Shown here piece after piece: positions 1 to 64,000 of a stretch of DNA of 64,000 bases. The notes beneath the pieces were generated by a model. That model had not been told where the DNA came from and ran no database searches. It saw nothing but the letters and a program-made list of their open reading frames with translations. The first letter of the stretch is position 1, and each line of letters opens with the position of its first letter. The stretch is from Haploplasma modicum ATCC 29102 (lineage in GTDB: Bacteria > Bacillota_I > Bacilli_A > Acholeplasmatales > Acholeplasmataceae), in NCBI RefSeq assembly GCF_000687835.1, contig NZ_JHYB01000003.1, positions 1 to 64,000 on the forward strand, in the 5' to 3' direction. A program made the translations under genes and the position numbers.

Positions 1-606
1 AATTTCTTTGAAGTTTTCAATCTCAATCATATAGATCGCTTCTAACATTGTTGTTAGATCTGCTTTTGTGATTCTTGCTTTACTATCTAAGATATTAACT
101 GGTAGGATAAAGTCATTTCCTTCAAACTTACCACTGATATTTAGTTTTTCTAATTGTTTATTAATTTGACGTGCTAACTCATTTCTTGATTTACCACTTT
201 GAGCTAATTTATCAACGGAGTAATGGAAGATATCTGCTTCTAGTAAAGTATGAACTACTTGTTCTGGAACCATTCTTCTTACATCTTCCATTCCTACTAA
301 TTTAATTTCTTTGAAGTTTTCTATCTCAAGCATATAGATTGCTTCTAACATTGTTGTTAGATCAGCTTTTTTGATTCTTGATTTACTGTCTAAGATATTA
401 ACTGGTAGGATAAAGTCATTTCCTTCAAACTTGCCACTGATATTTAGTTTTTCTAATTGTTTATTAATTTGACGTGCTAACTCATTTCTTGATTTACCAC
501 TTTGTGCTAATTTATCAATAGAATAATGAACAATCTCTGATTCTAAGAATTTATTAGCTGTTGCTAAAGGTAAAATATTTTGGATATCAAAAGTACTTTC
601 TAGTTT
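1..606 (-). repeat. Near-identical 303-bp tandem repeat inside the giant gene
   Basis: Bases 1 onward match bases 304 onward in phase. The period is 303 bp (101 codons), and I count about ten differences over the first 210 bases; identity falls off after that. The encoded unit includes the segments DKLAQSGKSRNELARQI and GNDFILPVNILDS. More diverged copies of the same 100-residue unit lie at roughly 607-910 and 910-1210 (for example AAKEINKLIAKNNFEGK). The most similar copies are nearest the C-terminus, as expected from recent tandem duplication. The array may continue past the window edge. Confidence 0.85.
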
Positions 607-3600
607 TATATTGCTAATTGAGTCAATATTTATTCCATATACTCCTTCAATAATAGTCATTAATTCTTGTTTTGGAATTAACTTATTATTATCTAAGATA
701 TATTCTGGTAATAATAATGAGTCCTTTGAAATTTTTCCTTCGAAATTATTTTTCGCAATTAACTTGTTAATTTCTTTAGCTGCATAAGTTAGTACTTTAT
801 CATTTTTTGACATATCACTAATAAAGTGATGAATTATTCCTACATCAAATAATGAGTCATAGAATCCTAAATGAATAACATCTTTTAGATTACCAAATTC
901 TTTAATACTTGTTAACTCATCATATGATACTAAGTTTAGTGAGTTAAATGTATCAATGATTCCAATAAAGTCTTCAACAGGGATTTTTTGTTCATTGTTA
1001 AGTGCTTTATTTGATATTCTTAAATCTTCTTTTGATAAACTTAATTCTATTTTATTATTTTTCAAGATACTATTTAATTTGGAAGCAGCAAATTCTGCAA
1101 TTGATTCATTTCTAACAATTGAATCAATACCATAGTAGATAATCTTTGATCCTAATATTTGTTCAATAGCTTTTTTATTAACTCCAGCAACTTTTACGTC
1201 TTCAGTTAATTTGTTTAACAGCCTTGGATCAGCAAAATTACTATCTAAATCAATATTTGCACCAAATCCTGCGATTATAAGATTATTTAATTCGGTTTTA
1301 TTAATATACTTATCATCAATAAAGAAGATTGATGAATCAATTGGGTCCATACTTGGAGCAAATTTATTAATTACGTTAACATTAATAATCTCTGTAATCA
1401 TTTCTTTAACTGTTTCGTTTGATGCTGATGATTCAAATAAATAATATACTAATGGAATACTTGTCAAATTATCAATTTGAGTAATTGAATCCTCTACTTC
1501 TAAGATTTTTTTAACATCTTCGATTGTCTTAATATTTGATAAATCCTTAAATGAACTAATCTTTAAATCAGAAATAAAGTTTACTAAACTTAGTGTTGCT
1601 TCATAATTTAATAAATTCCAACTTAGACTATAATCATTTGTAGTAAAGTTATATCCGCTTATATTTAATTTATCTGATACTTTATTAGCATTTTCATTTA
1701 ATAATTCAATCATTGCATTATTTACTTTATCATTAGTACTTAAATTCTTTAATACTGATTCAAATACTTTTGAGTTATAGATATGATTTAATCTAGTATG
1801 GTTAGTATTAGCTGGAACAACTAATAGATTTTCCAAGTCTTCCAAATCAAAACTACCACGCTTAATAATATTTAAATCTTGGGTTGCAATTAAAATTAAT
1901 AAATCATATAAATGGTTTTCCATCAACCCTTTTTGATCAAATAACGCTGAATCAAATCTTAAATCTGATGATTCAAGATTTAAATATTTTCTTCCACCAA
2001 TAACGGTTGCTTCATTAATTAAGTTTGCTGTGAAATCTAATATCTCATCATCATTTAATGCCTTACCCAACAATCCTTTTACTAAATCTAATTCACTTAG
2101 AAGTTGATAAGCATTTTTATCTGAATGAGAAGATACAAATAATTTTTCAGCAATTAATGTTAAATTAGTTTTATCAAGTGTTGTATCATTTTTGATATCT
2201 TTTACATATGTTTGATAAAGTGATGCTAATTTTTCAAATTCAATACTCTTTAATTGTCTTTCACTATTTACTAATGAATTAATAATTGTTATATAATATG
2301 CGTCATAATTTGGATAAATATTAAAATTTTTATTATTTAATGAAGTAATTCCTTTTTCAAAATACTTCATACCAAAATTATAGACTTGATCACTTACAGT
2401 TACATTTCTTAACAATTCATTAACTACATCGATTTCAAAAATGTTTCTTACGTTATTTTCATTAATTGTATTATCGATGTATTTTTCAAGAGCATCTTTT
2501 TCAAGTGATTTAATATTTGCAGGAATATTTAAGTCTTTTGCTAAGAATAAAATTTGGTTTAAAGTTTCTTCTTTAATCTTTAAATTACTATCTAATGAAT
2601 CCTCAAATTTGAATGATTCTTCAATAATTCCATTTAATTCACTTGGAAGCTTAATATTTTTAGTCATATCAACTACTAATTCTTTAAATCCTTCATTTAT
2701 TAGTGTATTTCTAAAAATATTATTTATTAATTTTGAATATGATATTTTGCTAATTAATGCATTTGGCATATTGTTGAATCTATCAATTAATATTTCTGTT
2801 GTTAAAGCATCAACGTTTGCACCAACAGAGGTATCTGTAGTCTTAAATTCCTTAAACACATCAACAGCAATTTCAATTAATTCTAATAGTGATTCTTTAC
2901 TAAAAGTTTCAGAGCCATAACCATCTTGTAATAAATCTAATTTAGATAATTTTGATGATTTATTTAGTGCATCTTCAGCAATTTCTAAGCCTAAAGATTT
3001 TATAATTTCTGAGCTTAGTATGTTTGAAAATGTTTTGTTTAATAACTGTTTATCTTCAAATCTTGTAACTAAACTTACAGGTAAATCATTTAGTGATTTA
3101 ATGTTAGTTAAATTATTAATTGATAATATAAATTCTTCGTTTGAACCTTTAAATGGTTCAATTAGATTTAATGTTCCACTAATAATATTATTTAATTCTA
3201 AGATCCAAGCTTCCTCATTTATTGGAGTTTCTTCTAGGTTATCTGGAAGGGTAATTATTTTTTGGTTGATTTCTAGGTTTTTAATATTATGTGCTGCTGT
3301 ATAAAGTAAGATTGAATCTTTATCTAAAAGCGGATCAAAGTTTAAGATAGTTCTTAAATTTTCATAATCTAAAAGACTAGCTAAGTTGAAATCTTTATAA
3401 TTAGTATCAGTAAATCCTTTTTCTTTTGCACTTAATGCTAAATTATAAGTTAAGTCGAATACTTTATTTAAATCACGACTTAGTGATTCATATGTAATTG
3501 TCTCAGGAATAAATATATCGTCTAATTTTGCTTTATCTTTAGCAAATAATAAGATATCTGTTCCCGCACTTTTAATTGTTTGTAATGAAAGAATTCTTGA

Positions 3601-5717
3601 TTTAAAAGTATTAAACTCTTCTAAATCCAATTGTTCTAGTTTTGTAAGTAGGGCAATATACTCTTTATTTTGGATTAAATCTACTGCACCTTCTATATTA
3701 GTAATTTTATATCCATATTCTAAAACTTGAAGTATATTGCTTAATTCTTTACCAATTTTAAAGTCTTCTGAACTTAAAACTTTTAAAGAAATATCTTTAA
3801 TTTCTTCATCTTTTACAAGTTTTTCAACTAAAGGTACTGAAACAATTTCTAACACTTCATTAATAAAATTACTATCTTCAAATAATAAATTAATAATTTC
3901 TTTTAGTGAAGTAAATGTTTCTGGATTACTTAAAAGACTATCAGTAACTGCAATTACTTGAGCTTCATCTTCAAAATATGGTTCTAATCCCAACATAAAT
4001 AGTTTTTGGTAAATGTCTTTTACATTAGTAATTTCATTACCAAAATCAACACCGTCTAATGAACCACTAATTTGATCAGCCGTATCACCTGCAGTAAATG
4101 AATTTGTGTAAACAAATAAATCAACACCAAGTGGAATACTCTTCATCGCTAATTCAAAACCAGATAATTCACCTAAAACATCATTAATTATTTTTGAAGT
4201 ATCTTCTTCTAATAATATTTTTGGATCAAATTTACCTTCAGCAAAGAATTTAGTAAAGTCGTAATCTTGATTTTCTTCTGAGAAGATTACCTCTGACAAT
4301 TGTGCAATATCTTTAATTGCACCATCTTCACCTTTAAAATATTTAGGGTTACTGAAAATAAATTCTAATCTTTCATGTAAATATTCATATGGATTATCAT
4401 TCCAAGTAATTTTCTTTTGGATTGATTCTTGTTTTAACATGTATTCAACAGCAATATTAATTCCCACTGTTGAATCAAGTTTTGAAATTAAATCAATTGC
4501 TTTAGAAATTCTTTGTTGAGTTTCAAATTCATAATTCAATATATCTTTTGGATTATTAGAAATTGCCATTAAACCTCTAACGTCATCAATTAATAATAGT
4601 TCATTGATTAATTTTGAAATTGTTGACATTTCCTTTTGCCAGGAAAGTAATTTTAATTGTTCAAAACTTTCTTTAGTATAAATGTTTTCAGATACGTCAA
4701 ATTTTAATAATTTATCGAAAAATTCATTTTGATCTAGAACATCAATTCCTATTGGTAATAGTAAATTGATTAATGTCGAATCTCCTAAATTAGTTAGAAT
4801 TTGATCGATATTTTTATAGTCATCTTGATGATTAATATCTTCAAAATTAAATGATTTATCAATATAACCATTTTCATAGAGAATTTGTGCAACTCCACCA
4901 AGTAAATTTAATTCCTCAGCGAACTTTAAATCAACTTTTTCGCCATCTTTTGTTTTGATTGTTGTTGAGAATAATGAGTCAAAAACAATCTCATCAACAC
5001 TCTTTTCACCAAACTTTACACGTTTTGAAAAAAGTCCAATTCCTTCATTAGTAAAAGCTTGTAAGCCATCTAGTATAGCATCTATGTCGCTTTTCTCTTC
5101 TTCATCTCCACTTGATGTCTTAAAAATCATTCTAAGAACGTTTCTTTCGTTAGTTCCATCTTCTACTTGGAAGCTATTTACTGCTCCAGAGAAAACGATA
5201 ATTGGTAAGAATAGAATAAATACGACTATAACACCTCTAATTATTCCAAACATTCCACCACTAAGTCTACTTTCGAATGAAGGTTTACGACTGATATTTA
5301 ATCCTGAATCATTGCTTCTTCTAATTTTATTCCAGATCGGTCTAGAAACAATTAAAGTTATTAAGAATTTTACTAATGGATATAAGATCAATAGTAAAAC
5401 AATCCTTAACACTAAGTCTAGTATTGCAAATACATATGGACTTAATTCTGGATTAACTAAATAAACTCTAACACTTTCGGGTAAACTAAAAAACTTGTCC
5501 GTAAAACTCAGTAATGCTCCTGGAGTCTTAAAAACAATTCTTATAGATATAAACGAAAGTCCAAATAAAAGTACTATTGATAAAATTAAACTTGATAAAG
5601 TATAAAATAAAGATTTTTTAAATCCCCTTTTATAACCAACCAAAAAGTTTATCAATAAAACTAGTAGAAAAATTGTCCACTGGACAATTCTGATAATATT
5701 TTCCATGCTCCCCATGT
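1..5717 (-). CDS. Giant CvpA-domain protein with large extracellular repeat region (partial)
   Basis: One open frame runs from an ATG at 5717 to the left edge, about 1905 codons with no stop. A strong ribosome site (AAAGGGGG) lies six bases upstream. Residues 1-180 look like a CvpA/colicin V production domain: four membrane helices near 11-28, 36-63, 94-123 and 154-178, a GYKRGF motif after helix 1 and a GGMFGIIRG motif entering helix 4. Basic loops after helices 1 and 3 put the rest of the protein outside the cell by the positive-inside rule. The following 1700-plus residues are rich in Asn, Lys, Ile, Leu, Glu and Ser, without Cys clusters, and end in about 100-residue repeats. Ordinary CvpA proteins are about 160-230 residues, so the extension is exceptional. 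The function is unknown; adhesion, surface or scaffold roles are guesses. The C-terminus is outside the window. Confidence 0.85.
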
Positions 5718-5929
5718 AATCCCCCTTTAAATTGTGAATTATATAATATATTATATCACATCATAAATGGTAAAAAAACAAATATCAGCAATAACTGAGT
5801 AAAAACGAACAATTTATCTGATGTTTTAACATATAAAACTTATATTTTCCTATTTTATTTTATAAAAATCTTAAAAAAAATTTTTTTATTAGAAAAAGAG
5901 ACTCATCCTATTTCTTTAAATCAATTAGG

Positions 5930-6283
5930 ATTAGATCTCTTTCTTTAAATTTATCTAGATATTTTTCCATCTTTTCTATGACAAAAATATTATTTTTATT
6001 TAATGTATGAACAAGTTTTACATAACATGATCTAATACACTATAATAAAAAGTATTATCAAAAATAATTATTCCATCAAACTTAGTATTTGTTTTAAAAT
6101 CTAGCATATCACTTAAAAATAACCCATTAGGAATGCTAGTTCCTGATTCTAAAACTAAAATTTCTCCATTTGTCTTTACTAAATTTGCAAATTTGTAAAC
6201 ATAAGAATTTATGTTACTAGTTTAACTCTTTATATCCCATATTTTTTTCAACTTTGTTATATGAATCCATATTTAACTTCAAA
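5930..6283 (-). pseudogene. Decayed minus-strand gene, family uncertain
   Basis: Read on the minus strand, this stretch gives protein-like fragments in more than one frame. It begins at an ATG near 6271 with MDSYNKVEKNMGYKEL, which hits a stop. A second frame gives SYVYKFANLVKTNGEILVLE, then SGTSIPNGLFLSDM and FDGIIIFDTFYY, and stops. A last piece resembles VIEKMEKYLDKFKERD. The middle fragment has a faint look of the SAM-binding part of a class I methyltransferase (hydrophobic strand followed by SGTS), but the glycine motif is not clean and I do not assign it. Several stops and frame changes make it a pseudogene rather than a sequencing slip. Confidence 0.4.
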
Positions 6284-6348
6284 ATTACTACCTCATTACA
6301 TTTAAGATCAATATACATTAAATTAAAATATTTTTTAAGTTATATCAC

Positions 6349-6397
6349 TTTAACTTTTTTATTAAATATGTATAATAGTTAAATGGACAGGAGGAAT
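6349..6397 (+). promoter_or_regulatory. Promoter and RBS of the Na+/Ca2+ exchanger gene
   Basis: A perfect TATAAT (-10) lies at 6371-6376 with a weak TTTAAC -35 at 6349-6354 (spacer 16). AGGAGG follows, placed to serve the ATG at 6402. Confidence 0.6.
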
Positions 6398-6401
6398 TTA
6401 C

Positions 6402-7397
6402 ATGAATTTTATTTTACCAACATTATTACTCTTAGGGGGATTTTTAATTTTAGTCAAAGGAGCAGATTTTTTTGTTGATGGTGCATCTTCAATTGCAAAG
6501 CACTTTAAAGTATCAAGTTTAGTTATTGGGTTAACGGTTGTTGCATTTGGTACATCACTACCTGAGGCAGCAGTAAGTATTTCAAGTGCGATTAAAGGAT
6601 CTGGTGATATTTCATTTGGTAATGTCATAGGTTCAAATATTTTCAACCTATTATTAATTTTAGGAATATCATCGATTATTATTCCACAAGTTGTACATAA
6701 AGACTTAATAAAGCGAGATTTACCAGTTGCAATTTTTTCAGTTTTACTTTTAATTCCGATGTATTATCTACTTGGAACACAAAATGTTATTACAAGACTT
6801 GAAGGATTATTACTTACAATTTTAGTGATTTCGTTTGTTGTAATGTTAATTAAAAAACCAAATACCGAAATTAAGTTGGATGAAAAAAAAGAAATTGAAA
6901 TGACATATCCCATTAAAAAAGCTATTATTATAACAATAATTGGTGCAATTGGTATTGCTTTAGGTGGAATTTTAGTTACTAATGGTGCTAAAGAAATCGC
7001 GCTTTTACTAGGAATGTCTGAATTATTAGTAGGACTTACTATTATCTCAATTGGTACTTCATTGCCAGAACTTGTTACATCAATAGTTGCCGCAAGCAAA
7101 AAAGAATCAGATATTGCAATCGGTAATATTATCGGATCTAATATTTTTAATGTCTTATTTATTTTAGGGTTTAGTGCCCTTATTACGCCAATTAGTTTTA
7201 ATCAAACTGCGATTTTTGATATCATTTTTGTAAGTATCGCCACAATTATTGTCTACCTATTTGCTTTAAGAAGAAAACAAATAACAAGACTTCACGGTAT
7301 AATTTTATTAGTTCTATATTTTGGTTATATGTTTTTTATTATCAACAGAGATTTATCTCAAGCTAATGTAATATCTTTATTTATAAACTACATGTAA
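6402..7397 (+). CDS. Na+/Ca2+ exchanger, CaCA superfamily (YrbG type)
   Basis: This inner-membrane cation/Ca2+ antiporter has 331 residues, the usual size for bacterial YrbG-like proteins. The two inverted alpha repeats are clear. Repeat 1, near residues 46-83, has FGTSLPE followed by GNVIGSNIFN. Repeat 2, near 207-245, has IGTSLPELVTS followed by GNIIGSNIFN. The Glu residues in the two GTSLPE motifs are the family's ion ligands. About ten hydrophobic helices surround them. The gene is alone, with its own promoter and terminator. Na+ or K+ coupling cannot be told from sequence. Confidence 0.9.
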   Translation: MNFILPTLLLLGGFLILVKGADFFVDGASSIAKHFKVSSLVIGLTVVAFGTSLPEAAVSISSAIKGSGDISFGNVIGSNIFNLLLILGISSIIIPQVVHKDLIKRDLPVAIFSVLLLIPMYYLLGTQNVITRLEGLLLTILVISFVVMLIKKPNTEIKLDEKKEIEMTYPIKKAIIITIIGAIGIALGGILVTNGAKEIALLLGMSELLVGLTIISIGTSLPELVTSIVAASKKESDIAIGNIIGSNIFNVLFILGFSALITPISFNQTAIFDIIFVSIATIIVYLFALRRKQITRLHGIILLVLYFGYMFFIINRDLSQANVISLFINYM

Positions 7398-7403
7398 TAT
7401 TCT

Positions 7404-7442
7404 TAAAAGTAATCAATAATTAATTTAAAGATTACTTTTTTT
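7404..7442 (+). terminator. Rho-independent terminator of the exchanger gene
   Basis: AAAGTAATC at 7404-7412 pairs with GATTACTTT at 7428-7436, followed by a T run. Confidence 0.75.
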
Positions 7443-7579
7443 TATATTTAAAGATCTATATTAAAAACAAACTTAATTCATTATCTTTAAATACAATTAT
7501 ATTTTGTTATTTTTATATTCTATCTTTTTCTTTAAACTATATTAGTTAGAACGAAAGATTTATACTTTTATCAAATAAA

Positions 7580-7606
7580 AAACAAGACCATTTTTTGATC
7601 TTGTAA
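7580..7606 (-). terminator. Terminator downstream of tRNA-Leu
   Basis: On the minus strand ACAAGATC pairs with GGTCTTGT (one G-T wobble) around a short A-rich loop, followed by a T run. It lies just past the 3' end of the tRNA. Confidence 0.65.
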
Positions 7607-7640
7607 ATTTAAGTGTTTTTATTACTTATTTAATATATTT

Positions 7641-7725
7641 TGGTCCCCGAGGCCGGACTCGAACCGGCACGGATCTCTCCATCGGATTTTGAGTCCGACG
7701 CGTCTGCCATTTCACCACTCGGGGC
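7641..7725 (-). tRNA. tRNA-Leu (anticodon CAA)
   Basis: The minus strand folds as a class II tRNA of 85 nt with encoded CCA. The acceptor stem is GCCCCGA paired with TCGGGGA, and the T arm is GGTTCGAGTCC. The anticodon stem is TCGGA/TCCGA around loop CTCAAAA, giving anticodon CAA (decodes UUG). A variable arm (TGGAGAGATCC) fits leucine. It lies downstream of the ABC exporter genes on the same strand, separated from them by a terminator. Confidence 0.95.
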
Positions 7726-7775
7726 AATATATAAATTATAACACCAAGGAAAATGAATGTAAACAAATATTTATA

Positions 7776-7804
7776 AAAAAGAAAGGCAAACTTGCCTTTC
7801 TTAC
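7776..7804 (-). terminator. Terminator of the ABC exporter operon
   Basis: On the minus strand AAGAAAGGCAA pairs with TTGCCTTTCTT around a two-base loop, followed by a T run. It overlaps the stop codon of the upstream gene. Confidence 0.85.
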
Positions 7805-9588
7805 ATCTCAAACTGACTATTATATAATTTAGCGTAAAAACCATCTTTTTTAATTAATGATTCATGATTACCTTTTTCAATAATGTCTCCATTATCCATA
7901 ACAAGTATTAAATCAGCATTTTTAATTGTCGATAGTCTATGAGCAATAATGAAACTAGTTCTACCTTTCATTAATTCATCCATTGCTTCTTGGATAATCT
8001 TTTCAGTTCTTGTATCAACTGATGAAGTAGCCTCATCTAAAATTAAGAGTGGTGCATCTTTAATCATTGCTCTTGCAATTGTAATTAATTGTTTTTGACC
8101 TTCTGAAACACTTGATTTTTCAGTTAAAACTGTATCATAACCATTAGGTAGTGTTTTAATGAAATGGTGTAAGCCAATCTTCTTACATGCTAATTTCACA
8201 TCTTCTTTTGTAACATTTTCCATACTATAGGCAATGTTTTCAAAGATTGTACCTTCAAATAACCAAGTATCTTGAAGTACCATACAAAACTGATTATGAA
8301 CATTTTCACGTTTTACATCACTAATATTAATTCCATCAATCTTAATTGAACCACTATTTAGTTCATAAAATCTCATTAATAAGTTAACAATAGTTGTTTT
8401 ACCAGCTCCTGTTGGTCCGACAATAGCTACTTTACTACCTGCTTTAGCATATGCTGTAAAATCGTTAATGATTGTTTTATCTTCAACATAACCAAATTTT
8501 ACATTTTCAAATTCTACTAATCCTTTAGTTTCAGTAATTTCTAATGTCTTATCTTCTTCATTTGAAAGTTCTTCTTCTTCCAAGAATTCAAATACTCTTT
8601 CACTTGCTGCAGCAGTTCTTTGGAAGTTGTTTGCAACTTGAGCAAGTTGAGTTAGTGGTTGGTTAAATAATCTAATATATATTGTAAAGGCCATAATTGT
8701 CCCGATATCAGTTTTTCCTTTGTTAACTAGAATAGAACCTACAACAATCACACAAACATAGCCAAAGTTACCAATAAAGCTCATTAAAGGCATCATTAGA
8801 CCTGAGAAGAACTGTGATTTCCATGCACTACTATGTAAATCTGTATTTATCTTTTCAAAACCTTCTTTAAAACTATCTTTTGCATTATATGCTTTTATTA
8901 CGTTATGGTTAGTATATGACTCTTCAATAAATCCGTTCATTTTACCTAAATCTGTTTGTTGACTAATGAAAAACTTTTGTGAGTTTGACATAATTACACC
9001 AATTAAAACAAATCCAATTAAGCTTGCTGCAATTGCAGTAACTGCAAGAAGTGGACTAGTTATAAACATCATTAAGATGGATCCTAAAATCATAACAACT
9101 GATTTAATTAATGTTGCTATACTTTGGTTTAAGGTTTGACTAATTGTATCAACATCATTTGTAACTCTACTAATTACATCTCCAGTACTTGATGAATCAA
9201 AGTATTTTAAGGGAACTAAATTAATTTTTTTACTTATATCTTGTCTAAGTCTAAATGATGTTTTTTCAGTAACAATTGCCATAATATAGCTTTGAATAAT
9301 ATTAAATAACATTGATAGTAAATATAAAACAACAAGTAATATAACAATAGATAAAACACTTGCCATTGTATCAGTTACATTTGTTCCTGGAATTAATAGT
9401 TTAACAATTTCATTGGTTAATAATTTAATCTTATCTGGTCCAATAACTTCAATTACAGTACCTGCAATAACAAATACTAAAGCAATTAAAATTGGAATAT
9501 ATAAGTTATTTAAATATCTAAGAATCTTACCCATTCCCTTTTTAAAGTTTTTAGGTTTTTGAGGCATTACATTTTTATTATTTTTCAT
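7801..9588 (-). CDS. ABC exporter subunit with canonical catalytic site (heterodimer partner 2)
   Basis: This 595-residue half-transporter has six membrane helices (about 30-330) followed by one nucleotide-binding domain. Walker A GPTGAGKTT is at 391-399, Walker B LLILDE (catalytic Glu) at 513-518, and the switch His is 549 (AHRLST). Its signature is SEGQKQ instead of LSGGQ. That is the pattern of the second chain in heterodimeric BmrCD/LmrCD/TM287-288-type multidrug exporters. Its ATG overlaps the TGA at 9587-9585 that would end the upstream subunit, so the two are translationally coupled. The substrate is unknown; lipids or drugs are typical for the family. Confidence 0.9.
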   Translation of the reverse strand: MKNNKNVMPQKPKNFKKGMGKILRYLNNLYIPILIALVFVIAGTVIEVIGPDKIKLLTNEIVKLLIPGTNVTDTMASVLSIVILLVVLYLLSMLFNIIQSYIMAIVTEKTSFRLRQDISKKINLVPLKYFDSSSTGDVISRVTNDVDTISQTLNQSIATLIKSVVMILGSILMMFITSPLLAVTAIAASLIGFVLIGVIMSNSQKFFISQQTDLGKMNGFIEESYTNHNVIKAYNAKDSFKEGFEKINTDLHSSAWKSQFFSGLMMPLMSFIGNFGYVCVIVVGSILVNKGKTDIGTIMAFTIYIRLFNQPLTQLAQVANNFQRTAAASERVFEFLEEEELSNEEDKTLEITETKGLVEFENVKFGYVEDKTIINDFTAYAKAGSKVAIVGPTGAGKTTIVNLLMRFYELNSGSIKIDGINISDVKRENVHNQFCMVLQDTWLFEGTIFENIAYSMENVTKEDVKLACKKIGLHHFIKTLPNGYDTVLTEKSSVSEGQKQLITIARAMIKDAPLLILDEATSSVDTRTEKIIQEAMDELMKGRTSFIIAHRLSTIKNADLILVMDNGDIIEKGNHESLIKKDGFYAKLYNSQFEM

Positions 9589-11348
9589 TGTAATTCCTCC
9601 TCTGTTAATTGGGATAAAGCAATTTCTAAATAAACTTTACAACTCTTTAATAAATCTTTATGTTTACCAACACCAACTATTACACCTTCATCTAAAACAA
9701 CAATCTTATCAGCTTCCATTATAGTTCCGATTCTTTAAGCAACAACAAGATTTGTTGTTCCTTTAGTTTTTTCTTTTAATGCTGTTCTTAGTGCTCTGTC
9801 TGTTTTAAAATCAAGTGCTGAGAATGAATCATCAAAAATAAAAATTTCAGGTTTTTTTGCAACTGCTCTTGCGATTGATAATCTTTGTTTTTGACCACCT
9901 GATAGGTTTGTTCCACTTTGAGCAATATCACTGTCTAGTTTATCTTCAAGTTCACTAACAAAATCTTTAGCTTGGGCAATTTCTAATGCTTCCCAAATAT
10001 CCGTTTCATCGTTTATTCTTTCTTTATTTGTACCAAAAGCAATATTATCACTTACTTTACCTTTAAATAAAACAGCTTTTTGGGCAACATAACCAATTTT
10101 TTCATTTAAATCAAATAATTTATAATCTCTAACATCTATTCCATTAATTAAAACTTCGCCACTTGATGCATCATAAAATCTTGGAATTAAATTAATTAAA
10201 GTTGATTTACCACTACCAGTTGAACCGATAAATGCAACAGTCTCTCCTTTATTAATTTCTAAGTTAATATCTTTTAAGACATATTCTTCTGCTTCTGGAT
10301 ATTTAAAACTTACATTTTTAAATTCTATAGTACCTTTTAATTTAGTATCCTCTAAATCAATATTTCCATCAACAATTTTTGGTTTAGTATATAATACTTC
10401 ATTAATTCTTTTTGCTGATACCAAGCTTCTTGGTAATAGGAAAAAAATCATTACTAACATAATATATGCCATAATTACCATCATTGCATATTGGCTAAAG
10501 ATTAACATATTAGCAAATGTATCTACTTGTAATAAAGGATCTCCAATTTGATTTTTAAGTAAAATTGCACCTATATAATAAATCGCAACCATTAAAACGC
10601 TCATTAAAAAGTTCATAATTGGCATCATAAATGACATTGCTTTATTAGTAAATAATACTACATTAGTTAAATTTTTATTTTTTACATCAAATTTATCTTC
10701 TTGGAAACCCTCAGCATTATAAGCTCTAATTACTCTAACACCTTTTAAGTTTTCACGAACTGATTTTGTAACATCATCAGTTAGACTTTGAACTTTTCTA
10801 ATCTTAGGAATAACAAATATCATTATTATTGCAATTAAAATTGTTAATAAAATTAATGTCACGAATGTTGCTGTTGACCATTCAACTCCAACATTATAGA
10901 TTTTAATAATTGACCAAACAGCCATAATTGGTGCTTTAATAAGTAACTGAACTCCCATTGTAATAAACATTTGAATTTGACTAACATCATTGGTTGTTCT
11001 TGTAATTAAACTTGCTGTTTCAAAATTGTTAATTTCTTCATTTGAAAAACTTGTAATTTTATCAAACATTTTTCCTCTAACTCTTCTGGAAAAGGCTGCA
11101 GCAACTCTTGCCATGAAGAATCCTGTTACAACAGCGGCTGATAAACTAGCAAGTGCAAGTAATAACATATTACCACCAACTACTAAAATATCTTTTGTAG
11201 CACTACCTGGGGTTTGAATTAAGGTCATAATTTCCTTCATGTATTCAGGAAGTTTTAAGTCTAACCATACTTGAAGCACAATTAAACCAATACTTAGAAT
11301 AATTGATATTACTTCTTTTATCCCTAGGTGTTTAAACATTTTTAACAT
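9585..11348 (-). pseudogene. ABC exporter subunit with degenerate site, interrupted by an in-frame stop
   Basis: The frame opens at an ATG at 11348 (RBS AGAGGTG) and encodes a half-transporter: six membrane helices, then an NBD with Walker A GSTGSGKST, signature LSGGQKQR and Walker B IFIFDD, where Asp replaces the catalytic Glu, as expected for the degenerate-site chain. After residue 537 (LVVA) the next codon is TAA (9737-9735). The same frame then stays open with RIGTIMEADKIVVLDEG and continues to LSQLTEEELQ, ending in a TGA at 9587-9585 that overlaps the partner's ATG. The family normally has VAQRI at this place, so a single CAA-to-TAA change explains the stop. The 537-residue product would lack the switch loop and C-terminal 49 residues. 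It could be a recent loss, a sequence error or read-through; the rest of the gene is undamaged. Confidence 0.85.
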
Positions 11349-11369
11349 AATTACACCTCTATAATTTAA

Positions 11370-11384
11370 GTATATTTAATATAC
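11370..11384. promoter_or_regulatory. Candidate operator upstream of the ABC exporter genes
   Basis: GTATATTTAATATAC is a perfect 15-bp dyad (arms GTATATT/AATATAC) in the leader, 22 bases before the ATG at 11348. It is placed where a MarR- or TetR-type repressor could block the operon. No regulator gene is adjacent. Confidence 0.45.
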
Positions 11385-11465
11385 CCTTTCTCTTTTTTAT
11401 TATTAATCATATCATAGTTTTTTTATAAATAAAAACATAATGTTAAATTGCATTATTATATTAGA

Positions 11466-11990
11466 TTAAAAGTTGCTAGAGTCTATAATCTCTAACAACT
11501 TATTTAAAATTTCATCTACTATATAATTTTTATTATTTAATATTTTAAAGGAAGTTGCTTCTAAATTATTAAATAATGTTTGGTTAATATTAATTCCAAT
11601 TCCAACAATTACATAATCATAATAATTAGAATTACTATTAATCTTACTTTCAATTAAAATACCAAGAATCTTTTTGCCATTTACTAAAATATCATTTGGT
11701 TCTTTAAATGTTCCTTTGATATTATATTTACTTAGTAGTTTTAATAAGGAATCCTTAATCAGTATTTTTAAATCACTTATTTTATCTAATTCATAGTTTT
11801 TGTAAAGAATTGAAAATAGTAAATTTTGATTAGATTCTGATTGCCATAGTCTATCAAACTGACCTCGACCTAAAGTTTGATAACCTGCTTTTACAATTGT
11901 TTTATTTTCTAAATTTAAATACTCTCTTTTTAAATAATCATTGGTTGAATCAATTATATCTAAATGAATTATTTTCTTATCTAATTGCAA
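11466..11990 (-). CDS. birA: Biotin-[acetyl-CoA-carboxylase] ligase, minimal BirA
   Basis: This enzyme activates biotin to biotinyl-AMP and attaches it to the AccB lysine. The protein has only 174 residues: the catalytic domain without the N-terminal DNA-binding domain, and with little or no C-terminal SH3-like domain. The biotin/AMP loop reads GRGQFDRLW near residues 41-49, and KEPNDILVNGKKILGILIE matches the family's KWPNDI...KK..GIL.E stretch. It is the last gene of the fatty-acid operon and overlaps fabZ by 14 bases, which fits its job of modifying the first-encoded AccB. Without the HTH domain it cannot act as a biotin repressor. Confidence 0.9.
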   Translation of the reverse strand: MQLDKKIIHLDIIDSTNDYLKREYLNLENKTIVKAGYQTLGRGQFDRLWQSESNQNLLFSILYKNYELDKISDLKILIKDSLLKLLSKYNIKGTFKEPNDILVNGKKILGILIESKINSNSNYYDYVIVGIGININQTLFNNLEATSFKILNNKNYIVDEILNKLLEIIDSSNF

Positions 11991-12396
11991 AGCTTATCTT
12001 CGCCTCACAAACTAACTCATCATCTACATAAGCTTTCCCTTCACCAAAGCCAAAGCCACGTCTAAATTTAGTCATTTCACATTCTAAAATTAATTTATCG
12101 CCGGGTTTTACTACTTTTCTAAACTTCGCATCACTAATTCCTGTTAAATATGCAATTTTACCTCTTAGGTCATCTTTTGATAAAGCAACAATACCACCAA
12201 CTTGTGCCAGTGCTTCAATAATTAAAACTCCTGGCATAACTGGTTCATTTGGGAAATGACCTTTAAAATAGTATTCATTTTCATTAACATATTTGATGCC
12301 TTTTGCTTTAGTATCAGTTACTTCAATAATTTCATCTACTAATAAAAATGGATCTCTATGTGGAAGAATTTTTTCAATGTCATTTTTATTAAGCAT
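11977..12396 (-). CDS. fabZ: 3-hydroxyacyl-ACP dehydratase FabZ
   Basis: FabZ removes water from 3-hydroxyacyl-ACP in each elongation cycle. The 139-residue hot-dog protein shows the family start LPHRDPFLLVD, with catalytic His near residue 48 in GHFPNEPVMPG and Glu in the following helix LIIEALAQVGG. No FabA-like isomerase is seen in the operon. The ATG overlaps the stop of fabF (TAATG), so the two are co-translated. Confidence 0.95.
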   Translation of the reverse strand: MLNKNDIEKILPHRDPFLLVDEIIEVTDTKAKGIKYVNENEYYFKGHFPNEPVMPGVLIIEALAQVGGIVALSKDDLRGKIAYLTGISDAKFRKVVKPGDKLILECEMTKFRRGFGFGEGKAYVDDELVCEAKISFAIR

Positions 12397-13625
12397 TATA
12401 ATTCTCCCTTCTTAAAAATTAAAACAGCATTATGGCCACCAAAGCCTAAGTTCATATTTAGCCCATAATTTAATTCTTTTTTTACAGCAACATTTGGTGT
12501 ATAGTTTAAATCACATTCAGGATCACTTACGTTTAAATTAATTGTTGGTGGCACAACATTGTTTTCTAATGCTTTAATAACAGCAATAGATTCCAGTGCA
12601 CCAGCCGCACCTAAAGCATGACCTGTCATTGATTTGGTTGAACTTATATTTACTTTATAAGCATGATCTTTAAATGCTTTCTTAATTCCAAATGTTTCAG
12701 TTCTGTCATTTAAGATTGTTGATGTCCCATGAGCATTAATGTAATCGATTTGGTCTAAATTAATTTTTGCCTCATCTGCAGCAAGAGTGATTGCTCTTGC
12801 AATTGCTTCTGCCTCTGGATCTGGTGCAGTCATATGGTGTGCATCACCAGTTGAACCATATCCAACGATTTCTGCATAAATTTTTGCTCCTCTTTTTTTA
12901 GCATGTTCATATTCTTCTAAAACTAGTGCGGCTGCACCTTCACCCATCACAAATCCTGTACGTTCAAGATCGAAAGGAATTGATGCTCTATTTTTATCCT
13001 CTGTCGTATTTAGTGCTTTAATTGCACTAAATCCTGCAATACCTATTTGATTAATTGAAGCCTCAGCCCCACCAGTAATTGCAAAGTCGATATAACCATG
13101 TTTAATATTTCTAAATGCCTCACCTATCGCATTAGTTGATGCTGCACAAGCAGATACAACCGGAATATTTGGTCCCTTTAAACCATATTTAATACTAATT
13201 GCTCCACCTGTCATATTAATAATTGTTTTAGGTACAAAAAATGGTGATACTCTATTTGGTCCTTTAGTAACAGCAACTTCAATTTCTTCATAAAAAGTAT
13301 TTAAGCCACCAATCCCACTTGTAAAGAAAACCCCATAACGATAAGGATCAAACTCAGTTAAATTACTGTCTTTTATTGCCTCATCTGCAGCAATTAATCC
13401 ATACTGAGTAACTCGGTCTAATCTTCTAATTTCACCTTTATCTAAATAATCTTCTAAATTCAAGTTTTTAATTTCTGATGCAAGTTTAACTTTGAAATCT
13501 GTTGTATCAAAGTAGGTAATAAAATCTATTCCGTTTTCCCCATTAATCATTTTAGTAAATGTTTCATTAACATTATTACCTAAACCATTAATAGTTCCAA
13601 GTCCTGTAACAACAACTCTTCTCAT
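12396..13625 (-). CDS. fabF: 3-oxoacyl-ACP synthase II FabF
   Basis: This condensing enzyme elongates acyl-ACP with malonyl-ACP. The 409-residue protein is full length. The catalytic triad is visible: Cys in SACAAST (about residue 161), His in NAHGTST (about 299) and His in MTGHALGAAGA (about 336). A C-terminal GFGGHNA completes the thiolase fold. It overlaps fabG by four bases (ATGA). FabF is the only KAS-II-type enzyme in this operon; FabH does initiation. Confidence 0.96.
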   Translation of the reverse strand: MRRVVVTGLGTINGLGNNVNETFTKMINGENGIDFITYFDTTDFKVKLASEIKNLNLEDYLDKGEIRRLDRVTQYGLIAADEAIKDSNLTEFDPYRYGVFFTSGIGGLNTFYEEIEVAVTKGPNRVSPFFVPKTIINMTGGAISIKYGLKGPNIPVVSACAASTNAIGEAFRNIKHGYIDFAITGGAEASINQIGIAGFSAIKALNTTEDKNRASIPFDLERTGFVMGEGAAALVLEEYEHAKKRGAKIYAEIVGYGSTGDAHHMTAPDPEAEAIARAITLAADEAKINLDQIDYINAHGTSTILNDRTETFGIKKAFKDHAYKVNISSTKSMTGHALGAAGALESIAVIKALENNVVPPTINLNVSDPECDLNYTPNVAVKKELNYGLNMNLGFGGHNAVLIFKKGEL

Positions 13626-14359
13626 ATTGAAAGTCCCCCATCAACTGATAAAGTTTGTCCTGTTATATATTTTGCATCATTACTTGCTAAAAATAAAACT
13701 GCTTTAGCAATATCTGTTGTGTCACCAAATTTCTTTAATGGAATCTCATTTAACACTTGATTTTTAATGTCATCACTTAAAACACTTGTCATCTTTGTGT
13801 CAATAAATCCTGGTGAGACTGCATTAACAGTTACCCCTTTTGAAGCAAACTCACGTGCTAGACTTTTGGTTAAGCCAATTACTCCAGCCTTTGCTGCACT
13901 ATAATTACTTTGACCAATATTTCCTTTAATTCCAGAAACACTAGAGATATTAATTATTCTTCCATATTCAGCTTTAAGAAGTGCTCTTGATGCATGTTTA
14001 CACATATTCCAAACTCCTTTTAAGTTTGTTGTTATAACACTGTCAAAACTCTCTTCTTTCATTCGTAAGATTAAAGCATCATCAGTTATACCTGCATTAT
14101 TTACCAAGATATTTAATTTACCAAAATGTTCTATTGTTTTATCTACTAAGTTTTTAGCATCATTAAAATTGCTAATATCAGCCTTAATCGCAATAGCTTC
14201 TCCACCAAAACTTGTTATTTCATTTACAAGTTCTTCTGCACTTTGTGCACTACTTCTATAGTTAATAACAACTTTGACTTTTGCTTTTGCAAGTTCAAGA
14301 CTAATACTTCTACCAATTCCTACTGCCCCACCTGTAACGATTGCAACTAAATCATTCAT
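13622..14359 (-). CDS. fabG: 3-oxoacyl-ACP reductase FabG
   Basis: This NADPH-dependent short-chain dehydrogenase reduces 3-ketoacyl-ACP. It has 245 residues. The Rossmann motif GGAVGIGRS is at about 10-18, NNAG near 87, the catalytic Ser in ISSVSG and Tyr-Lys in YSAAK near 151-155. The C-terminal YITGQTLSVDGG is typical of FabG. Its ATG overlaps the fabD stop region by eight bases, and it ends in TGA inside the fabF start. Confidence 0.96.
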   Translation of the reverse strand: MNDLVAIVTGGAVGIGRSISLELAKAKVKVVINYRSSAQSAEELVNEITSFGGEAIAIKADISNFNDAKNLVDKTIEHFGKLNILVNNAGITDDALILRMKEESFDSVITTNLKGVWNMCKHASRALLKAEYGRIINISSVSGIKGNIGQSNYSAAKAGVIGLTKSLAREFASKGVTVNAVSPGFIDTKMTSVLSDDIKNQVLNEIPLKKFGDTTDIAKAVLFLASNDAKYITGQTLSVDGGLSI

Positions 14360-15275
14360 TTAATAATCCTCCAATATTTTCGATGTCTTCAAGTTTTTCT
14401 ATATTATAAACTTCTACATCATAATTTTTTGCTACTAAATTTTTAAGTACCACTCCTGGTCCTATTTCAATAAATTTAGTAAAGCCATCTTCAATCATAT
14501 TTTCAATTGTTTGATAAAACATAACAGGAGATTTTACTTGTAATGCTAACTCTTCTTTTAATCTATTTATTTTTAAAACTTTAGATGTTGTATTTAGATA
14601 TACATCGAATAAGGGTTGATTTATTTGATACTTATCTAAACGATAAGATAATTTTTGACTTGCAAAATCCATTAACTCACTATGAAATCCACCACTTACA
14701 TTTAGACTAACCATTCTTTTTACATCTAATTCTTTAAACTTTTCTAAAGCTTTATTAATTCCACTTTCATTACCACTAATAACAATTTGTTTCCTTGAAT
14801 TGTAATTAGCAATACTTACTATATCTTTATCATTATTAATCAAACTAACAACTTCTTTAATTAAGTTAGGATCAGTATTTAAGATTGCAACCATTTTCCC
14901 TTTATTTATTAAGACTGCTTGTTCCATAAAGTTTGCTCTATCTTTAATGATATGTAAGATATCGCTAAAACTATATATGCCACTTGCATAAAGTGCACTA
15001 TATTCTCCCAGGCTAAACCCAAGTGCACCAGATACTTTAATCCCTTTTTCTTTTATATAATCGTAAATTAAAACCATCATTAGTGTCATTAGTTCTTGAG
15101 TATAACTAGTTTTGTTAAGTTCATCATTAAGATTTTTTAATGCTTCTATTGTGTCGTAACCAAAGATTTTATTAGCAAGTTCAATTTTTTCTTTATTTTT
15201 TTCTAATTTGAAAAAATCAAGTCCCATATTTGCATGTTGACTACCTTGGCCTGAAAACATTAAACCTACTTTCAT
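14352..15275 (-). CDS. fabD: Malonyl-CoA:ACP transacylase FabD
   Basis: FabD transfers malonyl from CoA to acyl carrier protein. It has 307 residues. The N-terminus has GQGSQ (about 9-13), the nucleophile elbow is GFSLGEYSA (about 84-92), and the conserved His lies in GGFHSELM. The usual GHSLGE carries Phe in place of His before the serine; some Gram-positive FabD proteins also vary here, so activity is expected. The gene overlaps fabK by four bases. No acyl carrier protein gene is in this operon. Confidence 0.95.
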   Translation of the reverse strand: MKVGLMFSGQGSQHANMGLDFFKLEKNKEKIELANKIFGYDTIEALKNLNDELNKTSYTQELMTLMMVLIYDYIKEKGIKVSGALGFSLGEYSALYASGIYSFSDILHIIKDRANFMEQAVLINKGKMVAILNTDPNLIKEVVSLINNDKDIVSIANYNSRKQIVISGNESGINKALEKFKELDVKRMVSLNVSGGFHSELMDFASQKLSYRLDKYQINQPLFDVYLNTTSKVLKINRLKEELALQVKSPVMFYQTIENMIEDGFTKFIEIGPGVVLKNLVAKNYDVEVYNIEKLEDIENIGGLLNE

Positions 15276-16201
15276 AAAATCTCTAAACTTTCTTTATAAG
15301 TTGTAAAACCAATCACAAATTCATCTATAACTTCTTTGACTGTTTTAATTTCTCTTACTAAACCTGAGATTTGTCCTGCCATAAATGATCCCTCATTTAA
15401 ATTACCATCATAAATTGCTTTTGATAAAGAACCAAGTGTTAGTTTTTCTAATTCTTCAAAACTAGCACCTTCTTTATTAAGTCTAATATATTCAACAGCC
15501 ATTTGGTTTTTAATAACTCTAACTGGCGCTTGATCAGAACCGGTTATTACTGTATCTGTATCTTTAGCATTTACTACAATATTTTTATAATTTTCATGAA
15601 TTGGACATTCTTTGGTTGCTAAAAATACTGTTCCTGCTTGAATCCCTTTAGCACCAAGAGCAAAAGCTGCAAGAGCACCTTTTCTATCTGCAATCCCACC
15701 TGCTGCAATAACTGGAATATTTAACGCATCACTTACTTGAGGAACTAAGGCAAAGGTTGTCATTCTACCGATATGACCACCCGCTTCCATCCCTTCAGCA
15801 ATAACTGCATCAGCACCAGCCTTTTCCATTCTCTTTGCAAGAGCAACGCTTGGAACAACAGGAATTACAATAATACCTGCTTCTTTCCATTTTTCTATAT
15901 ATGGCCCAGGATTACCAGCACCGGTTGTTACACACTTAACTTTTTCTTCAATTACTAATTCAGCAATATCATTTGCATGAGGACTAAGTAATAAAATATT
16001 TACTCCAAATGGTTTATCAGTTAGTTCTTTTACTTTTCTAATTTCATTTCTAACCCACTCTTTATTATTATTACTAGAACCAATAACGCCTAAACCACCA
16101 GCACTACTTACTGCTGCAACTAATTCAGCCTTAGAAATATTAGCCATAGCTCCTTGAATAATTGGGTATTTAATATCTAATAATTCACAAATGTTTTTCA
16201 T
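15272..16201 (-). CDS. fabK: Enoyl-ACP reductase II FabK (FMN-dependent)
   Basis: FabK reduces enoyl-ACP with FMN and NAD(P)H. The 309-residue TIM barrel of the nitronate-monooxygenase/FabK type shows YPIIQGAMANIS at the start, GGLGVIGS near 35-42, the FMN-binding AAGGIADRKG near 167 and EAGGHIGRMTT near 140. Its place between fabH and fabD in a fab operon argues for FabK rather than nitronate monooxygenase. FabK enzymes are intrinsically insensitive to triclosan. No fabI or fabL is in the window. The start has a good site (AGGAGA). Confidence 0.93.
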   Translation of the reverse strand: MKNICELLDIKYPIIQGAMANISKAELVAAVSSAGGLGVIGSSNNNKEWVRNEIRKVKELTDKPFGVNILLLSPHANDIAELVIEEKVKCVTTGAGNPGPYIEKWKEAGIIVIPVVPSVALAKRMEKAGADAVIAEGMEAGGHIGRMTTFALVPQVSDALNIPVIAAGGIADRKGALAAFALGAKGIQAGTVFLATKECPIHENYKNIVVNAKDTDTVITGSDQAPVRVIKNQMAVEYIRLNKEGASFEELEKLTLGSLSKAIYDGNLNEGSFMAGQISGLVREIKTVKEVIDEFVIGFTTYKESLEIL

Positions 16202-16211
16202 AATTTATCTC

Positions 16212-17129
16212 CTAAATTTTTAAGATTGCAGCGCCCCATGTAAAGCCACCACCAAAACCAACAATTAAAATTGTTTTTAAATCTTTATTTTCTTCCTTAT
16301 ACTCAGCAATTGTAATTGGAATACTTGCAGCTGAGGTATTACCATATCTATCAATGTTAAGAATTACTTTATCATCACTTAAATTCATTTCTTTAATAAT
16401 TGATTCAACAATACGTTTATTTGCTTGATGAGGAATAATAACATCAATATCATCAAGTGTTAAATTATTGTCTCTTAATATTTTATTAATAGTCTTTGGA
16501 ATAATATCAACTGCAAATTGATAAACTCTAGGTCCATTCATTTTTACATATTTATCTACTTCTAATATTTTTGTGTTATCCCCTTTTGAATCATTATAGA
16601 AAACTGAATCAATATCTCCAGGTTCAACAATCATACTTCCTGCACCATCACCAAATAAAATACATGTATTTCTATCTGTAAAATCAACAATATTTGTCAT
16701 TTTTTCACTACCTACAACTAGTGCACTTTTAAATTTCCAACTTTGAAGAAGACTTGTTGCTACTTCAAGCGCATAAACAAATCCTGTACAAGCTGCATTA
16801 ACATCGAAAGCCATAACTTGCTTATCATTTAAGCCTAATTTTGCTTGAAGTAAATTTGCAATACTTGGACTTTTAATTTCATTAGTAATTGTCGCAACAA
16901 TAATTAAATCTATTTTATCTTTATCATATTCTGCCTTTTTTATAGCATCCATGCTTGCATTATATGCCATATCTAATACTGACTCTAAAGCTTTCCTTCT
17001 AGTGTTAATTCCCGTTCTTGATACGATCCATTCATCATTTGTATCAACCAGTTTTTCTAAATCAAAGTTCGTAATAACACCTTCTGGTAAATACTTGCCA
17101 GTAGAAACAATCTTACTCTTGTAACTCAT
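16212..17129 (-). CDS. fabH: 3-oxoacyl-ACP synthase III FabH
   Basis: FabH condenses acetyl- or branched acyl-CoA with malonyl-ACP to start chains. I choose the ATG at 17129 (MSYKSKIVSTG), preceded by AGGAGG nine bases upstream. The longer frame to 17168 would run back inside accA and has no site. The product has 305 residues. Catalytic Cys is in NAACTGFVYALE, His in PHQANKRI and Asn in YGNTSAASIP. It overlaps the end of accA by 17 bases. Acetyl versus branched starter preference cannot be read off. Confidence 0.94.
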   Translation of the reverse strand: MSYKSKIVSTGKYLPEGVITNFDLEKLVDTNDEWIVSRTGINTRRKALESVLDMAYNASMDAIKKAEYDKDKIDLIIVATITNEIKSPSIANLLQAKLGLNDKQVMAFDVNAACTGFVYALEVATSLLQSWKFKSALVVGSEKMTNIVDFTDRNTCILFGDGAGSMIVEPGDIDSVFYNDSKGDNTKILEVDKYVKMNGPRVYQFAVDIIPKTINKILRDNNLTLDDIDVIIPHQANKRIVESIIKEMNLSDDKVILNIDRYGNTSAASIPITIAEYKEENKDLKTILIVGFGGGFTWGAAILKI

Positions 17130-17943
17130 GCTTATGTGCCTCCTTTGTTTCACTTGCAAAAACACCAATTTTTCTAAATTTTAAATATCGCTCTCTCACT
17201 AAAGTATCATTATCTTTCTTAAGTAGAATATCAAAATCTTTTTTAAGTTGTTTTATTAAGTTGTTGATGCCACTAGTTTTATTAATGCTTAGCGGTTCAT
17301 CTTCTTTTATAATTGCATCAGCAATTTTAAATGATTTTAAATCTTGGGCTGTAAGTTTCATCATTTCTGATACTTCAGCTGCTTTACTACTATCTTTAAA
17401 TAAAATACTTGCAAAGCCTTCTGGTGAAAGAATTGAATAAATACTATTTTCAAACATGTATAATTTATTACATACGCCAATTGCAAGTGCCCCACCAGAA
17501 CCACCTTCACCGAGAACTATACTTATTATTGGTACTTTTATATTCATCATTTCTTTGATGCTAACAGCAATTGCGTTAGCTTGACCGCGCTCTTCAGCAC
17601 CAAGACCTGGATATGCTCCAGGAGTATCAATAATTGTAATAATTGGACGATTAAACTTCTCTGCCTGTTTCATTAACCTAATTGCCTTGTGATAACCCTC
17701 TGGATGAGGCATCCCAAAATTATGAGTTATTTTCTCAGCTGTAGTTACTCCTTTTTCCTGAGCAATAACTGTTACAGGTATATTATTAAAATATCCAATT
17801 CCACCAATAATTGATTTATCATCACCAATTAATCTATCGCCATGAAGTTCAATAAAATTTGTAATAATTTCATTTATTATTGTCTTTGAAGTTGGTCTTT
17901 TTGGATCTCTTGCAAGAAGTACTTTTTTCCATGTCTCATTCAT
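17113..17943 (-). CDS. accA: Acetyl-CoA carboxylase carboxyltransferase alpha subunit AccA
   Basis: AccA forms the carboxyltransferase with AccD and moves CO2 from biotin to acetyl-CoA. The start is set at the ATG at 17943 (MNETWKKVL) with AGAGG eight bases upstream; an in-frame TTG at 17949 is less likely. The 276-residue product is shorter than the roughly 310-325 residues usual for AccA, missing the N-terminal helix. The crotonase core is intact: GMPHPEGYHKA, IDTPGAYPGLGAEERGQ and LGEGGSGGALAIG. It overlaps accD by eight bases. Confidence 0.95.
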   Translation of the reverse strand: MNETWKKVLLARDPKRPTSKTIINEIITNFIELHGDRLIGDDKSIIGGIGYFNNIPVTVIAQEKGVTTAEKITHNFGMPHPEGYHKAIRLMKQAEKFNRPIITIIDTPGAYPGLGAEERGQANAIAVSIKEMMNIKVPIISIVLGEGGSGGALAIGVCNKLYMFENSIYSILSPEGFASILFKDSSKAAEVSEMMKLTAQDLKSFKIADAIIKEDEPLSINKTSGINNLIKQLKKDFDILLKKDNDTLVRERYLKFRKIGVFASETKEAHKHELQE

Positions 17944-18805
17944 AAGCAATACCTCTATGTAATTTTAATAAATCAGAAATTGTCTTTTTCATATTTTTTC
18001 GTTCGACAATCAAATCAACTTGGCCTTTTTGGAGCTGAAAGTTTTCAGTTTGAAATCCTTCAGGTAAATCTTGTTTAATTGTTTGTTTAATTACTCTTGC
18101 TCCTGCAAAACCAATTAAACTAGTTTTCTCAGCAATATTAATATCACCTAAACTTGCAAAACTTGCAGCAACACCACCAGTTGTTGGGTTAGTTAGGACA
18201 CTAATATATAAATTATTAAAGTAATTTAGTGCTGCACTTGTCTTTGCCATTTGCATTAAAGAATAAATTCCTTCTTGCATTCTAGCACCACCAGATGCAG
18301 TAAAAATAATTAAAGGTAGATTATTAGTTGTTGCATATTCAATTAAAAGCGTAATCTTTTCTCCGACTACACTCCCCATACTTCCCATCATAAAGTTACT
18401 ATCTAGAATACCAATTGCTACTTTAATATCATCAATTAAGCCATATCCTGTTAAAACAGCATCGCTTAAATTAGACATTTTCTTCCCCTTTTCTAGTTTT
18501 TCATCATAATCAGGCATGTTTAAAATATTGACCGATACAATATTTGAAAAAAGTGGTTTAAATGTATCTTTATCAATAATCATATTTAATCTTGTAGTTG
18601 CACTTATCCTAAAATGATGGCCGCAATACGGACAAACATATCCCGTTTGTTCTAAATCCTTGCTGTAAAGAGCACTAAGGCAGTGTTCACACTGTGTAAA
18701 TAAATGATTAGGTATATTTACTGGTTTATATTTATAGTCTTTCTTTCTAGCAATTTTTTGAAATTCTTCAATTTTTAATTTTCGCTCATTTAATAGATCT
18801 AGCAT
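17936..18805 (-). CDS. accD: Acetyl-CoA carboxylase carboxyltransferase beta subunit AccD
   Basis: The partner of AccA has 289 residues, the usual length. A four-Cys zinc finger is visible at about 39-61 (CEHC ... CPYC), followed by the crotonase-type core with FTASGGARMQEG and LTNPTTGGVAASFA. The RBS GGAGG precedes the ATG at 18805. The gene overlaps accC by 20 bases and ends in TGA within the accA start region. This confirms TGA as a true stop here. Confidence 0.96.
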   Translation of the reverse strand: MLDLLNERKLKIEEFQKIARKKDYKYKPVNIPNHLFTQCEHCLSALYSKDLEQTGYVCPYCGHHFRISATTRLNMIIDKDTFKPLFSNIVSVNILNMPDYDEKLEKGKKMSNLSDAVLTGYGLIDDIKVAIGILDSNFMMGSMGSVVGEKITLLIEYATTNNLPLIIFTASGGARMQEGIYSLMQMAKTSAALNYFNNLYISVLTNPTTGGVAASFASLGDINIAEKTSLIGFAGARVIKQTIKQDLPEGFQTENFQLQKGQVDLIVERKNMKKTISDLLKLHRGIAYE

Positions 18806-20171
18806 TATACTCCTCCATCACAACTGCATGGAATTTAGCAATAAATCCTGTATCATAAGTTCCCTTAATAAAGTCTGGATGATGGACAATCATATATTGA
18901 TATTCAATATTAGTCTCTACTCCTTCAATCACTAATTGTTCTAAGGCAACTCTCATTCTTCTAATTGCTTCTTTTCTAGTTGGAGCATGAACAATTAATT
19001 TACCAATCATTGAATCATAAAATGGTTGAATTTGATAATCCGGATAAATAAATGAGTCAAATCTCACACCATTACCACCGGGAATTAAAATTCTTTTAAT
19101 AAAACCTGGGCTTGGTGTAAAGTTATTAAATGGATTTTCTGCATTAATACGACACTCAATTGAATGGCCATTTATTCTAATATCTCTTTGTTTTAATAAC
19201 ATTTTATTGCCATAAGCAATCTTAATTTGCTCTTGTACAATATCAACACCGGTAATCATTTCTGTAACTGGATGTTCAACTTGTACTCTTGTATTTATTT
19301 CAATAAAATAAAATTTCCCACTCTGATCAATTAAAAACTCAATCGTACCAGCATTAGTATAACCAACACTTCTTGCCATTCTAATACTTGCCATGCCAAG
19401 TTTTCTTCTTAAAATATCATTAATCATTCCTGATGGTGCTTCTTCAATCATCTTTTGATTTCTTCTTTGCATTGAACAATCACGCTCAAATAAATGAACA
19501 TAATTTCCGTGTTTATCAGCAATTACTTGTACTTCAATGTGTCTTGGATTAGCAATAAATTTTTCAATATATACTTCACCATTTCCAAAATTAGCTTCTG
19601 CTTCCATTGAAGTTTTTTCAAATACGCTTAAAAACTCTTTATCAGAGTAGACTACACTAATTCCTTTACCACCACCGCCACTAACAGCCTTGATCATAAC
19701 TGGATATCCAATTTTATTTGAAATTTTAAGTCCTTCATTAGCATCTTTAACTGATCCATCTGAACCTTCAATGATTGGAACAAGAGCTTTTTTAGCAATT
19801 TGTTTAGCAATTGCTTTATCACCAAGTTTAGCAACAACTTCTGAACTTGGTCCAACAAAATTTATATTAACTTCTTCAACAAGTTTAATGAATTTAGCAT
19901 TTTCAGATAAAAAACCATAACCGGGATGAATAGCATTACATCCGGTTGCAATAGCTGCACTTAAAATGCTATTCATATTTAAATAACTGTCTTGTGCCTT
20001 ACTTCCACCAATACATACCGCCTCATCAGCAAGCTTTACGTGTAGACTATCTTTATCTGCAACTGAATAGACTGCAACAGTTCTAATTCCTAGTTCTTTT
20101 GCTGCACGAATTATTCTAACAGCAATCTCACCACGATTAGCAACTAACATTTTATGTTGTTTAAATTCCAT
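18786..20171 (-). CDS. accC: Biotin carboxylase AccC
   Basis: AccC carboxylates the biotin on AccB using ATP and bicarbonate. It is 461 residues with the full ATP-grasp fold: N-terminal LVANRGEIAVRI, HPGYGFLSEN near 78, the glycine-rich lid KAVSGGGGKG near 161, MQRRNQKMIEEAPS near 234 and EINTRVQVEHPVTE near 291. It overlaps accB by 11 bases and accD by 20. A pyruvate carboxylase is excluded because the protein ends after the biotin carboxylase C-domain. Confidence 0.96.
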   Translation of the reverse strand: MEFKQHKMLVANRGEIAVRIIRAAKELGIRTVAVYSVADKDSLHVKLADEAVCIGGSKAQDSYLNMNSILSAAIATGCNAIHPGYGFLSENAKFIKLVEEVNINFVGPSSEVVAKLGDKAIAKQIAKKALVPIIEGSDGSVKDANEGLKISNKIGYPVMIKAVSGGGGKGISVVYSDKEFLSVFEKTSMEAEANFGNGEVYIEKFIANPRHIEVQVIADKHGNYVHLFERDCSMQRRNQKMIEEAPSGMINDILRRKLGMASIRMARSVGYTNAGTIEFLIDQSGKFYFIEINTRVQVEHPVTEMITGVDIVQEQIKIAYGNKMLLKQRDIRINGHSIECRINAENPFNNFTPSPGFIKRILIPGGNGVRFDSFIYPDYQIQPFYDSMIGKLIVHAPTRKEAIRRMRVALEQLVIEGVETNIEYQYMIVHHPDFIKGTYDTGFIAKFHAVVMEEYNARSIK

Positions 20172-20601
20172 CTTTTTTTACCGTAACTACAACGTCGTTA
20201 AATCCTACTACTTCACCATTTTCATAATGAATTTTCTCAACAATTCCGTCTACACTACTTGTAATCTCATTCATTATTTTCATTGCTTCAATAATGCATA
20301 GTGAATCACCTTTTTTAATCTTTTGTCCGACCTTAATAAAAGGTTCACCTTCTGGATTATTTGCACTATAGAAAGTACCAACTAGTGGAGATTTTATCTC
20401 TTCAAGTGGTAAATTAATTTCCGGTTTAACATCGTTATTTTCTTTAATATTTTCTTTAATTTCTTCTGTTTTATTTGAAATAACTTCACTTACTTTATTT
20501 TTTGAAAGTCTAAGTTTAACATCATCGAATTCTAGGCTTAATTCTGTAAGTTCAGATTCTTCAAAGTCTTTAATAATTTTTTGAATCTCTTTTAATGTCA
20601 T
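20161..20601 (-). CDS. accB: Biotin carboxyl carrier protein AccB
   Basis: AccB carries biotin between the carboxylase and carboxyltransferase. It has 146 residues: an N-terminal helical segment, a Glu/Lys/Asn-rich linker (about 37-68) and a C-terminal biotinyl domain starting at SPLVGTFY. The biotin site is EAMKIM with the modified Lys at 108. The family's thumb motif region (NPEGEPFIKVGQKI) is present. It is the first gene of the 11-gene acc-fab-birA operon. Confidence 0.95.
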   Translation of the reverse strand: MTLKEIQKIIKDFEESELTELSLEFDDVKLRLSKNKVSEVISNKTEEIKENIKENNDVKPEINLPLEEIKSPLVGTFYSANNPEGEPFIKVGQKIKKGDSLCIIEAMKIMNEITSSVDGIVEKIHYENGEVVGFNDVVVTVKKDGI

Positions 20602-20620
20602 ATAACCATCCTATTCTTTT

Positions 20621-20650
20621 ATTCAAATATCAATTCTTTGATATTCAAAA
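20621..20650. promoter_or_regulatory. FabT-like operator in the accB leader
   Basis: TTTGATATTCAAA at 20637-20649 is a palindrome of the form TTTGA-N3-TCAAA. Next to it at 20622-20633 is TTCAAATATCAA, and ATATCAA/TTGATAT arms pair between the two. The MarR-family regulator FabT of lactic acid bacteria binds TTTGATTATCAAA-type sites before fab genes, so this is a good candidate for control of the whole operon. No fabT gene is in the window. The site lies between the promoter and the accB start. Confidence 0.55.
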
Positions 20651-20663
20651 TATAAACAATTCT

Positions 20664-20696
20664 ATCATATTTTTTTTAAAATATCAAATCATTATA
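20664..20696 (-). promoter_or_regulatory. Candidate promoters of the acc-fab operon
   Basis: Two -10-like hexamers read on the minus strand: TATGAT at 20669-20664 and TATAAT at 20696-20691. Neither has a convincing -35 box, so the exact start is uncertain. A further TTTGATATTTTAAA half-site overlaps them. Confidence 0.35.
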
Positions 20697-20860
20697 AAAA
20701 GATAATATTAAGAAAATATATATTTAAAATTTTATATATTTTAAATATCATATTTATATGATTAATATTTTTTATATGATGATTATACCATACTATTAGT
20801 TTCTAATTTTTATTCCCAAATTTAAATATTTATTTATTTTAAAAGTTGATTCAAAATAAA

Positions 20861-20900
20861 AAACCTTTAAGCACATTATAATAATGCGCAATAAAGGTTT
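20861..20900 (-). terminator. Terminator of the P-type ATPase gene
   Basis: AAACCTTTA at 20861-20869 pairs with TAAAGGTTT at 20892-20900, with a second inner stem GCACATTAT/ATAATGCGC. On the minus strand it is followed by a T-rich stretch. The remaining 20700-20860 is plain AT-rich sequence with nothing recognisable. Confidence 0.8.
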
Positions 20901-20915
20901 TATCTCAAATATTAG

Positions 20916-23573
20916 TTATAACCATTCATCATAAATCTTTATATAGATAACTTTAATTAGCTGTGTTAATAACATATAACCAACTAAAATAGCTGTTAAA
21001 ATTGGTAAATAAATTAAAGGTAATTTATCCATATCAAGTGATACCGCAACTTTTGTAAAGGCAATAGCAAGAGATATCGCACCAATTACTAATGAAGATG
21101 CAATAAGTGGTTTTGAGGCATTGCTTTGAATAAATGGAATCTTTTTAGTTCTTATTACATGAACAATTAAAATTTGTGATAAGGTACCAAAAATAAACCA
21201 ACCTGCTTGGAACATTCTAGAAGATTCTATTGGATTTAATCCAAGCATTGAAGGAATTACGTACCACATAACAGCAAACATAATAACATCAAAAATTGAA
21301 CTTATTGGACCAAACCAAAGCATAAATCTAGTAATTGATTTAGTATTCCATTTTCTTGGTTCTTCTACATAAGACTCATCAACTTTATCAAAAGGAATTC
21401 CTAACTGTGAAAAATCACTAAGTAAGTTTTGAACAAGGATTTGGACTGGTAGCATTGGGAGAAATGGTAAAAAGATACTTGCTATTAATACAGAAATCAT
21501 ATTACCAAAATTACCACTTACCGCCATTTGAATATATTTATTAACATTACCAAAGGTCTTTCTTCCTTCAATAACTCCTTCTTCTAAAACCATTAAATCT
21601 TTTTCTAATAAAATAATATCAGCTGTTTCTTTAGCAATATCAACAGCACTATCAACAGAGATACCAACATCAGCTTGTCTAAGAGCTAGGGCATCATTTA
21701 TCCCATCTCCCATAAAACCAACTGTATGACCCATTTCTTGATAGAGTGAAACTACTCTTTCTTTTTGATTTGGTGAGAGTTTAGCCATTAAGTTTACGTG
21801 TTTTATTTGTTCTTTAATTTCAGCATCAGTCATTTTTTCAATATCAATTCCCAGTAAAACATTATCAACATTAATGCCAACCTTCTTACATACCTTAATT
21901 GCAACACCTTCACTGTCACCTGTTAAAACAACTGTTCTAACTCCATGAGCACTTAATGCTAAAATTGCTTCTTTACTACTTTCTTTTGGTGGATCTAAAA
22001 ATCCAATAAAACCAATTAAAACCATGTCTGACTCATCACTAACTCCAAAGCTATGTTCATCAGGCACTTCATTTTTTTGTGCAACAGCAATCATTCTAAG
22101 ACCATCATTATTATGTTTTTCATATGTTTCTAAGGCAATTTTTTTACTCTCACTTGTAAGTGGTATAACTTTTCCATCTATTTCAACAAAAGAAGATATA
22201 GATAAAATCTCTTCAACTGCACCTTTTGTTATTAATTGTCTTTTCTTATTTTCATCAACTAAAACAACACTCATTCTTCTTCTCGTAAAATCAAATGGAA
22301 TTTCATCTTCTCTTTCATATCTTTTAGATATTTGATCGATATCATGATTAATTGCTCGATTAATTATCGCAACATCAATCATATTTTTTAATCCAGTTTG
22401 AAAATAACTATTTAAATAAGCATGTCTTAGTACACGGTAATCATCTTGTCCTTTAACATCCATATATTTTTCTAAAATAATTTTGTCTTCCGTCAGTGTC
22501 CCAGTCTTATCAGTACATAAAATATCCATTTGACCAAATGTTTGAATTGATCCAAGATTTTTAACAATAACTTTATGTTTTGACATTGTTACAGCACCTT
22601 TAGCAAGTGTCGATGTCATTATAACTGGTAACATTTCCGGTGTTAAACCTACAGCAATACTAACCGAGAACATTAAAGCTTCAAGCCAATCTTTTTTTAT
22701 AATCCCATTTACTAATAAAACAATAGGAATCATTACTAACATCATTCTAATTAATAAACTACTAACAGATTCTACTCCTTGTTCAAAACTACTTTGACTC
22801 TTATTTCCTGTTAACTGTTCGGCCATTGAGCCAAAATAAGTGTTATTACCTGTCTTTAAAACAATAGCTAAAGAACTACCAGAGACAATATTAGAACCCA
22901 TAAATCCGATATTTTCAATATCAGTAATAGCCTTATTATTAATGTCATCTACTTTATTAAACTTCTCAACCGGATTAGATTCACCTGTAAGTGCTGATTG
23001 TGCAACAAAGGTATCTTTGTTAGTAATAAATCTAACATCGGCTGGAATTAAATCTCCTGCAGTAAGTCTTAAGATATCACCTGGTAATATATCTTCGATT
23101 AAAACTTCATATTCGATTCCATTTCTAATAACATCAGCTCTATTAGAAATCATTTTAGTCAGCTTTTCCGTAGCATCATTAGATTTTTCCGCTTGGATAA
23201 AAGCAACAACGCTAGATACAATAACTAAGATAATAATAATGATAAAAGTTAAATAATCCGCTCTACCACCCTTAGACAATTCAATTACAACATCAAAAAT
23301 AAATGTTATAATTCCAATTATTAATAAAATTACATTAAACGGATTGATGATGGAATTGAGTAATCGCTTAAATTTTGTATTTTTAGAACCAATAGTAATT
23401 ACATTCTTACCATAAATATCACTCAGTTCATCTACTTGAATAAGATTTAGTCCGGAAACAGAAGTTTGAAGTTCTCCGTATAACTCTTCAATGGGTATTT
23501 CCGCATACCTTCTTAAATCTTTTTCAACATTATTGTTTGTTAGTTTGGTTGATTTTATATTCTTTTTCATCAT
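20916..23573 (-). CDS. mgtA: Magnesium-importing P-type ATPase (MgtA/MgtB type)
   Basis: This 885-residue P3B-type ATPase imports Mg2+ across the membrane. The phosphorylated Asp is in CTDKTGTLTED, the A-domain has LTGES, the hinge is MGDGINDALALRQADVGISVD, and membrane helix 4 carries GLTPEMLPVI, the MgtA signature that separates it from Ca2+ SERCA-type pumps. Ten membrane helices fit the length. A TATAAT at 23602-23597 leaves a leader of only about 20 bases before the ATG at 23573 (RBS AAGGGAG), too short for an M-box Mg2+ riboswitch. An IS remnant starts less than 50 bases upstream of the promoter. Confidence 0.92.
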   Translation of the reverse strand: MMKKNIKSTKLTNNNVEKDLRRYAEIPIEELYGELQTSVSGLNLIQVDELSDIYGKNVITIGSKNTKFKRLLNSIINPFNVILLIIGIITFIFDVVIELSKGGRADYLTFIIIIILVIVSSVVAFIQAEKSNDATEKLTKMISNRADVIRNGIEYEVLIEDILPGDILRLTAGDLIPADVRFITNKDTFVAQSALTGESNPVEKFNKVDDINNKAITDIENIGFMGSNIVSGSSLAIVLKTGNNTYFGSMAEQLTGNKSQSSFEQGVESVSSLLIRMMLVMIPIVLLVNGIIKKDWLEALMFSVSIAVGLTPEMLPVIMTSTLAKGAVTMSKHKVIVKNLGSIQTFGQMDILCTDKTGTLTEDKIILEKYMDVKGQDDYRVLRHAYLNSYFQTGLKNMIDVAIINRAINHDIDQISKRYEREDEIPFDFTRRRMSVVLVDENKKRQLITKGAVEEILSISSFVEIDGKVIPLTSESKKIALETYEKHNNDGLRMIAVAQKNEVPDEHSFGVSDESDMVLIGFIGFLDPPKESSKEAILALSAHGVRTVVLTGDSEGVAIKVCKKVGINVDNVLLGIDIEKMTDAEIKEQIKHVNLMAKLSPNQKERVVSLYQEMGHTVGFMGDGINDALALRQADVGISVDSAVDIAKETADIILLEKDLMVLEEGVIEGRKTFGNVNKYIQMAVSGNFGNMISVLIASIFLPFLPMLPVQILVQNLLSDFSQLGIPFDKVDESYVEEPRKWNTKSITRFMLWFGPISSIFDVIMFAVMWYVIPSMLGLNPIESSRMFQAGWFIFGTLSQILIVHVIRTKKIPFIQSNASKPLIASSLVIGAISLAIAFTKVAVSLDMDKLPLIYLPILTAILVGYMLLTQLIKVIYIKIYDEWL

Positions 23574-23596
23574 ATCACTCCCTTCAACACTTAATT

Positions 23597-23602
23597 ATTA
23601 TA
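23597..23602 (-). promoter_or_regulatory. -10 box of the mgtA promoter
   Basis: A perfect TATAAT on the minus strand, with a weak TTTCTC -35 about 17 bases upstream. The start point would leave a very short leader. Confidence 0.5.
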
Positions 23603-23649
23603 CCATTTAATGCTGAGGAGAGAAAGTACATTAAATATAATTAAAAAAC

Positions 23650-23878
23650 GGGGCTGTAAAGAAATGAAGTTTTGATGCTTCAGGAACTTACAGCTCTTTT
23701 CTTTTTATTTTATTGTAGATAAATAATAATAAAAGTCTATTTCTAGACATATTAAAAGAAGATTAGTTAAAATATTAACTTATCCACTGGATAACTATTC
23801 GGTTACTTTATATCTCGTCTTTTACCAGACCCGGCTTTTTCTTTTAGAGCTTAACAAAGTTCATTTCGTTACAGCCCC
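23650..23878. mobile_element. 229-bp IS remnant or MITE with IS1182-type inverted repeats
   Basis: The element begins GGGGCTGTAAAGAAATGAA and ends TTCATTTCGTTACAGCCCC. These ends match the inverted repeats of the intact IS at 25222-26968. The first 60 bases also align loosely with the reverse complement of the IS right end (GCTTCAGGA and the T-rich tract are shared), and the other end resembles the IS left end. There is no ORF. It is best read as an internally deleted relative that the IS transposase could move. Confidence 0.75.
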
Positions 23879-24107
23879 TAATTAATTTCAAAATGTCTTG
23901 CTGTAAATGAAATGCTACATACTTTCAACTTGGTGTGTTCATTTTGCAACATACTTTTATATATTTGTGTTGAGTTTGTGCTTATCTCTCGTTCTTATAT
24001 TGTTATTAAAAAATTCTTCAAGTTGAATAAATAATGAACTCAGCTAAATGTAAATATTATGAATAATTTTATTATGACTAATCCATCCAGTATTTAGGTA
24101 GTAGTTT
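23879..24107. other. Non-coding stretch between IS remnant and zinc-ribbon gene
   Basis: I see no gene, repeat or hairpin here. It may be filler left by older insertions. Confidence 0.4.
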
Positions 24108-24322
24108 TTATGTTTGAGAACTTAGATCAGCTAACATAACCTGACATGACTCACAATAAAATACTTTATCAATCACGTTACCATTTAAAAGGCTAAATTT
24201 ATTGACTTTTTTTTCTGATCCATCATCAAAAATAATATTGGGTGTTCTATATATATATATCGATAACCTAATTTTCCCGTTTTTAAAATTCCGTTACAAA
24301 AGGGACAATTAATAATTTTCAT
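24108..24322 (-). pseudogene. Small zinc-ribbon protein (PF20097/DUF6487-like), frameshifted at a TA microsatellite
   Basis: From the ATG at 24322 (RBS AAGGA) the frame reads MKIINCPFCNGILKTGKLGY, then enters a 13-base TA tract (24260-24248) and goes out of frame. Removing one TA unit restores one 70-residue ORF that continues YRTPNIIFDDGSEKKVNK and ends DKVFYCESCQVMLADLSSQT before TAA at 24110. Two Cys pairs (CPFC and CESC) form a zinc-ribbon layout typical of small DUF6487-like proteins. The only defect is the microsatellite length, so the gene may be phase-variable rather than dead. The family assignment is from memory of the motif layout. Confidence 0.6.
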
Positions 24323-24330
24323 ATAATTCC

Positions 24331-24366
24331 TTGTATACTCAGTAGTGTACTTATTTCAGTATACAA
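24331..24366. promoter_or_regulatory. GTATAC-rich palindrome, candidate operator
   Basis: TGTATACT and AGTATACA arms flank a third related GTGTAC. The site lies just upstream of the small zinc-ribbon gene on one side and about 110 bases before the nucleotidyltransferase on the other. No regulator is adjacent. Confidence 0.35.
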
Positions 24367-24425
24367 AAAAATGTTGGTAAATAGGCATTTTCATTCCGCC
24401 TTTTATCTACATTTTACAATCGCCC

Positions 24426-24454
24426 TTTACAAACATCATAGCAAATAGTACAAT
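24426..24454 (+). promoter_or_regulatory. Promoter of the nucleotidyltransferase gene
   Basis: TTTACA at 24426-24431 and TACAAT at 24449-24454 are spaced by 17 bases. The RBS AAGGAC precedes the ATG at 24476. Confidence 0.6.
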
Positions 24455-24475
24455 AAAATAAAAAGGACTAAAAAT

Positions 24476-25219
24476 ATGATAAATGCACTTAATGGTATGA
24501 TTAAGCTTGCACAACGTATCGCAAACTATGATGATTGTCTGTGCTTACTTGGTTTAGGTAGTATGAGCGAAACTTTCCGTATGGATGAATTTTCAGACAT
24601 GGACTTTTTCTTAATTGTCAAAAACGGAACAAAACCATACTTTATGAAAAATCTCGAATGGCTGGCTTTTGATGAAATTGTCTTCAGTTTTCAAAACTCT
24701 AATGATGGCTATAAAGCATTATTTAAAGATGGAAATTTCGCTGAATTTGCTATTTTTACTGAAGATGAAATACTTGAAGCAACATTTACATTAGGAAAAG
24801 TTTATTATGCAAGACCTGGTTTTGATTTAGATAAAATTCGTCCACGTAAAATACGTGAACGAAAACTAAACATAGAATACAATGTATGTGAAGCTTTAGC
24901 AAATATTTACATTGGATTAAATCGCTTAAAGCGTGGTGAAATTGCTTCAGCTACAACCTTTATACAAAGTTATGCATTTAATTTGATTATTGATTTGTTC
25001 GGTGTTGTCTTTACACCAACGAATCAAAATACAGATTATTTTGTCGCAGAAAGACGAATTGAGGAACGCTACAAGGAACATAAAAACTTTATTTCGAACA
25101 TGCGAAAAGGCTATGAGTTCAATAAAGAATCTGCAGAAATAATGTTAAACTTTTTAATCCAATATTTTGAGCCAAACATCTACATGGTGAATAAAATCAA
25201 AAGATTATTACAAGCGTAG
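24476..25219 (+). CDS. Nucleotidyltransferase, lincosamide/aminoglycoside-resistance-like
   Basis: The 247-residue protein carries the polymerase-beta nucleotidyltransferase signature: GLGSMSET near residues 27-34 followed by DEFSDMDFFLI, giving the two metal-binding Asp residues. The overall plan (short N-terminal helix, catalytic domain, all-helical C-terminus with NIYIGLNRLKRGE) recalls Lnu(B)/Lnu(F)-type lincosamide nucleotidyltransferases and related aminoglycoside adenylyltransferases. It would inactivate a drug by adding AMP, but the substrate cannot be read from sequence. CGT and CGA arginine codons are commoner than in neighbouring core genes. It stands between an IS remnant and an intact IS, so it was probably acquired. 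Confidence 0.65.
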   Translation: MINALNGMIKLAQRIANYDDCLCLLGLGSMSETFRMDEFSDMDFFLIVKNGTKPYFMKNLEWLAFDEIVFSFQNSNDGYKALFKDGNFAEFAIFTEDEILEATFTLGKVYYARPGFDLDKIRPRKIRERKLNIEYNVCEALANIYIGLNRLKRGEIASATTFIQSYAFNLIIDLFGVVFTPTNQNTDYFVAERRIEERYKEHKNFISNMRKGYEFNKESAEIMLNFLIQYFEPNIYMVNKIKRLLQA

Positions 25220-25272
25220 AAAAAATGGGGCTGTAACGAAATAGAATTGTTATAGGCTATAAAACAAGAAAA

Positions 25273-25300
25273 CCACTTTGGAAGACCAGGGTGGTTTTTT
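25273..25300 (+). terminator. Left-end hairpin of the IS (blocks outside transcription)
   Basis: CCACTTTGG pairs with CCAGGGTGG (two G-T pairs) around AAGA, followed by a T run. It precedes the transposase promoter and would stop transcription arriving from the nucleotidyltransferase gene. Confidence 0.7.
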
Positions 25301-25302
25301 GG

Positions 25303-25308
25303 TATAAT
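25303..25308 (+). promoter_or_regulatory. -10 box of the transposase, very close to the start codon
   Basis: A perfect TATAAT ends only six bases before the ATG at 25315, and no Shine-Dalgarno is visible. The mRNA could be leaderless, or the real start could be further in. Confidence 0.5.
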
Positions 25309-25314
25309 TTAAGT

Positions 25315-26814
25315 ATGCAAAGCCTCGATTTAATACAAGGATATTTTAACCCAAAACAGTTAAAAGTACCACTATCATTTGAAATAAAAATACCATTTGA
25401 TAGTGAGGCACGAACATTTGACGAAGTATTCAGGAGGATCGACTTTAGACAATACATAGAAACCGATAGAACCGTAGGCAGAATCGGTTATAATCCAGTC
25501 AACATGCTCAAATTGATACTGTTTTGTATGATGGAGAACATCACGACATTAAGAGAGATGGAGAAGGCGGCGAAGAACGACATTAGATTAATGTGGTTAA
25601 CAGATGAGCTAAAGCCAAGTCACCAAACGATTAATCAGTTCATAAAAGAACGACTAAAGGGTAACATAGAAGATATCTTTCATGAAATCAATCGATATAT
25701 CATAAATAAAGAACAAATCGAAGTAGACAAACTATACATAGACGGCACAAAAATCGAAGCGAACGCAAACAAATATAAATTTGTGTGGAAAGGTTCGATA
25801 GAGAAGTTCCGTGATAAGTTATATAGAAAGATAACGAAACAACTAGAAGCGATGAATGAACGATATCAAGAGATGGGTATCTTTTTTCCTTTAGGTGAAA
25901 CATATGAACCTGAGACATTAATGAAGATTGTGAGCTATTTAGAAATAGAAATATGTCAAAAGTCAATATCATTCGTATATGGAAAGGGACAAAGAAAAAC
26001 GGCGCTACAAAGAGATTATGAAAAGATGAGTGACTATCATAGTAAACTGACTGAATATAATCACTATATTGAAGTGATAGGACCAAGTAGGAACTACTGT
26101 GCAAGAACAGATGAAGACGCGACATTTATGCATATGAAAGAAGACCACATGAGAAACGGTCAGTTAAAAGCCGGATATAACATTCAAATCGGTGTATCGA
26201 ATGAGTACATATTACACGTCGATGTATTTCAAGACAGAAGTGATTACCAAACGTTAATCCCATTCTTAGAAGGCTATAAGAAAGCATATGGCTTTTATCC
26301 GAAATACCCGGTAGCGGATGCTGGGTATGGAGGATTAAAGAACTACCGGTACTTAAAGTTGAATGATATGGGACTTTATCAAAAGTACAGCATGAACAGT
26401 AAAGATACGAGTGACAAGAAATATAGTAGTGATCCAACAAGACCCGTGAATTTCAAGAAAGATAATCTTGGTAACTACTACGATGAGCATGGTGAAATGT
26501 TGACATTCTTATGGCACAGTAAAAGAGGTCATAATGTCTATGAGGTACCTTCAAGTAAAAGACGTGTTGATATCAATGAAGCACTATGGACACTACAAAA
26601 AGAGGCACGAGAGAACCTTCAATCAAACTTAGGCATTGAGTTAAGAATGCAGCGGTCAGCACAAGTCGAGGGTGCATTCGGCGTTATCAAAGGCAACGCT
26701 GGCTTCAGGCGATTTAATAGACGTGGCATTGAAAACGTAAAATTCGAGTTTATCTTAATCGCAATCGGTTACAATTTATCGAAATTACACAAGAAAAAAT
26801 TCAGATCAAACTAA
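25315..26814 (+). CDS. IS1182-family DDE transposase
   Basis: I take the ATG at 25315 (MQSLDLIQGYF); a GTG at 25291 lies in the hairpin and is unlikely. The product has 499 residues. The N-terminal DUF772 domain has GYNPVNMLKLILF and HQTINQF. The catalytic Asp residues are in LYIDGTKIEAN and PVADAGYGG, and the Glu is in QVEGAFGVIKG near the C-terminus, followed by FRRFNRRG. The enzyme should be active. It acts on the GGGGCTGTAACGAAAT ends and possibly on the 229-bp remnant at 23650. Confidence 0.93.
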   Translation: MQSLDLIQGYFNPKQLKVPLSFEIKIPFDSEARTFDEVFRRIDFRQYIETDRTVGRIGYNPVNMLKLILFCMMENITTLREMEKAAKNDIRLMWLTDELKPSHQTINQFIKERLKGNIEDIFHEINRYIINKEQIEVDKLYIDGTKIEANANKYKFVWKGSIEKFRDKLYRKITKQLEAMNERYQEMGIFFPLGETYEPETLMKIVSYLEIEICQKSISFVYGKGQRKTALQRDYEKMSDYHSKLTEYNHYIEVIGPSRNYCARTDEDATFMHMKEDHMRNGQLKAGYNIQIGVSNEYILHVDVFQDRSDYQTLIPFLEGYKKAYGFYPKYPVADAGYGGLKNYRYLKLNDMGLYQKYSMNSKDTSDKKYSSDPTRPVNFKKDNLGNYYDEHGEMLTFLWHSKRGHNVYEVPSSKRRVDINEALWTLQKEARENLQSNLGIELRMQRSAQVEGAFGVIKGNAGFRRFNRRGIENVKFEFILIAIGYNLSKLHKKKFRSN

Positions 26815-26910
26815 TTGAATAACTATTGAAAGTAGGAGATTTTGAGCACCTTCTTTTCGTTTCGCTTAAAAAACGAAAATTATCCACATTGAAGGATTAT
26901 GAACAAAAGA

Positions 26911-26929
26911 AAAAAGGACTGAACGTCCT
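26911..26929 (-). terminator. Right-end hairpin of the IS, reads as a minus-strand terminator
   Basis: On the minus strand AGGAC pairs with GTCCT around a five-base loop, followed by a T-rich run. Transcripts coming from groEL would meet it about 60 bases past the groEL stop. Confidence 0.5.
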
Positions 26930-26983
26930 GAAGCGTTTTAAGTCTTCATTTCGTTACAGCCCCATTTTATCCTTTAAATATTA

Positions 26984-28600
<1,617 letters not shown>

Positions 28601-28605
28601 TTAAA

Positions 28606-28863
28606 TTATTCATATATGGCTAAAATATTCTCTTGTTTGATAATTAAGTATTCTTCATTATCAATTTTTGTTTTTGTTCCTGAATATGTTTGATAAATAA
28701 CTTTATCATTTGGTTTAAGTTCATGTACTTTAGGACCAACAGCAATTACGCGTCCAATGGCTTGTTTATCTTTTGACTCAGTAGTTAATATAATTCCTGA
28801 CTCAGTCTTTGTCTCTTCTTTTTCAAACGATAAAACAACATATTCATTTAATGGTTTCAGCAT
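28606..28863 (-). CDS. groES: Co-chaperonin GroES
   Basis: GroES is the lid of the GroEL chamber. The ATG at 28863 (MLKPLNEYVVL) has the site AAAGGGGTGA; a longer frame to 28911 would run through the CIRCE operator and is rejected. The product has 85 residues, slightly shorter than the usual 94-97. The mobile loop (TESGIILTTESKDKQ) and the roof region (VIAVGPK) are recognisable. A 26-base gap separates it from groEL. Confidence 0.94.
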   Translation of the reverse strand: MLKPLNEYVVLSFEKEETKTESGIILTTESKDKQAIGRVIAVGPKVHELKPNDKVIYQTYSGTKTKIDNEEYLIIKQENILAIYE

Positions 28864-28880
28864 GATCTCACCCCTTTCTT

Positions 28881-28905
28881 TGGCACTCTTAGTATCTGAG
28901 TGCCA
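28881..28905. promoter_or_regulatory. CIRCE operator of groESL (HrcA site)
   Basis: TGGCACTC-N9-GAGTGCCA is a perfect inverted repeat with the 9-base spacer of CIRCE (consensus TTAGCACTC-N9-GAGTGCTAA). It sits between the promoter and the groES RBS. Confidence 0.93.
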
Positions 28906-28916
28906 TCTCAATTACG

Positions 28917-28944
28917 ATTATAATAAAAATATTTTTTTTGTCAA
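28917..28944 (-). promoter_or_regulatory. groESL promoter
   Basis: On the minus strand the -35 TTGACA is at 28944-28939 and the -10 TATAAT at 28922-28917, with a 16-base spacer. Both hexamers are perfect and lie directly before CIRCE. Confidence 0.85.
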
Positions 28945-28965
28945 GCCTTTTTATATAAAAAAAGA

Positions 28966-28986
28966 AAAAGAACATTACGTTCTTTT
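28966..28986 (-). terminator. Terminator of the dihydrouridine synthase gene
   Basis: AAAAGAAC pairs with GTTCTTTT around ATTAC, with T runs on the minus strand. It overlaps the stop codon of the gene. Confidence 0.75.
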
Positions 28987-29971
28987 AATTTTCATCTAAA
29001 TTATCATAAAGTAATCCACTCTCAAATGCATCTAATAACACTCTAATCTCATCTGTATCTTTAGTATCCATTAATTTAGTTCTAAGTTTATTAGCCCCTT
29101 TAATATCTCTAATATAGATCTTAAAAAATCTGTGAAGTGGTTTTTTTAAGGTTGGTTCTTCTAAGACATATTTATCATATAAATCTAAGTGATATCTAAA
29201 TAGGTCTAAGTATTCTTTTGTATCTCTTGTTCTTTCTTCTGGATCAAAAGCAAAAGGATTATGGAATATCCCACGTCCAATCATTATCCCATCCACTTTA
29301 TATTTATTAAACATTTCAATGCCCATCTTATAATCTTTAATATCACCGTTCATTGTAATTAGTGTATTAGGTGCTATTTCATCTCTAAGAGCAAGTATTT
29401 CTGGCATCAATTCCCAGTGAGCATCATAATTACTCATTTCAGTTTTAGTTCTTAAATGAATTGATAAGTTTGCGATATCTTGTTTTAACAAATGGGTTAG
29501 CCATTCTTTCCACTCACTAAGCTTACTATGACCAAGTCTTGTTTTTACACTAACTGGAAGGCCACCTTTTTTAGCCGCCGCAATTAATTCTTTAGCAACA
29601 TCTGGTCTTAAAATTAAACCAGCACCTCTTCCATGTCTAAAAACATTAGGGGCAGGGCAACCCATATTAATATCAATTCCATCAAAGCCCATTTTTGCTA
29701 AATCAATACTCATTTTTTCAAAGTTTTCTGGATTATCACCCCAAATATGACCAACAATTGGTTTCTCATCTTGATCAAACTTTAGTCTTCCTCTTAGTGA
29801 ATATATTCCTTTTTCATGGGCATAGCTATCACTATTTGTAAACTCTGTAAAGAATACTTCAGGAGTACCGGCCTTAGCAACTACTTTTCTAAAAACTATA
29901 TCTGTAACATCTTCCATTGGTGCTAAAATGAAAAATGGTTTATTTAATTTATTCCAAAAATTTTCCTTCAT
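28985..29971 (-). CDS. tRNA-dihydrouridine synthase
   Basis: This FMN enzyme reduces uridines in tRNA D-loops with NADPH. It has 328 residues and the TIM-barrel Dus plan: [12 protein letters not shown] at the start, [10 protein letters not shown] with the catalytic Cys near residue 103, SVKTRLGH near 141 and [15 protein letters not shown] near 228, then a helical tRNA-binding domain. The start at 29971 has GAGGT upstream. Which Dus subfamily it belongs to is unclear. It is a single-gene unit between groESL and the nucleoside operon. Confidence 0.92.
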
Positions 29972-30085
29972 AACTACCTCGCAACTTTTAATACTTATCT
30001 ATTTTAACATATTACCAAATATATAATAAGATATTAACTTATTATTTAGATTAAATAAAATAAAAGAGACTTGGTTTATTAAATT

Positions 30086-30128
30086 AAATAAAGCAAATGA
30101 TTTTAATATCAAATCATTTGCTTTATTT
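30086..30128 (-). terminator. Strong terminator of the nucleoside/ribose operon
   Basis: AAATAAAGCAAATGATTT pairs perfectly over 18 bp with its complement at 30111-30128 around a seven-base loop. Confidence 0.85.
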
Positions 30129-30141
30129 GTTTTCTGAAATA

Positions 30142-31587
30142 TTATGCTGGTAATGCCACAATACCTGTTAAGAATAATACCATTGATAATACAAACATAA
30201 ACACTGTACCAATGACCATTGGCATTGAAGTTCTCTTAATAATATCCATTGGACTTTCTTTTGTAGTACCTGCAACAATCATAACAACTGCACTCACTGG
30301 TGATACAGCTCTTAACAAGTTTCCTGCAAGTCCCATTGGAATTGTTACTGCAAGTGGAGAGATTTTAGCTGCCACTGCAAGTGGAATCATAAGTGGAGCC
30401 ATTGCATAGAATAACGCTAGACCACTACCACTAATAATTACAATGATTGCACTAAATATTACTAAGATTAATGGTAATACAAATCCTGGGAAATTAGCAT
30501 TTTGCATTGTTGTTTGTAGATGATCAATAATACCTATTGCTTTTAATCCATCAACAAATACACCTGCTGCAACTAATAATACTACGATACCAATTGCTCC
30601 ACCCATTCCTTTAAAGAACGACTCTGTATCAGATAAAGTAGTTCTTAAATTTGCTTCCCTTGATCTTTTTGAGATTAATTCTGAAATAATAGCAATTATA
30701 AAACTAATAATTGTTGCTATTTCAACTGATAACTGAATTTGACTTGCTGAATTTTTAACAAAGAAATTAATTCCATAAGTTAAAAGTAATAAAATAATTG
30801 GCATTAAAGGTAGTAATGTATAAACAGTTTTATAAAGTGCTCCACCTTCTATTTTAACTTCTGCTAATTCTATCTCTTCTTGTTCTACAACTACAGTTCC
30901 TAATCTTTCAGCTTTTTTATCTAAATGTTTTTGCCAGAAATAATGTGAGAATGCCATTACAAATAATGTAGGTACTGAAACTAATGCATGATATTTAAAC
31001 ACATAATCTCCAGGAGTAAAGTCTACACCCATCCATTCTTGTAATAATCCAGCTATAACAATATTATCCCCACCAAGAGGTGTTGGCATAACTGTCGCAG
31101 TTGTAGCAATAACTGCAGCTGCAGTTAATTTGGACATTCCAGATTTTCTTAAAACTGGATATAATGTTGCAAGTAAAATTACAGCTAAATTTGATGCACT
31201 TGGAATAACTAAAGATAATAGGTTACCAATTAAGAATACGATTGGTACTAATACATAAACTGACTTAATATTTTTAAGTGGCTTAGTAAGTGTATTAACC
31301 GTTACATCGTTTGCACCAATATGACTCATGTAGGCAGTATATCCACCTAACATTAAGATAATCAATCCTGCTGCTGGCAACTGACGTTTAAATTGGTCAA
31401 CAATCATTTTGAATGGATAAAATAGACTGTTTGCTCCTTCAAATGGGACTTTCTTCATTATAAGTGCTGCAACACCTAAAAGCATCCCTACTACAAATAA
31501 AGTTATTTTAATATCTAACTTTTTAATCAACATGTAAACAACTACGCCAATTCCTATTGCCGCAAGTAAGTACATTAATACTGTCAT
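30142..31587 (-). CDS. DcuC-family membrane transporter (nucleoside operon)
   Basis: This 481-residue protein has about 12 hydrophobic helices with an internal cytoplasmic loop at roughly 215-250, the plan of the DcuC/IT-superfamily anaerobic C4-dicarboxylate carriers. Motifs such as IPSASNLAVILLATLYP and TPLGGDNIVIAG in the first half and SGSGLALFYAMAPLM in the second mark the two re-entrant loops. It follows the nucleoside hydrolase by 26 bases and shares its operon, so by context it could import nucleosides or export an organic acid. The dicarboxylate role known for DcuC is not supported by the neighbours. Confidence 0.75.
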   Translation of the reverse strand: MTVLMYLLAAIGIGVVVYMLIKKLDIKITLFVVGMLLGVAALIMKKVPFEGANSLFYPFKMIVDQFKRQLPAAGLIILMLGGYTAYMSHIGANDVTVNTLTKPLKNIKSVYVLVPIVFLIGNLLSLVIPSASNLAVILLATLYPVLRKSGMSKLTAAAVIATTATVMPTPLGGDNIVIAGLLQEWMGVDFTPGDYVFKYHALVSVPTLFVMAFSHYFWQKHLDKKAERLGTVVVEQEEIELAEVKIEGGALYKTVYTLLPLMPIILLLLTYGINFFVKNSASQIQLSVEIATIISFIIAIISELISKRSREANLRTTLSDTESFFKGMGGAIGIVVLLVAAGVFVDGLKAIGIIDHLQTTMQNANFPGFVLPLILVIFSAIIVIISGSGLALFYAMAPLMIPLAVAAKISPLAVTIPMGLAGNLLRAVSPVSAVVMIVAGTTKESPMDIIKRTSMPMVIGTVFMFVLSMVLFLTGIVALPA

Positions 31588-31613
31588 TTTCTAACTCCTT
31601 TTTCCTCTTTTTT

Positions 31614-32534
31614 TTAGTCGCATTTTTTAAGTGCGTTTAATAACCAATTTTTAAACATCTCTTCATTAATATCAGTTAGAACTTTTACATTAGGTTCTTT
31701 TTTTAAGTAGTTTTGTAAATCAACCACTGTTGTTCCCCTTGTTAATTTACCATTAAGTTCTACTTCTACATACGTTTCTTTAACTTCATACATTTCTGGT
31801 TCTAATAGATAAGCTATTGCTGTACTATCATACATTTTTAAGCCGTTTTGTAAACCACGACCACGATATTTTTGTAGTAAAGAATAAATCATTTCACCTG
31901 TTTTACCCATATCTTTAATTAAGACACTGTCATGAGGATAAACTAACGCCTTCCAACCAACATCAAGTCCAGCCATTACGATCTTTAGACCACTTGAAAA
32001 TACGATTTGTGCTGCTTCTGGATCTGTTGCAATATTAAATTCGCTCATAACACCACGATTTCCTCTTCCCGCTGAACCACCCATTAAAACAATTTCTTCA
32101 ATTTTATTTTTAACTTCAGGATATGTCTTAAGTAGTAAAGCAATATTTGTTAATGGGCCAATTGGAACAATTGTTATTTTCTCTTTACTTTCCATAATTG
32201 TCTTTCTCATAGCTTCTACTGCATGTTCTTTTAAAAGATTACTTTTATTTGGTGATGGAAAATCATATCCATCCATACCTGATTCACCATGAACGTTACT
32301 TGCATCAACTAATTTTTCAATTAATGGTTCACTTGCACCCATAGCAACTGGAATATCGACATTCCAAAATGTCAATAGTTTCAACAAGTTATTAGTAACT
32401 TTATCTAGACTAACATTACCTACTACAGTTGTAAAAAGTCTAACATCTAACTCTTTGGCCTTTAGTGCTATTGCTATAGCAATTGCATCATCAATTCCTG
32501 GATCAGTATCAATGATTATTGGTCTTTTTTTCAT
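31614..32534 (-). CDS. Nucleoside hydrolase (IUNH family, Rih-like)
   Basis: The enzyme cleaves ribonucleosides to base and ribose. The 306-residue protein has the Ca2+-binding N-terminus DTDPGIDDAIAI (DxDxxxDD), IGPLTNIALLL and LMGGSAGRGN with FNIATDPEAAQ, which are hallmarks of the family. Substrate choice (pyrimidine or purine) cannot be decided. It overlaps rbsK by 26 bases, so ribose released here is available to the ribokinase-like enzyme made from the same mRNA. Confidence 0.9.
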   Translation of the reverse strand: MKKRPIIIDTDPGIDDAIAIAIALKAKELDVRLFTTVVGNVSLDKVTNNLLKLLTFWNVDIPVAMGASEPLIEKLVDASNVHGESGMDGYDFPSPNKSNLLKEHAVEAMRKTIMESKEKITIVPIGPLTNIALLLKTYPEVKNKIEEIVLMGGSAGRGNRGVMSEFNIATDPEAAQIVFSSGLKIVMAGLDVGWKALVYPHDSVLIKDMGKTGEMIYSLLQKYRGRGLQNGLKMYDSTAIAYLLEPEMYEVKETYVEVELNGKLTRGTTVVDLQNYLKKEPNVKVLTDINEEMFKNWLLNALKKCD

Positions 32535-33453
32535 CTTTCTTCCCTCTTTCTCTCATAAATTTTTCTACCTCACTAAAATTAGGCATAGATTGCTGTGCCC
32601 CTTCTTTTAAACATACTAGTGCTGAGGTCGCATTAGCAAGTTCTAAACTATCTTTTTGATTAATGCCTTTTGATAATCCATATGCAAAAGCTCCAATAAA
32701 TGAATCACCTGCACCTGTTGTATCAACAGGATTAATTTTATAGGCATTTGTTTTAAATATTTCACTTCCTAAATATACACTACCTTTTGAACCTAAGGTT
32801 ACAATTAAATGTTTGAGTCCCTTTGTTTTAAAATATTCAAATACTTTTAAAACATCATCATAGTCATTTGGGTAAATATTAGTCAGTACTAGTGATTCAG
32901 ATTGATTAATAACTAAATAATCTATGTTTTTATAAACATCATCACTGATAATTTTTGCAGGAGCTGGATTTAAAATTGTTATCATGCCAATATTTTTAGC
33001 AATTTCTAAACCTTCATAGACCGCACTTTCATTAACTTCAAATTGAGATATAAAAATATCATTTTCTTTAGCTTTTTTTAATCCTTCAATTAAATCTTTT
33101 TTAGTTATGAGTTCATTACTTCCAGAATCTAAAATTATTCTATTGTCACCATCATGCTTAATAATCATTGCAACGCCAGTTGAAGAATCTTTTCTTACAA
33201 TATTACTTATATCAACTTTATTATCTATTGCTTCTTTTAAAGCTAGTTGAGCAAATTGATCATTTCCAACTGCACCGATTAAACTAACATTTGCCCCTAA
33301 TTTCTTAGCAGCCACTGCTTGATTAGCTCCCTTTCCACCAGAATTAATTAAAAAATCTTTACCAGCAACAGTTTCTCCTTGATTTGGAAAAATTGGTGCA
33401 TTTATGACTAAATCAATATTAATACTTCCTAACACATATATATTATTTTTCAT
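32509..33453 (-). CDS. rbsK: Ribokinase, PfkB family
   Basis: This PfkB-family kinase phosphorylates ribose to ribose 5-phosphate. It has 314 residues. The first signature GGKGANQAVAAKKLGA is near residues 39-54 and the second, with catalytic Asp, is DTTGAGDSFIGAFAYG near 245-260. Both fit RbsK better than adenosine kinase or fructokinase. It overlaps the preceding GNAT gene by 11 bases and the nucleoside hydrolase by 26, which supports ribose salvage from nucleosides. Confidence 0.9.
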   Translation of the reverse strand: MKNNIYVLGSINIDLVINAPIFPNQGETVAGKDFLINSGGKGANQAVAAKKLGANVSLIGAVGNDQFAQLALKEAIDNKVDISNIVRKDSSTGVAMIIKHDGDNRIILDSGSNELITKKDLIEGLKKAKENDIFISQFEVNESAVYEGLEIAKNIGMITILNPAPAKIISDDVYKNIDYLVINQSESLVLTNIYPNDYDDVLKVFEYFKTKGLKHLIVTLGSKGSVYLGSEIFKTNAYKINPVDTTGAGDSFIGAFAYGLSKGINQKDSLELANATSALVCLKEGAQQSMPNFSEVEKFMRERGKKDEKKTNNH

Positions 33454-33862
33454 AAAACTTAATCATCCCACTTCCCATTTCATCATTAGGTCTTTTCTTA
33501 AAACCAAACTTTTCATAAAAACCTTCACTATTTAAACTTGCCATTAAACCAATATATGCATGATTTGCTGCATTTAAGCTAATATATTTTAATAACTCTT
33601 CCATTATTATTTTCCCTGCACCATTACTTTTGTATTCAGGAATTACGATTACATCCTTAATAAAAAAAGTTGTTATGTTATCACCAACTAGACGTCCTAC
33701 AGCAATAGGCTTTTTACCTACATATAGTGCAACAACAAATAAAGAGTTATTTAGGCTCTCTTCATGTTCTTCTTTAGTATATTTAATAAAGTTAGTTGTA
33801 TTTCTTACTTCAATAAAATCTAAAACGTTAACTTCTTTTTGTTTTTTGATTATATAAGACAT
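33443..33862 (-). CDS. GNAT-family N-acetyltransferase
   Basis: A 139-residue acetyl-CoA-dependent acyltransferase. The acetyl-CoA motif A is visible as IVIPEYKSNGAGKIIMEELL, and the C-terminal GFYEKFGFKKRP with GSGMIKFYEK is typical of YjdJ/ElaA-like GNAT proteins. It is first in the nucleoside/ribose operon and overlaps rbsK, but its substrate and reason for being there are unknown. RBS AGAGGTGA precedes the ATG at 33862. Confidence 0.82.
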   Translation of the reverse strand: MSYIIKKQKEVNVLDFIEVRNTTNFIKYTKEEHEESLNNSLFVVALYVGKKPIAVGRLVGDNITTFFIKDVIVIPEYKSNGAGKIIMEELLKYISLNAANHAYIGLMASLNSEGFYEKFGFKKRPNDEMGSGMIKFYEK

Positions 33863-33875
33863 TTTATCACCTCTT

Positions 33876-33891
33876 GGTAAAACGTTTTACC
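33876..33891. promoter_or_regulatory. LacI-type operator of the nucleoside/ribose operon
   Basis: GGTAAAACGTTTTACC is a perfect 16-bp palindrome centred on CG, the hallmark of LacI/GalR-family sites. It lies between the -10 box and the RBS of the operon, with the LacI-family gene just upstream. Confidence 0.8.
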
Positions 33892-33904
33892 TAATTACAG
33901 AAAT

Positions 33905-33934
33905 ATAATATCATAAACTTGTAAGCGTTGTCAA
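33905..33934 (-). promoter_or_regulatory. Promoter with cre-like site for the nucleoside/ribose operon
   Basis: On the minus strand TTGACA (33934-33929) and TATTAT (33910-33905) are 18 bases apart. TGACAACGCTTACA, overlapping the -35, fits the CcpA cre consensus with one mismatch, suggesting catabolite repression. Confidence 0.6.
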
Positions 33935-33942
33935 TACTTTTT

Positions 33943-34950
33943 TTATTTTTCTTTTATACTTTTCCTAATAATTAATTCTGGTTCTAGAATAATTTTTTCT
34001 ATGTGTGTTTTTTCTCTTATATTTTTATATAGCAATTCTACCCCAATACGACCAAGATGTGATTGATCTTGTCTAACCGTAGATAGCGATGTTAAACTCA
34101 TGCTTGAATAAATTAAATCATCATAGCCAATAACACTAATATCATCAGGAACCATAATTCCCAATTCATTTAATTTCTTTAATGCTCCATATGCCATAAC
34201 ATCATTAGCAATAACTAGAGAATCAATATCCTTCTTAACTAATTCTTCAACCAATTCATAACCACTATCAAATCGATAATTTCCATATACAAACAAATTA
34301 GTTGGAAAATTATTTCTTTTCATAACATCTAGATAACCCATCAATCTTTTTTCTCCATTAAGACTGTGTTCAGGTGCAGCGATATAGCCGATATTCTTAA
34401 ATCCTTTATCTACTAAAAATTCAGTTGCTAACATTTGTCCCTTATGGTTGTCAAATATAACTTGATTACAGTTTATTGTATCAAATGTTCTATCCAATAA
34501 TACAAATGGCTTATTTAATTCTGCTAATAATTCCTTTAATTCCTTTTCATGACTATAGGCTTCATTTGAAAAAACAATTAAAAAAGCATCAACACCACGC
34601 ATATTTAAAAGTCTTAGTCCACTAATATCCTTTTCATATGAATCATTAGTATTTAAAAGAATTAAAGACTGACCTCTTTTATCAACTTCTTCTTCAATAA
34701 CTTTTGCCAAACTAGCAAAAAATGGATTTTCAATATCAGGTATTATCAAACCAATCATATTTGTTTTATTACTTACTAAACCTCTAGCATTTAAATTTGG
34801 TGTATAACCGTACTGTTTAGCTAATTTGTAAATCAATTCTTTTTTTTCTTCTGATATTCTAGAAGGTTTCTTATTTAACACTAACGAAACTGTCGTCGGT
34901 GATACTTCAGCCATTCTAGCAATATCTTTAATTGTTATCTTTTTCATCAA
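33943..34950 (-). CDS. LacI-family transcriptional regulator
   Basis: The 335-residue regulator has an N-terminal helix-turn-helix and hinge (ITIKDIARMAEVSPTTVSLV near residues 4-23, then ISEEKKELI) and a periplasmic-binding-protein-like sensor domain (MIGLIIPDIENPFFASLAK, then DDISVIGYDDL). It sits directly upstream of the nucleoside/ribose operon, and a perfect CG-centred palindrome lies in that operon's leader, so it is probably its repressor. The effector is likely ribose or a nucleoside, by context only. Confidence 0.9.
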   Translation of the reverse strand: MMKKITIKDIARMAEVSPTTVSLVLNKKPSRISEEKKELIYKLAKQYGYTPNLNARGLVSNKTNMIGLIIPDIENPFFASLAKVIEEEVDKRGQSLILLNTNDSYEKDISGLRLLNMRGVDAFLIVFSNEAYSHEKELKELLAELNKPFVLLDRTFDTINCNQVIFDNHKGQMLATEFLVDKGFKNIGYIAAPEHSLNGEKRLMGYLDVMKRNNFPTNLFVYGNYRFDSGYELVEELVKKDIDSLVIANDVMAYGALKKLNELGIMVPDDISVIGYDDLIYSSMSLTSLSTVRQDQSHLGRIGVELLYKNIREKTHIEKIILEPELIIRKSIKEK

Positions 34951-35110
34951 ATCAACTCACTTCTACATTTATGATAACATATTTATTAAATAGTTCTACT
35001 AAATAAAAAAATAAGAAACTATTTATTTATGGCTGTTAGAAAATAAGCTAACTTTATAAAATAAAGAGTTTCTTATTGGATAATTTTAAAATTTATTATA
35101 TAAAATGAAG
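34951..35110. other. Intergenic region between the lacI gene and the gene remnant
   Basis: Apart from the hairpin at 35010-35077, I see nothing recognisable. Confidence 0.4.
35010..35077 (-). terminator. Terminator-like hairpin after the gene remnant
   Basis: AATAAGAAACT at 35010-35020 pairs with AGTTTCTTATT at 35067-35077, with a T-rich tail on the minus strand. The loop is long (46 bases). Confidence 0.5.
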
Positions 35111-35276
35111 TTAATAATTCTTATTAGACATATATAGCCATTTATGCAACCATTCTAAGTTTTCACTTGATATATCTTTGATATGAAAGTAATTAGTAAA
35201 GAAATTTATGATATGCCTACCAGGTTTAAATGAGCCTTTATCTCCTGCCAACATTAAAAGATAATAAAAAGTTAAT
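35111..35276 (-). pseudogene. C-terminal remnant of an unidentified gene
   Basis: A minus-strand frame opens after a TGA near 35276 and reads TFYYLLMLAGDKGSFKPGRH, then IINFFTNYFHIKDIS and LEWLHKWLYMSNKNY before TAA at 35113. It has no start of its own; the text looks like the C-terminus of a real protein. Its LLMLAG...FKP pattern recalls helix-hairpin-helix or glycosylase-like proteins, but I do not assign it. A hairpin follows downstream. Confidence 0.45.
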
Positions 35277-35320
35277 CAAATGCCTTAACCATTTATTTTT
35301 TTATCACACATTTTCGGTTT

Positions 35321-36211
35321 TTAGTCTTTAACTTTAATTAAATATACTAAGGAAATTTTAAAAAACAAATGAATAATTACGATGATTTTTGTTAGTACAG
35401 ATAATACTTTAATGTATTTAAATAAATAATCATAATTAAAAATATGAGTTTGATATACATTAATTAACAAAGTATTTATTGCTAGTAACATCAATACTAA
35501 CAAGACACTATATTTGAATACATCATTTAAGATTTTAAATAGCGGCTTTATGTTTAATTTCTTTCTTAGATATCCTGGTATTTCTATAATTAAAAGTATT
35601 ATTAGTAAAATAATATTAATTATAATTTGATTAATAGTTATATTTTTAAAGACTAAATATTGATATTTAAATGTTATAAGTAAAATTAATAAAGGAATAG
35701 CTAATATCAAAATAACAATAACATTCTTATAATAATATGGTTTTTTATAAATTTGATCATCCATATAATTACTAAACTTATTTTTTTCTTTATTGTTTGT
35801 TAATAGTAAATACGTAATACTTATAAAAAACAACATTAAAGATATTACTAATAATATGATACCCGCTTGCTCATAGCTTGCACCAATTAAACTCGAAACT
35901 AAAACTAACACTACTGTAAATAAGATTGATGATATAGCTATTATTGTTGATTGTCTAACTTTAGCTAAGAGATTATAGTCTATTTTAACTTCATTTTCTA
36001 TACCTATTAGTTCTTCACTTTCTAATAGATCTAAGACACTAATATTTAGTGCTTTTGCTAAACTATTTATTATAGTTATATCCGGATAACTAATACCTGT
36101 CTCCCACTTACTAATTTGTTTATCGCTAACATTTATTTTGTTAGCTAAATCCCTTTGTGTCATATTAAGTTTTTTTCTGTTATCACTTATAATATTTTTT
36201 AAATTGTTCAT
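35321..36211 (-). CDS. XRE-family regulator fused to a membrane domain
   Basis: Residues 1-60 form a helix-turn-helix of the XRE type (MTQRDLANKINVSDKQISKW). From about residue 90 to the end there are six or seven hydrophobic helices, rich in Ile and Leu, so the DNA-binding domain is tethered to the membrane. No enzymatic motif is seen. Such fusions are known in Firmicutes but their signals are largely undefined. The start at 36211 has GGGGGGA upstream. A 23-bp tandem repeat in its leader suggests autoregulation. The total is 296 residues. Confidence 0.82.
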   Translation of the reverse strand: MNNLKNIISDNRKKLNMTQRDLANKINVSDKQISKWETGISYPDITIINSLAKALNISVLDLLESEELIGIENEVKIDYNLLAKVRQSTIIAISSILFTVVLVLVSSLIGASYEQAGIILLVISLMLFFISITYLLLTNNKEKNKFSNYMDDQIYKKPYYYKNVIVILILAIPLLILLITFKYQYLVFKNITINQIIINIILLIILLIIEIPGYLRKKLNIKPLFKILNDVFKYSVLLVLMLLAINTLLINVYQTHIFNYDYLFKYIKVLSVLTKIIVIIHLFFKISLVYLIKVKD

Positions 36212-36220
36212 AAGATCCCC

Positions 36221-36266
36221 CCTACTTACATTATATATCTTATACTACTTAAATTATGTATCTTAT
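36221..36266. repeat. Two tandem 23-bp repeats in the leader of the XRE gene
   Basis: CCTACTTACATTATATATCT (start of copy 1, 36221-36243) is followed by a second copy at 36244-36266 with three differences. Each contains ATTATATA/ATTATGTA, which reads on the minus strand as a -10-like box. The arrangement is suited to a dimeric XRE regulator. Confidence 0.7.
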
Positions 36267-36391
36267 ATAAGGAATTACTCTCTATTTTGGCGAATATATT
36301 AGTATAATTAAAATTAAATAAAGTAATTAATCTTTATCAATTTATCTAAATTTATTTCCTACATTCATTATATATTATGTATTATTATTTT

Positions 36392-38641
36392 TTATTTAAA
36401 AATAGCCAAGATAAGTTTATCGCCAATATCTTCTTTTGTTCCTTCTAGCGGATAACAATGAATATGTATTGCAGGATTAAAATTAAGTTCGATAATTGCA
36501 TAGTTTGTGTCACTTGCTTGTTCCTTAATGTCCTTTATTAAAACATCAACGCCTGCAATTTTCACGTTAAGAGCATTAACTGCATCTATAACTTTATAAA
36601 AATAAGACTTATCGACATATTCGGTTACAGAAATGCTATCACCACCGGTTGAAATGTTAGAATTTTCTCTTAGATATACTAATTCATTTTCTTTCGGGAT
36701 TGATTCTATATTTAGTTTTTGAGCTTTTAAAAAGTTTATTACAATATCGTCAACTTTAATTATCTCAAGTGGACTAGTATAATTAAAGCCTCTATACGGA
36801 TGATTATTTTTTATTTCTATTAGTTCTTTAATTGTATTTTTACCGTTTCCTAGTACATTTGCCGGTTTTCTATGCAATATACCTTCTACTTTACCATCAA
36901 TTACAATAAAGCGGTACTCTAGACCTTCAATAAACTCTTCTATTAAAACTGTTTTATCATGACTAAATGCGAAATCCAATGCATCTAAATAATCCTTTTT
37001 TGTATACTTTTCTTTAAAAATCGTAATTCCTAAACCAAAGTTTGTATTATTGGGTTTTATTACTAGATTTTTAGTTAATAGTTTTGCTTCAAATAATTCT
37101 ATTCCTTCTTTTTTACATGTAATAGTATATCCGTTTGGTACTTTAATGTTATTTTGTCTTAATATTTTTTTAGTGATTGACTTGTTTTCCATAATTAAGA
37201 CACTACTATAATTATCAAGACTAGTTTTTGTTGCTTGTTTTATGTATTCGGTTTTCCCGTTTAAATCGGTAAGGGAAATGAAATTTTCCTCTCGGTCCAA
37301 TATCTCATATTTGTATCCTAACTTGATTGCCGATTGCAATAATATCTTAGTAGATAGTTCTAAACCTTCATATTCTAGTTGGAGTAGCGGATTATTTATA
37401 GCATAATTTTTATGTTTGTTTGCTACTTCTAAGTGATAGTCAACATAATTACTTTTATCAATTTCATTTTTTATAATATTATAATAAGATTTATCATTTT
37501 CCTTTAGTCTTAAAATTGCACTATCTATAATATCTTCATAGTTATATGGTAATCCTTTTATCTTTGAAGAGAAGTTTTTCAAATTATTTAAAAGTTTAAT
37601 TCCTTTTAATAATAGTTTTTCTTTTTCATAGTTTACTATATCCATATTCTTTTCAAAGTAGTTTACTAAAAAATTATTTTGATCTGATTCTTTTTGTAGG
37701 TCTATAGAATAATAAAAATCATCCAACTTCGAAAAATACATAAAAAATATATGAATCAATTTTAAATCATTTAAGGAAACCCCATTAAAATATAATGGGT
37801 TAATATCAATAAATCTAAGTTCAATGTATGAGATATTCCCTAAAGCATCTTTCTTTATTCTAACAGGACAATATATTTCACTTTCACTAATAATTATTTT
37901 ATTATCAATATAATATTTTAAACTCTTATTATATTCTTCCATATTACTATAATCTAAATATAACGACTCGGTATTTCTATATCCACACTCACTATTTCTT
38001 AGTGAGATTAACTCACAACTCAAATAATCATTTGTTTTACTTAAACTAGCTTTTTTTATACATTTATCAACATAACTTTCGTGAAAAACTGGGCTTGCAG
38101 AAAAAAGTTCTGTAAATAACCATTTTTCATTTAAAAAATATTTTGTGATTTTTAAATACAAATTATTTTTAAAATCATTAATTTCATTAAAACTAGTTTG
38201 ATTATTAAATAAATTTAAAAGATAATCATCACTAAATGAAATATTAAAATGAATCCCTGAAATTATTGTTTTTTTCTTACCATATTTATTACTTAAGTAA
38301 TTTCTATATACTCTCTTAGTTTCTTTTTCATAGTTTGCAATTTCTATTTCCTTCTCATCTTCTATGATTGGTGGATTACTTTGAGGCCATAATAGTTCAT
38401 TATCTAATGTATTTAAAACAACATGAGTAATGTTATGCAATTCATTAAAAGCTTTTTCAATTGTATCAAAAGCCGATGTTATAATTTCAATTTGGGATTC
38501 AGAAAAATCCCTTGTGATATAGGGGTTATTTTCACCAAATATTTTACTGTGTGGTAATTTTGATATTCTTCCTTTATTATCTACTCTAATATTTTCCTTT
38601 TCAATGCCAAAATTACCAGAGTATATATTTCTATTATTCAT
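36392..38641 (-). CDS. gshF: Bifunctional glutamate-cysteine ligase / glutathione synthetase GshF
   Basis: A single 749-residue protein carries both steps of glutathione synthesis. Residues 1 to about 420 are a GshA-type glutamate-cysteine ligase (NFGIEKENIRVD at the start, ISGIHFNISFSDDY, YLELRFIDINP-like SYIELRFIDINP). Residues about 475-749 are an ATP-grasp domain (NFGLGITIFKE, VLIEEFIEGLEYRFIVID, and AGVDVLIKD with IELNFNPAIHIHCYP). GshF fusions are known from streptococci, Listeria and some anaerobes; the Mollicute-like setting is unusual. It follows an arsenic operon, whose ArsC-type reductases may depend on thiols, but the link is by position only. Confidence 0.92.
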   Translation of the reverse strand: MNNRNIYSGNFGIEKENIRVDNKGRISKLPHSKIFGENNPYITRDFSESQIEIITSAFDTIEKAFNELHNITHVVLNTLDNELLWPQSNPPIIEDEKEIEIANYEKETKRVYRNYLSNKYGKKKTIISGIHFNISFSDDYLLNLFNNQTSFNEINDFKNNLYLKITKYFLNEKWLFTELFSASPVFHESYVDKCIKKASLSKTNDYLSCELISLRNSECGYRNTESLYLDYSNMEEYNKSLKYYIDNKIIISESEIYCPVRIKKDALGNISYIELRFIDINPLYFNGVSLNDLKLIHIFFMYFSKLDDFYYSIDLQKESDQNNFLVNYFEKNMDIVNYEKEKLLLKGIKLLNNLKNFSSKIKGLPYNYEDIIDSAILRLKENDKSYYNIIKNEIDKSNYVDYHLEVANKHKNYAINNPLLQLEYEGLELSTKILLQSAIKLGYKYEILDREENFISLTDLNGKTEYIKQATKTSLDNYSSVLIMENKSITKKILRQNNIKVPNGYTITCKKEGIELFEAKLLTKNLVIKPNNTNFGLGITIFKEKYTKKDYLDALDFAFSHDKTVLIEEFIEGLEYRFIVIDGKVEGILHRKPANVLGNGKNTIKELIEIKNNHPYRGFNYTSPLEIIKVDDIVINFLKAQKLNIESIPKENELVYLRENSNISTGGDSISVTEYVDKSYFYKVIDAVNALNVKIAGVDVLIKDIKEQASDTNYAIIELNFNPAIHIHCYPLEGTKEDIGDKLILAIFK

Positions 38642-38672
38642 ACTACTATTTTCTCTTTCATTTATTATTCAG

Positions 38673-38695
38673 ATGAAAATTCCTATAAAATAGGG
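38673..38695 (-). terminator. Weak terminator after arsC
   Basis: AAATCCCTAT pairs with ATAGGAATTT (one G-T pair) around a short loop on the minus strand, just past the arsC stop. The T run is poor. Confidence 0.5.
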
Positions 38696-38708
38696 ATTTA
38701 TAATTATA

Positions 38709-39122
38709 CTATATTTTTATTTCTTTATTATTTATTCGCTTTGCTAGCTCTTTAACTTTTTCTTCGATTAAATTTGCAGTTTTAATAAATTCACTATCAG
38801 AAAGACCACTTGGATCATCTAGTCCCCAATCTTCTCTATGCTTACTTGGTAGCCACGGACAATCAACATTACAACCCATTGTAATAACAATATCTAATTC
38901 TGGGAGACTATCAATTAATTTTGGCTTTTGTTCAACATTCATATCATAATCGTATAATTTTTTAATTATTCTTGCCGCATCTTGATTAATCATATCTCTC
39001 TCGTGAGTTCCAGCTGAGTATGCTAAAAATGTGTCACTAGCATAGAGTTTTGATAAAGCTTCAGCCATTTGGCTTCTACAACTATTATGAACACAAATGA
39101 ACCCCACCTTTGGTTTATTCAT
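38709..39122 (-). CDS. arsC: Arsenate reductase ArsC (low-molecular-weight phosphatase family)
   Basis: ArsC reduces arsenate to arsenite for export. The 137-residue protein has the phosphatase P-loop CVHNSCRS near residues 10-17 and further Cys residues in TMGCNVDCPW near 81-90, the redox relay of the thioredoxin-linked family; here the pair is spaced C-x3-C rather than the C-x6-C of the Staphylococcus enzyme. The C-terminal DWGLDDPSG segment supports ArsC over a tyrosine phosphatase. It overlaps the acr3 gene by eight bases. Confidence 0.9.
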   Translation of the reverse strand: MNKPKVGFICVHNSCRSQMAEALSKLYASDTFLAYSAGTHERDMINQDAARIIKKLYDYDMNVEQKPKLIDSLPELDIVITMGCNVDCPWLPSKHREDWGLDDPSGLSDSEFIKTANLIEEKVKELAKRINNKEIKI

Positions 39123-40185
39123 TCAAATTACCTCCTATAAACTTATTTTTATTTTTATTTGCTATTTTTACTAAGAAAAGCATTAATGGTACTTCAGTTA
39201 ATACACCTACAATTGTTGCTAAAACTACAGGTGAGTTTAATCCGAATATTGCAATTGCCATTGCTACAGATAACTCAAAGAAATTTGATGCACCAATTAA
39301 AGCAGCTGGTGCTGCAATATCATAACTTAACTTAGCCTTCTTACTTACAAAAAAAGAAATTGCGAAAATTAATAATGTTTGAATTGAAAGTGGCACTGCA
39401 ATTAGTATTATATGAAGTGGATTATTAATAATTACTTCCCCTTGAAACATAAACAATAATACTAGCATTGCAAGTAAACCAAAAATCGTAATTCGATCAA
39501 ATTTCTTAACAAATATTTGTTCAAAAAATTCTTTTCCCTTCTTTCTTGTTATAAAAAGTCTAGTAACAATTCCAAATGCCAATGGAATTAAGACAAATAA
39601 TAAGACAGAAAGTATTAAGGTATTCCATGGGACTTGAATATTACTTACACCAAGTAATAATTTAACAATAGGAATAAAGAGTACTAAAATAATTAAATTA
39701 TTGGTTGCTACTTGTACTACAGTGTAAGATGGATTTCCTTTAGTTAAATGACTCCATACAAAAACCATAGCCGTACATGGTGCAGCACCAAGTAATATTG
39801 CACCTGCTAAATATTTAGTCGCAAGTTCCGGTGTTATAAAGACCTTAAATACTACAAAAAAGAAAAACCACGATATAGCAAACATCGTAAATGGTTTAAT
39901 TAGCCAGTTTATAATCCAAGTAATAAATAAACCTTTAGGATTTTTAGTTACATCTTTAACACTCTTAAAATCAACTTTCATCATCATTGGATAAATCATT
40001 ATCCAAATTAAAATTGCAATTGGAATAGATACTTGTGCATACTCAAACTTACTTAAAAATTTAGGTATGCTAGGAATAAAGTATCCAATTAAAACACCAA
40101 CAACCATACAAATTACTACCCAAAAAGTTAAATATTTATGAAATAAACTTATACCTTCTTGATTTTTATAATTACTATTTGTCAT
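39115..40185 (-). CDS. Arsenite efflux permease Acr3
   Basis: This 356-residue permease has ten predicted membrane helices and belongs to the Acr3/BASS family. The conserved motif GAAPCTAMVFVWSHLTKGNP near residues 132-151 holds the essential Cys of Acr3, and the late SNFFELSVAMAIAIFGL is also characteristic. It pumps arsenite (and perhaps antimonite) out. It is the middle gene of arsR-acr3-arsC, all on the minus strand. Confidence 0.92.
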   Translation of the reverse strand: MTNSNYKNQEGISLFHKYLTFWVVICMVVGVLIGYFIPSIPKFLSKFEYAQVSIPIAILIWIMIYPMMMKVDFKSVKDVTKNPKGLFITWIINWLIKPFTMFAISWFFFFVVFKVFITPELATKYLAGAILLGAAPCTAMVFVWSHLTKGNPSYTVVQVATNNLIILVLFIPIVKLLLGVSNIQVPWNTLILSVLLFVLIPLAFGIVTRLFITRKKGKEFFEQIFVKKFDRITIFGLLAMLVLLFMFQGEVIINNPLHIILIAVPLSIQTLLIFAISFFVSKKAKLSYDIAAPAALIGASNFFELSVAMAIAIFGLNSPVVLATIVGVLTEVPLMLFLVKIANKNKNKFIGGNLNE

Positions 40186-40230
40186 CTATTCACCTTCATT
40201 TATTTTAAATCCATTAAACTACTTTTAAGT

Positions 40231-40581
40231 TTAATCTTTACTACATTTACATGTTTGATTATATTCATCAGGAAATATATCAATATTACAAATACAATAT
40301 TTTTTATCAGATGAAAGAACATTTAGAAATGAAACGACTTCATTTACTTTTTCATGATTTATGTAATACCAAGTCCATGTACCGTTTTGTTTTGAAGTAA
40401 CTAGATTATTTTCTGTTAAAATTTTCATATGATAACTTAAGGTTGATTGCACAATCTCAACTTTTTCTAAAATATCACATGCACACATTGGACTACATGA
40501 GACCATATCAATTATTTTTAACCTAGTTGGATCACTTAAAGCTTTAAAAATATTTGCATATTCTCTATATTCAATAGACAT
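40231..40581 (-). CDS. arsR: ArsR-family arsenic-responsive repressor
   Basis: I take the ATG at 40581 (MSIEYREYANIF), preceded by GGGAGG; the longer frame to 40653 would run through the operator palindromes. The 116-residue winged helix has the metal-site Cys motif in CSPMCACDIL (with Cys residues near 28, 32 and 34), the helix-turn-helix STLSYHMKIL and a C-terminal Cys-rich tail (CICNI, CKCSKD). It should repress the operon and release on arsenite. Confidence 0.92.
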   Translation of the reverse strand: MSIEYREYANIFKALSDPTRLKIIDMVSCSPMCACDILEKVEIVQSTLSYHMKILTENNLVTSKQNGTWTWYYINHEKVNEVVSFLNVLSSDKKYCICNIDIFPDEYNQTCKCSKD

Positions 40582-40602
40582 TGTTATTCCTCCCAAAATG
40601 AT

Positions 40603-40647
40603 ATCGATAAATATCGATGTATTAATTATACAGTTGATATTGATATC
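40603..40647. promoter_or_regulatory. ArsR operator palindromes
   Basis: ATCGATAAATATCGAT at 40603-40618 is a perfect dyad with 7-bp arms, and GATATTGATATC at 40636-40647 is a second dyad. Both lie between the arsR start and the region upstream, as expected for autorepression. Confidence 0.6.
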
Positions 40648-40698
40648 TGTCAATATAGTAATTTATATCTACAAATCATTTCAATTGGAAGAAATGTT

Positions 40699-40820
40699 AG
40701 GGCTATAAAGAAAATTTAAACATTACTATTGAATACTTACTTATTAAAGTGTCCCAAGTTTAATTTCAATACATCGAAATAAAAAAAGGCTAACTCACGT
40801 TCAACACAAAACTTAGCCCT
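40699..40820. repeat. Short inverted-repeat segment with minus-strand terminator
   Basis: AGGGCTA at 40699 and TAGCCCT at 40814-40820 face each other. The inner hairpin GGCTAA (40788-40793) with TTAGCC (40813-40818), followed by a T run on the minus strand, is probably the terminator of the Mrr-HRDC gene. The left end AGGGCTATAAAGAAA resembles the IS1182-type repeat GGGGCTGTAAAGAAA, so this may be a very decayed element. Nothing else is seen in 40582-40886. Confidence 0.4.
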
Positions 40821-40886
40821 TAAATTAATAATATATTTAAATTTTTATTTAGCTCTATGTATAGCTTGCTATACTTTAGATAATAA

Positions 40887-41843
40887 TCATTTCAAGTATT
40901 TACTTTTAATTTCAATAATTGATTTAATCAAATATTGACCAAACAATTGAATGTTTTCTTCTTTAAAGCCTTTAATACCTTTTAAATCTTCTATTGTTAT
41001 TGGTAATAGTTTTACTAACTCATCTAACACATTATCATTATATGCAGAATATTCATTATTAAGTTTATTATATTTACTAATTTTCTTTCTTAGTAAAATT
41101 AGTTCATTTTTAATTTCTACATCTTTGTTAACTAAATATTTTTTCACAACTTCAATTATTTGTGTACCAAACAAATTTATTTTTTGATCACCTAATCCAG
41201 AAATATTTTTAAGTTCTTCCAAGTTTTCAGGTTTTTTCAATATAATTTCTTTGATTGTTGCATTATTATAAACAAAGTAAATTGGATAAATTTTATGTTC
41301 TTTTGAAATCATACTACGCAGTTTTTTTAAATCAATGAAAAATGGATCATTGTCATCTTTTTCCAAATTTTCACTAGTTGGTATAACTGGACTTTGCTTT
41401 TTAATAGATTTATTTTGCCTAAATTTAACATTTTCTCTCTTTTTAAGTTCTTCTAAAAAAATCTTAACACGATCTCGATTTATAATCTCAATTTTATTAT
41501 TCATTGCAGTAGTTTTTGCAGCAGACGTCAAGTCACTGGTGGTGACTATCCAAATCTCATTTAAACTATAGTGTTCTCTACCGTCCAACATGCTTCTAAC
41601 TTCATCAGCACCAACTTTTGATTTCCAACGCTTTGCCTGAATGCCTACATTTTTAGTACCTTGTTCAATTGGCATTTTTACAATTAAATCAATGCCATTA
41701 TCATTAGTATCATCTGTCATTCTTGTGGAGTATCCTAATTCCTGGAAAAACTTAAATAAAAATATTTCAAATTCTTTTCCGTTAAATTTGTCTAATTCTT
41801 CAATAGTTGATGGAAATTCATAAGAAAAGTCAAATACATTCAT
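40887..41843 (-). CDS. Mrr-type restriction endonuclease with two HRDC domains
   Basis: Residues 15-150 form an Mrr-like PD-(D/E)xK nuclease: FEIFLFKFFQELGYST, then catalytic Asp in NDNGIDLIV and Gln-x-Lys in IQAKRWK near 69-73. Residues about 173-243 are an HRDC domain (KIYPIYFVYNNATIKEI, then LKNISGLGDQKINLFG), and about 246-316 a second, more diverged copy ending LKGIKGFKEENIQLFGQ. HRDC usually binds DNA in RecQ and RNase D. The fusion suggests a type IV-like enzyme for modified or unusual DNA. It is the last gene of the defence cluster; 318 residues. Confidence 0.82.
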   Translation of the reverse strand: MNVFDFSYEFPSTIEELDKFNGKEFEIFLFKFFQELGYSTRMTDDTNDNGIDLIVKMPIEQGTKNVGIQAKRWKSKVGADEVRSMLDGREHYSLNEIWIVTTSDLTSAAKTTAMNNKIEIINRDRVKIFLEELKKRENVKFRQNKSIKKQSPVIPTSENLEKDDNDPFFIDLKKLRSMISKEHKIYPIYFVYNNATIKEIILKKPENLEELKNISGLGDQKINLFGTQIIEVVKKYLVNKDVEIKNELILLRKKISKYNKLNNEYSAYNDNVLDELVKLLPITIEDLKGIKGFKEENIQLFGQYLIKSIIEIKSKYLK

Positions 41844-42165
41844 ATAATTTTATCTCCTTACTCATAATTAAGATTATTTTGGAGCCAAGGTTTTCTTTTG
41901 GTGGATGAGCACTTTTTCTTCTCGTTTACCTTTATTGGTTAGTTTTTACCCTTTTTGAGTAAATAAGGGAATCTATTTATCTCTATGGGAAAACGACAGA
42001 AAGTTTGCGTAAGTAAGTAATTGGTTAATTTCTTACCAGTTTGAGTAATGGTGGGTAAATAGTGGAAACCGTGAGAAGTGAATTTTATGAACAAAATGGT
42101 TTTCAGGTTCAAATCCGATTGGGGCGTCCAATTATAAAAGTGGTAATTTTAACCTTTATAATCTG
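41844..42165. other. Intergenic region between the SMC ATPase and Mrr genes
   Basis: No ORF is convincing. It holds the tRNA 3' fragment at 42104-42130 and a weak hairpin ATTATAAAAGTGGT/AACCTTTATAAT at 42131-42163, which could end transcription of the ATPase gene. The 41870-42100 stretch is slightly less AT-rich, with no motif I recognise. Confidence 0.4.
42104..42130 (+). other. tRNA 3'-end fragment, candidate attachment-site remnant
   Basis: CAGGTTCAAATCCGATTGGG continues to GCGTCCA, which reads as T-loop (GGTTCAAATCC), 3' acceptor strand (TGGGGCG), discriminator T and CCA. No matching 5' half (CGCCCCA) is present nearby and the 5' side of the T stem is mispaired, so it is not a whole tRNA. 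It resembles the 3' end of the tRNA-Cys at 48620 but has a different acceptor stem. Islands often integrate at such ends. Confidence 0.5.
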
Positions 42166-43629
42166 TTAAATATCTAATAATAATTTACCTAAATGAACAT
42201 TGTTTGTGTTTTTTTTAAATAATTTAAGAATATCTTTATGTATAGTAGATATTATTATCTGGTTACTATTTAAATTGTTTTTTGCTAATAAAATTAGTTG
42301 TTCTATATTATTTATTGTCAATTCTGCTGCGCCCGGAGAATCAAAAATAAATGGTAAGTCTATACCAATTTTTTCTGAAGCGGCAATATTTAATGCTAAC
42401 CTAAATACAAAAACTATTTTATGTAAAATTGATCCAGAGTATTGTTTTAGATTACTAGTAAAAAGCAAGTTTTTTTCTTTGGCAATTAAATTTTCATATA
42501 CACCAACCTCTTTAGAAAAATTAATAATATTATTGGTTATTTTATTTATTACATCACTTCTATGGACTATAGTTTCATTTTTTTGTTTATTCAAATATTT
42601 TTTTTCCTTGCCTAAACTAGTTATTATTCTATCAATGCTAATAACATCAATATTTGAAGTTATTACACTATTAATTATTTCACTAGTACTTTCTTGAACA
42701 TTAAATAATTGATCATATTCTCTTAATTTTGAATTTATTTCAATTAATTCTTGATTTAATCTTTCTATATTTAGATATTCATTTTTGATTTGGTAGTCTA
42801 ATATATTTTGATTAATATCAAAATCAACTATGTCATCTGGCATTAACACAAACCTCTCACCACTTCTGTGCCTAATAAGTAAATTATAAGATGCTATATA
42901 CTCGACCATATTTGCATTACCTTTATATATGTTTTCTAATGTTTTAATCTGGTTAGATATTTTGTCAATTTTGATTTTCAATTCTGTTTTTATTGTTAAA
43001 AGTCTATTTCTTTCTTCGACACCTTGTTGTTCATCATGGCTTTTTTCATATTCAAAACTATCTTTTATCGAAACCATATTTCTTAATGCGCGATATTTTT
43101 TTATTTCATTATCAACATTTTTAAGTTTATTATTTATTTCTCCAACATTTATCCCAGATATTGCAGCCACAAAATCATTTATATCAAATCTATTGTTACC
43201 AATCGCTTTTCCCCTATTAAGTAATGTCCACCCTCTATCTTGATCTATGTACATGACCATTAATAAATTATTCAAAAAATCGAAATTATTAGACTCAAAA
43301 ACGATTGACTGCACGAGAAGTCTATTGTCGTCGCTATTCAGATTAAAATGTTTTAAAGTTCCATCACCAAAAGTAATTGTTAAATTTTCACCATCTCTTT
43401 CAAGTCTTAACAATCCTTGTGAATTTTCAATTTCCAAAATAGTTATATGTTCTGTCATATCGACTTTCTTAGTAGAGGGTATTTTATAACCAAATGAATG
43501 TAATAAGAATCTTATCAAAGTAGTTTTCCCTTTAGCATTTTCATCACTAGTTATGATTGTATATTTATCAAATGAAATTTGTATCGGTTCTAAAATACCC
43601 CTATGAATGATAAGTTTTTTAATCTTCAT
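42166..43629 (-). CDS. SMC/Rad50-like coiled-coil ATPase of a nuclease-ATPase pair
   Basis: The 487-residue protein starts with a RecF/SMC-type N-terminus (LIIHRGILEPIQISF) and a degenerate Walker A (SDENAKGKTT near 28-37, Asp in place of the first Gly). Coiled coil spans about 160-400. Near the C-terminus come an ABC-signature-like YSGS segment (about 398) and Walker B with LPFIFDSPG (425-433), where Ser follows Asp instead of Glu, then IISTIHKD. Its ATG overlaps the last 11 bases of the nuclease gene. By layout it resembles the ATPase of Lamassu-like or ABC-ATPase/nuclease conflict systems. I do not recognise a named system with certainty. Confidence 0.75.
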   Translation of the reverse strand: MKIKKLIIHRGILEPIQISFDKYTIITSDENAKGKTTLIRFLLHSFGYKIPSTKKVDMTEHITILEIENSQGLLRLERDGENLTITFGDGTLKHFNLNSDDNRLLVQSIVFESNNFDFLNNLLMVMYIDQDRGWTLLNRGKAIGNNRFDINDFVAAISGINVGEINNKLKNVDNEIKKYRALRNMVSIKDSFEYEKSHDEQQGVEERNRLLTIKTELKIKIDKISNQIKTLENIYKGNANMVEYIASYNLLIRHRSGERFVLMPDDIVDFDINQNILDYQIKNEYLNIERLNQELIEINSKLREYDQLFNVQESTSEIINSVITSNIDVISIDRIITSLGKEKKYLNKQKNETIVHRSDVINKITNNIINFSKEVGVYENLIAKEKNLLFTSNLKQYSGSILHKIVFVFRLALNIAASEKIGIDLPFIFDSPGAAELTINNIEQLILLAKNNLNSNQIIISTIHKDILKLFKKNTNNVHLGKLLLDI

Positions 43630-44656
43630 AATTAAACACCTCTTTTATCCTGTGAATAACATCACTTTTCATTGCATATGATATAACTAATGCTTTTTGA
43701 TAAGTAGTCGCTAATAAAGTAGCATCAATTTCATCACTAAACATTTTCACAACATTACTATCAATTGTTTTGCAATAGTAATTTGCAAATTCATTGTATA
43801 AAAGATTGGCATCTCTTGATAGAATTGGGTTTTCTCTACGAAACACAGTATAAGAACTTAACACTTTTGCATATTCATCAAAAGTAACCAAGTTCCTTAT
43901 TTTTTCATTGAAAAATTGCGACATTTTGCTAATATAAGAAATGTCAATGTCCATAGGGTCAATAATACTTATAACATCATCGAATCTTATAGAGTTTTTT
44001 AAGATATGACTAAAAATAGACCCAATAATATATTTGAAATCAATTAATTTTTTCTTATCTCTTGCATTATTAGCCAAAATCATATGCCATTCTGTAACTA
44101 ATTCGTTCGCATAAATATAACTAGCGTCTATTCTTTTTATATATTCATTAACAATTTCTTCAACATCTTTAAAAGGATTATAGTCATCCTCAAATCTTAG
44201 AAACCAAAACTCAAGCATTTTAAGCATTTTTTCATCGTTATGGCAGTATTTTCCAATCTTTCTCTTTAATTCAGTTGTTAGCCCCTCAAATTTTTTTATA
44301 CTACTTCTTGTCTCATTAAATTTTGGCTGCTGACCAAATGGATTGTGAAAATTAAAAATAGATATAAGCTTAGTAGCATTATCTTTGTTATCATACAGTG
44401 TGTTTAAGCTATCTTTTATGTCTGTTGATAAGTGACTTTCATTATAAAGTCTATCCGGTTCTAAAGATGATTTTGCTTGTGCGAAAACGTTTGTATTATC
44501 TTTTAATACAATTCTTATGTCATCAGTATCTTCAATTCCAACAAATTTTATATTCTTCATCTCTGTTATAAATATTAAAATTGCTGCAGCATATTGAAAT
44601 GAAATACCATTTGCAAGACTATTTGCAGATCTTTTATTCGTATTCTTTTCGTGCAT
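43619..44656 (-). CDS. Cap4/DUF4297-like dsDNA nuclease of a nuclease-ATPase pair
   Basis: In this 345-residue protein residues 15-65 fit a PD-(D/E)xK nuclease of the Cap4/DUF4297 type: GISFQYAAAILIF helix, Glu/Asp in GIEDTDDIRIV near 42-47, and Gln-x-Lys in FAQAKSSLEPD near 59-67. The rest, about 80-345, is helical with no motif I know and may be the partner-binding or sensing part. The gene overlaps the SMC-like ATPase by 11 bases, so the two are made together. In Lamassu systems a similar nuclease is paired with an SMC protein. The catalytic assignment is good; the system name is uncertain. Confidence 0.7.
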   Translation of the reverse strand: MHEKNTNKRSANSLANGISFQYAAAILIFITEMKNIKFVGIEDTDDIRIVLKDNTNVFAQAKSSLEPDRLYNESHLSTDIKDSLNTLYDNKDNATKLISIFNFHNPFGQQPKFNETRSSIKKFEGLTTELKRKIGKYCHNDEKMLKMLEFWFLRFEDDYNPFKDVEEIVNEYIKRIDASYIYANELVTEWHMILANNARDKKKLIDFKYIIGSIFSHILKNSIRFDDVISIIDPMDIDISYISKMSQFFNEKIRNLVTFDEYAKVLSSYTVFRRENPILSRDANLLYNEFANYYCKTIDSNVVKMFSDEIDATLLATTYQKALVISYAMKSDVIHRIKEVFNYED

Positions 44657-44750
44657 ATATATCCCCTCGTTTAATATTCAAAAGATTGTATTTTAAAATT
44701 ATACTGTTGCCGATATGTACTTATGTTAATTGTATCATGATATGAACAAA

Positions 44751-45746
44751 TCAATCTATAGTTTTTAAGTTTTTTTCCATATAATCAAAAAGCATTTTTG
44801 CTACAGCATAACTAACGTTAACTGTAACTGCGTTACCAAACTGTTTATAAGCTTGACTGTCAGAAACTACTTGATTCCAATTAGATGGAAATCCCTGTAG
44901 CTTTCTACATTCGTTTGGAGTTAATCTTCTTATTGGATTTTTATTTGGATCTTTAAATCGATTAAAGTTTTTTTCATCCGTAATATAGTTATCTTGACTT
45001 GCTCTGTGCATTTTTGCCATAGTAGCTGTTAAAGTTTTAGAAATAGGTTGATCAATTGTTGGTTTAACAACATAATTTTTTGTTCCCGTTCCCATAATTG
45101 TTGGTGTAATTTTCTTTGTTAAAAAGTATTTAATATCTACTTCTTTATCCAATAAATCTTGTGTTGTTACTTTCAACTTTTGTTTTGGAGGAAAAACTGG
45201 GTCTACAATATTAAAACTTTCGCCTAAAAATCCAATAATAAATGCTCTGTTTCTTCTTTGCGGTACACCATAATCTGCTGAGTTAAAAACATGATGATAA
45301 ACACTGTATCCTAATGATTCTAACTTATGAATCATCTTTGCAAAAGTTTTACCCTTATCATGATTAATAATATTCTTAACATTTTCTAAAACAACAACTT
45401 TAGTTTTATGTTTTTTAATTATTTCCTCAATCTCAAAAAACAGAGTTCCTCTTTCTTCATCTTGGAATCCTTGAAGATTTCCTAAAGTGCTAAAAGGCTG
45501 ACATGGGAATCCTGCAATTAATACATCGTGACTAGGTATATTATCTTTTTCATCCCTAATATCTCCTAGAACTATATTCTTGCCAACATTTTCCTTGTAA
45601 GTTTGTACAGCATACTTGTCGAAGTCATTTGCCCAAATAATATTGAAACCAGCGTAATGAAAACCTAAATCAAATCCACCTACTCCAGCAAACAAACTTA
45701 CTACATTATATTTAAATTTTTTAGGTTCAATTCTTTCCATTTTCAA
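44751..45746 (-). CDS. DNA (cytosine-5) methyltransferase A
   Basis: A complete 331-residue C5 methyltransferase. Motif I is SLFAGVGGFDLGF (17-29), motif IV GFPCQPFSTLG with catalytic Cys82, motif VI ENV at 121-123, motif VIII PQRRNRAFIIGF, motif IX RRLTPNECRKLQGFP and motif X QFGNAVTVNV. The target-recognition domain lies between VIII and IX. It overlaps the second methyltransferase gene by 20 bases. Two different C5 methyltransferases next to one endonuclease usually protect the two strands of an asymmetric site. Confidence 0.94.
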   Translation of the reverse strand: MKMERIEPKKFKYNVVSLFAGVGGFDLGFHYAGFNIIWANDFDKYAVQTYKENVGKNIVLGDIRDEKDNIPSHDVLIAGFPCQPFSTLGNLQGFQDEERGTLFFEIEEIIKKHKTKVVVLENVKNIINHDKGKTFAKMIHKLESLGYSVYHHVFNSADYGVPQRRNRAFIIGFLGESFNIVDPVFPPKQKLKVTTQDLLDKEVDIKYFLTKKITPTIMGTGTKNYVVKPTIDQPISKTLTATMAKMHRASQDNYITDEKNFNRFKDPNKNPIRRLTPNECRKLQGFPSNWNQVVSDSQAYKQFGNAVTVNVSYAVAKMLFDYMEKNLKTID

Positions 45747-46851
45747 ACACTCCAGTTTTCATAATACTTTCCATTATATTTATTAAAACATCAACAACAA
45801 TTGAATTACCACTTTGTTTATAAGACTGTGCTTTTGACACCGGTACTTTAAATGTGTCTGGAAAACCCATTAGTCTTAAAGACTCTCTAGGATCCAAAGC
45901 TCTTAATCGACCATCTGTTGTAACATAATTGTTAACACTAGCCCTATGGCTATTGCCTTGTGTAGACAATATTGCTCTAGCTATAGGTAAATCAGTTTTA
46001 GTTCCATTAGGATGGTAAAAGTTCTTTGTTCCCGGAGAAAGTACGTAAGCTAATAATTTCTCAGATAAAAATAACTTATCATCTGGTATTCCTTTTGTTC
46101 TTTTAATTTTAATATTTCCATTTACACTTTTAAAGTTCCCTATAGAACAATTATCAATTAAAAAATCTTGCATCGTAAATTCAAGTTCTTTTGTTGCAGG
46201 AAAATCAAATTTTTCTAAATATTTTTCATTTTTAAATCCAACAACAAATATTCTTCTTCTTCCTTGTGGAATACCATAATCTCTAGAATCTAAAACTTGC
46301 CACTTATAATGATAACCTAGTTCTTCAAAGACATTTTGAACAGTTGCCCATGTTCGTCCTTTATCGTGGTTTAAAAGTCCAAATACATTTTCATAAATAA
46401 ATACTTTTGGTTGAATTTCTTTCACTAATCTAACATAATCATAAAACAATGTTCCTCTAGTATCTTCGAATCCACCTCTAGATCCTACCATTGAAAAACT
46501 TTGACAAGGGCTTCCACCTACAAATAGATCAAGACTTTTATGAAAGTCTTCACCATCAAATAATTTTATATCGTAGAAAAAGTTATTATCCTTCACTTTG
46601 TAATTTTCTAAATAAGTTATTTCAACAAAGTTAGTTCTCCTAGTCTTTTTTTTATATAAACCATTTGCATAGTCTAATTTTTCTTTAATTGTATTCATTG
46701 ACTTAATTTTAGACAATTCCTCATCTTCATTTATGTCAATCACAATATTACCATTGTCAATTGCAAAAAGAATCTCGTGTTCGAGATTCATTCTTTCTAA
46801 AGCTTGTTCAATAGCTCCGATTCCGCTAAAAGCCGTTCCTAATCTAATCAT
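45727..46851 (-). CDS. DNA (cytosine-5) methyltransferase B
   Basis: The second C5 methyltransferase has 374 residues. Motif I is TAFSGIGAIEQAL, motif IV GGSPCQSFSMVGSRGGF with catalytic Cys116, motif VI ENVFGLLNHDKG, motif VIII QGRRRIFVVGF, motif IX RALDPRESLRLMGFP and motif X YKQSGNSIVVDV. An insertion of about 60 residues between motifs I and IV sets it apart from its partner. The RBS GGTGA precedes the ATG at 46851. It lies between the HNH endonuclease and methyltransferase A. Confidence 0.94.
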   Translation of the reverse strand: MIRLGTAFSGIGAIEQALERMNLEHEILFAIDNGNIVIDINEDEELSKIKSMNTIKEKLDYANGLYKKKTRRTNFVEITYLENYKVKDNNFFYDIKLFDGEDFHKSLDLFVGGSPCQSFSMVGSRGGFEDTRGTLFYDYVRLVKEIQPKVFIYENVFGLLNHDKGRTWATVQNVFEELGYHYKWQVLDSRDYGIPQGRRRIFVVGFKNEKYLEKFDFPATKELEFTMQDFLIDNCSIGNFKSVNGNIKIKRTKGIPDDKLFLSEKLLAYVLSPGTKNFYHPNGTKTDLPIARAILSTQGNSHRASVNNYVTTDGRLRALDPRESLRLMGFPDTFKVPVSKAQSYKQSGNSIVVDVLINIMESIMKTGVFENGKN

Positions 46852-46883
46852 TTCATCACCACTAGAATTGTATCATACTTTAC

Positions 46884-46913
46884 CCTGCGTAGCAACACTT
46901 TTAGACCTGCGTA
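46884..46913. repeat. Direct repeat CCTGCGTA before methyltransferase B
   Basis: CCTGCGTA occurs at 46884-46891 and again at 46906-46913, a 22-bp period (two helical turns), in the gap between the HNH stop and the methyltransferase start. It could be a control site or, if the enzymes recognise it, a methylation switch. Confidence 0.4.
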
Positions 46914-46920
46914 TTTGATT

Positions 46921-48159
46921 TTATTCAGTTTTTCTTTTAATTTCTCTCTCGAAAAATGTTTTTCTATGATTTTCTAAATATTTCATTCTTTTTTCATTAA
47001 GAACATCCTTAAAAATAGGTTGATGTAATAATAATTGATTAATTAACTTCCTATCGTTTACTAATAAAAAGGAATAAATTAGTTCTTTGTTTTCATCTAC
47101 AGATATCAGATATTTGTCAAATAATGCATCAGCATTAGCTAATAGTAATAATCCGTTATTTATATCATATTTTTCATCTTCATTAGATTCTGAATACGGA
47201 ATTATATGTGACGCTCTAAAAACAGTCCCAACTTTGTTAAAATCAGCTGATACCCATGTAAAAGGACAAAATACTTCGTCATCATTTGTTGTATAATTCA
47301 TCATCTCTTCTGCTAGCATTCTACGCCATTTATCTTGATGTATTCTTGTTTGCGATTCAATGGTTTCAAAAAGATTCTCTTCCCTTAATATTAAACTTTC
47401 AATTTTCTTATTTTCTTCAATTAAATATTGTTCCCAAACATAATTAGATTCACCTATGATTGTATAGAATGTAGGATTTTTACTTGGAGCAATATAAAGC
47501 TTGTTTTTTCCATCTTTAATTTTTTCTATCAATAAAAAGAGAATATCATTTTTGAACATGTTGTGTCTAAGTTTATGAAATTCAATATCGTTACTTGTTC
47601 CAATTCCATGTACTGCTTGTGATAAGTTTAATGGTGTTAGATCACTTGAATAATCTAAATAAATATCACAATTTTCCTTTTTCCATTCGTTAGGTCGTTC
47701 TATACCTTTATTTAATTTTCCAAAAACTTTATTGGTATATTTATGATTAAAATATTTCAATGAATCGTTAACAAGATATACGTCTGCAAAATTATTAATA
47801 CACTTTTCATATTCATCATTATTTTTTACATTTATTCTTGGATCATTCATTCCTAAGTCAATCCAAAAACTTCTCGGTAATCCTATATTGGATTGGTGAG
47901 CAGTCTCAAAGGGTCTGTTAGTATTTTTTTCAATTTCTTTCATTTCATCAACCGTTAAATAGTACAATAAATTTTTATGTATCATATTGGGTCTTGTAGC
48001 CTTACCAAAAGTTGGAAGATCAGAATGTGTTAAATACTTATAATATAGTATAAATTTAGAATCACTCTCATTTAAGTGTTTAGATAAATATATAGACTTA
48101 TCAGATAAAATATCATATATGTATTCTTTATTTCTAACTATGACCATTTTTCTTGCCAT
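46921..48159 (-). CDS. HNH restriction endonuclease
   Basis: The 412-residue protein has an unassigned N-terminal part (about 1-280) and a C-terminal HNH nuclease domain: FRASHIIPYSESNEDEKYD then INNGLLLLANADALFDKYL, the PF13391 pattern with catalytic His in ASHI and Asn in NGLLL. It is the first gene of the defence run and is followed by two C5 methyltransferases, so it is most likely the endonuclease of a type II restriction system; the N-terminal part would read the target. RBS AGGTGGG precedes the ATG at 48159. Confidence 0.85.
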   Translation of the reverse strand: MARKMVIVRNKEYIYDILSDKSIYLSKHLNESDSKFILYYKYLTHSDLPTFGKATRPNMIHKNLLYYLTVDEMKEIEKNTNRPFETAHQSNIGLPRSFWIDLGMNDPRINVKNNDEYEKCINNFADVYLVNDSLKYFNHKYTNKVFGKLNKGIERPNEWKKENCDIYLDYSSDLTPLNLSQAVHGIGTSNDIEFHKLRHNMFKNDILFLLIEKIKDGKNKLYIAPSKNPTFYTIIGESNYVWEQYLIEENKKIESLILREENLFETIESQTRIHQDKWRRMLAEEMMNYTTNDDEVFCPFTWVSADFNKVGTVFRASHIIPYSESNEDEKYDINNGLLLLANADALFDKYLISVDENKELIYSFLLVNDRKLINQLLLHQPIFKDVLNEKRMKYLENHRKTFFEREIKRKTE

Positions 48160-48619
48160 TATATCCCACCTTTATTCTTGTTTACCTTATAATAATTTTA
48201 ACATTTTTAATAAAAATTTAAAAGTTTAATCGTATTACTTATGCTAAAAATAGTTATTTTATAAAATATAAAACCAATGAAGAAAAACATTGAGACTACT
48301 AAACGGATTCGAACTCAAAAATAAATTAAAAAATATTATTAAAATAATTAATAACTTCATTATCTTTTATTAGCATTATAAAGCCATCGTTTTCAGTTCA
48401 AACCCTTGTTCTCATAGAGTTCAATCGCATATCCCAGAATATATTTAATTAGGTTCAACCACATACCCCGGACTTTTATATTTTATTATTTCATTATTTT
48501 TAATTTTAAAAACATGTTAAATTTAATAATAAAAAGCCCTAAAAATGCAAAAAATCACCCGTTTTAGGGTGATTTTGCTACTTTTTTGCTATTTTTAAGC
48601 TACTAATCAAATATTTTAT
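48160..48619. other. Intergenic region between the HNH gene and tRNA-Cys, with tRNA-like scraps
   Basis: No gene is seen. On the minus strand GAGTTCGAATCCG (near 48302-48314) looks like a tRNA T-arm, and AGTTCAATCGCATATCCC and GGTTCAACCACATACCCC at about 48420 and 48455 on the plus strand are two related copies with a period of about 35 bases. They may be decayed tRNA ends or chance. Poly-A/T fills the rest. Confidence 0.35.
48551..48576 (-). terminator. Terminator of tRNA-Cys
   Basis: AAAATCACCC pairs with GGGTGATTTT around a six-base loop, followed by a T-rich run on the minus strand. Confidence 0.8.
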
Positions 48620-48694
48620 TGGAGGCTCCGATCGGATTTGAACCGACGCGTAAAGGTTTTGCAGACCTCTGCCTTACCGCTTGGCTACGGAGCC
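48620..48694 (-). tRNA. tRNA-Cys (anticodon GCA)
   Basis: The minus strand forms a 75-nt cloverleaf: acceptor GGCTCCG/CGGAGCC with T discriminator and encoded CCA, T arm CGGTTCAAATCCG, and anticodon loop CTGCAAA giving GCA. It lies at the right edge of the defence island, oriented towards it. Confidence 0.95.
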
Positions 48695-48765
48695 CTATTA
48701 ATATACGCTTAATTATTATAACTTTTATCTGGTAAAAAGTCAATGTTAAAGAAGATTAAATAAAC

Positions 48766-48790
48766 TAGCACTCATTACTTGACAGTGCCA
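48766..48790. promoter_or_regulatory. CIRCE operator of clpB
   Basis: TAGCACTC-N9-CAGTGCCA fits CIRCE with one mismatch to the perfect inverted repeat. The -35 box of the promoter lies inside it. Confidence 0.85.
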
Positions 48791-48807
48791 ATTGTTAGTT
48801 GTATAAT
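48779..48807 (+). promoter_or_regulatory. clpB promoter
   Basis: TTGACA at 48779-48784 and TATAAT at 48802-48807 are perfect and 17 bases apart. RBS AAAGGG is at 48815-48820. Confidence 0.9.
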
Positions 48808-48828
48808 AACAATGAAAGGGATGATAAT

Positions 48829-50949
48829 ATGAAAATGAATCAAATGGATGATTATAATAATGATCCAAATATCTTGGAAAAATTTGGTAGAAACTTAAAT
48901 GAGCTTGTTAAATCAGGTAAGGTTGATCCAGTTATTGGTAGAGATGATGAAATTAGAAGAGTGATAAAGATCTTATCACGTAAAACTAAAAACAATCCCG
49001 TTTTAATTGGTGAACCTGGTGTTGGTAAAACAGCTATCGTTGAAGGTCTTGCTGAGCGAATAAATAAAAATGATGTCCCACTAGGACTAAAGGATAAAGT
49101 TGTATATGAACTAGATATGGCACTTCTAATTGCCGGTGCTAAATACCGTGGTGAATTTGAAGAAAGACTTCAAGCTGTTTTAAAGAAAATAAAAGAGTCA
49201 GATGGTAAAATCATCTTATTTATTGATGAGATTCACAACATTGTTGGTGCTGGTCGTGCTGAAGGTTCAATGGATGCTTCTAACATGTTAAAACCGATGT
49301 TAGCACGAGGTGAATTAAACTGTGTTGGAGCAACCACACTTAATGAGTACCGTGAATATATTGAAAAAGATAAAGCATTAGAAAGAAGATTCCAACAAGT
49401 ATTAGTTAATGAGCCAACAGTTTCTGATACAATAAGTATCCTTAGAGGACTAAAAGACCGTTTTGAGGCTCATCACGGGGTTAATATTAGCGATAAAGCT
49501 TTAGTAAGTGCTGCAACTTTATCTGATAGATATATTACCGAACGTTTCTTACCAGATAAGGCAATCGATCTTGTTGATGAGGCTTGTGCAACCATTAGAA
49601 TTGAGATCGATTCAATGCCAAGTGAATTGGATGATTTAAAAAGAAAAATAATAAGCTTGGAAATTGAACGTAGTGCTCTTGAAAAGGAAAAAGACTTATA
49701 TTCTAAAGAAAAACTACAAGAAGTTTTAGAACACATTAAAGAGTTAAAAGAAAAAGATAGTGTGTTAACTGAAAAATGGGAAAAAGAAAAAAATAATCTA
49801 GAAGTAATTAAAAACAAAAAGGTGCAATTAGACCGTGCAAGAAACGACCTACAAAATACATTTAACAATAATGATTACTCTCGTGCTGCTGAATTACAGT
49901 ATAGTATAATTCCAAAACTTGAAAAAGAAATTGAAGAACTTACACTATTACAAAAAAATCATGAACTTATTAGTGAAACTGTAACTGAGGAGGCAATTGC
50001 TGAAGTTGTTTATCGCTGGACTAATATTCCAGTTAATAAATTAATTGAAGGAGAAAAAGAAAAATTAATTAATTTAGAAGAAAACTTGAAACATCGAGTC
50101 ATTGGCCAAGATCATGCAATCAAGCTTGTAAGTGAGGCAATTCTTCGTCAAAGATCTGGGATTAAAAATTTAAATTCAGCAATCGGATCATTTCTATTTT
50201 TAGGACCAACCGGGGTTGGTAAAACAGAAACTGCTAAAGCTCTAGCCGAAGTATTGTTTGATGATGAAAACAAGATTATAAGATTTGATATGAGTGAATT
50301 TATGGAAGCCCATAGTGTCTCAAAACTAATTGGTTCTCCTCCTGGATATATCGGTTATAATGAGGGCGGTCAATTAACTGAGGCAGTTAGAAGAAAACCA
50401 TATTCAATTGTTTTATTTGATGAGATTGAAAAAGCTCATCCAGAAATTTTCAATCTACTTCTTCAAGTTTTAGATGATGGTAGACTTACTGATAGTCAGG
50501 GTAGAGTTATCAATTTTAAAAATACCGTAATAATTATGACATCAAACATTGGTAGTTCTTACTTACTAGAAAATGATATTAATGCAAATGATAAAGTAAT
50601 GGATTTAGTAAGAATGAGCTTTAAGCCTGAATTTTTAAACCGAATTGATGATATCATTATCTTTAATAACTTGAATAAAGAAGTTCAAAGAAAGATTGTT
50701 GATAAATTATTAGCAAATCTAAATGAAAGATTAGTTAGAAATAATATATTAATTGAGTTTAGTAAGAATGTACGAGACTTAGTTTTAGAAGAAGGCTATG
50801 ATCCAAATTATGGTGCTAGACCTTTAAAACGATTTATTCAAAAAGAAATTGAAACATTCTTAGCAAAAGCAATCCTAAATAATGAACTAGTTCCTAATAC
50901 AGAATATTTACTAGACTATAATAATAATTTCATTTTAAAAGAAAAATAA
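48829..50949 (+). CDS. clpB: ATP-dependent disaggregase ClpB lacking the N-domain
   Basis: ClpB dissolves protein aggregates together with DnaK. The ATG at 48829 (MKMNQMDDY) follows the RBS; an upstream ATG at 48799 is inside the promoter. The 706-residue product has two AAA+ modules. NBD1 has Walker A GEPGVGKT and Walker B LFIDEIH, the coiled-coil middle domain is at about 270-400, and NBD2 has GPTGVGKTE and [10 protein letters not shown], then the C-domain. The linker NIPVNKL marks ClpB rather than ClpC. Typical ClpB is about 860 residues; the missing 150 are the N-domain. Mycoplasma ClpB proteins are also about 715 residues, which supports a Mollicute relationship. Confidence 0.93.
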
Positions 50950-50974
50950 GAAGGAGATAATCCTTCTTATTTTT
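50942..50974. terminator. Bidirectional terminator between clpB and the MFS gene
   Basis: AAAAATAAGAAGGA pairs with TCCTTCTTATTTTT around GATAA, with T-rich tails on both strands. Confidence 0.9.
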
Positions 50975-50981
50975 CTTTTAT

Positions 50982-52568
50982 TTAGTCTTCAACATCAAAA
51001 CTTTCTAGCAATCCTTTTTTCTCAATTTTAACATCACCATGTTTTACAAATAGCATTGTGATAAATGATATTACAACAAAGACTGTTGCATATGGGAATA
51101 ATATTCCTCTTCCAAACTCATCCATTAAGAAACCGGATAAAATAGGAGTAATAATTTGTGCCGCCATTGAGAAGGCATAATATAATCCTGTAAACTTACC
51201 TACATCTTTACCAGTAGCTAATTCTACTGCCATTGGGAAGGAGTTAACATTAATTGTTGCCCAAGCAACACCTGTAAATGCTAAGACAGGATATAGTAAC
51301 ATTTTTGTATCTTTTGTTAAGAAGAATGCACTACCAAAACATACTGCAAGTAAGGCTACACCGAATAAAATCATTTTCTTTCTTCCAAATTTAGAAGATA
51401 AGATACCAATTGGAATAAATGAAACTATCGCTGCAGCTTGAGCCACTAAAAGTGGTGTAGTAAAGCCCATATTAAGCATTTTAGGTGCATAATCTGATAA
51501 CTTAGAAGTTATAGCATTATATCCAATATACCAGAAAAATACCGATAATAAAATAAATAGCAATGATATCTTTTCTGATTTTGTAAGTGGGATTGCTTCA
51601 TGAGTTTTTTCATCTATGTGTTCATCTAAGTGATATTTTTCAACATCTAACTCTAACTCTTTAACCATTTTTACTTCATTAACTTTAAATAAGAATATTG
51701 CAAGTGATACTAACATCAAGACCCCTGTTGCTACAAAGGCCGGTGTATATGATACATAACTTTTGCTGCTTAATCCAAAAATAGTCATTAATCCAATTGA
51801 GATAATTGCTCCAGCAGAACCCATTAAATTAATAATAGCATTTGCTCTACTTCTAAACATCTTAGGAGTAACGTCAGGCATTAAGGCAACTGATGGTGAT
51901 CTAAAAGTTGACATTGCAAGTAAAACAATGAATAATAAACCAATAAACCAAACTAAATTCTTAACATTATTTTTAGTAAGATCCCATGCTTTCATACTTA
52001 AGTAGTTATAATAAATGTCACTTATATCACGGTGATCAAAAACACCTATTATATCAGTTTCCTTATATTTATCTTTAACTTCACCATTTTCCACATAAGT
52101 AACAATTGATAAATATTTTTCACTTAAAGATTCAATATTAATATCATTTAAAATAATTTGGTCCCACTGTTCTCTTGTCATACCATCAGGACTACTTATT
52201 TTTTCATACATCAAATCATATTCACTAACAATTCCTGCTTGTTCAACTAAAACTGTTTGTTTATTATCAACAAATGATAATGAGACAAATGCAAATGCTG
52301 CAACAAGTGTACCAATTACTATATATGGCGTTCTTCTACCAAATCTACTTCTTGTCTTATCTGATAAAAGTCCAAACAATGGTAATAGTACTATCGCTAA
52401 AACATTATCTAATGCCATTAAAATACCTGACATTCCTTGTGATAAACCAAATTTATCTATTAGAATTTTTGCAATAATGTTATCATATGTTTGCCAAAAC
52501 ATTTGAATTAAGAAAAATGCTAGACCAACATAAATTGTTTTTTTATAATCGAATTTTAAATCCTTCAT
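50982..52568 (-). CDS. MFS transporter, GPH/SLC45-like sugar permease
   Basis: The 528-residue protein has 12 predicted membrane helices. An unusual soluble insert of about 90 residues lies between helices 3 and 4 (around 105-195). The GLLSDKTRSRFGRRTPYI motif in loop 2-3 is the MFS signature of the GPH/SLC45 sugar:cation symporter type, repeated in the second half as SSKFGRKKMILFG. It probably imports a sugar or glycoside, but no sugar genes are adjacent. The start at 52568 has GAGGTGG upstream. The large insert is uncommon. Confidence 0.82.
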   Translation of the reverse strand: MKDLKFDYKKTIYVGLAFFLIQMFWQTYDNIIAKILIDKFGLSQGMSGILMALDNVLAIVLLPLFGLLSDKTRSRFGRRTPYIVIGTLVAAFAFVSLSFVDNKQTVLVEQAGIVSEYDLMYEKISSPDGMTREQWDQIILNDINIESLSEKYLSIVTYVENGEVKDKYKETDIIGVFDHRDISDIYYNYLSMKAWDLTKNNVKNLVWFIGLLFIVLLAMSTFRSPSVALMPDVTPKMFRSRANAIINLMGSAGAIISIGLMTIFGLSSKSYVSYTPAFVATGVLMLVSLAIFLFKVNEVKMVKELELDVEKYHLDEHIDEKTHEAIPLTKSEKISLLFILLSVFFWYIGYNAITSKLSDYAPKMLNMGFTTPLLVAQAAAIVSFIPIGILSSKFGRKKMILFGVALLAVCFGSAFFLTKDTKMLLYPVLAFTGVAWATINVNSFPMAVELATGKDVGKFTGLYYAFSMAAQIITPILSGFLMDEFGRGILFPYATVFVVISFITMLFVKHGDVKIEKKGLLESFDVED

Positions 52569-52678
52569 TTAGCCACCTCATGTATTTTTATTAAACTATA
52601 ACAATTATAACATTTATAGTAGTTAATTTGAATATCATATTAAATTTAAACCTCTAATATTAGGCAATTAGATAAAAA

Positions 52679-52698
52679 AAAGAGCATTTTTGCTCTTT
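52679..52698 (-). terminator. Terminator of the FMN reductase gene
   Basis: AAAGAGC pairs with GCTCTTT around a T-rich loop, with a T run on the minus strand. Confidence 0.75.
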
Positions 52699-52705
52699 GA
52701 TTTAT

Positions 52706-53245
52706 TTATCTAATTGTTTTTAGTGCTTTTGCCCATTTATTTGTTTGAACAAATAATTCTTCAAGTGAGTCTAATTGATAATCTTTGGGTGCAAATTCAC
52801 TCATGTTTATGAAATCAACCATTAACATTAAGTTTACTTGTCTTTGTGTTGTTGCTACTTGGTATTCAGAAAATACTAATTTTAATTGTTCAATTGCACG
52901 TGCTCCACCAACACCACCATATCCAACAAATGATGCTACTTTATCTGCAAATTGTGGTTTTAAGAAATCAAGTGCATTTTTGAAAACGCCACTTGGTGCG
53001 TGATTATATTCAGCTGTAATAATAATGTACCCATCAAATTCAGCAATTTTTTCTTGCCATCTTGAAACTTCTAAAAATTGTTCACTAGTTCCTAGACCCA
53101 TTATTGGTAAATCAAAATCTTTTAAGTCAACTATCTCGTATGTTGTCCCATCATTTCTTTTTAAACCATTTTCTAAAACCCACTTTGCAACTTTAAGATT
53201 ATTTCTTCCTTCTCTAACTGTTGTTGTTAATATACCTATTTTCAT
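52706..53245 (-). CDS. NADPH-dependent FMN reductase-like flavoprotein
   Basis: The 179-residue flavodoxin-like protein has the FMN phosphate-binding loop in TTTVREGRNNLKVAKW, and ITAEYNHAPSGVFKNALDFL, the flavin-contact segment of the NADPH-dependent FMN reductase family (PF03358), with GYGGVGGARA near 107. It transfers electrons to flavin, quinones or azo compounds; the physiological acceptor is unknown. RBS AAGGAG precedes the ATG at 53245. Confidence 0.88.
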   Translation of the reverse strand: MKIGILTTTVREGRNNLKVAKWVLENGLKRNDGTTYEIVDLKDFDLPIMGLGTSEQFLEVSRWQEKIAEFDGYIIITAEYNHAPSGVFKNALDFLKPQFADKVASFVGYGGVGGARAIEQLKLVFSEYQVATTQRQVNLMLMVDFINMSEFAPKDYQLDSLEELFVQTNKWAKALKTIR

Positions 53246-53361
53246 CTTCTAATCTCCTTTTTGATTCTCATTATTTATTATACCCCTTATTACATTTTAA
53301 TAAAAGTTATATGCTTAATTTAAAAAATATGTTATTATATGGGAAGCAAGGAGGACTAAAG

Positions 53362-54921
53362 ATGAATAATTTATTAGATACACTAAAAAAATATGACATA
53401 GATATGAAATACTATATTCCTTATGGCAATAATAAAGGAAAAATTGACTTATCCATTTTAAATACCCTAAACAAGAAAGATGGTAAACTAATTTTACTAA
53501 CTTCAGTTACACCAACACCAGCAGGTGAAGGTAAAACTACTTTATCAATCGGTTTAAATGATGCTTTTAATCTCTTGAATAAAAAATCAATTGTTACACT
53601 TAGAGAACCAAGTATGGGTCCTGTGTTTGGCTTAAAAGGTGGTGCAACTGGTGGGGGGATGGCAACATTAGAACCTGAGGAAAACATTAACCTCCATTTT
53701 AATGGTGACTTTCATGCAATTACTAGTGCCCACAATCTTTTATCATCATTAATTGATAACCATATCTATCATGGTAACAAACTAAATATTGAAGAGGTCA
53801 TTTGGCCAAGAACAATGGATATTAATGATCGTTCTCTTAGAAAAATCAAAACAACTTTAAGAGAAGATAAGTTTGTAATAACTGCAGCAAGTGAAATCAT
53901 GGCGATTCTTGCTCTTAGCCGTGATATAGATGATTTAAAACAAAGACTTGAAAATATTTTAATTGGTTTTGATAATAATAAAAACTTTATTTATGCTAAA
54001 GATATCGGTGGCATCAATGCTTTAGTTCTTCTCCTTAAAGAAGCAATTAATCCTAATGTTGTTTTATCAAAAGAAGGTAATCTTGCATTAGTTCATACTG
54101 GTCCATTTGGTAATATTGCTCATGGTTCTAATTCAATCATTGCAACAAACCTTAGTTTAAAGTTAGCTGACTATGTAATAACAGAAGCTGGTTTTGGTTC
54201 TGATTTAGGCATGGAAAAATTTATTGATGTTAAAATGCTAGAAGCTAAAAAGAATATTGATTTAGTAGTATTAGTTACTACTATTCACTCTTTAAAATAT
54301 CATGGTGGGTTGGATGATTATCACAGTGATAACCTAGAGGCCTTAAAAGAGGGTATTAAAAATCTAGAAAAACATATTGAAAATATTAAATCATTTAATC
54401 TAGATTTTATAGTTGCAATCAATAAACATAATTATAATAAAGAGCAAGAAATTAACTTTTTAATTAACTATTGTAAAAATAATGGCTATAAAGTTGAATT
54501 ATCATCTTGTTTTGATGATGGAGCGAAGGGTTCAGTTAATCTAGCAAAACTAATTATTAATGAAATAGCTAATAAAGAAGCAAGCAAAATAACAAGACCT
54601 TATACTTTAGAAGATAGTCCAACCTTAAAAATAAAAAAACTTGCAAAAAAAATCTATGGTGCAAGTGATGTTATCTTTAGTAAGAAGGCAACACTCCAGT
54701 TAAATCTTTACCACGATTTAATTAAAAACATACCTGTTATTATTGCTAAGACCCATAGTTCTCTATCAAGTAATAGTAGTCTTAGAGGAAGACCTACTAA
54801 TTTCATCTTAGAAATCAATGAAATAAGACCTCAAATGGGTGCTAAATTTTTTGTAGCACTAACTAAAGGAATTAATACAATGCCAGGATTAAATGATAAT
54901 CCTCGTGCTTTATCAATTTAA
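53362..54921 (+). CDS. fhs: Formate-tetrahydrofolate ligase
   Basis: Fhs makes 10-formyl-THF from formate, ATP and THF for purine and formyl-Met synthesis. The ATG at 53362 follows AGGAGG; the earlier frame start has no site and lies over the FMN reductase leader. The 519-residue product shows the nucleotide loop TPTPAGEGKTT near 51-61, EPSMGPVFGLKGGATGGG near 81 and TMPGLNDNPRA at the end. It lacks the last 10-12 residues (DxDENG.I.GLF) usual for the family, so it ends slightly early, but the catalytic parts are complete. Confidence 0.93.
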   Translation: MNNLLDTLKKYDIDMKYYIPYGNNKGKIDLSILNTLNKKDGKLILLTSVTPTPAGEGKTTLSIGLNDAFNLLNKKSIVTLREPSMGPVFGLKGGATGGGMATLEPEENINLHFNGDFHAITSAHNLLSSLIDNHIYHGNKLNIEEVIWPRTMDINDRSLRKIKTTLREDKFVITAASEIMAILALSRDIDDLKQRLENILIGFDNNKNFIYAKDIGGINALVLLLKEAINPNVVLSKEGNLALVHTGPFGNIAHGSNSIIATNLSLKLADYVITEAGFGSDLGMEKFIDVKMLEAKKNIDLVVLVTTIHSLKYHGGLDDYHSDNLEALKEGIKNLEKHIENIKSFNLDFIVAINKHNYNKEQEINFLINYCKNNGYKVELSSCFDDGAKGSVNLAKLIINEIANKEASKITRPYTLEDSPTLKIKKLAKKIYGASDVIFSKKATLQLNLYHDLIKNIPVIIAKTHSSLSSNSSLRGRPTNFILEINEIRPQMGAKFFVALTKGINTMPGLNDNPRALSI

Positions 54922-54945
54922 GTCTAATATTTTTTAGACTTTTTA
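54920..54945 (+). terminator. Terminator of fhs
   Basis: AAGTCTAA pairs with TTAGACTT around a T-rich loop, then a T run. Confidence 0.75.
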
Positions 54946-54974
54946 TTGACAATCTATACTATGCAATGTATAAT
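54946..54974 (+). promoter_or_regulatory. Promoter and dyad of the padR cassette
   Basis: TTGACA at 54946-54951 and TATAAT at 54969-54974 are perfect and 17 bases apart. TATAC-N8-GTATA arms overlap the spacer and -10, a likely PadR autorepression site. Confidence 0.8.
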
Positions 54975-54994
54975 ACTGTGTGTGGAGGGATATT

Positions 54995-55303
54995 ATGGAA
55001 ACTCAGTTAAAAAAAGGTGTTTTAGAAATCTATGTTTTAGAAGAGCTCAGAAAACACGATTCCTATGGTTATGAACTTGTTCAAAACTTAAGTAAACATA
55101 TTGAAATGTCTGAATCAACACTTTATCCTATTCTTAGACGACTGGAAAAGGCAAATGAACTTGAGACTTATAATCTTCTTTTTAATGGTAGAAATAGAAA
55201 ATACTATAAAATTACTAAAAAGGGAATTATGCATATTGAATCATTTGTCAAAGAATGGTTAGACATTTACGAAAAATTACAAAATATTAGAAAGGATATT
55301 TAA
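54995..55303 (+). CDS. PadR-family transcriptional regulator
   Basis: The 102-residue winged-helix protein is taken from the ATG at 54995 (METQLKKGVLEIYVL), with GGAGGG upstream. Motifs are the PadR start KKGVLEIYVLEEL and STLYPILRRLEKANELE followed by YYKITKKG. It is the first gene of a three-gene cassette with DUF1700 and DUF4097 proteins, a combination common in Firmicutes and probably related to envelope sensing. It should repress its own promoter. Confidence 0.9.
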   Translation: METQLKKGVLEIYVLEELRKHDSYGYELVQNLSKHIEMSESTLYPILRRLEKANELETYNLLFNGRNRKYYKITKKGIMHIESFVKEWLDIYEKLQNIRKDI

Positions 55304-55304
55304 A

Positions 55305-55874
55305 ATGGAGAAAATATTAAAAGAAATCAAAAAAAATCTAAAAGGTTTAAATAAAGATGAACTTGATGATATCCTTGCATATTATGAAGAGTTAATAAAT
55401 GACCGACTAGATAGTGGTGAATCATTAAAAGAAATCGAAGAATCTCTAAACTATAAAGAAATTAGAAGTGAGTTTTTACCTAAGAGTCTTAATAAGCGAG
55501 AAAATATAAAAATAAAAGAATCAATTGGATCAAGCAACAGATTATTAATCTTTTTACTTACAAGTCCAATATGGATCCCTTTAGGTATTACTTATTTAGT
55601 AATAATATTTGGTTTATATATTGTAATATTTAGTCTGTTTGTTGCAACTATCTCCATACCTTTCGCTGTTATTTTAGAACTAATTAACCGAATTGTCTTT
55701 ATTACAAATACTGGAAGTCTACTTGTCTCAATTGGTGCTAGTATTCTATTAAGTGCACTTACATTAATAATTTTAATTAATTTAATTAAACTATGTAAAA
55801 ATTTAAATAATTATTTAATTAAATTATTCTCAAATATAACTCTAAAAGGAGTGAAGAAAAATGAAAAAAATTAA
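55305..55874 (+). CDS. DUF1700 membrane protein
   Basis: A 189-residue protein: N-terminal helical domain of about 65 residues (LDDILAYYEELINDRLDSGE) typical of DUF1700/HAAS, then three or four hydrophobic helices at about 80-175. The start follows the padR stop by one base, and the last 14 bases overlap the DUF4097 gene. In the family the HAAS domain is thought to act with PadR-type repressors. No enzyme motif is seen. Confidence 0.85.
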   Translation: MEKILKEIKKNLKGLNKDELDDILAYYEELINDRLDSGESLKEIEESLNYKEIRSEFLPKSLNKRENIKIKESIGSSNRLLIFLLTSPIWIPLGITYLVIIFGLYIVIFSLFVATISIPFAVILELINRIVFITNTGSLLVSIGASILLSALTLIILINLIKLCKNLNNYLIKLFSNITLKGVKKNEKN

Positions 55875-56811
55875 TATAATCCTAATAATTTTTACATTAA
55901 TTGGATCATTCATACTAGCCTTAGGCTTTGCAAAAGGTGGAACTTTTAATGATGTTAAAAATATCTTTAATAACGATTATAAATATACTAAAATGGATAA
56001 TATTTTAATTGATGATAATATTAAATCCCTAGATATTAATGCTGATAACCGTTATATTGAAATTATTGAATCAACTACTTCTAGTTATATTGAATATTAC
56101 TTGAATCAAAAAGATGAGACTGCTGAAAATAGTGTAATTGGTGACACCTTAAATTTTAAAATAGATTATACATTTAACTTATTAAATAGTATAAATATGG
56201 GTTATACATCTAGAAATGTAAGTACAGTTTATATTTACTTAAATAAAGAAAGTGTTGATGTAATAAATATCTATAATAAATCAGGAAATATTAAGATTGA
56301 TCACAGTATGAACATAAATGCATTAACTTTAGAATCAGTTAGTGGTAATATTAGTCTTCATAACTTAAATGTTAACTCATCAACCAATATTAAAATAAAT
56401 TCTGGAAACTTATTACTTAATAATATTAATTCAGATGAATTAAATGTTAATTTAACAAGTGGTAACTTAAAAGGAACTGGTACAATTAAATCTAACATAT
56501 TTAAAACAAACACAAAGTCTGGTAATGTAACAATCGATTCCTTAGAAGCAAATAAATCAAGTATTAAAATTGTAAGTGGAAATTTAAGAATAAAAAATAA
56601 TTTAAGTCTTGATAATTTAATTGAATCAAGATCAGGTAATATTAGTATTACTGATAAAAGAACACCTGATCAAATTGGTTTTAACATTAGTATTAAGTCA
56701 GGAAGCCTTAAAATATTTGGAAAAAAATATTTGGAGAAAACCGATAACTTAGATTTATACAATATAAAATATAAAATAAATTCAGTTTCTGGAAATATCA
56801 ATATATATTAA
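55861..56811 (+). CDS. DUF4097 family beta-strand repeat protein
   Basis: The 316-residue protein has a single N-terminal membrane helix (IILIIFTLIGSFILALGFA) and then a right-handed beta-helix-like series of SGNI/SGNL turns (for example SVSGNISLHNL, KSGNVTIDSLEA, SGNLRIKNNLS), typical of DUF4097. It should be anchored outside the membrane. It completes the padR-DUF1700-DUF4097 cassette. The function is unknown; bacteria carrying this cassette often control it by cell-envelope stress. Confidence 0.87.
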   Translation: MKKINIILIIFTLIGSFILALGFAKGGTFNDVKNIFNNDYKYTKMDNILIDDNIKSLDINADNRYIEIIESTTSSYIEYYLNQKDETAENSVIGDTLNFKIDYTFNLLNSINMGYTSRNVSTVYIYLNKESVDVINIYNKSGNIKIDHSMNINALTLESVSGNISLHNLNVNSSTNIKINSGNLLLNNINSDELNVNLTSGNLKGTGTIKSNIFKTNTKSGNVTIDSLEANKSSIKIVSGNLRIKNNLSLDNLIESRSGNISITDKRTPDQIGFNISIKSGSLKIFGKKYLEKTDNLDLYNIKYKINSVSGNINIY

Positions 56812-56812
56812 A

Positions 56813-56840
56813 AAAATGGTTCTATTTTTAGAACCATTTT
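56813..56840. terminator. Bidirectional terminator
   Basis: AAAATGGTTCTA pairs with TAGAACCATTTT around TTTT. It serves the DUF4097 gene and the aminopeptidase gene coming from the other side. Confidence 0.85.
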
Positions 56841-56853
56841 ATTATATTTAAAA

Positions 56854-58086
56854 TTAGATTACGAAGTTTCCATTTTCAAAAACGACCACTTCTTTATTGT
56901 CATTTGTTAAACCAACAATTTTCATATCACTTGATCCAAACATGAAATCACTGTGAACAACTGAATTGTTTGCTCCAACGTTTTCTAATTCTTCATCAGT
57001 CATTAAAGTGCCACCCTTAACATTCATTGCATAAGCCTTACCTAATGCCATATGACATGAAGCATTTTCATCGTAAAGTGTATTATAAAATAAAATATTT
57101 GTATTTGAGATTGGAGAATCATGGCTTATTAAAGCAATTTCTCCAATATATGAACTACCACTATCTGCATTAATTAATTGTTCTAACGCATCTTTTTCTT
57201 TCTTAGCATCAAAAGCTACAACTTTTCCATCTTTAAACTCAAGATAGAAATCTTCAATTAATTTTCCTTGATAGTTAAGTGGTTTAGTTGCAAATACTTT
57301 ACCTCTTGTTCCAAATTTATATGGCATTGTAAATGATTCTTCAGTTGGAATATTAGGATTAAATGTTACACCATTACCTGATATTTCAGCTCCACCTGCC
57401 CAAACATGATCTTTAACTAATTCAACAATTAAATCAGTTCCAAGACTATTAGTAAAGTGTAGGTGTTTAAAGTTATATTTGTTTAAAACATCATTGTGTT
57501 TACTTAAATATTTATTATGATTATCCCATTTTTTAATCACATCATTTGTTTCATATACTCTTGCTGTGTTTAAGATTGCTTCCCATAATTTTAAGTATGC
57601 TTCTTCTTCTGATAGTTCTGGGAAAACTTTCTTTGCCCAAACTTTATTTGGTGCACCAACAACTAACCATTGTGTTTTGTTTGCCATTAAATGTTTTTGG
57701 AAAAATGGAATTGCTTTTTGTGTAGCAACCATTGCTTTTTGCATTTTTGCACCATCTAAACCAGCATTTAATCCAGGAATTGGTGATGTTACTGAAATAA
57801 AGCAAGCATTGTTATCAATGAAATATTTTTGTTGTGAAATAAACCATTCATCAACATTTGTCAAGGTTTCTAAACTTGCATGTAAGTTTGTTTCTCTATT
57901 TACATAGTCATCTGACCATTGAACATAAACTTTTTTAGCTCCTACTTCATATGCTTCTTTTGTAAGTGCTCTAACAAATTCTTTAGTCTCTGTTGTTGCT
58001 CTAATTACAACAATTTGATCTTTTTGTACATTAACGCCAATTTTTACAGATAGTTCTGCATATTTTTTTATTAAATTTTCTAACAT
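56854..58086 (-). CDS. M29-family aminopeptidase (PepS/AmpS type)
   Basis: The 410-residue metallopeptidase removes N-terminal residues from peptides. It shows the family's start (LIKKYAELSVKIGVNVQKD), GNGVTFNPNIPTEE, PYKFGTRGKVFATKPL and the metal-ligand region ending HSDFMFGSSDMKIVG near 377-391, with earlier acidic and His ligands in EIALISHDSPI and SCHMALGKAY. Its ATG is three bases past the stop of the Na/Pi transporter gene, so the two are co-transcribed, with no evident metabolic link. Confidence 0.9.
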   Translation of the reverse strand: MLENLIKKYAELSVKIGVNVQKDQIVVIRATTETKEFVRALTKEAYEVGAKKVYVQWSDDYVNRETNLHASLETLTNVDEWFISQQKYFIDNNACFISVTSPIPGLNAGLDGAKMQKAMVATQKAIPFFQKHLMANKTQWLVVGAPNKVWAKKVFPELSEEEAYLKLWEAILNTARVYETNDVIKKWDNHNKYLSKHNDVLNKYNFKHLHFTNSLGTDLIVELVKDHVWAGGAEISGNGVTFNPNIPTEESFTMPYKFGTRGKVFATKPLNYQGKLIEDFYLEFKDGKVVAFDAKKEKDALEQLINADSGSSYIGEIALISHDSPISNTNILFYNTLYDENASCHMALGKAYAMNVKGGTLMTDEELENVGANNSVVHSDFMFGSSDMKIVGLTNDNKEVVVFENGNFVI

Positions 58087-58089
58087 ATT

Positions 58090-59775
58090 TTACCCTCTTT
58101 TCTTTTTAAGTCCAGTAATTTCAACATTTTTTCCAAATGGATCAATGATAATTTCTGCAATATTATTCAAATGATCACCAATACGTTCTAAATCAGATAA
58201 GATATCAACAAAATTTGATGTTTGATAAAAATCAAATTCACCACTTTTTAATCTATTCATATAGCCAATTCTTGCACTTTCTTCAAGTTTATCCACTTTT
58301 TCTTCAAGACTTGTAACAATAATTGGTAAATCCTTAAAGTCTGAATAAATACTTGATGTAATATTTTTAATCATTTCTTCTAATGTTTCATAAATAGTAC
58401 TAATATCTTCCCTACCTGCTTCACTTAAACTATGATTTTCAGCATATCTAATTGTAAAGAATTCAATAATATTTGATAAGTGATCACCAATACGTTCTAA
58501 GTCTTTAATTATATCTAAGTAAATTGAAAAGTCTTCCGTATCATTACTTCTTAAACCTTTTCTAATTATCTTTAATAAATAATTATGAATCTTACCATTT
58601 AATTCATCAATTACCATTTCATAATGGTTTGCTTCTTCTTCAACCTTTGGATTAAAAGTAAATGAGAAATTCTTAGTTAAGTAAAAATAATCTAATACGA
58701 TTGAACTAAGATGGTTGATTGCTTTTTTCACTGATTCTAGTGCGATGGTAGGTGACTGAGCAATTAGTTTTTCATCAAATGTAATTTCTTCTTTTTTACC
58801 ATTTTTATATGGAATGAGTAATTCTGTTAGTTTAACAATTTGACTCATAAAGAAGAATAATACTAGTGTTGTAACTAAGTTTTGAATTAAGTGAGCAATT
58901 GCAATTGTAACCATTGAGTATGATGGCAATATTAGAGTCTCAATTAATGATATAAGATTAGTGTATGGATTAATAAGTGGTAAGAAAATAAGTGCACCAA
59001 TCATATTAAAGATTACGTGAATTAAAGCAGCTCTCTTACTTTCCTCATTTCCACCAAATGATGCAAGAAGTCCTGTAATTGTTGTTCCGAGGTTTGCACC
59101 AATAACAATTGGTAATGCTCCTCTTAGAGATAATGTCGCAATACCATTTAATGGATCATTCATTGAATATAATTTTTGAACAATTGCTGTTGTAGCACTC
59201 GATGACTGAATAACTGATGTAAATCCGGTTCCAAATAAGAATCCAGTTATTGTTCCCAAGAATGAATCTTTTGACAATAACATAAATAGATTATGTGTTT
59301 CAGGTGTATTAATTAAAGGATTTAGTCCGTCTCCCATTGTATTTAATCCAAGGAATAAAAGACCCATACTTAGAATAATTCCACCAACATTTTTAATCTT
59401 TTTATTCTTTAGGAAATAAAGGATTAATCCTACTGCAATAATTGGATATGCATACTTACTAATTGGTAAACTAATAATAAATGCGGAAATGGTTGTTCCA
59501 ATATTAGCTCCCATAATTAATCCAACACTTTGTTTTGAATTAATTAATCCTGCCCTTACTAAGCCAATAACTATAATAATAATTGCCGATGATGAACTAG
59601 TAAGTGCGGTAATTGTTGGACCAATCAAAATTGCTAAAATTGGTTTATTAATAACTTTTTCAATTGAACTTTTAAATCTATTTCCAGATAATTTTTTCAA
59701 ATAATCACTAAGGGTTGTAATACCATATATAAATAAGGCAATACCACCAATAAACATTAAGATGCTCGTCGTCAT
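58090..59775 (-). CDS. Na+/phosphate cotransporter family protein with PhoU-like C-terminus
   Basis: The 561-residue protein has two inverted Na/Pi repeats: LTSSSSAIIIIVIGL followed by GANIGTTISAF in the first and VIQSSSATTAIVQKL then GANLGTTITGLLASFGG in the second, the QSSS/GxxIGTT motif pair of the NptA/YjbB type. About nine helices span residues 1-320, then a PhoU-like helical domain fills about 345-550 (DYFYLTKNFSFT, and DLERIGDHLSNI twice). It probably imports or exports phosphate. It starts the operon with the aminopeptidase. Confidence 0.9.
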   Translation of the reverse strand: MTTSILMFIGGIALFIYGITTLSDYLKKLSGNRFKSSIEKVINKPILAILIGPTITALTSSSSAIIIIVIGLVRAGLINSKQSVGLIMGANIGTTISAFIISLPISKYAYPIIAVGLILYFLKNKKIKNVGGIILSMGLLFLGLNTMGDGLNPLINTPETHNLFMLLSKDSFLGTITGFLFGTGFTSVIQSSSATTAIVQKLYSMNDPLNGIATLSLRGALPIVIGANLGTTITGLLASFGGNEESKRAALIHVIFNMIGALIFLPLINPYTNLISLIETLILPSYSMVTIAIAHLIQNLVTTLVLFFFMSQIVKLTELLIPYKNGKKEEITFDEKLIAQSPTIALESVKKAINHLSSIVLDYFYLTKNFSFTFNPKVEEEANHYEMVIDELNGKIHNYLLKIIRKGLRSNDTEDFSIYLDIIKDLERIGDHLSNIIEFFTIRYAENHSLSEAGREDISTIYETLEEMIKNITSSIYSDFKDLPIIVTSLEEKVDKLEESARIGYMNRLKSGEFDFYQTSNFVDILSDLERIGDHLNNIAEIIIDPFGKNVEITGLKKKRG

Positions 59776-59793
59776 TTTACTCTCCTATAAAAA

Positions 59794-59811
59794 AGGTGTC
59801 TTTCGACACCT
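59794..59811 (-). terminator. Terminator of pyk
   Basis: AGGTGTC pairs with GACACCT around TTTC, with a T run on the minus strand. Confidence 0.85.
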
Positions 59812-59814
59812 CTA

Positions 59815-61164
59815 TTAAAATTTTTTAATTTCAATCTTGTTGTTTGTAATATATAATACTGTATCTTCTTTTTCAACGCCTAATTTAACAAGTTTATTGT
59901 CAACTTCTTTTTGGCTTAATACTGGGTATACACCAAAGAATAGGTTTGCTTTTGGAGCTTCAATATTATTAACTACAGCAACAACAGGTGCACTGACACG
60001 ATATTTTGATATAACTCTTGCTAATTTATAGCTATCAACAACAACTGCTGCAACATGATAATTTGCTGCTGATACAGCTGCCATAAAACTTAAGTTTTCT
60101 AAATCTTCGTTATCACCTTCAAGTGGGAATAAGAATTGATCATATTCTACATAGTCTTGTGTTTTTGTAACAATTCTCTTCATCATTTGAACTGATTCTA
60201 ATGGATATTTACCAGCTGCCATTTCGCCACTTAACATTACTGAATCTGCACTATCATAAACAGCATTAGCAACGTCTGAAACTTCTGCTCTTGTTGGAAC
60301 TGGGTTATTTTGCATTGATTCAACCATTTGTGTTGCAACAATTACTAATTTACCCATTTGTCTTGCACGTTCAACCATTTCTTTTTGGTAGTGTGGTAAG
60401 TCTTCTGGTAAGATTTCTACCCCTAAGTCTCCACGAGCAACCATGATACCATCTGATGCTTCTAAGATTGAATCTAAGTTATCAATACCTGCTTGGTTTT
60501 CAATTTTTGCAATAATTAATGTATCTTCTGAATTATTTTCTTTTAATAATTCTCTAATTTGATTGATGTTATCACCATGTTGGACAAATGATGCTGCAAT
60601 AAAATCAACTTTTTGTTCTGCACCGAAAATAATATCGTTAATATCTTTTTGTGATAAGAATGGCATATTTACAAGTGTATTTGGTACGTTAACACCACGT
60701 CTATTTTTAATTCTGTGTGTGTTTTTTGCTTTAACAACTAATGTTCTTGTTTTATCATCTTTGCTAATAACTTCTGTTTGTAAATAACCATCATCAACAA
60801 GAATAACTGTTCCAACTTGAACGTCATCATATAAACCTGGGTAGTTAATTGAGAATGCTTTTTCTGTACCTAAAATTTCTTCGAAATGTAATGTTACTAA
60901 ACTATCTTTTTCAATTGTAACAGCTCCATTTTCAAATTCATTTGTACGCATTTCTGGTCCTTTTGTATCTAACATTAAAGCTACATTTGTACCAAGTTCT
61001 TTGTTTAATTCTCTAACTGTTGTTAGTCTTCTTAAATGTTCTGCATGATCACCATGTGAAAAGTTCATTCTAGCAACATTTAACCCTGCTTTAAATAATT
61101 CTCTTAATACATCTTTATTTTCTGAAGCTGGTCCCATTGTACCAACTAATTTTGTTCTTTCCAT
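59815..61164 (-). CDS. pyk: Pyruvate kinase
   Basis: Pyruvate kinase makes ATP and pyruvate from phosphoenolpyruvate. The ATG at 61164 (MERTKLVGTMGP) follows AAGGAG; the upstream in-frame start is rejected. The 449-residue product has the N-terminal TMGPASEN, RMNFSHGDHAEH, the catalytic MVARGDLGVE near 244 and the K+/Mg2+ region IENQAGIDNL, then a shortened C-domain. It lacks the extra C-terminal PEP-utiliser-like domain of Bacillus enzymes. It is the downstream partner of pfkA. Confidence 0.95.
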   Translation of the reverse strand: MERTKLVGTMGPASENKDVLRELFKAGLNVARMNFSHGDHAEHLRRLTTVRELNKELGTNVALMLDTKGPEMRTNEFENGAVTIEKDSLVTLHFEEILGTEKAFSINYPGLYDDVQVGTVILVDDGYLQTEVISKDDKTRTLVVKAKNTHRIKNRRGVNVPNTLVNMPFLSQKDINDIIFGAEQKVDFIAASFVQHGDNINQIRELLKENNSEDTLIIAKIENQAGIDNLDSILEASDGIMVARGDLGVEILPEDLPHYQKEMVERARQMGKLVIVATQMVESMQNNPVPTRAEVSDVANAVYDSADSVMLSGEMAAGKYPLESVQMMKRIVTKTQDYVEYDQFLFPLEGDNEDLENLSFMAAVSAANYHVAAVVVDSYKLARVISKYRVSAPVVAVVNNIEAPKANLFFGVYPVLSQKEVDNKLVKLGVEKEDTVLYITNNKIEIKKF

Positions 61165-61221
61165 TGATATTCTCCTTATCATTTTTATTTATTTTTATTA
61201 TATCATATTTTATTTTATGGT

Positions 61222-61244
61222 AAATTGAAAACGTTTTTCTACGA
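61222..61244 (-). promoter_or_regulatory. Candidate CcpA cre-like site before pyk
   Basis: TGAAAACGTTTTTC (near 61229-61242) fits the cre consensus with one or two mismatches and lies upstream of a TATAAT. In lactic acid bacteria CcpA activates pfk-pyk from such a position. It overlaps the end of pfkA. Confidence 0.4.
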
Positions 61245-62189
61245 TACTTCTTTTACCAATTTATATAACGGATTAACTCTTCTTTTGTTATTTAAAACGA
61301 TGTGTATTGGTAGATAAATTAATTTATCATTTTCAATACCAATAGCAACAGAATGAATATTTTGTTCAAATAAGTCAATTGCATATGAACCCATTCTAGT
61401 TGCGATAATTCTATCCGATGGAACTGGTGACCCACCTCTTTGAATATATCCTAGGACTGTCGCATTTGAAGTGAACTTAGATTTTTCAGTAATTTCTTTT
61501 GCAAGTTCATGAACATTAAAAATATTTTCTGTAACAACAACAATTGCATGGGTTCTATCTTCTTTTTTATACTCTTTTAACTTATCAATAATATATTCTT
61601 TTGATAATGGATTTTCTGGCGTTACTAAAAACTCAGCACCACCTGATAATGCTGCATGAAGCGCTAAATCTCCACATTCACGACCCATTACTTCAATAAT
61701 TGAACATCTTTGATGAGAAACTGATGTATCTCTTAACTTATCCATTGCTTCAACAATTGTATTTAATGCTGTATGAAAGCCTATTGTATAGTCTGTTCCG
61801 TAAATATCATTATCAATTGTCCCAGGTATTGTTACAACTTTTAATCCCATTTTTGACAAATCTAAAGCCCCACGATATGAGCCATCTCCACCAATAACTA
61901 TTAAACCTTCAATCCCTCTTGCCTTTAGATTATCAATCGCCTTTTGTCTATTAGCTTCTTCTCTAAATTCAGGAAATCTTGCTGTCTTTAAAAATGTTCC
62001 CCCAAAAGAAATAATCCCTGACATACTTTTATGTTCTAGTTTAATTAAATCATCATTAACTAATCCATAATAACCATTTAATACTCCATAAAATTCATGT
62101 CCTTTATTAATTCCATATCTAACTGCTGCTCTAATTGCTACGTTCATCCCTGGTGCATCGCCACCTGAAGTTAATATTGCTATTTTCAT
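61239..62189 (-). CDS. pfkA: ATP-dependent 6-phosphofructokinase
   Basis: PfkA commits fructose 6-phosphate to glycolysis using ATP. The ATG at 62189 (MKIAILTSGGDAPGMN) follows AGGTGAT. The 316-residue product shows the ATP-specific GGDGSYRGA near 98-106, catalytic PGTIDNDIYGTD near 121-132 and MGRECGDLALHA near 165, the bacterial PfkA plan. It lies 74 bases upstream of pyk on the same strand. A separate PPi-dependent enzyme is encoded divergently. Confidence 0.95.
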   Translation of the reverse strand: MKIAILTSGGDAPGMNVAIRAAVRYGINKGHEFYGVLNGYYGLVNDDLIKLEHKSMSGIISFGGTFLKTARFPEFREEANRQKAIDNLKARGIEGLIVIGGDGSYRGALDLSKMGLKVVTIPGTIDNDIYGTDYTIGFHTALNTIVEAMDKLRDTSVSHQRCSIIEVMGRECGDLALHAALSGGAEFLVTPENPLSKEYIIDKLKEYKKEDRTHAIVVVTENIFNVHELAKEITEKSKFTSNATVLGYIQRGGSPVPSDRIIATRMGSYAIDLFEQNIHSVAIGIENDKLIYLPIHIVLNNKRRVNPLYKLVKEVS

Positions 62190-62318
62190 ATTGTTAATCA
62201 CCTGATTTCTTTTTCGTTTTCTTTATTATATCATATTCAAAAAATCTAATAAATAAGATTAAAAAGAAAACACTTACATTGTGTGCAATATTAAAAAAAG
62301 TGGTAAAAAAAATAGTTA

Positions 62319-62359
62319 TATGATAGAATAAAGAATGAATAATAAAAAAGGAAATGGTG
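62319..62359 (+). promoter_or_regulatory. Candidate promoter and RBS of the PPi-phosphofructokinase gene
   Basis: TATGAT at 62319-62324 is a likely -10; the -35 is not clear. AAAGGAAATGGTGATTAA precedes the ATG at 62365. Confidence 0.4.
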
Positions 62360-62364
62360 ATTAA

Positions 62365-63609
62365 ATGAAAGAATTAAAAGGTGCCGTATTATTAGGCCAA
62401 TCAGGTGGTCCAACAAGCGTTATTAATGCTAGTGCTGCCGGTGTTTTCTTAGCTGCTTTAGATAGTCCTCTTGTAACTGAAGTATATGGTGCAGTACACG
62501 GGATTAGAGGTGTTTTAAACGAAGAATTCTACGATATGAGACAAGAAGATCGCAGGGAATTAGAATTGTTAAAAAATACACCAAGTTCATCAATTGGTAG
62601 TGTTCGTTATAAATTAGCTGATCCAAAAAAAGACGATACAGACTATAAGAGATTATTAGAAGTTTTCAAAAAGTACAACATTCGTTTCTTCTTCTATAAC
62701 GGTGGTAATGACTCAATGGATACAGCAAGTAAAATCAATGATTTTATGAGAGAATCAGGTTGGGATATGAGAGTTATGGGAGTTCCTAAAACAATCGATA
62801 ACGATTTATTTGGAACAGACCACTCACCAGGATTTGCAAGTGCTGCAAAATATGTAGCAACAACATTTATGGAACTATACCACGACGCAACTGTATATGA
62901 TACAAAACAAGTAACAATCGTTGAAGTTATGGGTAGAAATGCTGGTTGGTTAACAGCAGCAAGTCAATTAGCTAAATCATTAGGACAAGGACCAGACTTA
63001 ATATTCTTACCAGAAGTTGACTTTGACTTAGATTTCTTTAACAAACGCGTTAAAGAAGTTTTAGATGAAAAAGGAAAAGTTATTGTTGCAATTAGTGAAG
63101 GTTTAAAAACAAAAGAAGGAAAATATATTCCTGAACTATTTAAATCATTATCAACAGACTCATTTGGACATGCACAACTTGGTGGTGCAGCAGCTGTATT
63201 AGCAGACGAAATTAAACAATTATATAACGTAAAAGTACGTCCAATTGAATTTAGTTTAATGCAAAGATCAGCAGCACACTTAGCAAGTGGAACAGACGTA
63301 AATGAAGCTTATAATGCAGGTAGAATCGCTGTTGAATCAGCACTAAAAGGTGAATCAGGTAAAATGGTTGGTTTCAAACGTTTATCATCAGCTCCATACG
63401 AAATGGAATATGTATTACTTCCATTAAGTCTTGCAGCAAATACAGAACAAACTGTACCATTAGAATGGATCTTACCAAATGCTGAAGGTTTATCACAAGA
63501 ATTCGTTGACTATGCATTACCACTTATTCAAGGGGATGCAGGTGTTACTTATGAAAATGGTTTACCAAGATTTGCTAAATTAAAAAAAGTAAGAGCTCCA
63601 AAACTTTAA
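62365..63609 (+). CDS. Pyrophosphate-dependent 6-phosphofructokinase
   Basis: This 414-residue enzyme uses PPi instead of ATP and works reversibly. The residues that set donor choice are visible: GGNDSMDTA near 115-123, with Asn where ATP enzymes have GGDG, and PKTIDNDLFGTD with Lys where ATP enzymes have PGTID. EVMGRNAGWLTAAS follows near 190. It is longer than PfkA, as usual for this clade. The gene is on the plus strand, divergent from pfkA, and has its own terminator. It uses slightly more GC-rich codons (CGT, TTC, GAC) than neighbours, which fits high expression. Confidence 0.93.
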   Translation: MKELKGAVLLGQSGGPTSVINASAAGVFLAALDSPLVTEVYGAVHGIRGVLNEEFYDMRQEDRRELELLKNTPSSSIGSVRYKLADPKKDDTDYKRLLEVFKKYNIRFFFYNGGNDSMDTASKINDFMRESGWDMRVMGVPKTIDNDLFGTDHSPGFASAAKYVATTFMELYHDATVYDTKQVTIVEVMGRNAGWLTAASQLAKSLGQGPDLIFLPEVDFDLDFFNKRVKEVLDEKGKVIVAISEGLKTKEGKYIPELFKSLSTDSFGHAQLGGAAAVLADEIKQLYNVKVRPIEFSLMQRSAAHLASGTDVNEAYNAGRIAVESALKGESGKMVGFKRLSSAPYEMEYVLLPLSLAANTEQTVPLEWILPNAEGLSQEFVDYALPLIQGDAGVTYENGLPRFAKLKKVRAPKL

Positions 63610-63628
63610 TTAATAACTTTTAATAAAT

Positions 63629-63657
63629 TAAGTGGATTTTTAAAATCCACTTTTTTA
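63629..63657 (+). terminator. Terminator of the PPi-phosphofructokinase gene
   Basis: AAGTGGATTT pairs with AAATCCACTT around a short loop, followed by a T run. Confidence 0.85.
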
Positions 63658-63743
63658 TTTTAAAAGTAAGATTTAAAATTGATATTTATACTTTTATTAT
63701 GTATAATGATGCTTAGATTGATGTGAAAAAACTAGGAGAACAT

Positions 63744-64000
63744 ATGAAAAAATTATTAATAGCAAGTGAATTTTTACCCTACAAACATTTAATTAATAAT
63801 CGATTTGAATATGATTTTGTAACAAATAGTGAATTTGAAAATATAATAAAAAACAACACTTATGACGCCTTTATTTTAAGTGATTGTTTTGTTAATGACT
63901 TATTTAAAATAAGAAAAGAAAAAAAGTTTATTAACTCATTTATTGTAACAGTACAAAAAAATGATAACTTCTCTCTTGTTAGTGATTATTTTGTAAAAGA
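63744..64000 (+). CDS. Unidentified protein, partial (runs off the right edge)
   Basis: An ATG at 63744 with AGGAGA upstream opens a frame that stays open to the end (85 codons): MKKLLIASEFLPYKHLINN, then FEYDFVTNSEFENIIKNN and DAFILSDCFVNDLF. The alternation of strands and helices recalls a receiver-like fold (a hydrophobic N-terminal strand and LSD at the second strand), but the acidic pair of response regulators is not clear. I cannot name it. Confidence 0.6.
   Translation, partial: MKKLLIASEFLPYKHLINNRFEYDFVTNSEFENIIKNNTYDAFILSDCFVNDLFKIRKEKKFINSFIVTVQKNDNFSLVSDYFVK

What the first reader, a model, noticed from the sequence alone, without database searches (positions are those of the whole stretch)
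42166..44656. Two-gene Cap4-like nuclease plus SMC-like ATPase module: best candidate for a little-described defence system
The nuclease gene (PD-D/ExK, FAQAKS) overlaps by 11 bases an ATPase with coiled coil, odd Walker A (Asp for the first Gly) and Walker B FDSPG. Lamassu uses a Cap4-type nuclease and an SMC protein but usually with a third component, which is not seen here. The ATPase is shorter than typical SMC proteins, so this may be a compact variant or a separate system.
Basis: partly seen in the sequence, partly recalled or inferred. Interest (0 to 1): 0.8.

Follow-up and report, generated by a model that had tools for sequence, protein, structure and literature searches.

The report
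Compact two-gene Lamassu-like defence module
Two overlapping genes encode a DNA-cutting enzyme and a small DNA-sensing motor-type ATPase; together they form a catalogued but untested anti-phage candidate (PDC-M46) that is a compact cousin of the known Lamassu defence system, so it is real and probably defensive, but not a new kind of system.

Summary
Nuclease 43619-44656 (-) and ATPase 42166-43629 (-) overlap by 11 bases. They match PADLOC's candidate system PDC-M46 (PDC-M46A E 2e-30, PDC-M46B E 4e-106), so the finding meets one of its own refutation criteria (a named two-gene system). In 98 related loci from many bacterial phyla, plasmids and phages, the nuclease lies directly upstream in 92 by HMM and in one more by eye; the other five are split, cut off by a contig end or a Lamassu outgroup. 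There is no conserved third gene. The ATPase is a full-length relative of Lamassu LmuB (hhalign 99.5%; best solved match by sequence and fold is the LmuAB-DNA complex 9ux7). The nuclease's nearest fold is the LmuA tetramer on DNA (9hr5). The 'odd' Walker A and FDSP Walker B are ordinary for two-gene Lamassu. PDC-M46B does form its own clade (100/100) and replaces the zinc hook of most LmuBs (16 of 19 comparators) with a conserved beta-hairpin (0 of 77 have a hook). Most likely it works like LmuAB: the ATPase dimer senses foreign DNA and releases the nuclease. Defence itself was not tested.

The parts
43619..44656 (-). PDC-M46A / LmuA-like nuclease, 345 aa: N-terminal Cap4-type PD-(D/E)xK domain (residues ~7-105) plus a helical C-terminal part
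   Evidence: PADLOC PDC-M46A E 2.2e-30, LmuA E 4.1e-11 over residues 6-291; AlphaFold pLDDT 88; Foldseek top 9hr5 LmuA tetramer, then 6vm5 Cap4, 9c1m HerA-DUF
44519..44533 (-). Active-site acidic motif E42-x3-D46
   Evidence: E42 and D46 invariant in 72/72 homologues
44471..44479 (-). Active-site Q60-A61-K62 of the nuclease
   Evidence: Q60 and K62 invariant in 72/72
42166..43629 (-). PDC-M46B / LmuB-like SMC-Rad50-type ATPase, 487 aa
   Evidence: PADLOC PDC-M46B E 4.2e-106; 77/77 members also match LmuB models; PDB 9ux7 LmuB E 9e-18; hhalign to LmuB 99.5%, E 2.4e-23, near full length
43519..43548 (-). Walker A S28-DENAK-G34-K35-T-T
   Evidence: S28, N31, G34, K35 invariant 77/77; residue 29 variable
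43210..43251 (-). Family motif YxDQ(E/D)(K/R)GWTLLNRG, residues 127-140 (Q-loop-like)
   Evidence: D129, Q130, G133, N138, G140 invariant 77/77; DQ also kept in 9ux7 LmuB
42820..42888 (-). Coiled-coil apex: predicted beta-hairpin, residues 248-270, in the place of the zinc hook
   Evidence: AlphaFold helix 200-247, strands 251-253 and 259-261, helix 270-324; no CxxC at the apex in 77/77 against 16/19 LmuB comparators with one; more conserved than any 21-aa window of the coil
42430..42450 (-). ABC signature motif LKQYSGS (residues 394-400)
   Evidence: G399 invariant, S/T at 398 in 77/77
42322..42357 (-). Walker B LPFIFDSPGAAE (residues 425-436): Ser for the catalytic Glu, Glu five residues further on
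   Evidence: D430, S431, E436 invariant 77/77; the same Ser-x4-Glu spacing in 9ux7, L015 and L109
43619..43629 (-). 11-base overlap of the two reading frames (translational coupling likely)
   Evidence: 4- to 29-base overlaps in most relatives

Best explanation
The pair is a member of PADLOC's candidate system PDC-M46, a compact, hook-less sister clade of two-gene (type I) Lamassu. It most likely works like LmuAB. Two copies of the ATPase dimerise through their heads when ATP is bound, and through the coiled-coil apex, here a beta-hairpin instead of a zinc hook. The dimer holds the Cap4-type nuclease inactive. When it binds an invader's DNA (ends, hairpins or replication intermediates), the nuclease is freed, self-assembles and cuts dsDNA, destroying the invader or the infected cell. 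The Walker B lacks the catalytic Glu, so ATP turnover is probably slow and the switch close to one-shot. SHOWN here: gene pairing, absence of a third gene, invariant active sites, homology of both proteins to Lamassu components, apex difference. INFERRED from solved Lamassu complexes: stoichiometry, sequestration, DNA trigger, oligomerisation, defence outcome.
For: PADLOC PDC-M46A/B are the top matches for the window proteins and match 72/72 and 77/77 relatives. An LmuB model matches 77/77 ATPases. Best solved relative by sequence and by fold is 9ux7 'LmuAB-DNA complex'. The A4 nuclease profile weakly finds LmuA of the same entry (E 0.0045). Nuclease fold top hit is 9hr5 'LmuA nuclease tetramer bound to DNA duplex'. 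hhalign LmuB E 2.4e-23. Pairing 92/98 by HMM plus L060; no third gene. Neighbours include type I specificity subunits, YhcG/DUF1016, DpnII, AlwI, EcoRV and MvaI enzymes, and recombinases. The pair occurs on plasmids and in phages. In the window it lies in an island with a probable R-M system that a congener lacks.
Against: No functional test exists for this family in the papers searched (one search finds only a survey). The window nuclease is at E 0.06 for Pfam Cap4_nuclease, below the curated cut-off. A profile of the LmuA comparators finds no M46A member directly, and hhalign supports only the N-terminal ~180 residues (93.9%), so docking to the ATPase may differ from LmuAB. Most LmuB comparators have a zinc hook; this family does not.
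Confidence: 0.8

Rival explanations
1. The pair mainly serves mobile elements against each other, or acts as an addiction module: the ATPase restrains a toxic nuclease and the module excludes competing plasmids or phages, as Wadjet and DdmABC do against plasmids.
For: Found on small Lactobacillaceae plasmids (7.6-45.7 kb) and in phage and prophage contigs, sometimes beside recombinases.
Against: Not exclusive of the best explanation; also found in chromosomal islands with R-M genes. A pure toxin-antitoxin would not need an invariant ATP-binding site in the antitoxin. In L008 and L083 the nuclease is split while the ATPase remains, as expected of either.
Confidence: 0.1
2. It is a Rad50-Mre11-like DNA end-processing complex with a swapped nuclease, serving repair rather than defence.
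For: Heads resemble Rad50 and SMC; Lamassu itself is described as evolved from DNA repair machinery (title of reference 59 in PMC12904381).
Against: Sporadic distribution: in 101 relatives searched with the protein the only strong match is the own genome, and 6 of 392 in the phylum sample match. Mobile context; a Cap4-type nuclease in place of Mre11; no catalytic Glu in Walker B.
Confidence: 0.04
3. It belongs to another nuclease-ATPase defence type, such as Septu (PtuAB), AbpAB, Hachiman or DUF4297-HerA, and not near Lamassu.
For: Stray matches: PtuA in 3/77, HamA in 1/72, DUF4297 in 5/72 members; 8zue AbpA E 0.0045 with the small profile; 9c1m HerA-DUF fold hit.
Against: Lamassu models match every ATPase far better; the ATPase is neither HerA nor a helicase.
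Confidence: 0.04

Closest known systems
PDC-M46 (PADLOC-DB 2.0 candidate system, PDC-M46A + PDC-M46B)
   Same: Both proteins, gene order, lengths; every relative collected matches the models.
   Different: No difference found; the window ATPase is a deep branch whose nearest relative is another Acholeplasmatales protein at 38% identity.
Lamassu type I, LmuAB (PDB 9ux7/9ux8; two-gene Lamassu)
   Same: Nuclease gene just upstream of an SMC-like ATPase, no LmuC; homologous heads with DQ motif; DS Walker B with Ser-x4-Glu; Cap4-type acidic...QxK nuclease.
   Different: ATPase about 50-90 aa shorter; no zinc hook, conserved apex hairpin instead; separate clade 100/100; nuclease C-terminal part hardly alignable.
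Lamassu type II, LmuACB (9hqx, 9hqu, 9uxh, 9nyg) and DdmABC
   Same: Homologous ATPase and related nuclease folds.
   Different: Has the third component LmuC, for which no equivalent gene exists here; Vibrio LmuB has Glu to Gln in Walker B (PMC10586767), here Glu to Ser.
PDC-M22 (PADLOC candidate)
   Same: ATPase matches PDC-M22B (E 1.7e-11) and M22B joins M46B in the midpoint-rooted tree.
   Different: M22B has a CxxC at the apex (L111, L115); the join is between long branches and may be false.

Membership tests
PDC-M46 | PDC-M46A and PDC-M46B models matched by neighbouring genes | tested here: met
   E 2.2e-30 and 4.2e-106, overlapping genes. HMM scan only; PADLOC's own cut-offs and system rules were not run.
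Lamassu (two-gene, type I) | SMC/Rad50-like ATPase homologous to LmuB | tested here: met
Lamassu (two-gene, type I) | Effector LmuA encoded next to it | tested here: met
   Cap4-type nuclease upstream; LmuA model E 4.1e-11 for the window protein, but only 13/72 family members match that model; fold hit 9hr5
Lamassu (two-gene, type I) | Falls inside the LmuB clade | tested here: not met
   Tree: PDC-M46B is one side of a 100/100 branch of length 1.85; hence filed as a sister clade, not as Lamassu proper. Unrooted and with long branches.
Lamassu (two-gene, type I) | Zinc hook at the coiled-coil apex (many but not all LmuB) | tested here: not met
   0/77 at the apex against 16/19 comparators
Lamassu (two-gene, type I) | 2:1 ATPase:nuclease complex, DNA-triggered release, phage or plasmid restriction | not testable with these tools
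   Needs expression, structure and phage assays
Lamassu type II / DdmABC | Third gene LmuC | tested here: not met
   No gene between the two; no small neighbouring ORF shared by more than 3 of 93 loci

The most novel reading that the evidence does not exclude
PDC-M46 is a distinct branch of SMC-like immunity in which the zinc hook has been replaced by a dimerising or ligand-sensing beta-hairpin and the coils are short, so that it senses a different DNA structure, or a non-DNA trigger, from Lamassu.
Probability: 0.25. Interest if true: 0.5.

Novelty: new member of a known kind. Interest (0 to 1): 0.35.

Why it matters
It gives a catalogued but uncharacterised candidate family a testable mechanism and a place next to Lamassu. 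It also offers a minimal natural variant (two genes, about 830 residues, no zinc hook) for asking what the hook and LmuC contribute to DNA sensing and nuclease release.

Tried and rejected
Single-sequence searches failed: the search for related loci with the window ATPase alone found nothing in genomes or viruses, and phmmer against PDB gave only chance hits; profiles were needed. NCBIfam has no model for either protein. Pfam alone is not decisive for the window proteins, although 13/72 relatives match Cap4_nuclease and 31/77 AAA_23. A hidden LmuC was sought and rejected. The 'odd Walker A' as a special feature was rejected. A direct-repeat att site for the island was sought: only an inverted copy of the tRNA-Cys 3' end was found and no integrase was recognised in the island, so the mode of insertion is open. 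Promoter-like matches do not exceed shuffles. The HNH neighbour has no plasmid relatives, and relatives of PDC-M46 do not carry the same R-M genes consistently, so the R-M genes are not counted as part of the system. The 2025 Lamassu structure paper could not be read.

Full report
Observation. Both genes are present exactly as described: nuclease 43619-44656 (-), 345 aa, and ATPase 42166-43629 (-), 487 aa, overlapping by 11 bases. The window is contig 3 of a 1.22 Mb genome; the nearest ATPase relative is from an Acholeplasmatales bacterium (38% identity, L016).

Identity. An hmmscan of PADLOC-DB names the pair: PDC-M46A (E 2.2e-30) and PDC-M46B (E 4.2e-106), with weaker matches to LmuA (4.1e-11) and LmuB (9.9e-8). 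PDC systems are unpublished candidates; the one paper in the library that mentions PDC-M46 is a Bacillus cereus group survey, in which PDC-M46 and Lamassu calls fell on the same proteins in at least one case (PMC11811056).

Pairing. With a seven-sequence ATPase profile, 80 genome loci, 9 viral loci, 6 plasmid or phage records and a few related genomes were collected. Of 98 usable ATPase loci, 92 have a gene matching the nuclease profile directly upstream, mostly with a 4-base overlap (66 loci) or one of 7 to 29 bases. L060 also carries the nuclease with its QAK motif, L008 and L083 have it split, L013 and L074 lie at contig ends, and L015 is a Lamassu-like outgroup. No small neighbouring ORF family is shared by more than 3 of 93 loci. 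The module is therefore complete with two genes.

Anatomy. In 72 nucleases Q21, E42, D46, Q60, K62 and N102 are invariant: a Cap4-type PD-(D/E)xK site. In 77 ATPases S28, N31, G34, K35, D129, Q130, G133, N138, G140, G399, D430, S431, E436 and Q457 are invariant. Walker B is DS in all, with a Glu five residues after the Ser; 9ux7 LmuB and the LmuB comparators L015 and L109 have the same spacing. By established knowledge of ABC ATPases, loss of the Glu after the Walker B Asp slows hydrolysis; the review PMC10586767 makes that point for the Glu-to-Gln of Vibrio LmuB.

Structure. AlphaFold models are confident (pLDDT 89 and 88). The ATPase is a Rad50/SMC head with a short coiled coil capped by a beta-hairpin. 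Foldseek's first PDB hit is 9ux7, the LmuAB-DNA complex, followed among others by further Lamassu entries, SMC and Rad50; global TM-scores are low (0.45), probably because the coils bend differently, so E-values and the sequence profile (9ux7 E 9e-18) carry the weight. The nuclease's first hit is the Salmonella LmuA tetramer on DNA (9hr5, E 2.3e-4, low TM 0.43), then Cap4 (6vm5) and the HerA-DUF assembly (9c1m).

Relation to Lamassu. Profile-profile comparison aligns the ATPase family with LmuB over nearly its whole length (99.5%, E 2.4e-23). The nuclease family aligns with comparator LmuAs over the first ~180 residues only (93.9%, E 1.6e-7). A maximum-likelihood tree puts all 40 PDC-M46B rows on one side of a 100/100 branch against 15 LmuB/M22B rows; the branch is long and the root unknown. 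The zinc hook (CxxC at the apex) is present in 16 of 19 comparators and absent from all 77 PDC-M46B apices, where a hairpin is conserved at 2.33 bits per column, above every 21-residue window of the coil (maximum 2.16). I therefore file the pair as PDC-M46, a compact sister clade of two-gene Lamassu: it works like Lamassu (likely) and is related to it (shown), but falls outside the LmuB clade in this tree.

Setting. In the congener G001 the tRNA-Cys is followed directly by the mrr-HRDC gene; in the window 41848-48600 lies between them and holds the pair, two C5-cytosine methyltransferases and an HNH gene. Flanks of relatives hold R-M genes, YhcG-type nucleases, recombinases and integrases; these are counts without a background control. 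The tree shows the module in Bacteroidota, Fibrobacterota, Verrucomicrobiota, Spirochaetota and other phyla among Bacillota branches, which suggests horizontal transfer.

Mechanism and limits. The mechanism is inferred by homology to solved LmuAB and LmuACB complexes. Complex formation, DNA trigger, nuclease release and phage protection are untested, and the 2025 Lamassu structure paper (PMC12663957) was not readable here.

Noticed in passing
41848-48600: 6.75 kb insertion between mrr-HRDC and the 3' end of tRNA-Cys; the congener G001 has the two side by side (L107 6273-7335). No integrase recognised inside.
   Followed up: partly
42106-42132: Inverted, imperfect copy (24/27) of the 3' end of tRNA-Cys (48618-48644) at the other edge of the island; its orientation is not that of a usual attL/attR pair.
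   Followed up: partly
44751-48159: HNH endonuclease gene followed by two C5-cytosine methyltransferase genes: probably a type II R-M system with two methyltransferases; the HNH protein has no relative in the plasmid collection.
   Followed up: partly
40887-41843: Mrr-type restriction nuclease fused to HRDC domains, conserved in the congener next to tRNA-Cys, so probably older than the island.
   Followed up: no
L005, L006, L007, L009 (plasmids); L010 (phage): PDC-M46 pairs are carried by small Lactobacillaceae plasmids (one of 7.6 kb) and by a Ruminococcus phage.
   Followed up: partly
L008:2761-3956, L083:4992-6001: Nuclease gene split while the ATPase gene is intact, which may be inactivation of a costly nuclease or sequencing error.
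   Followed up: no
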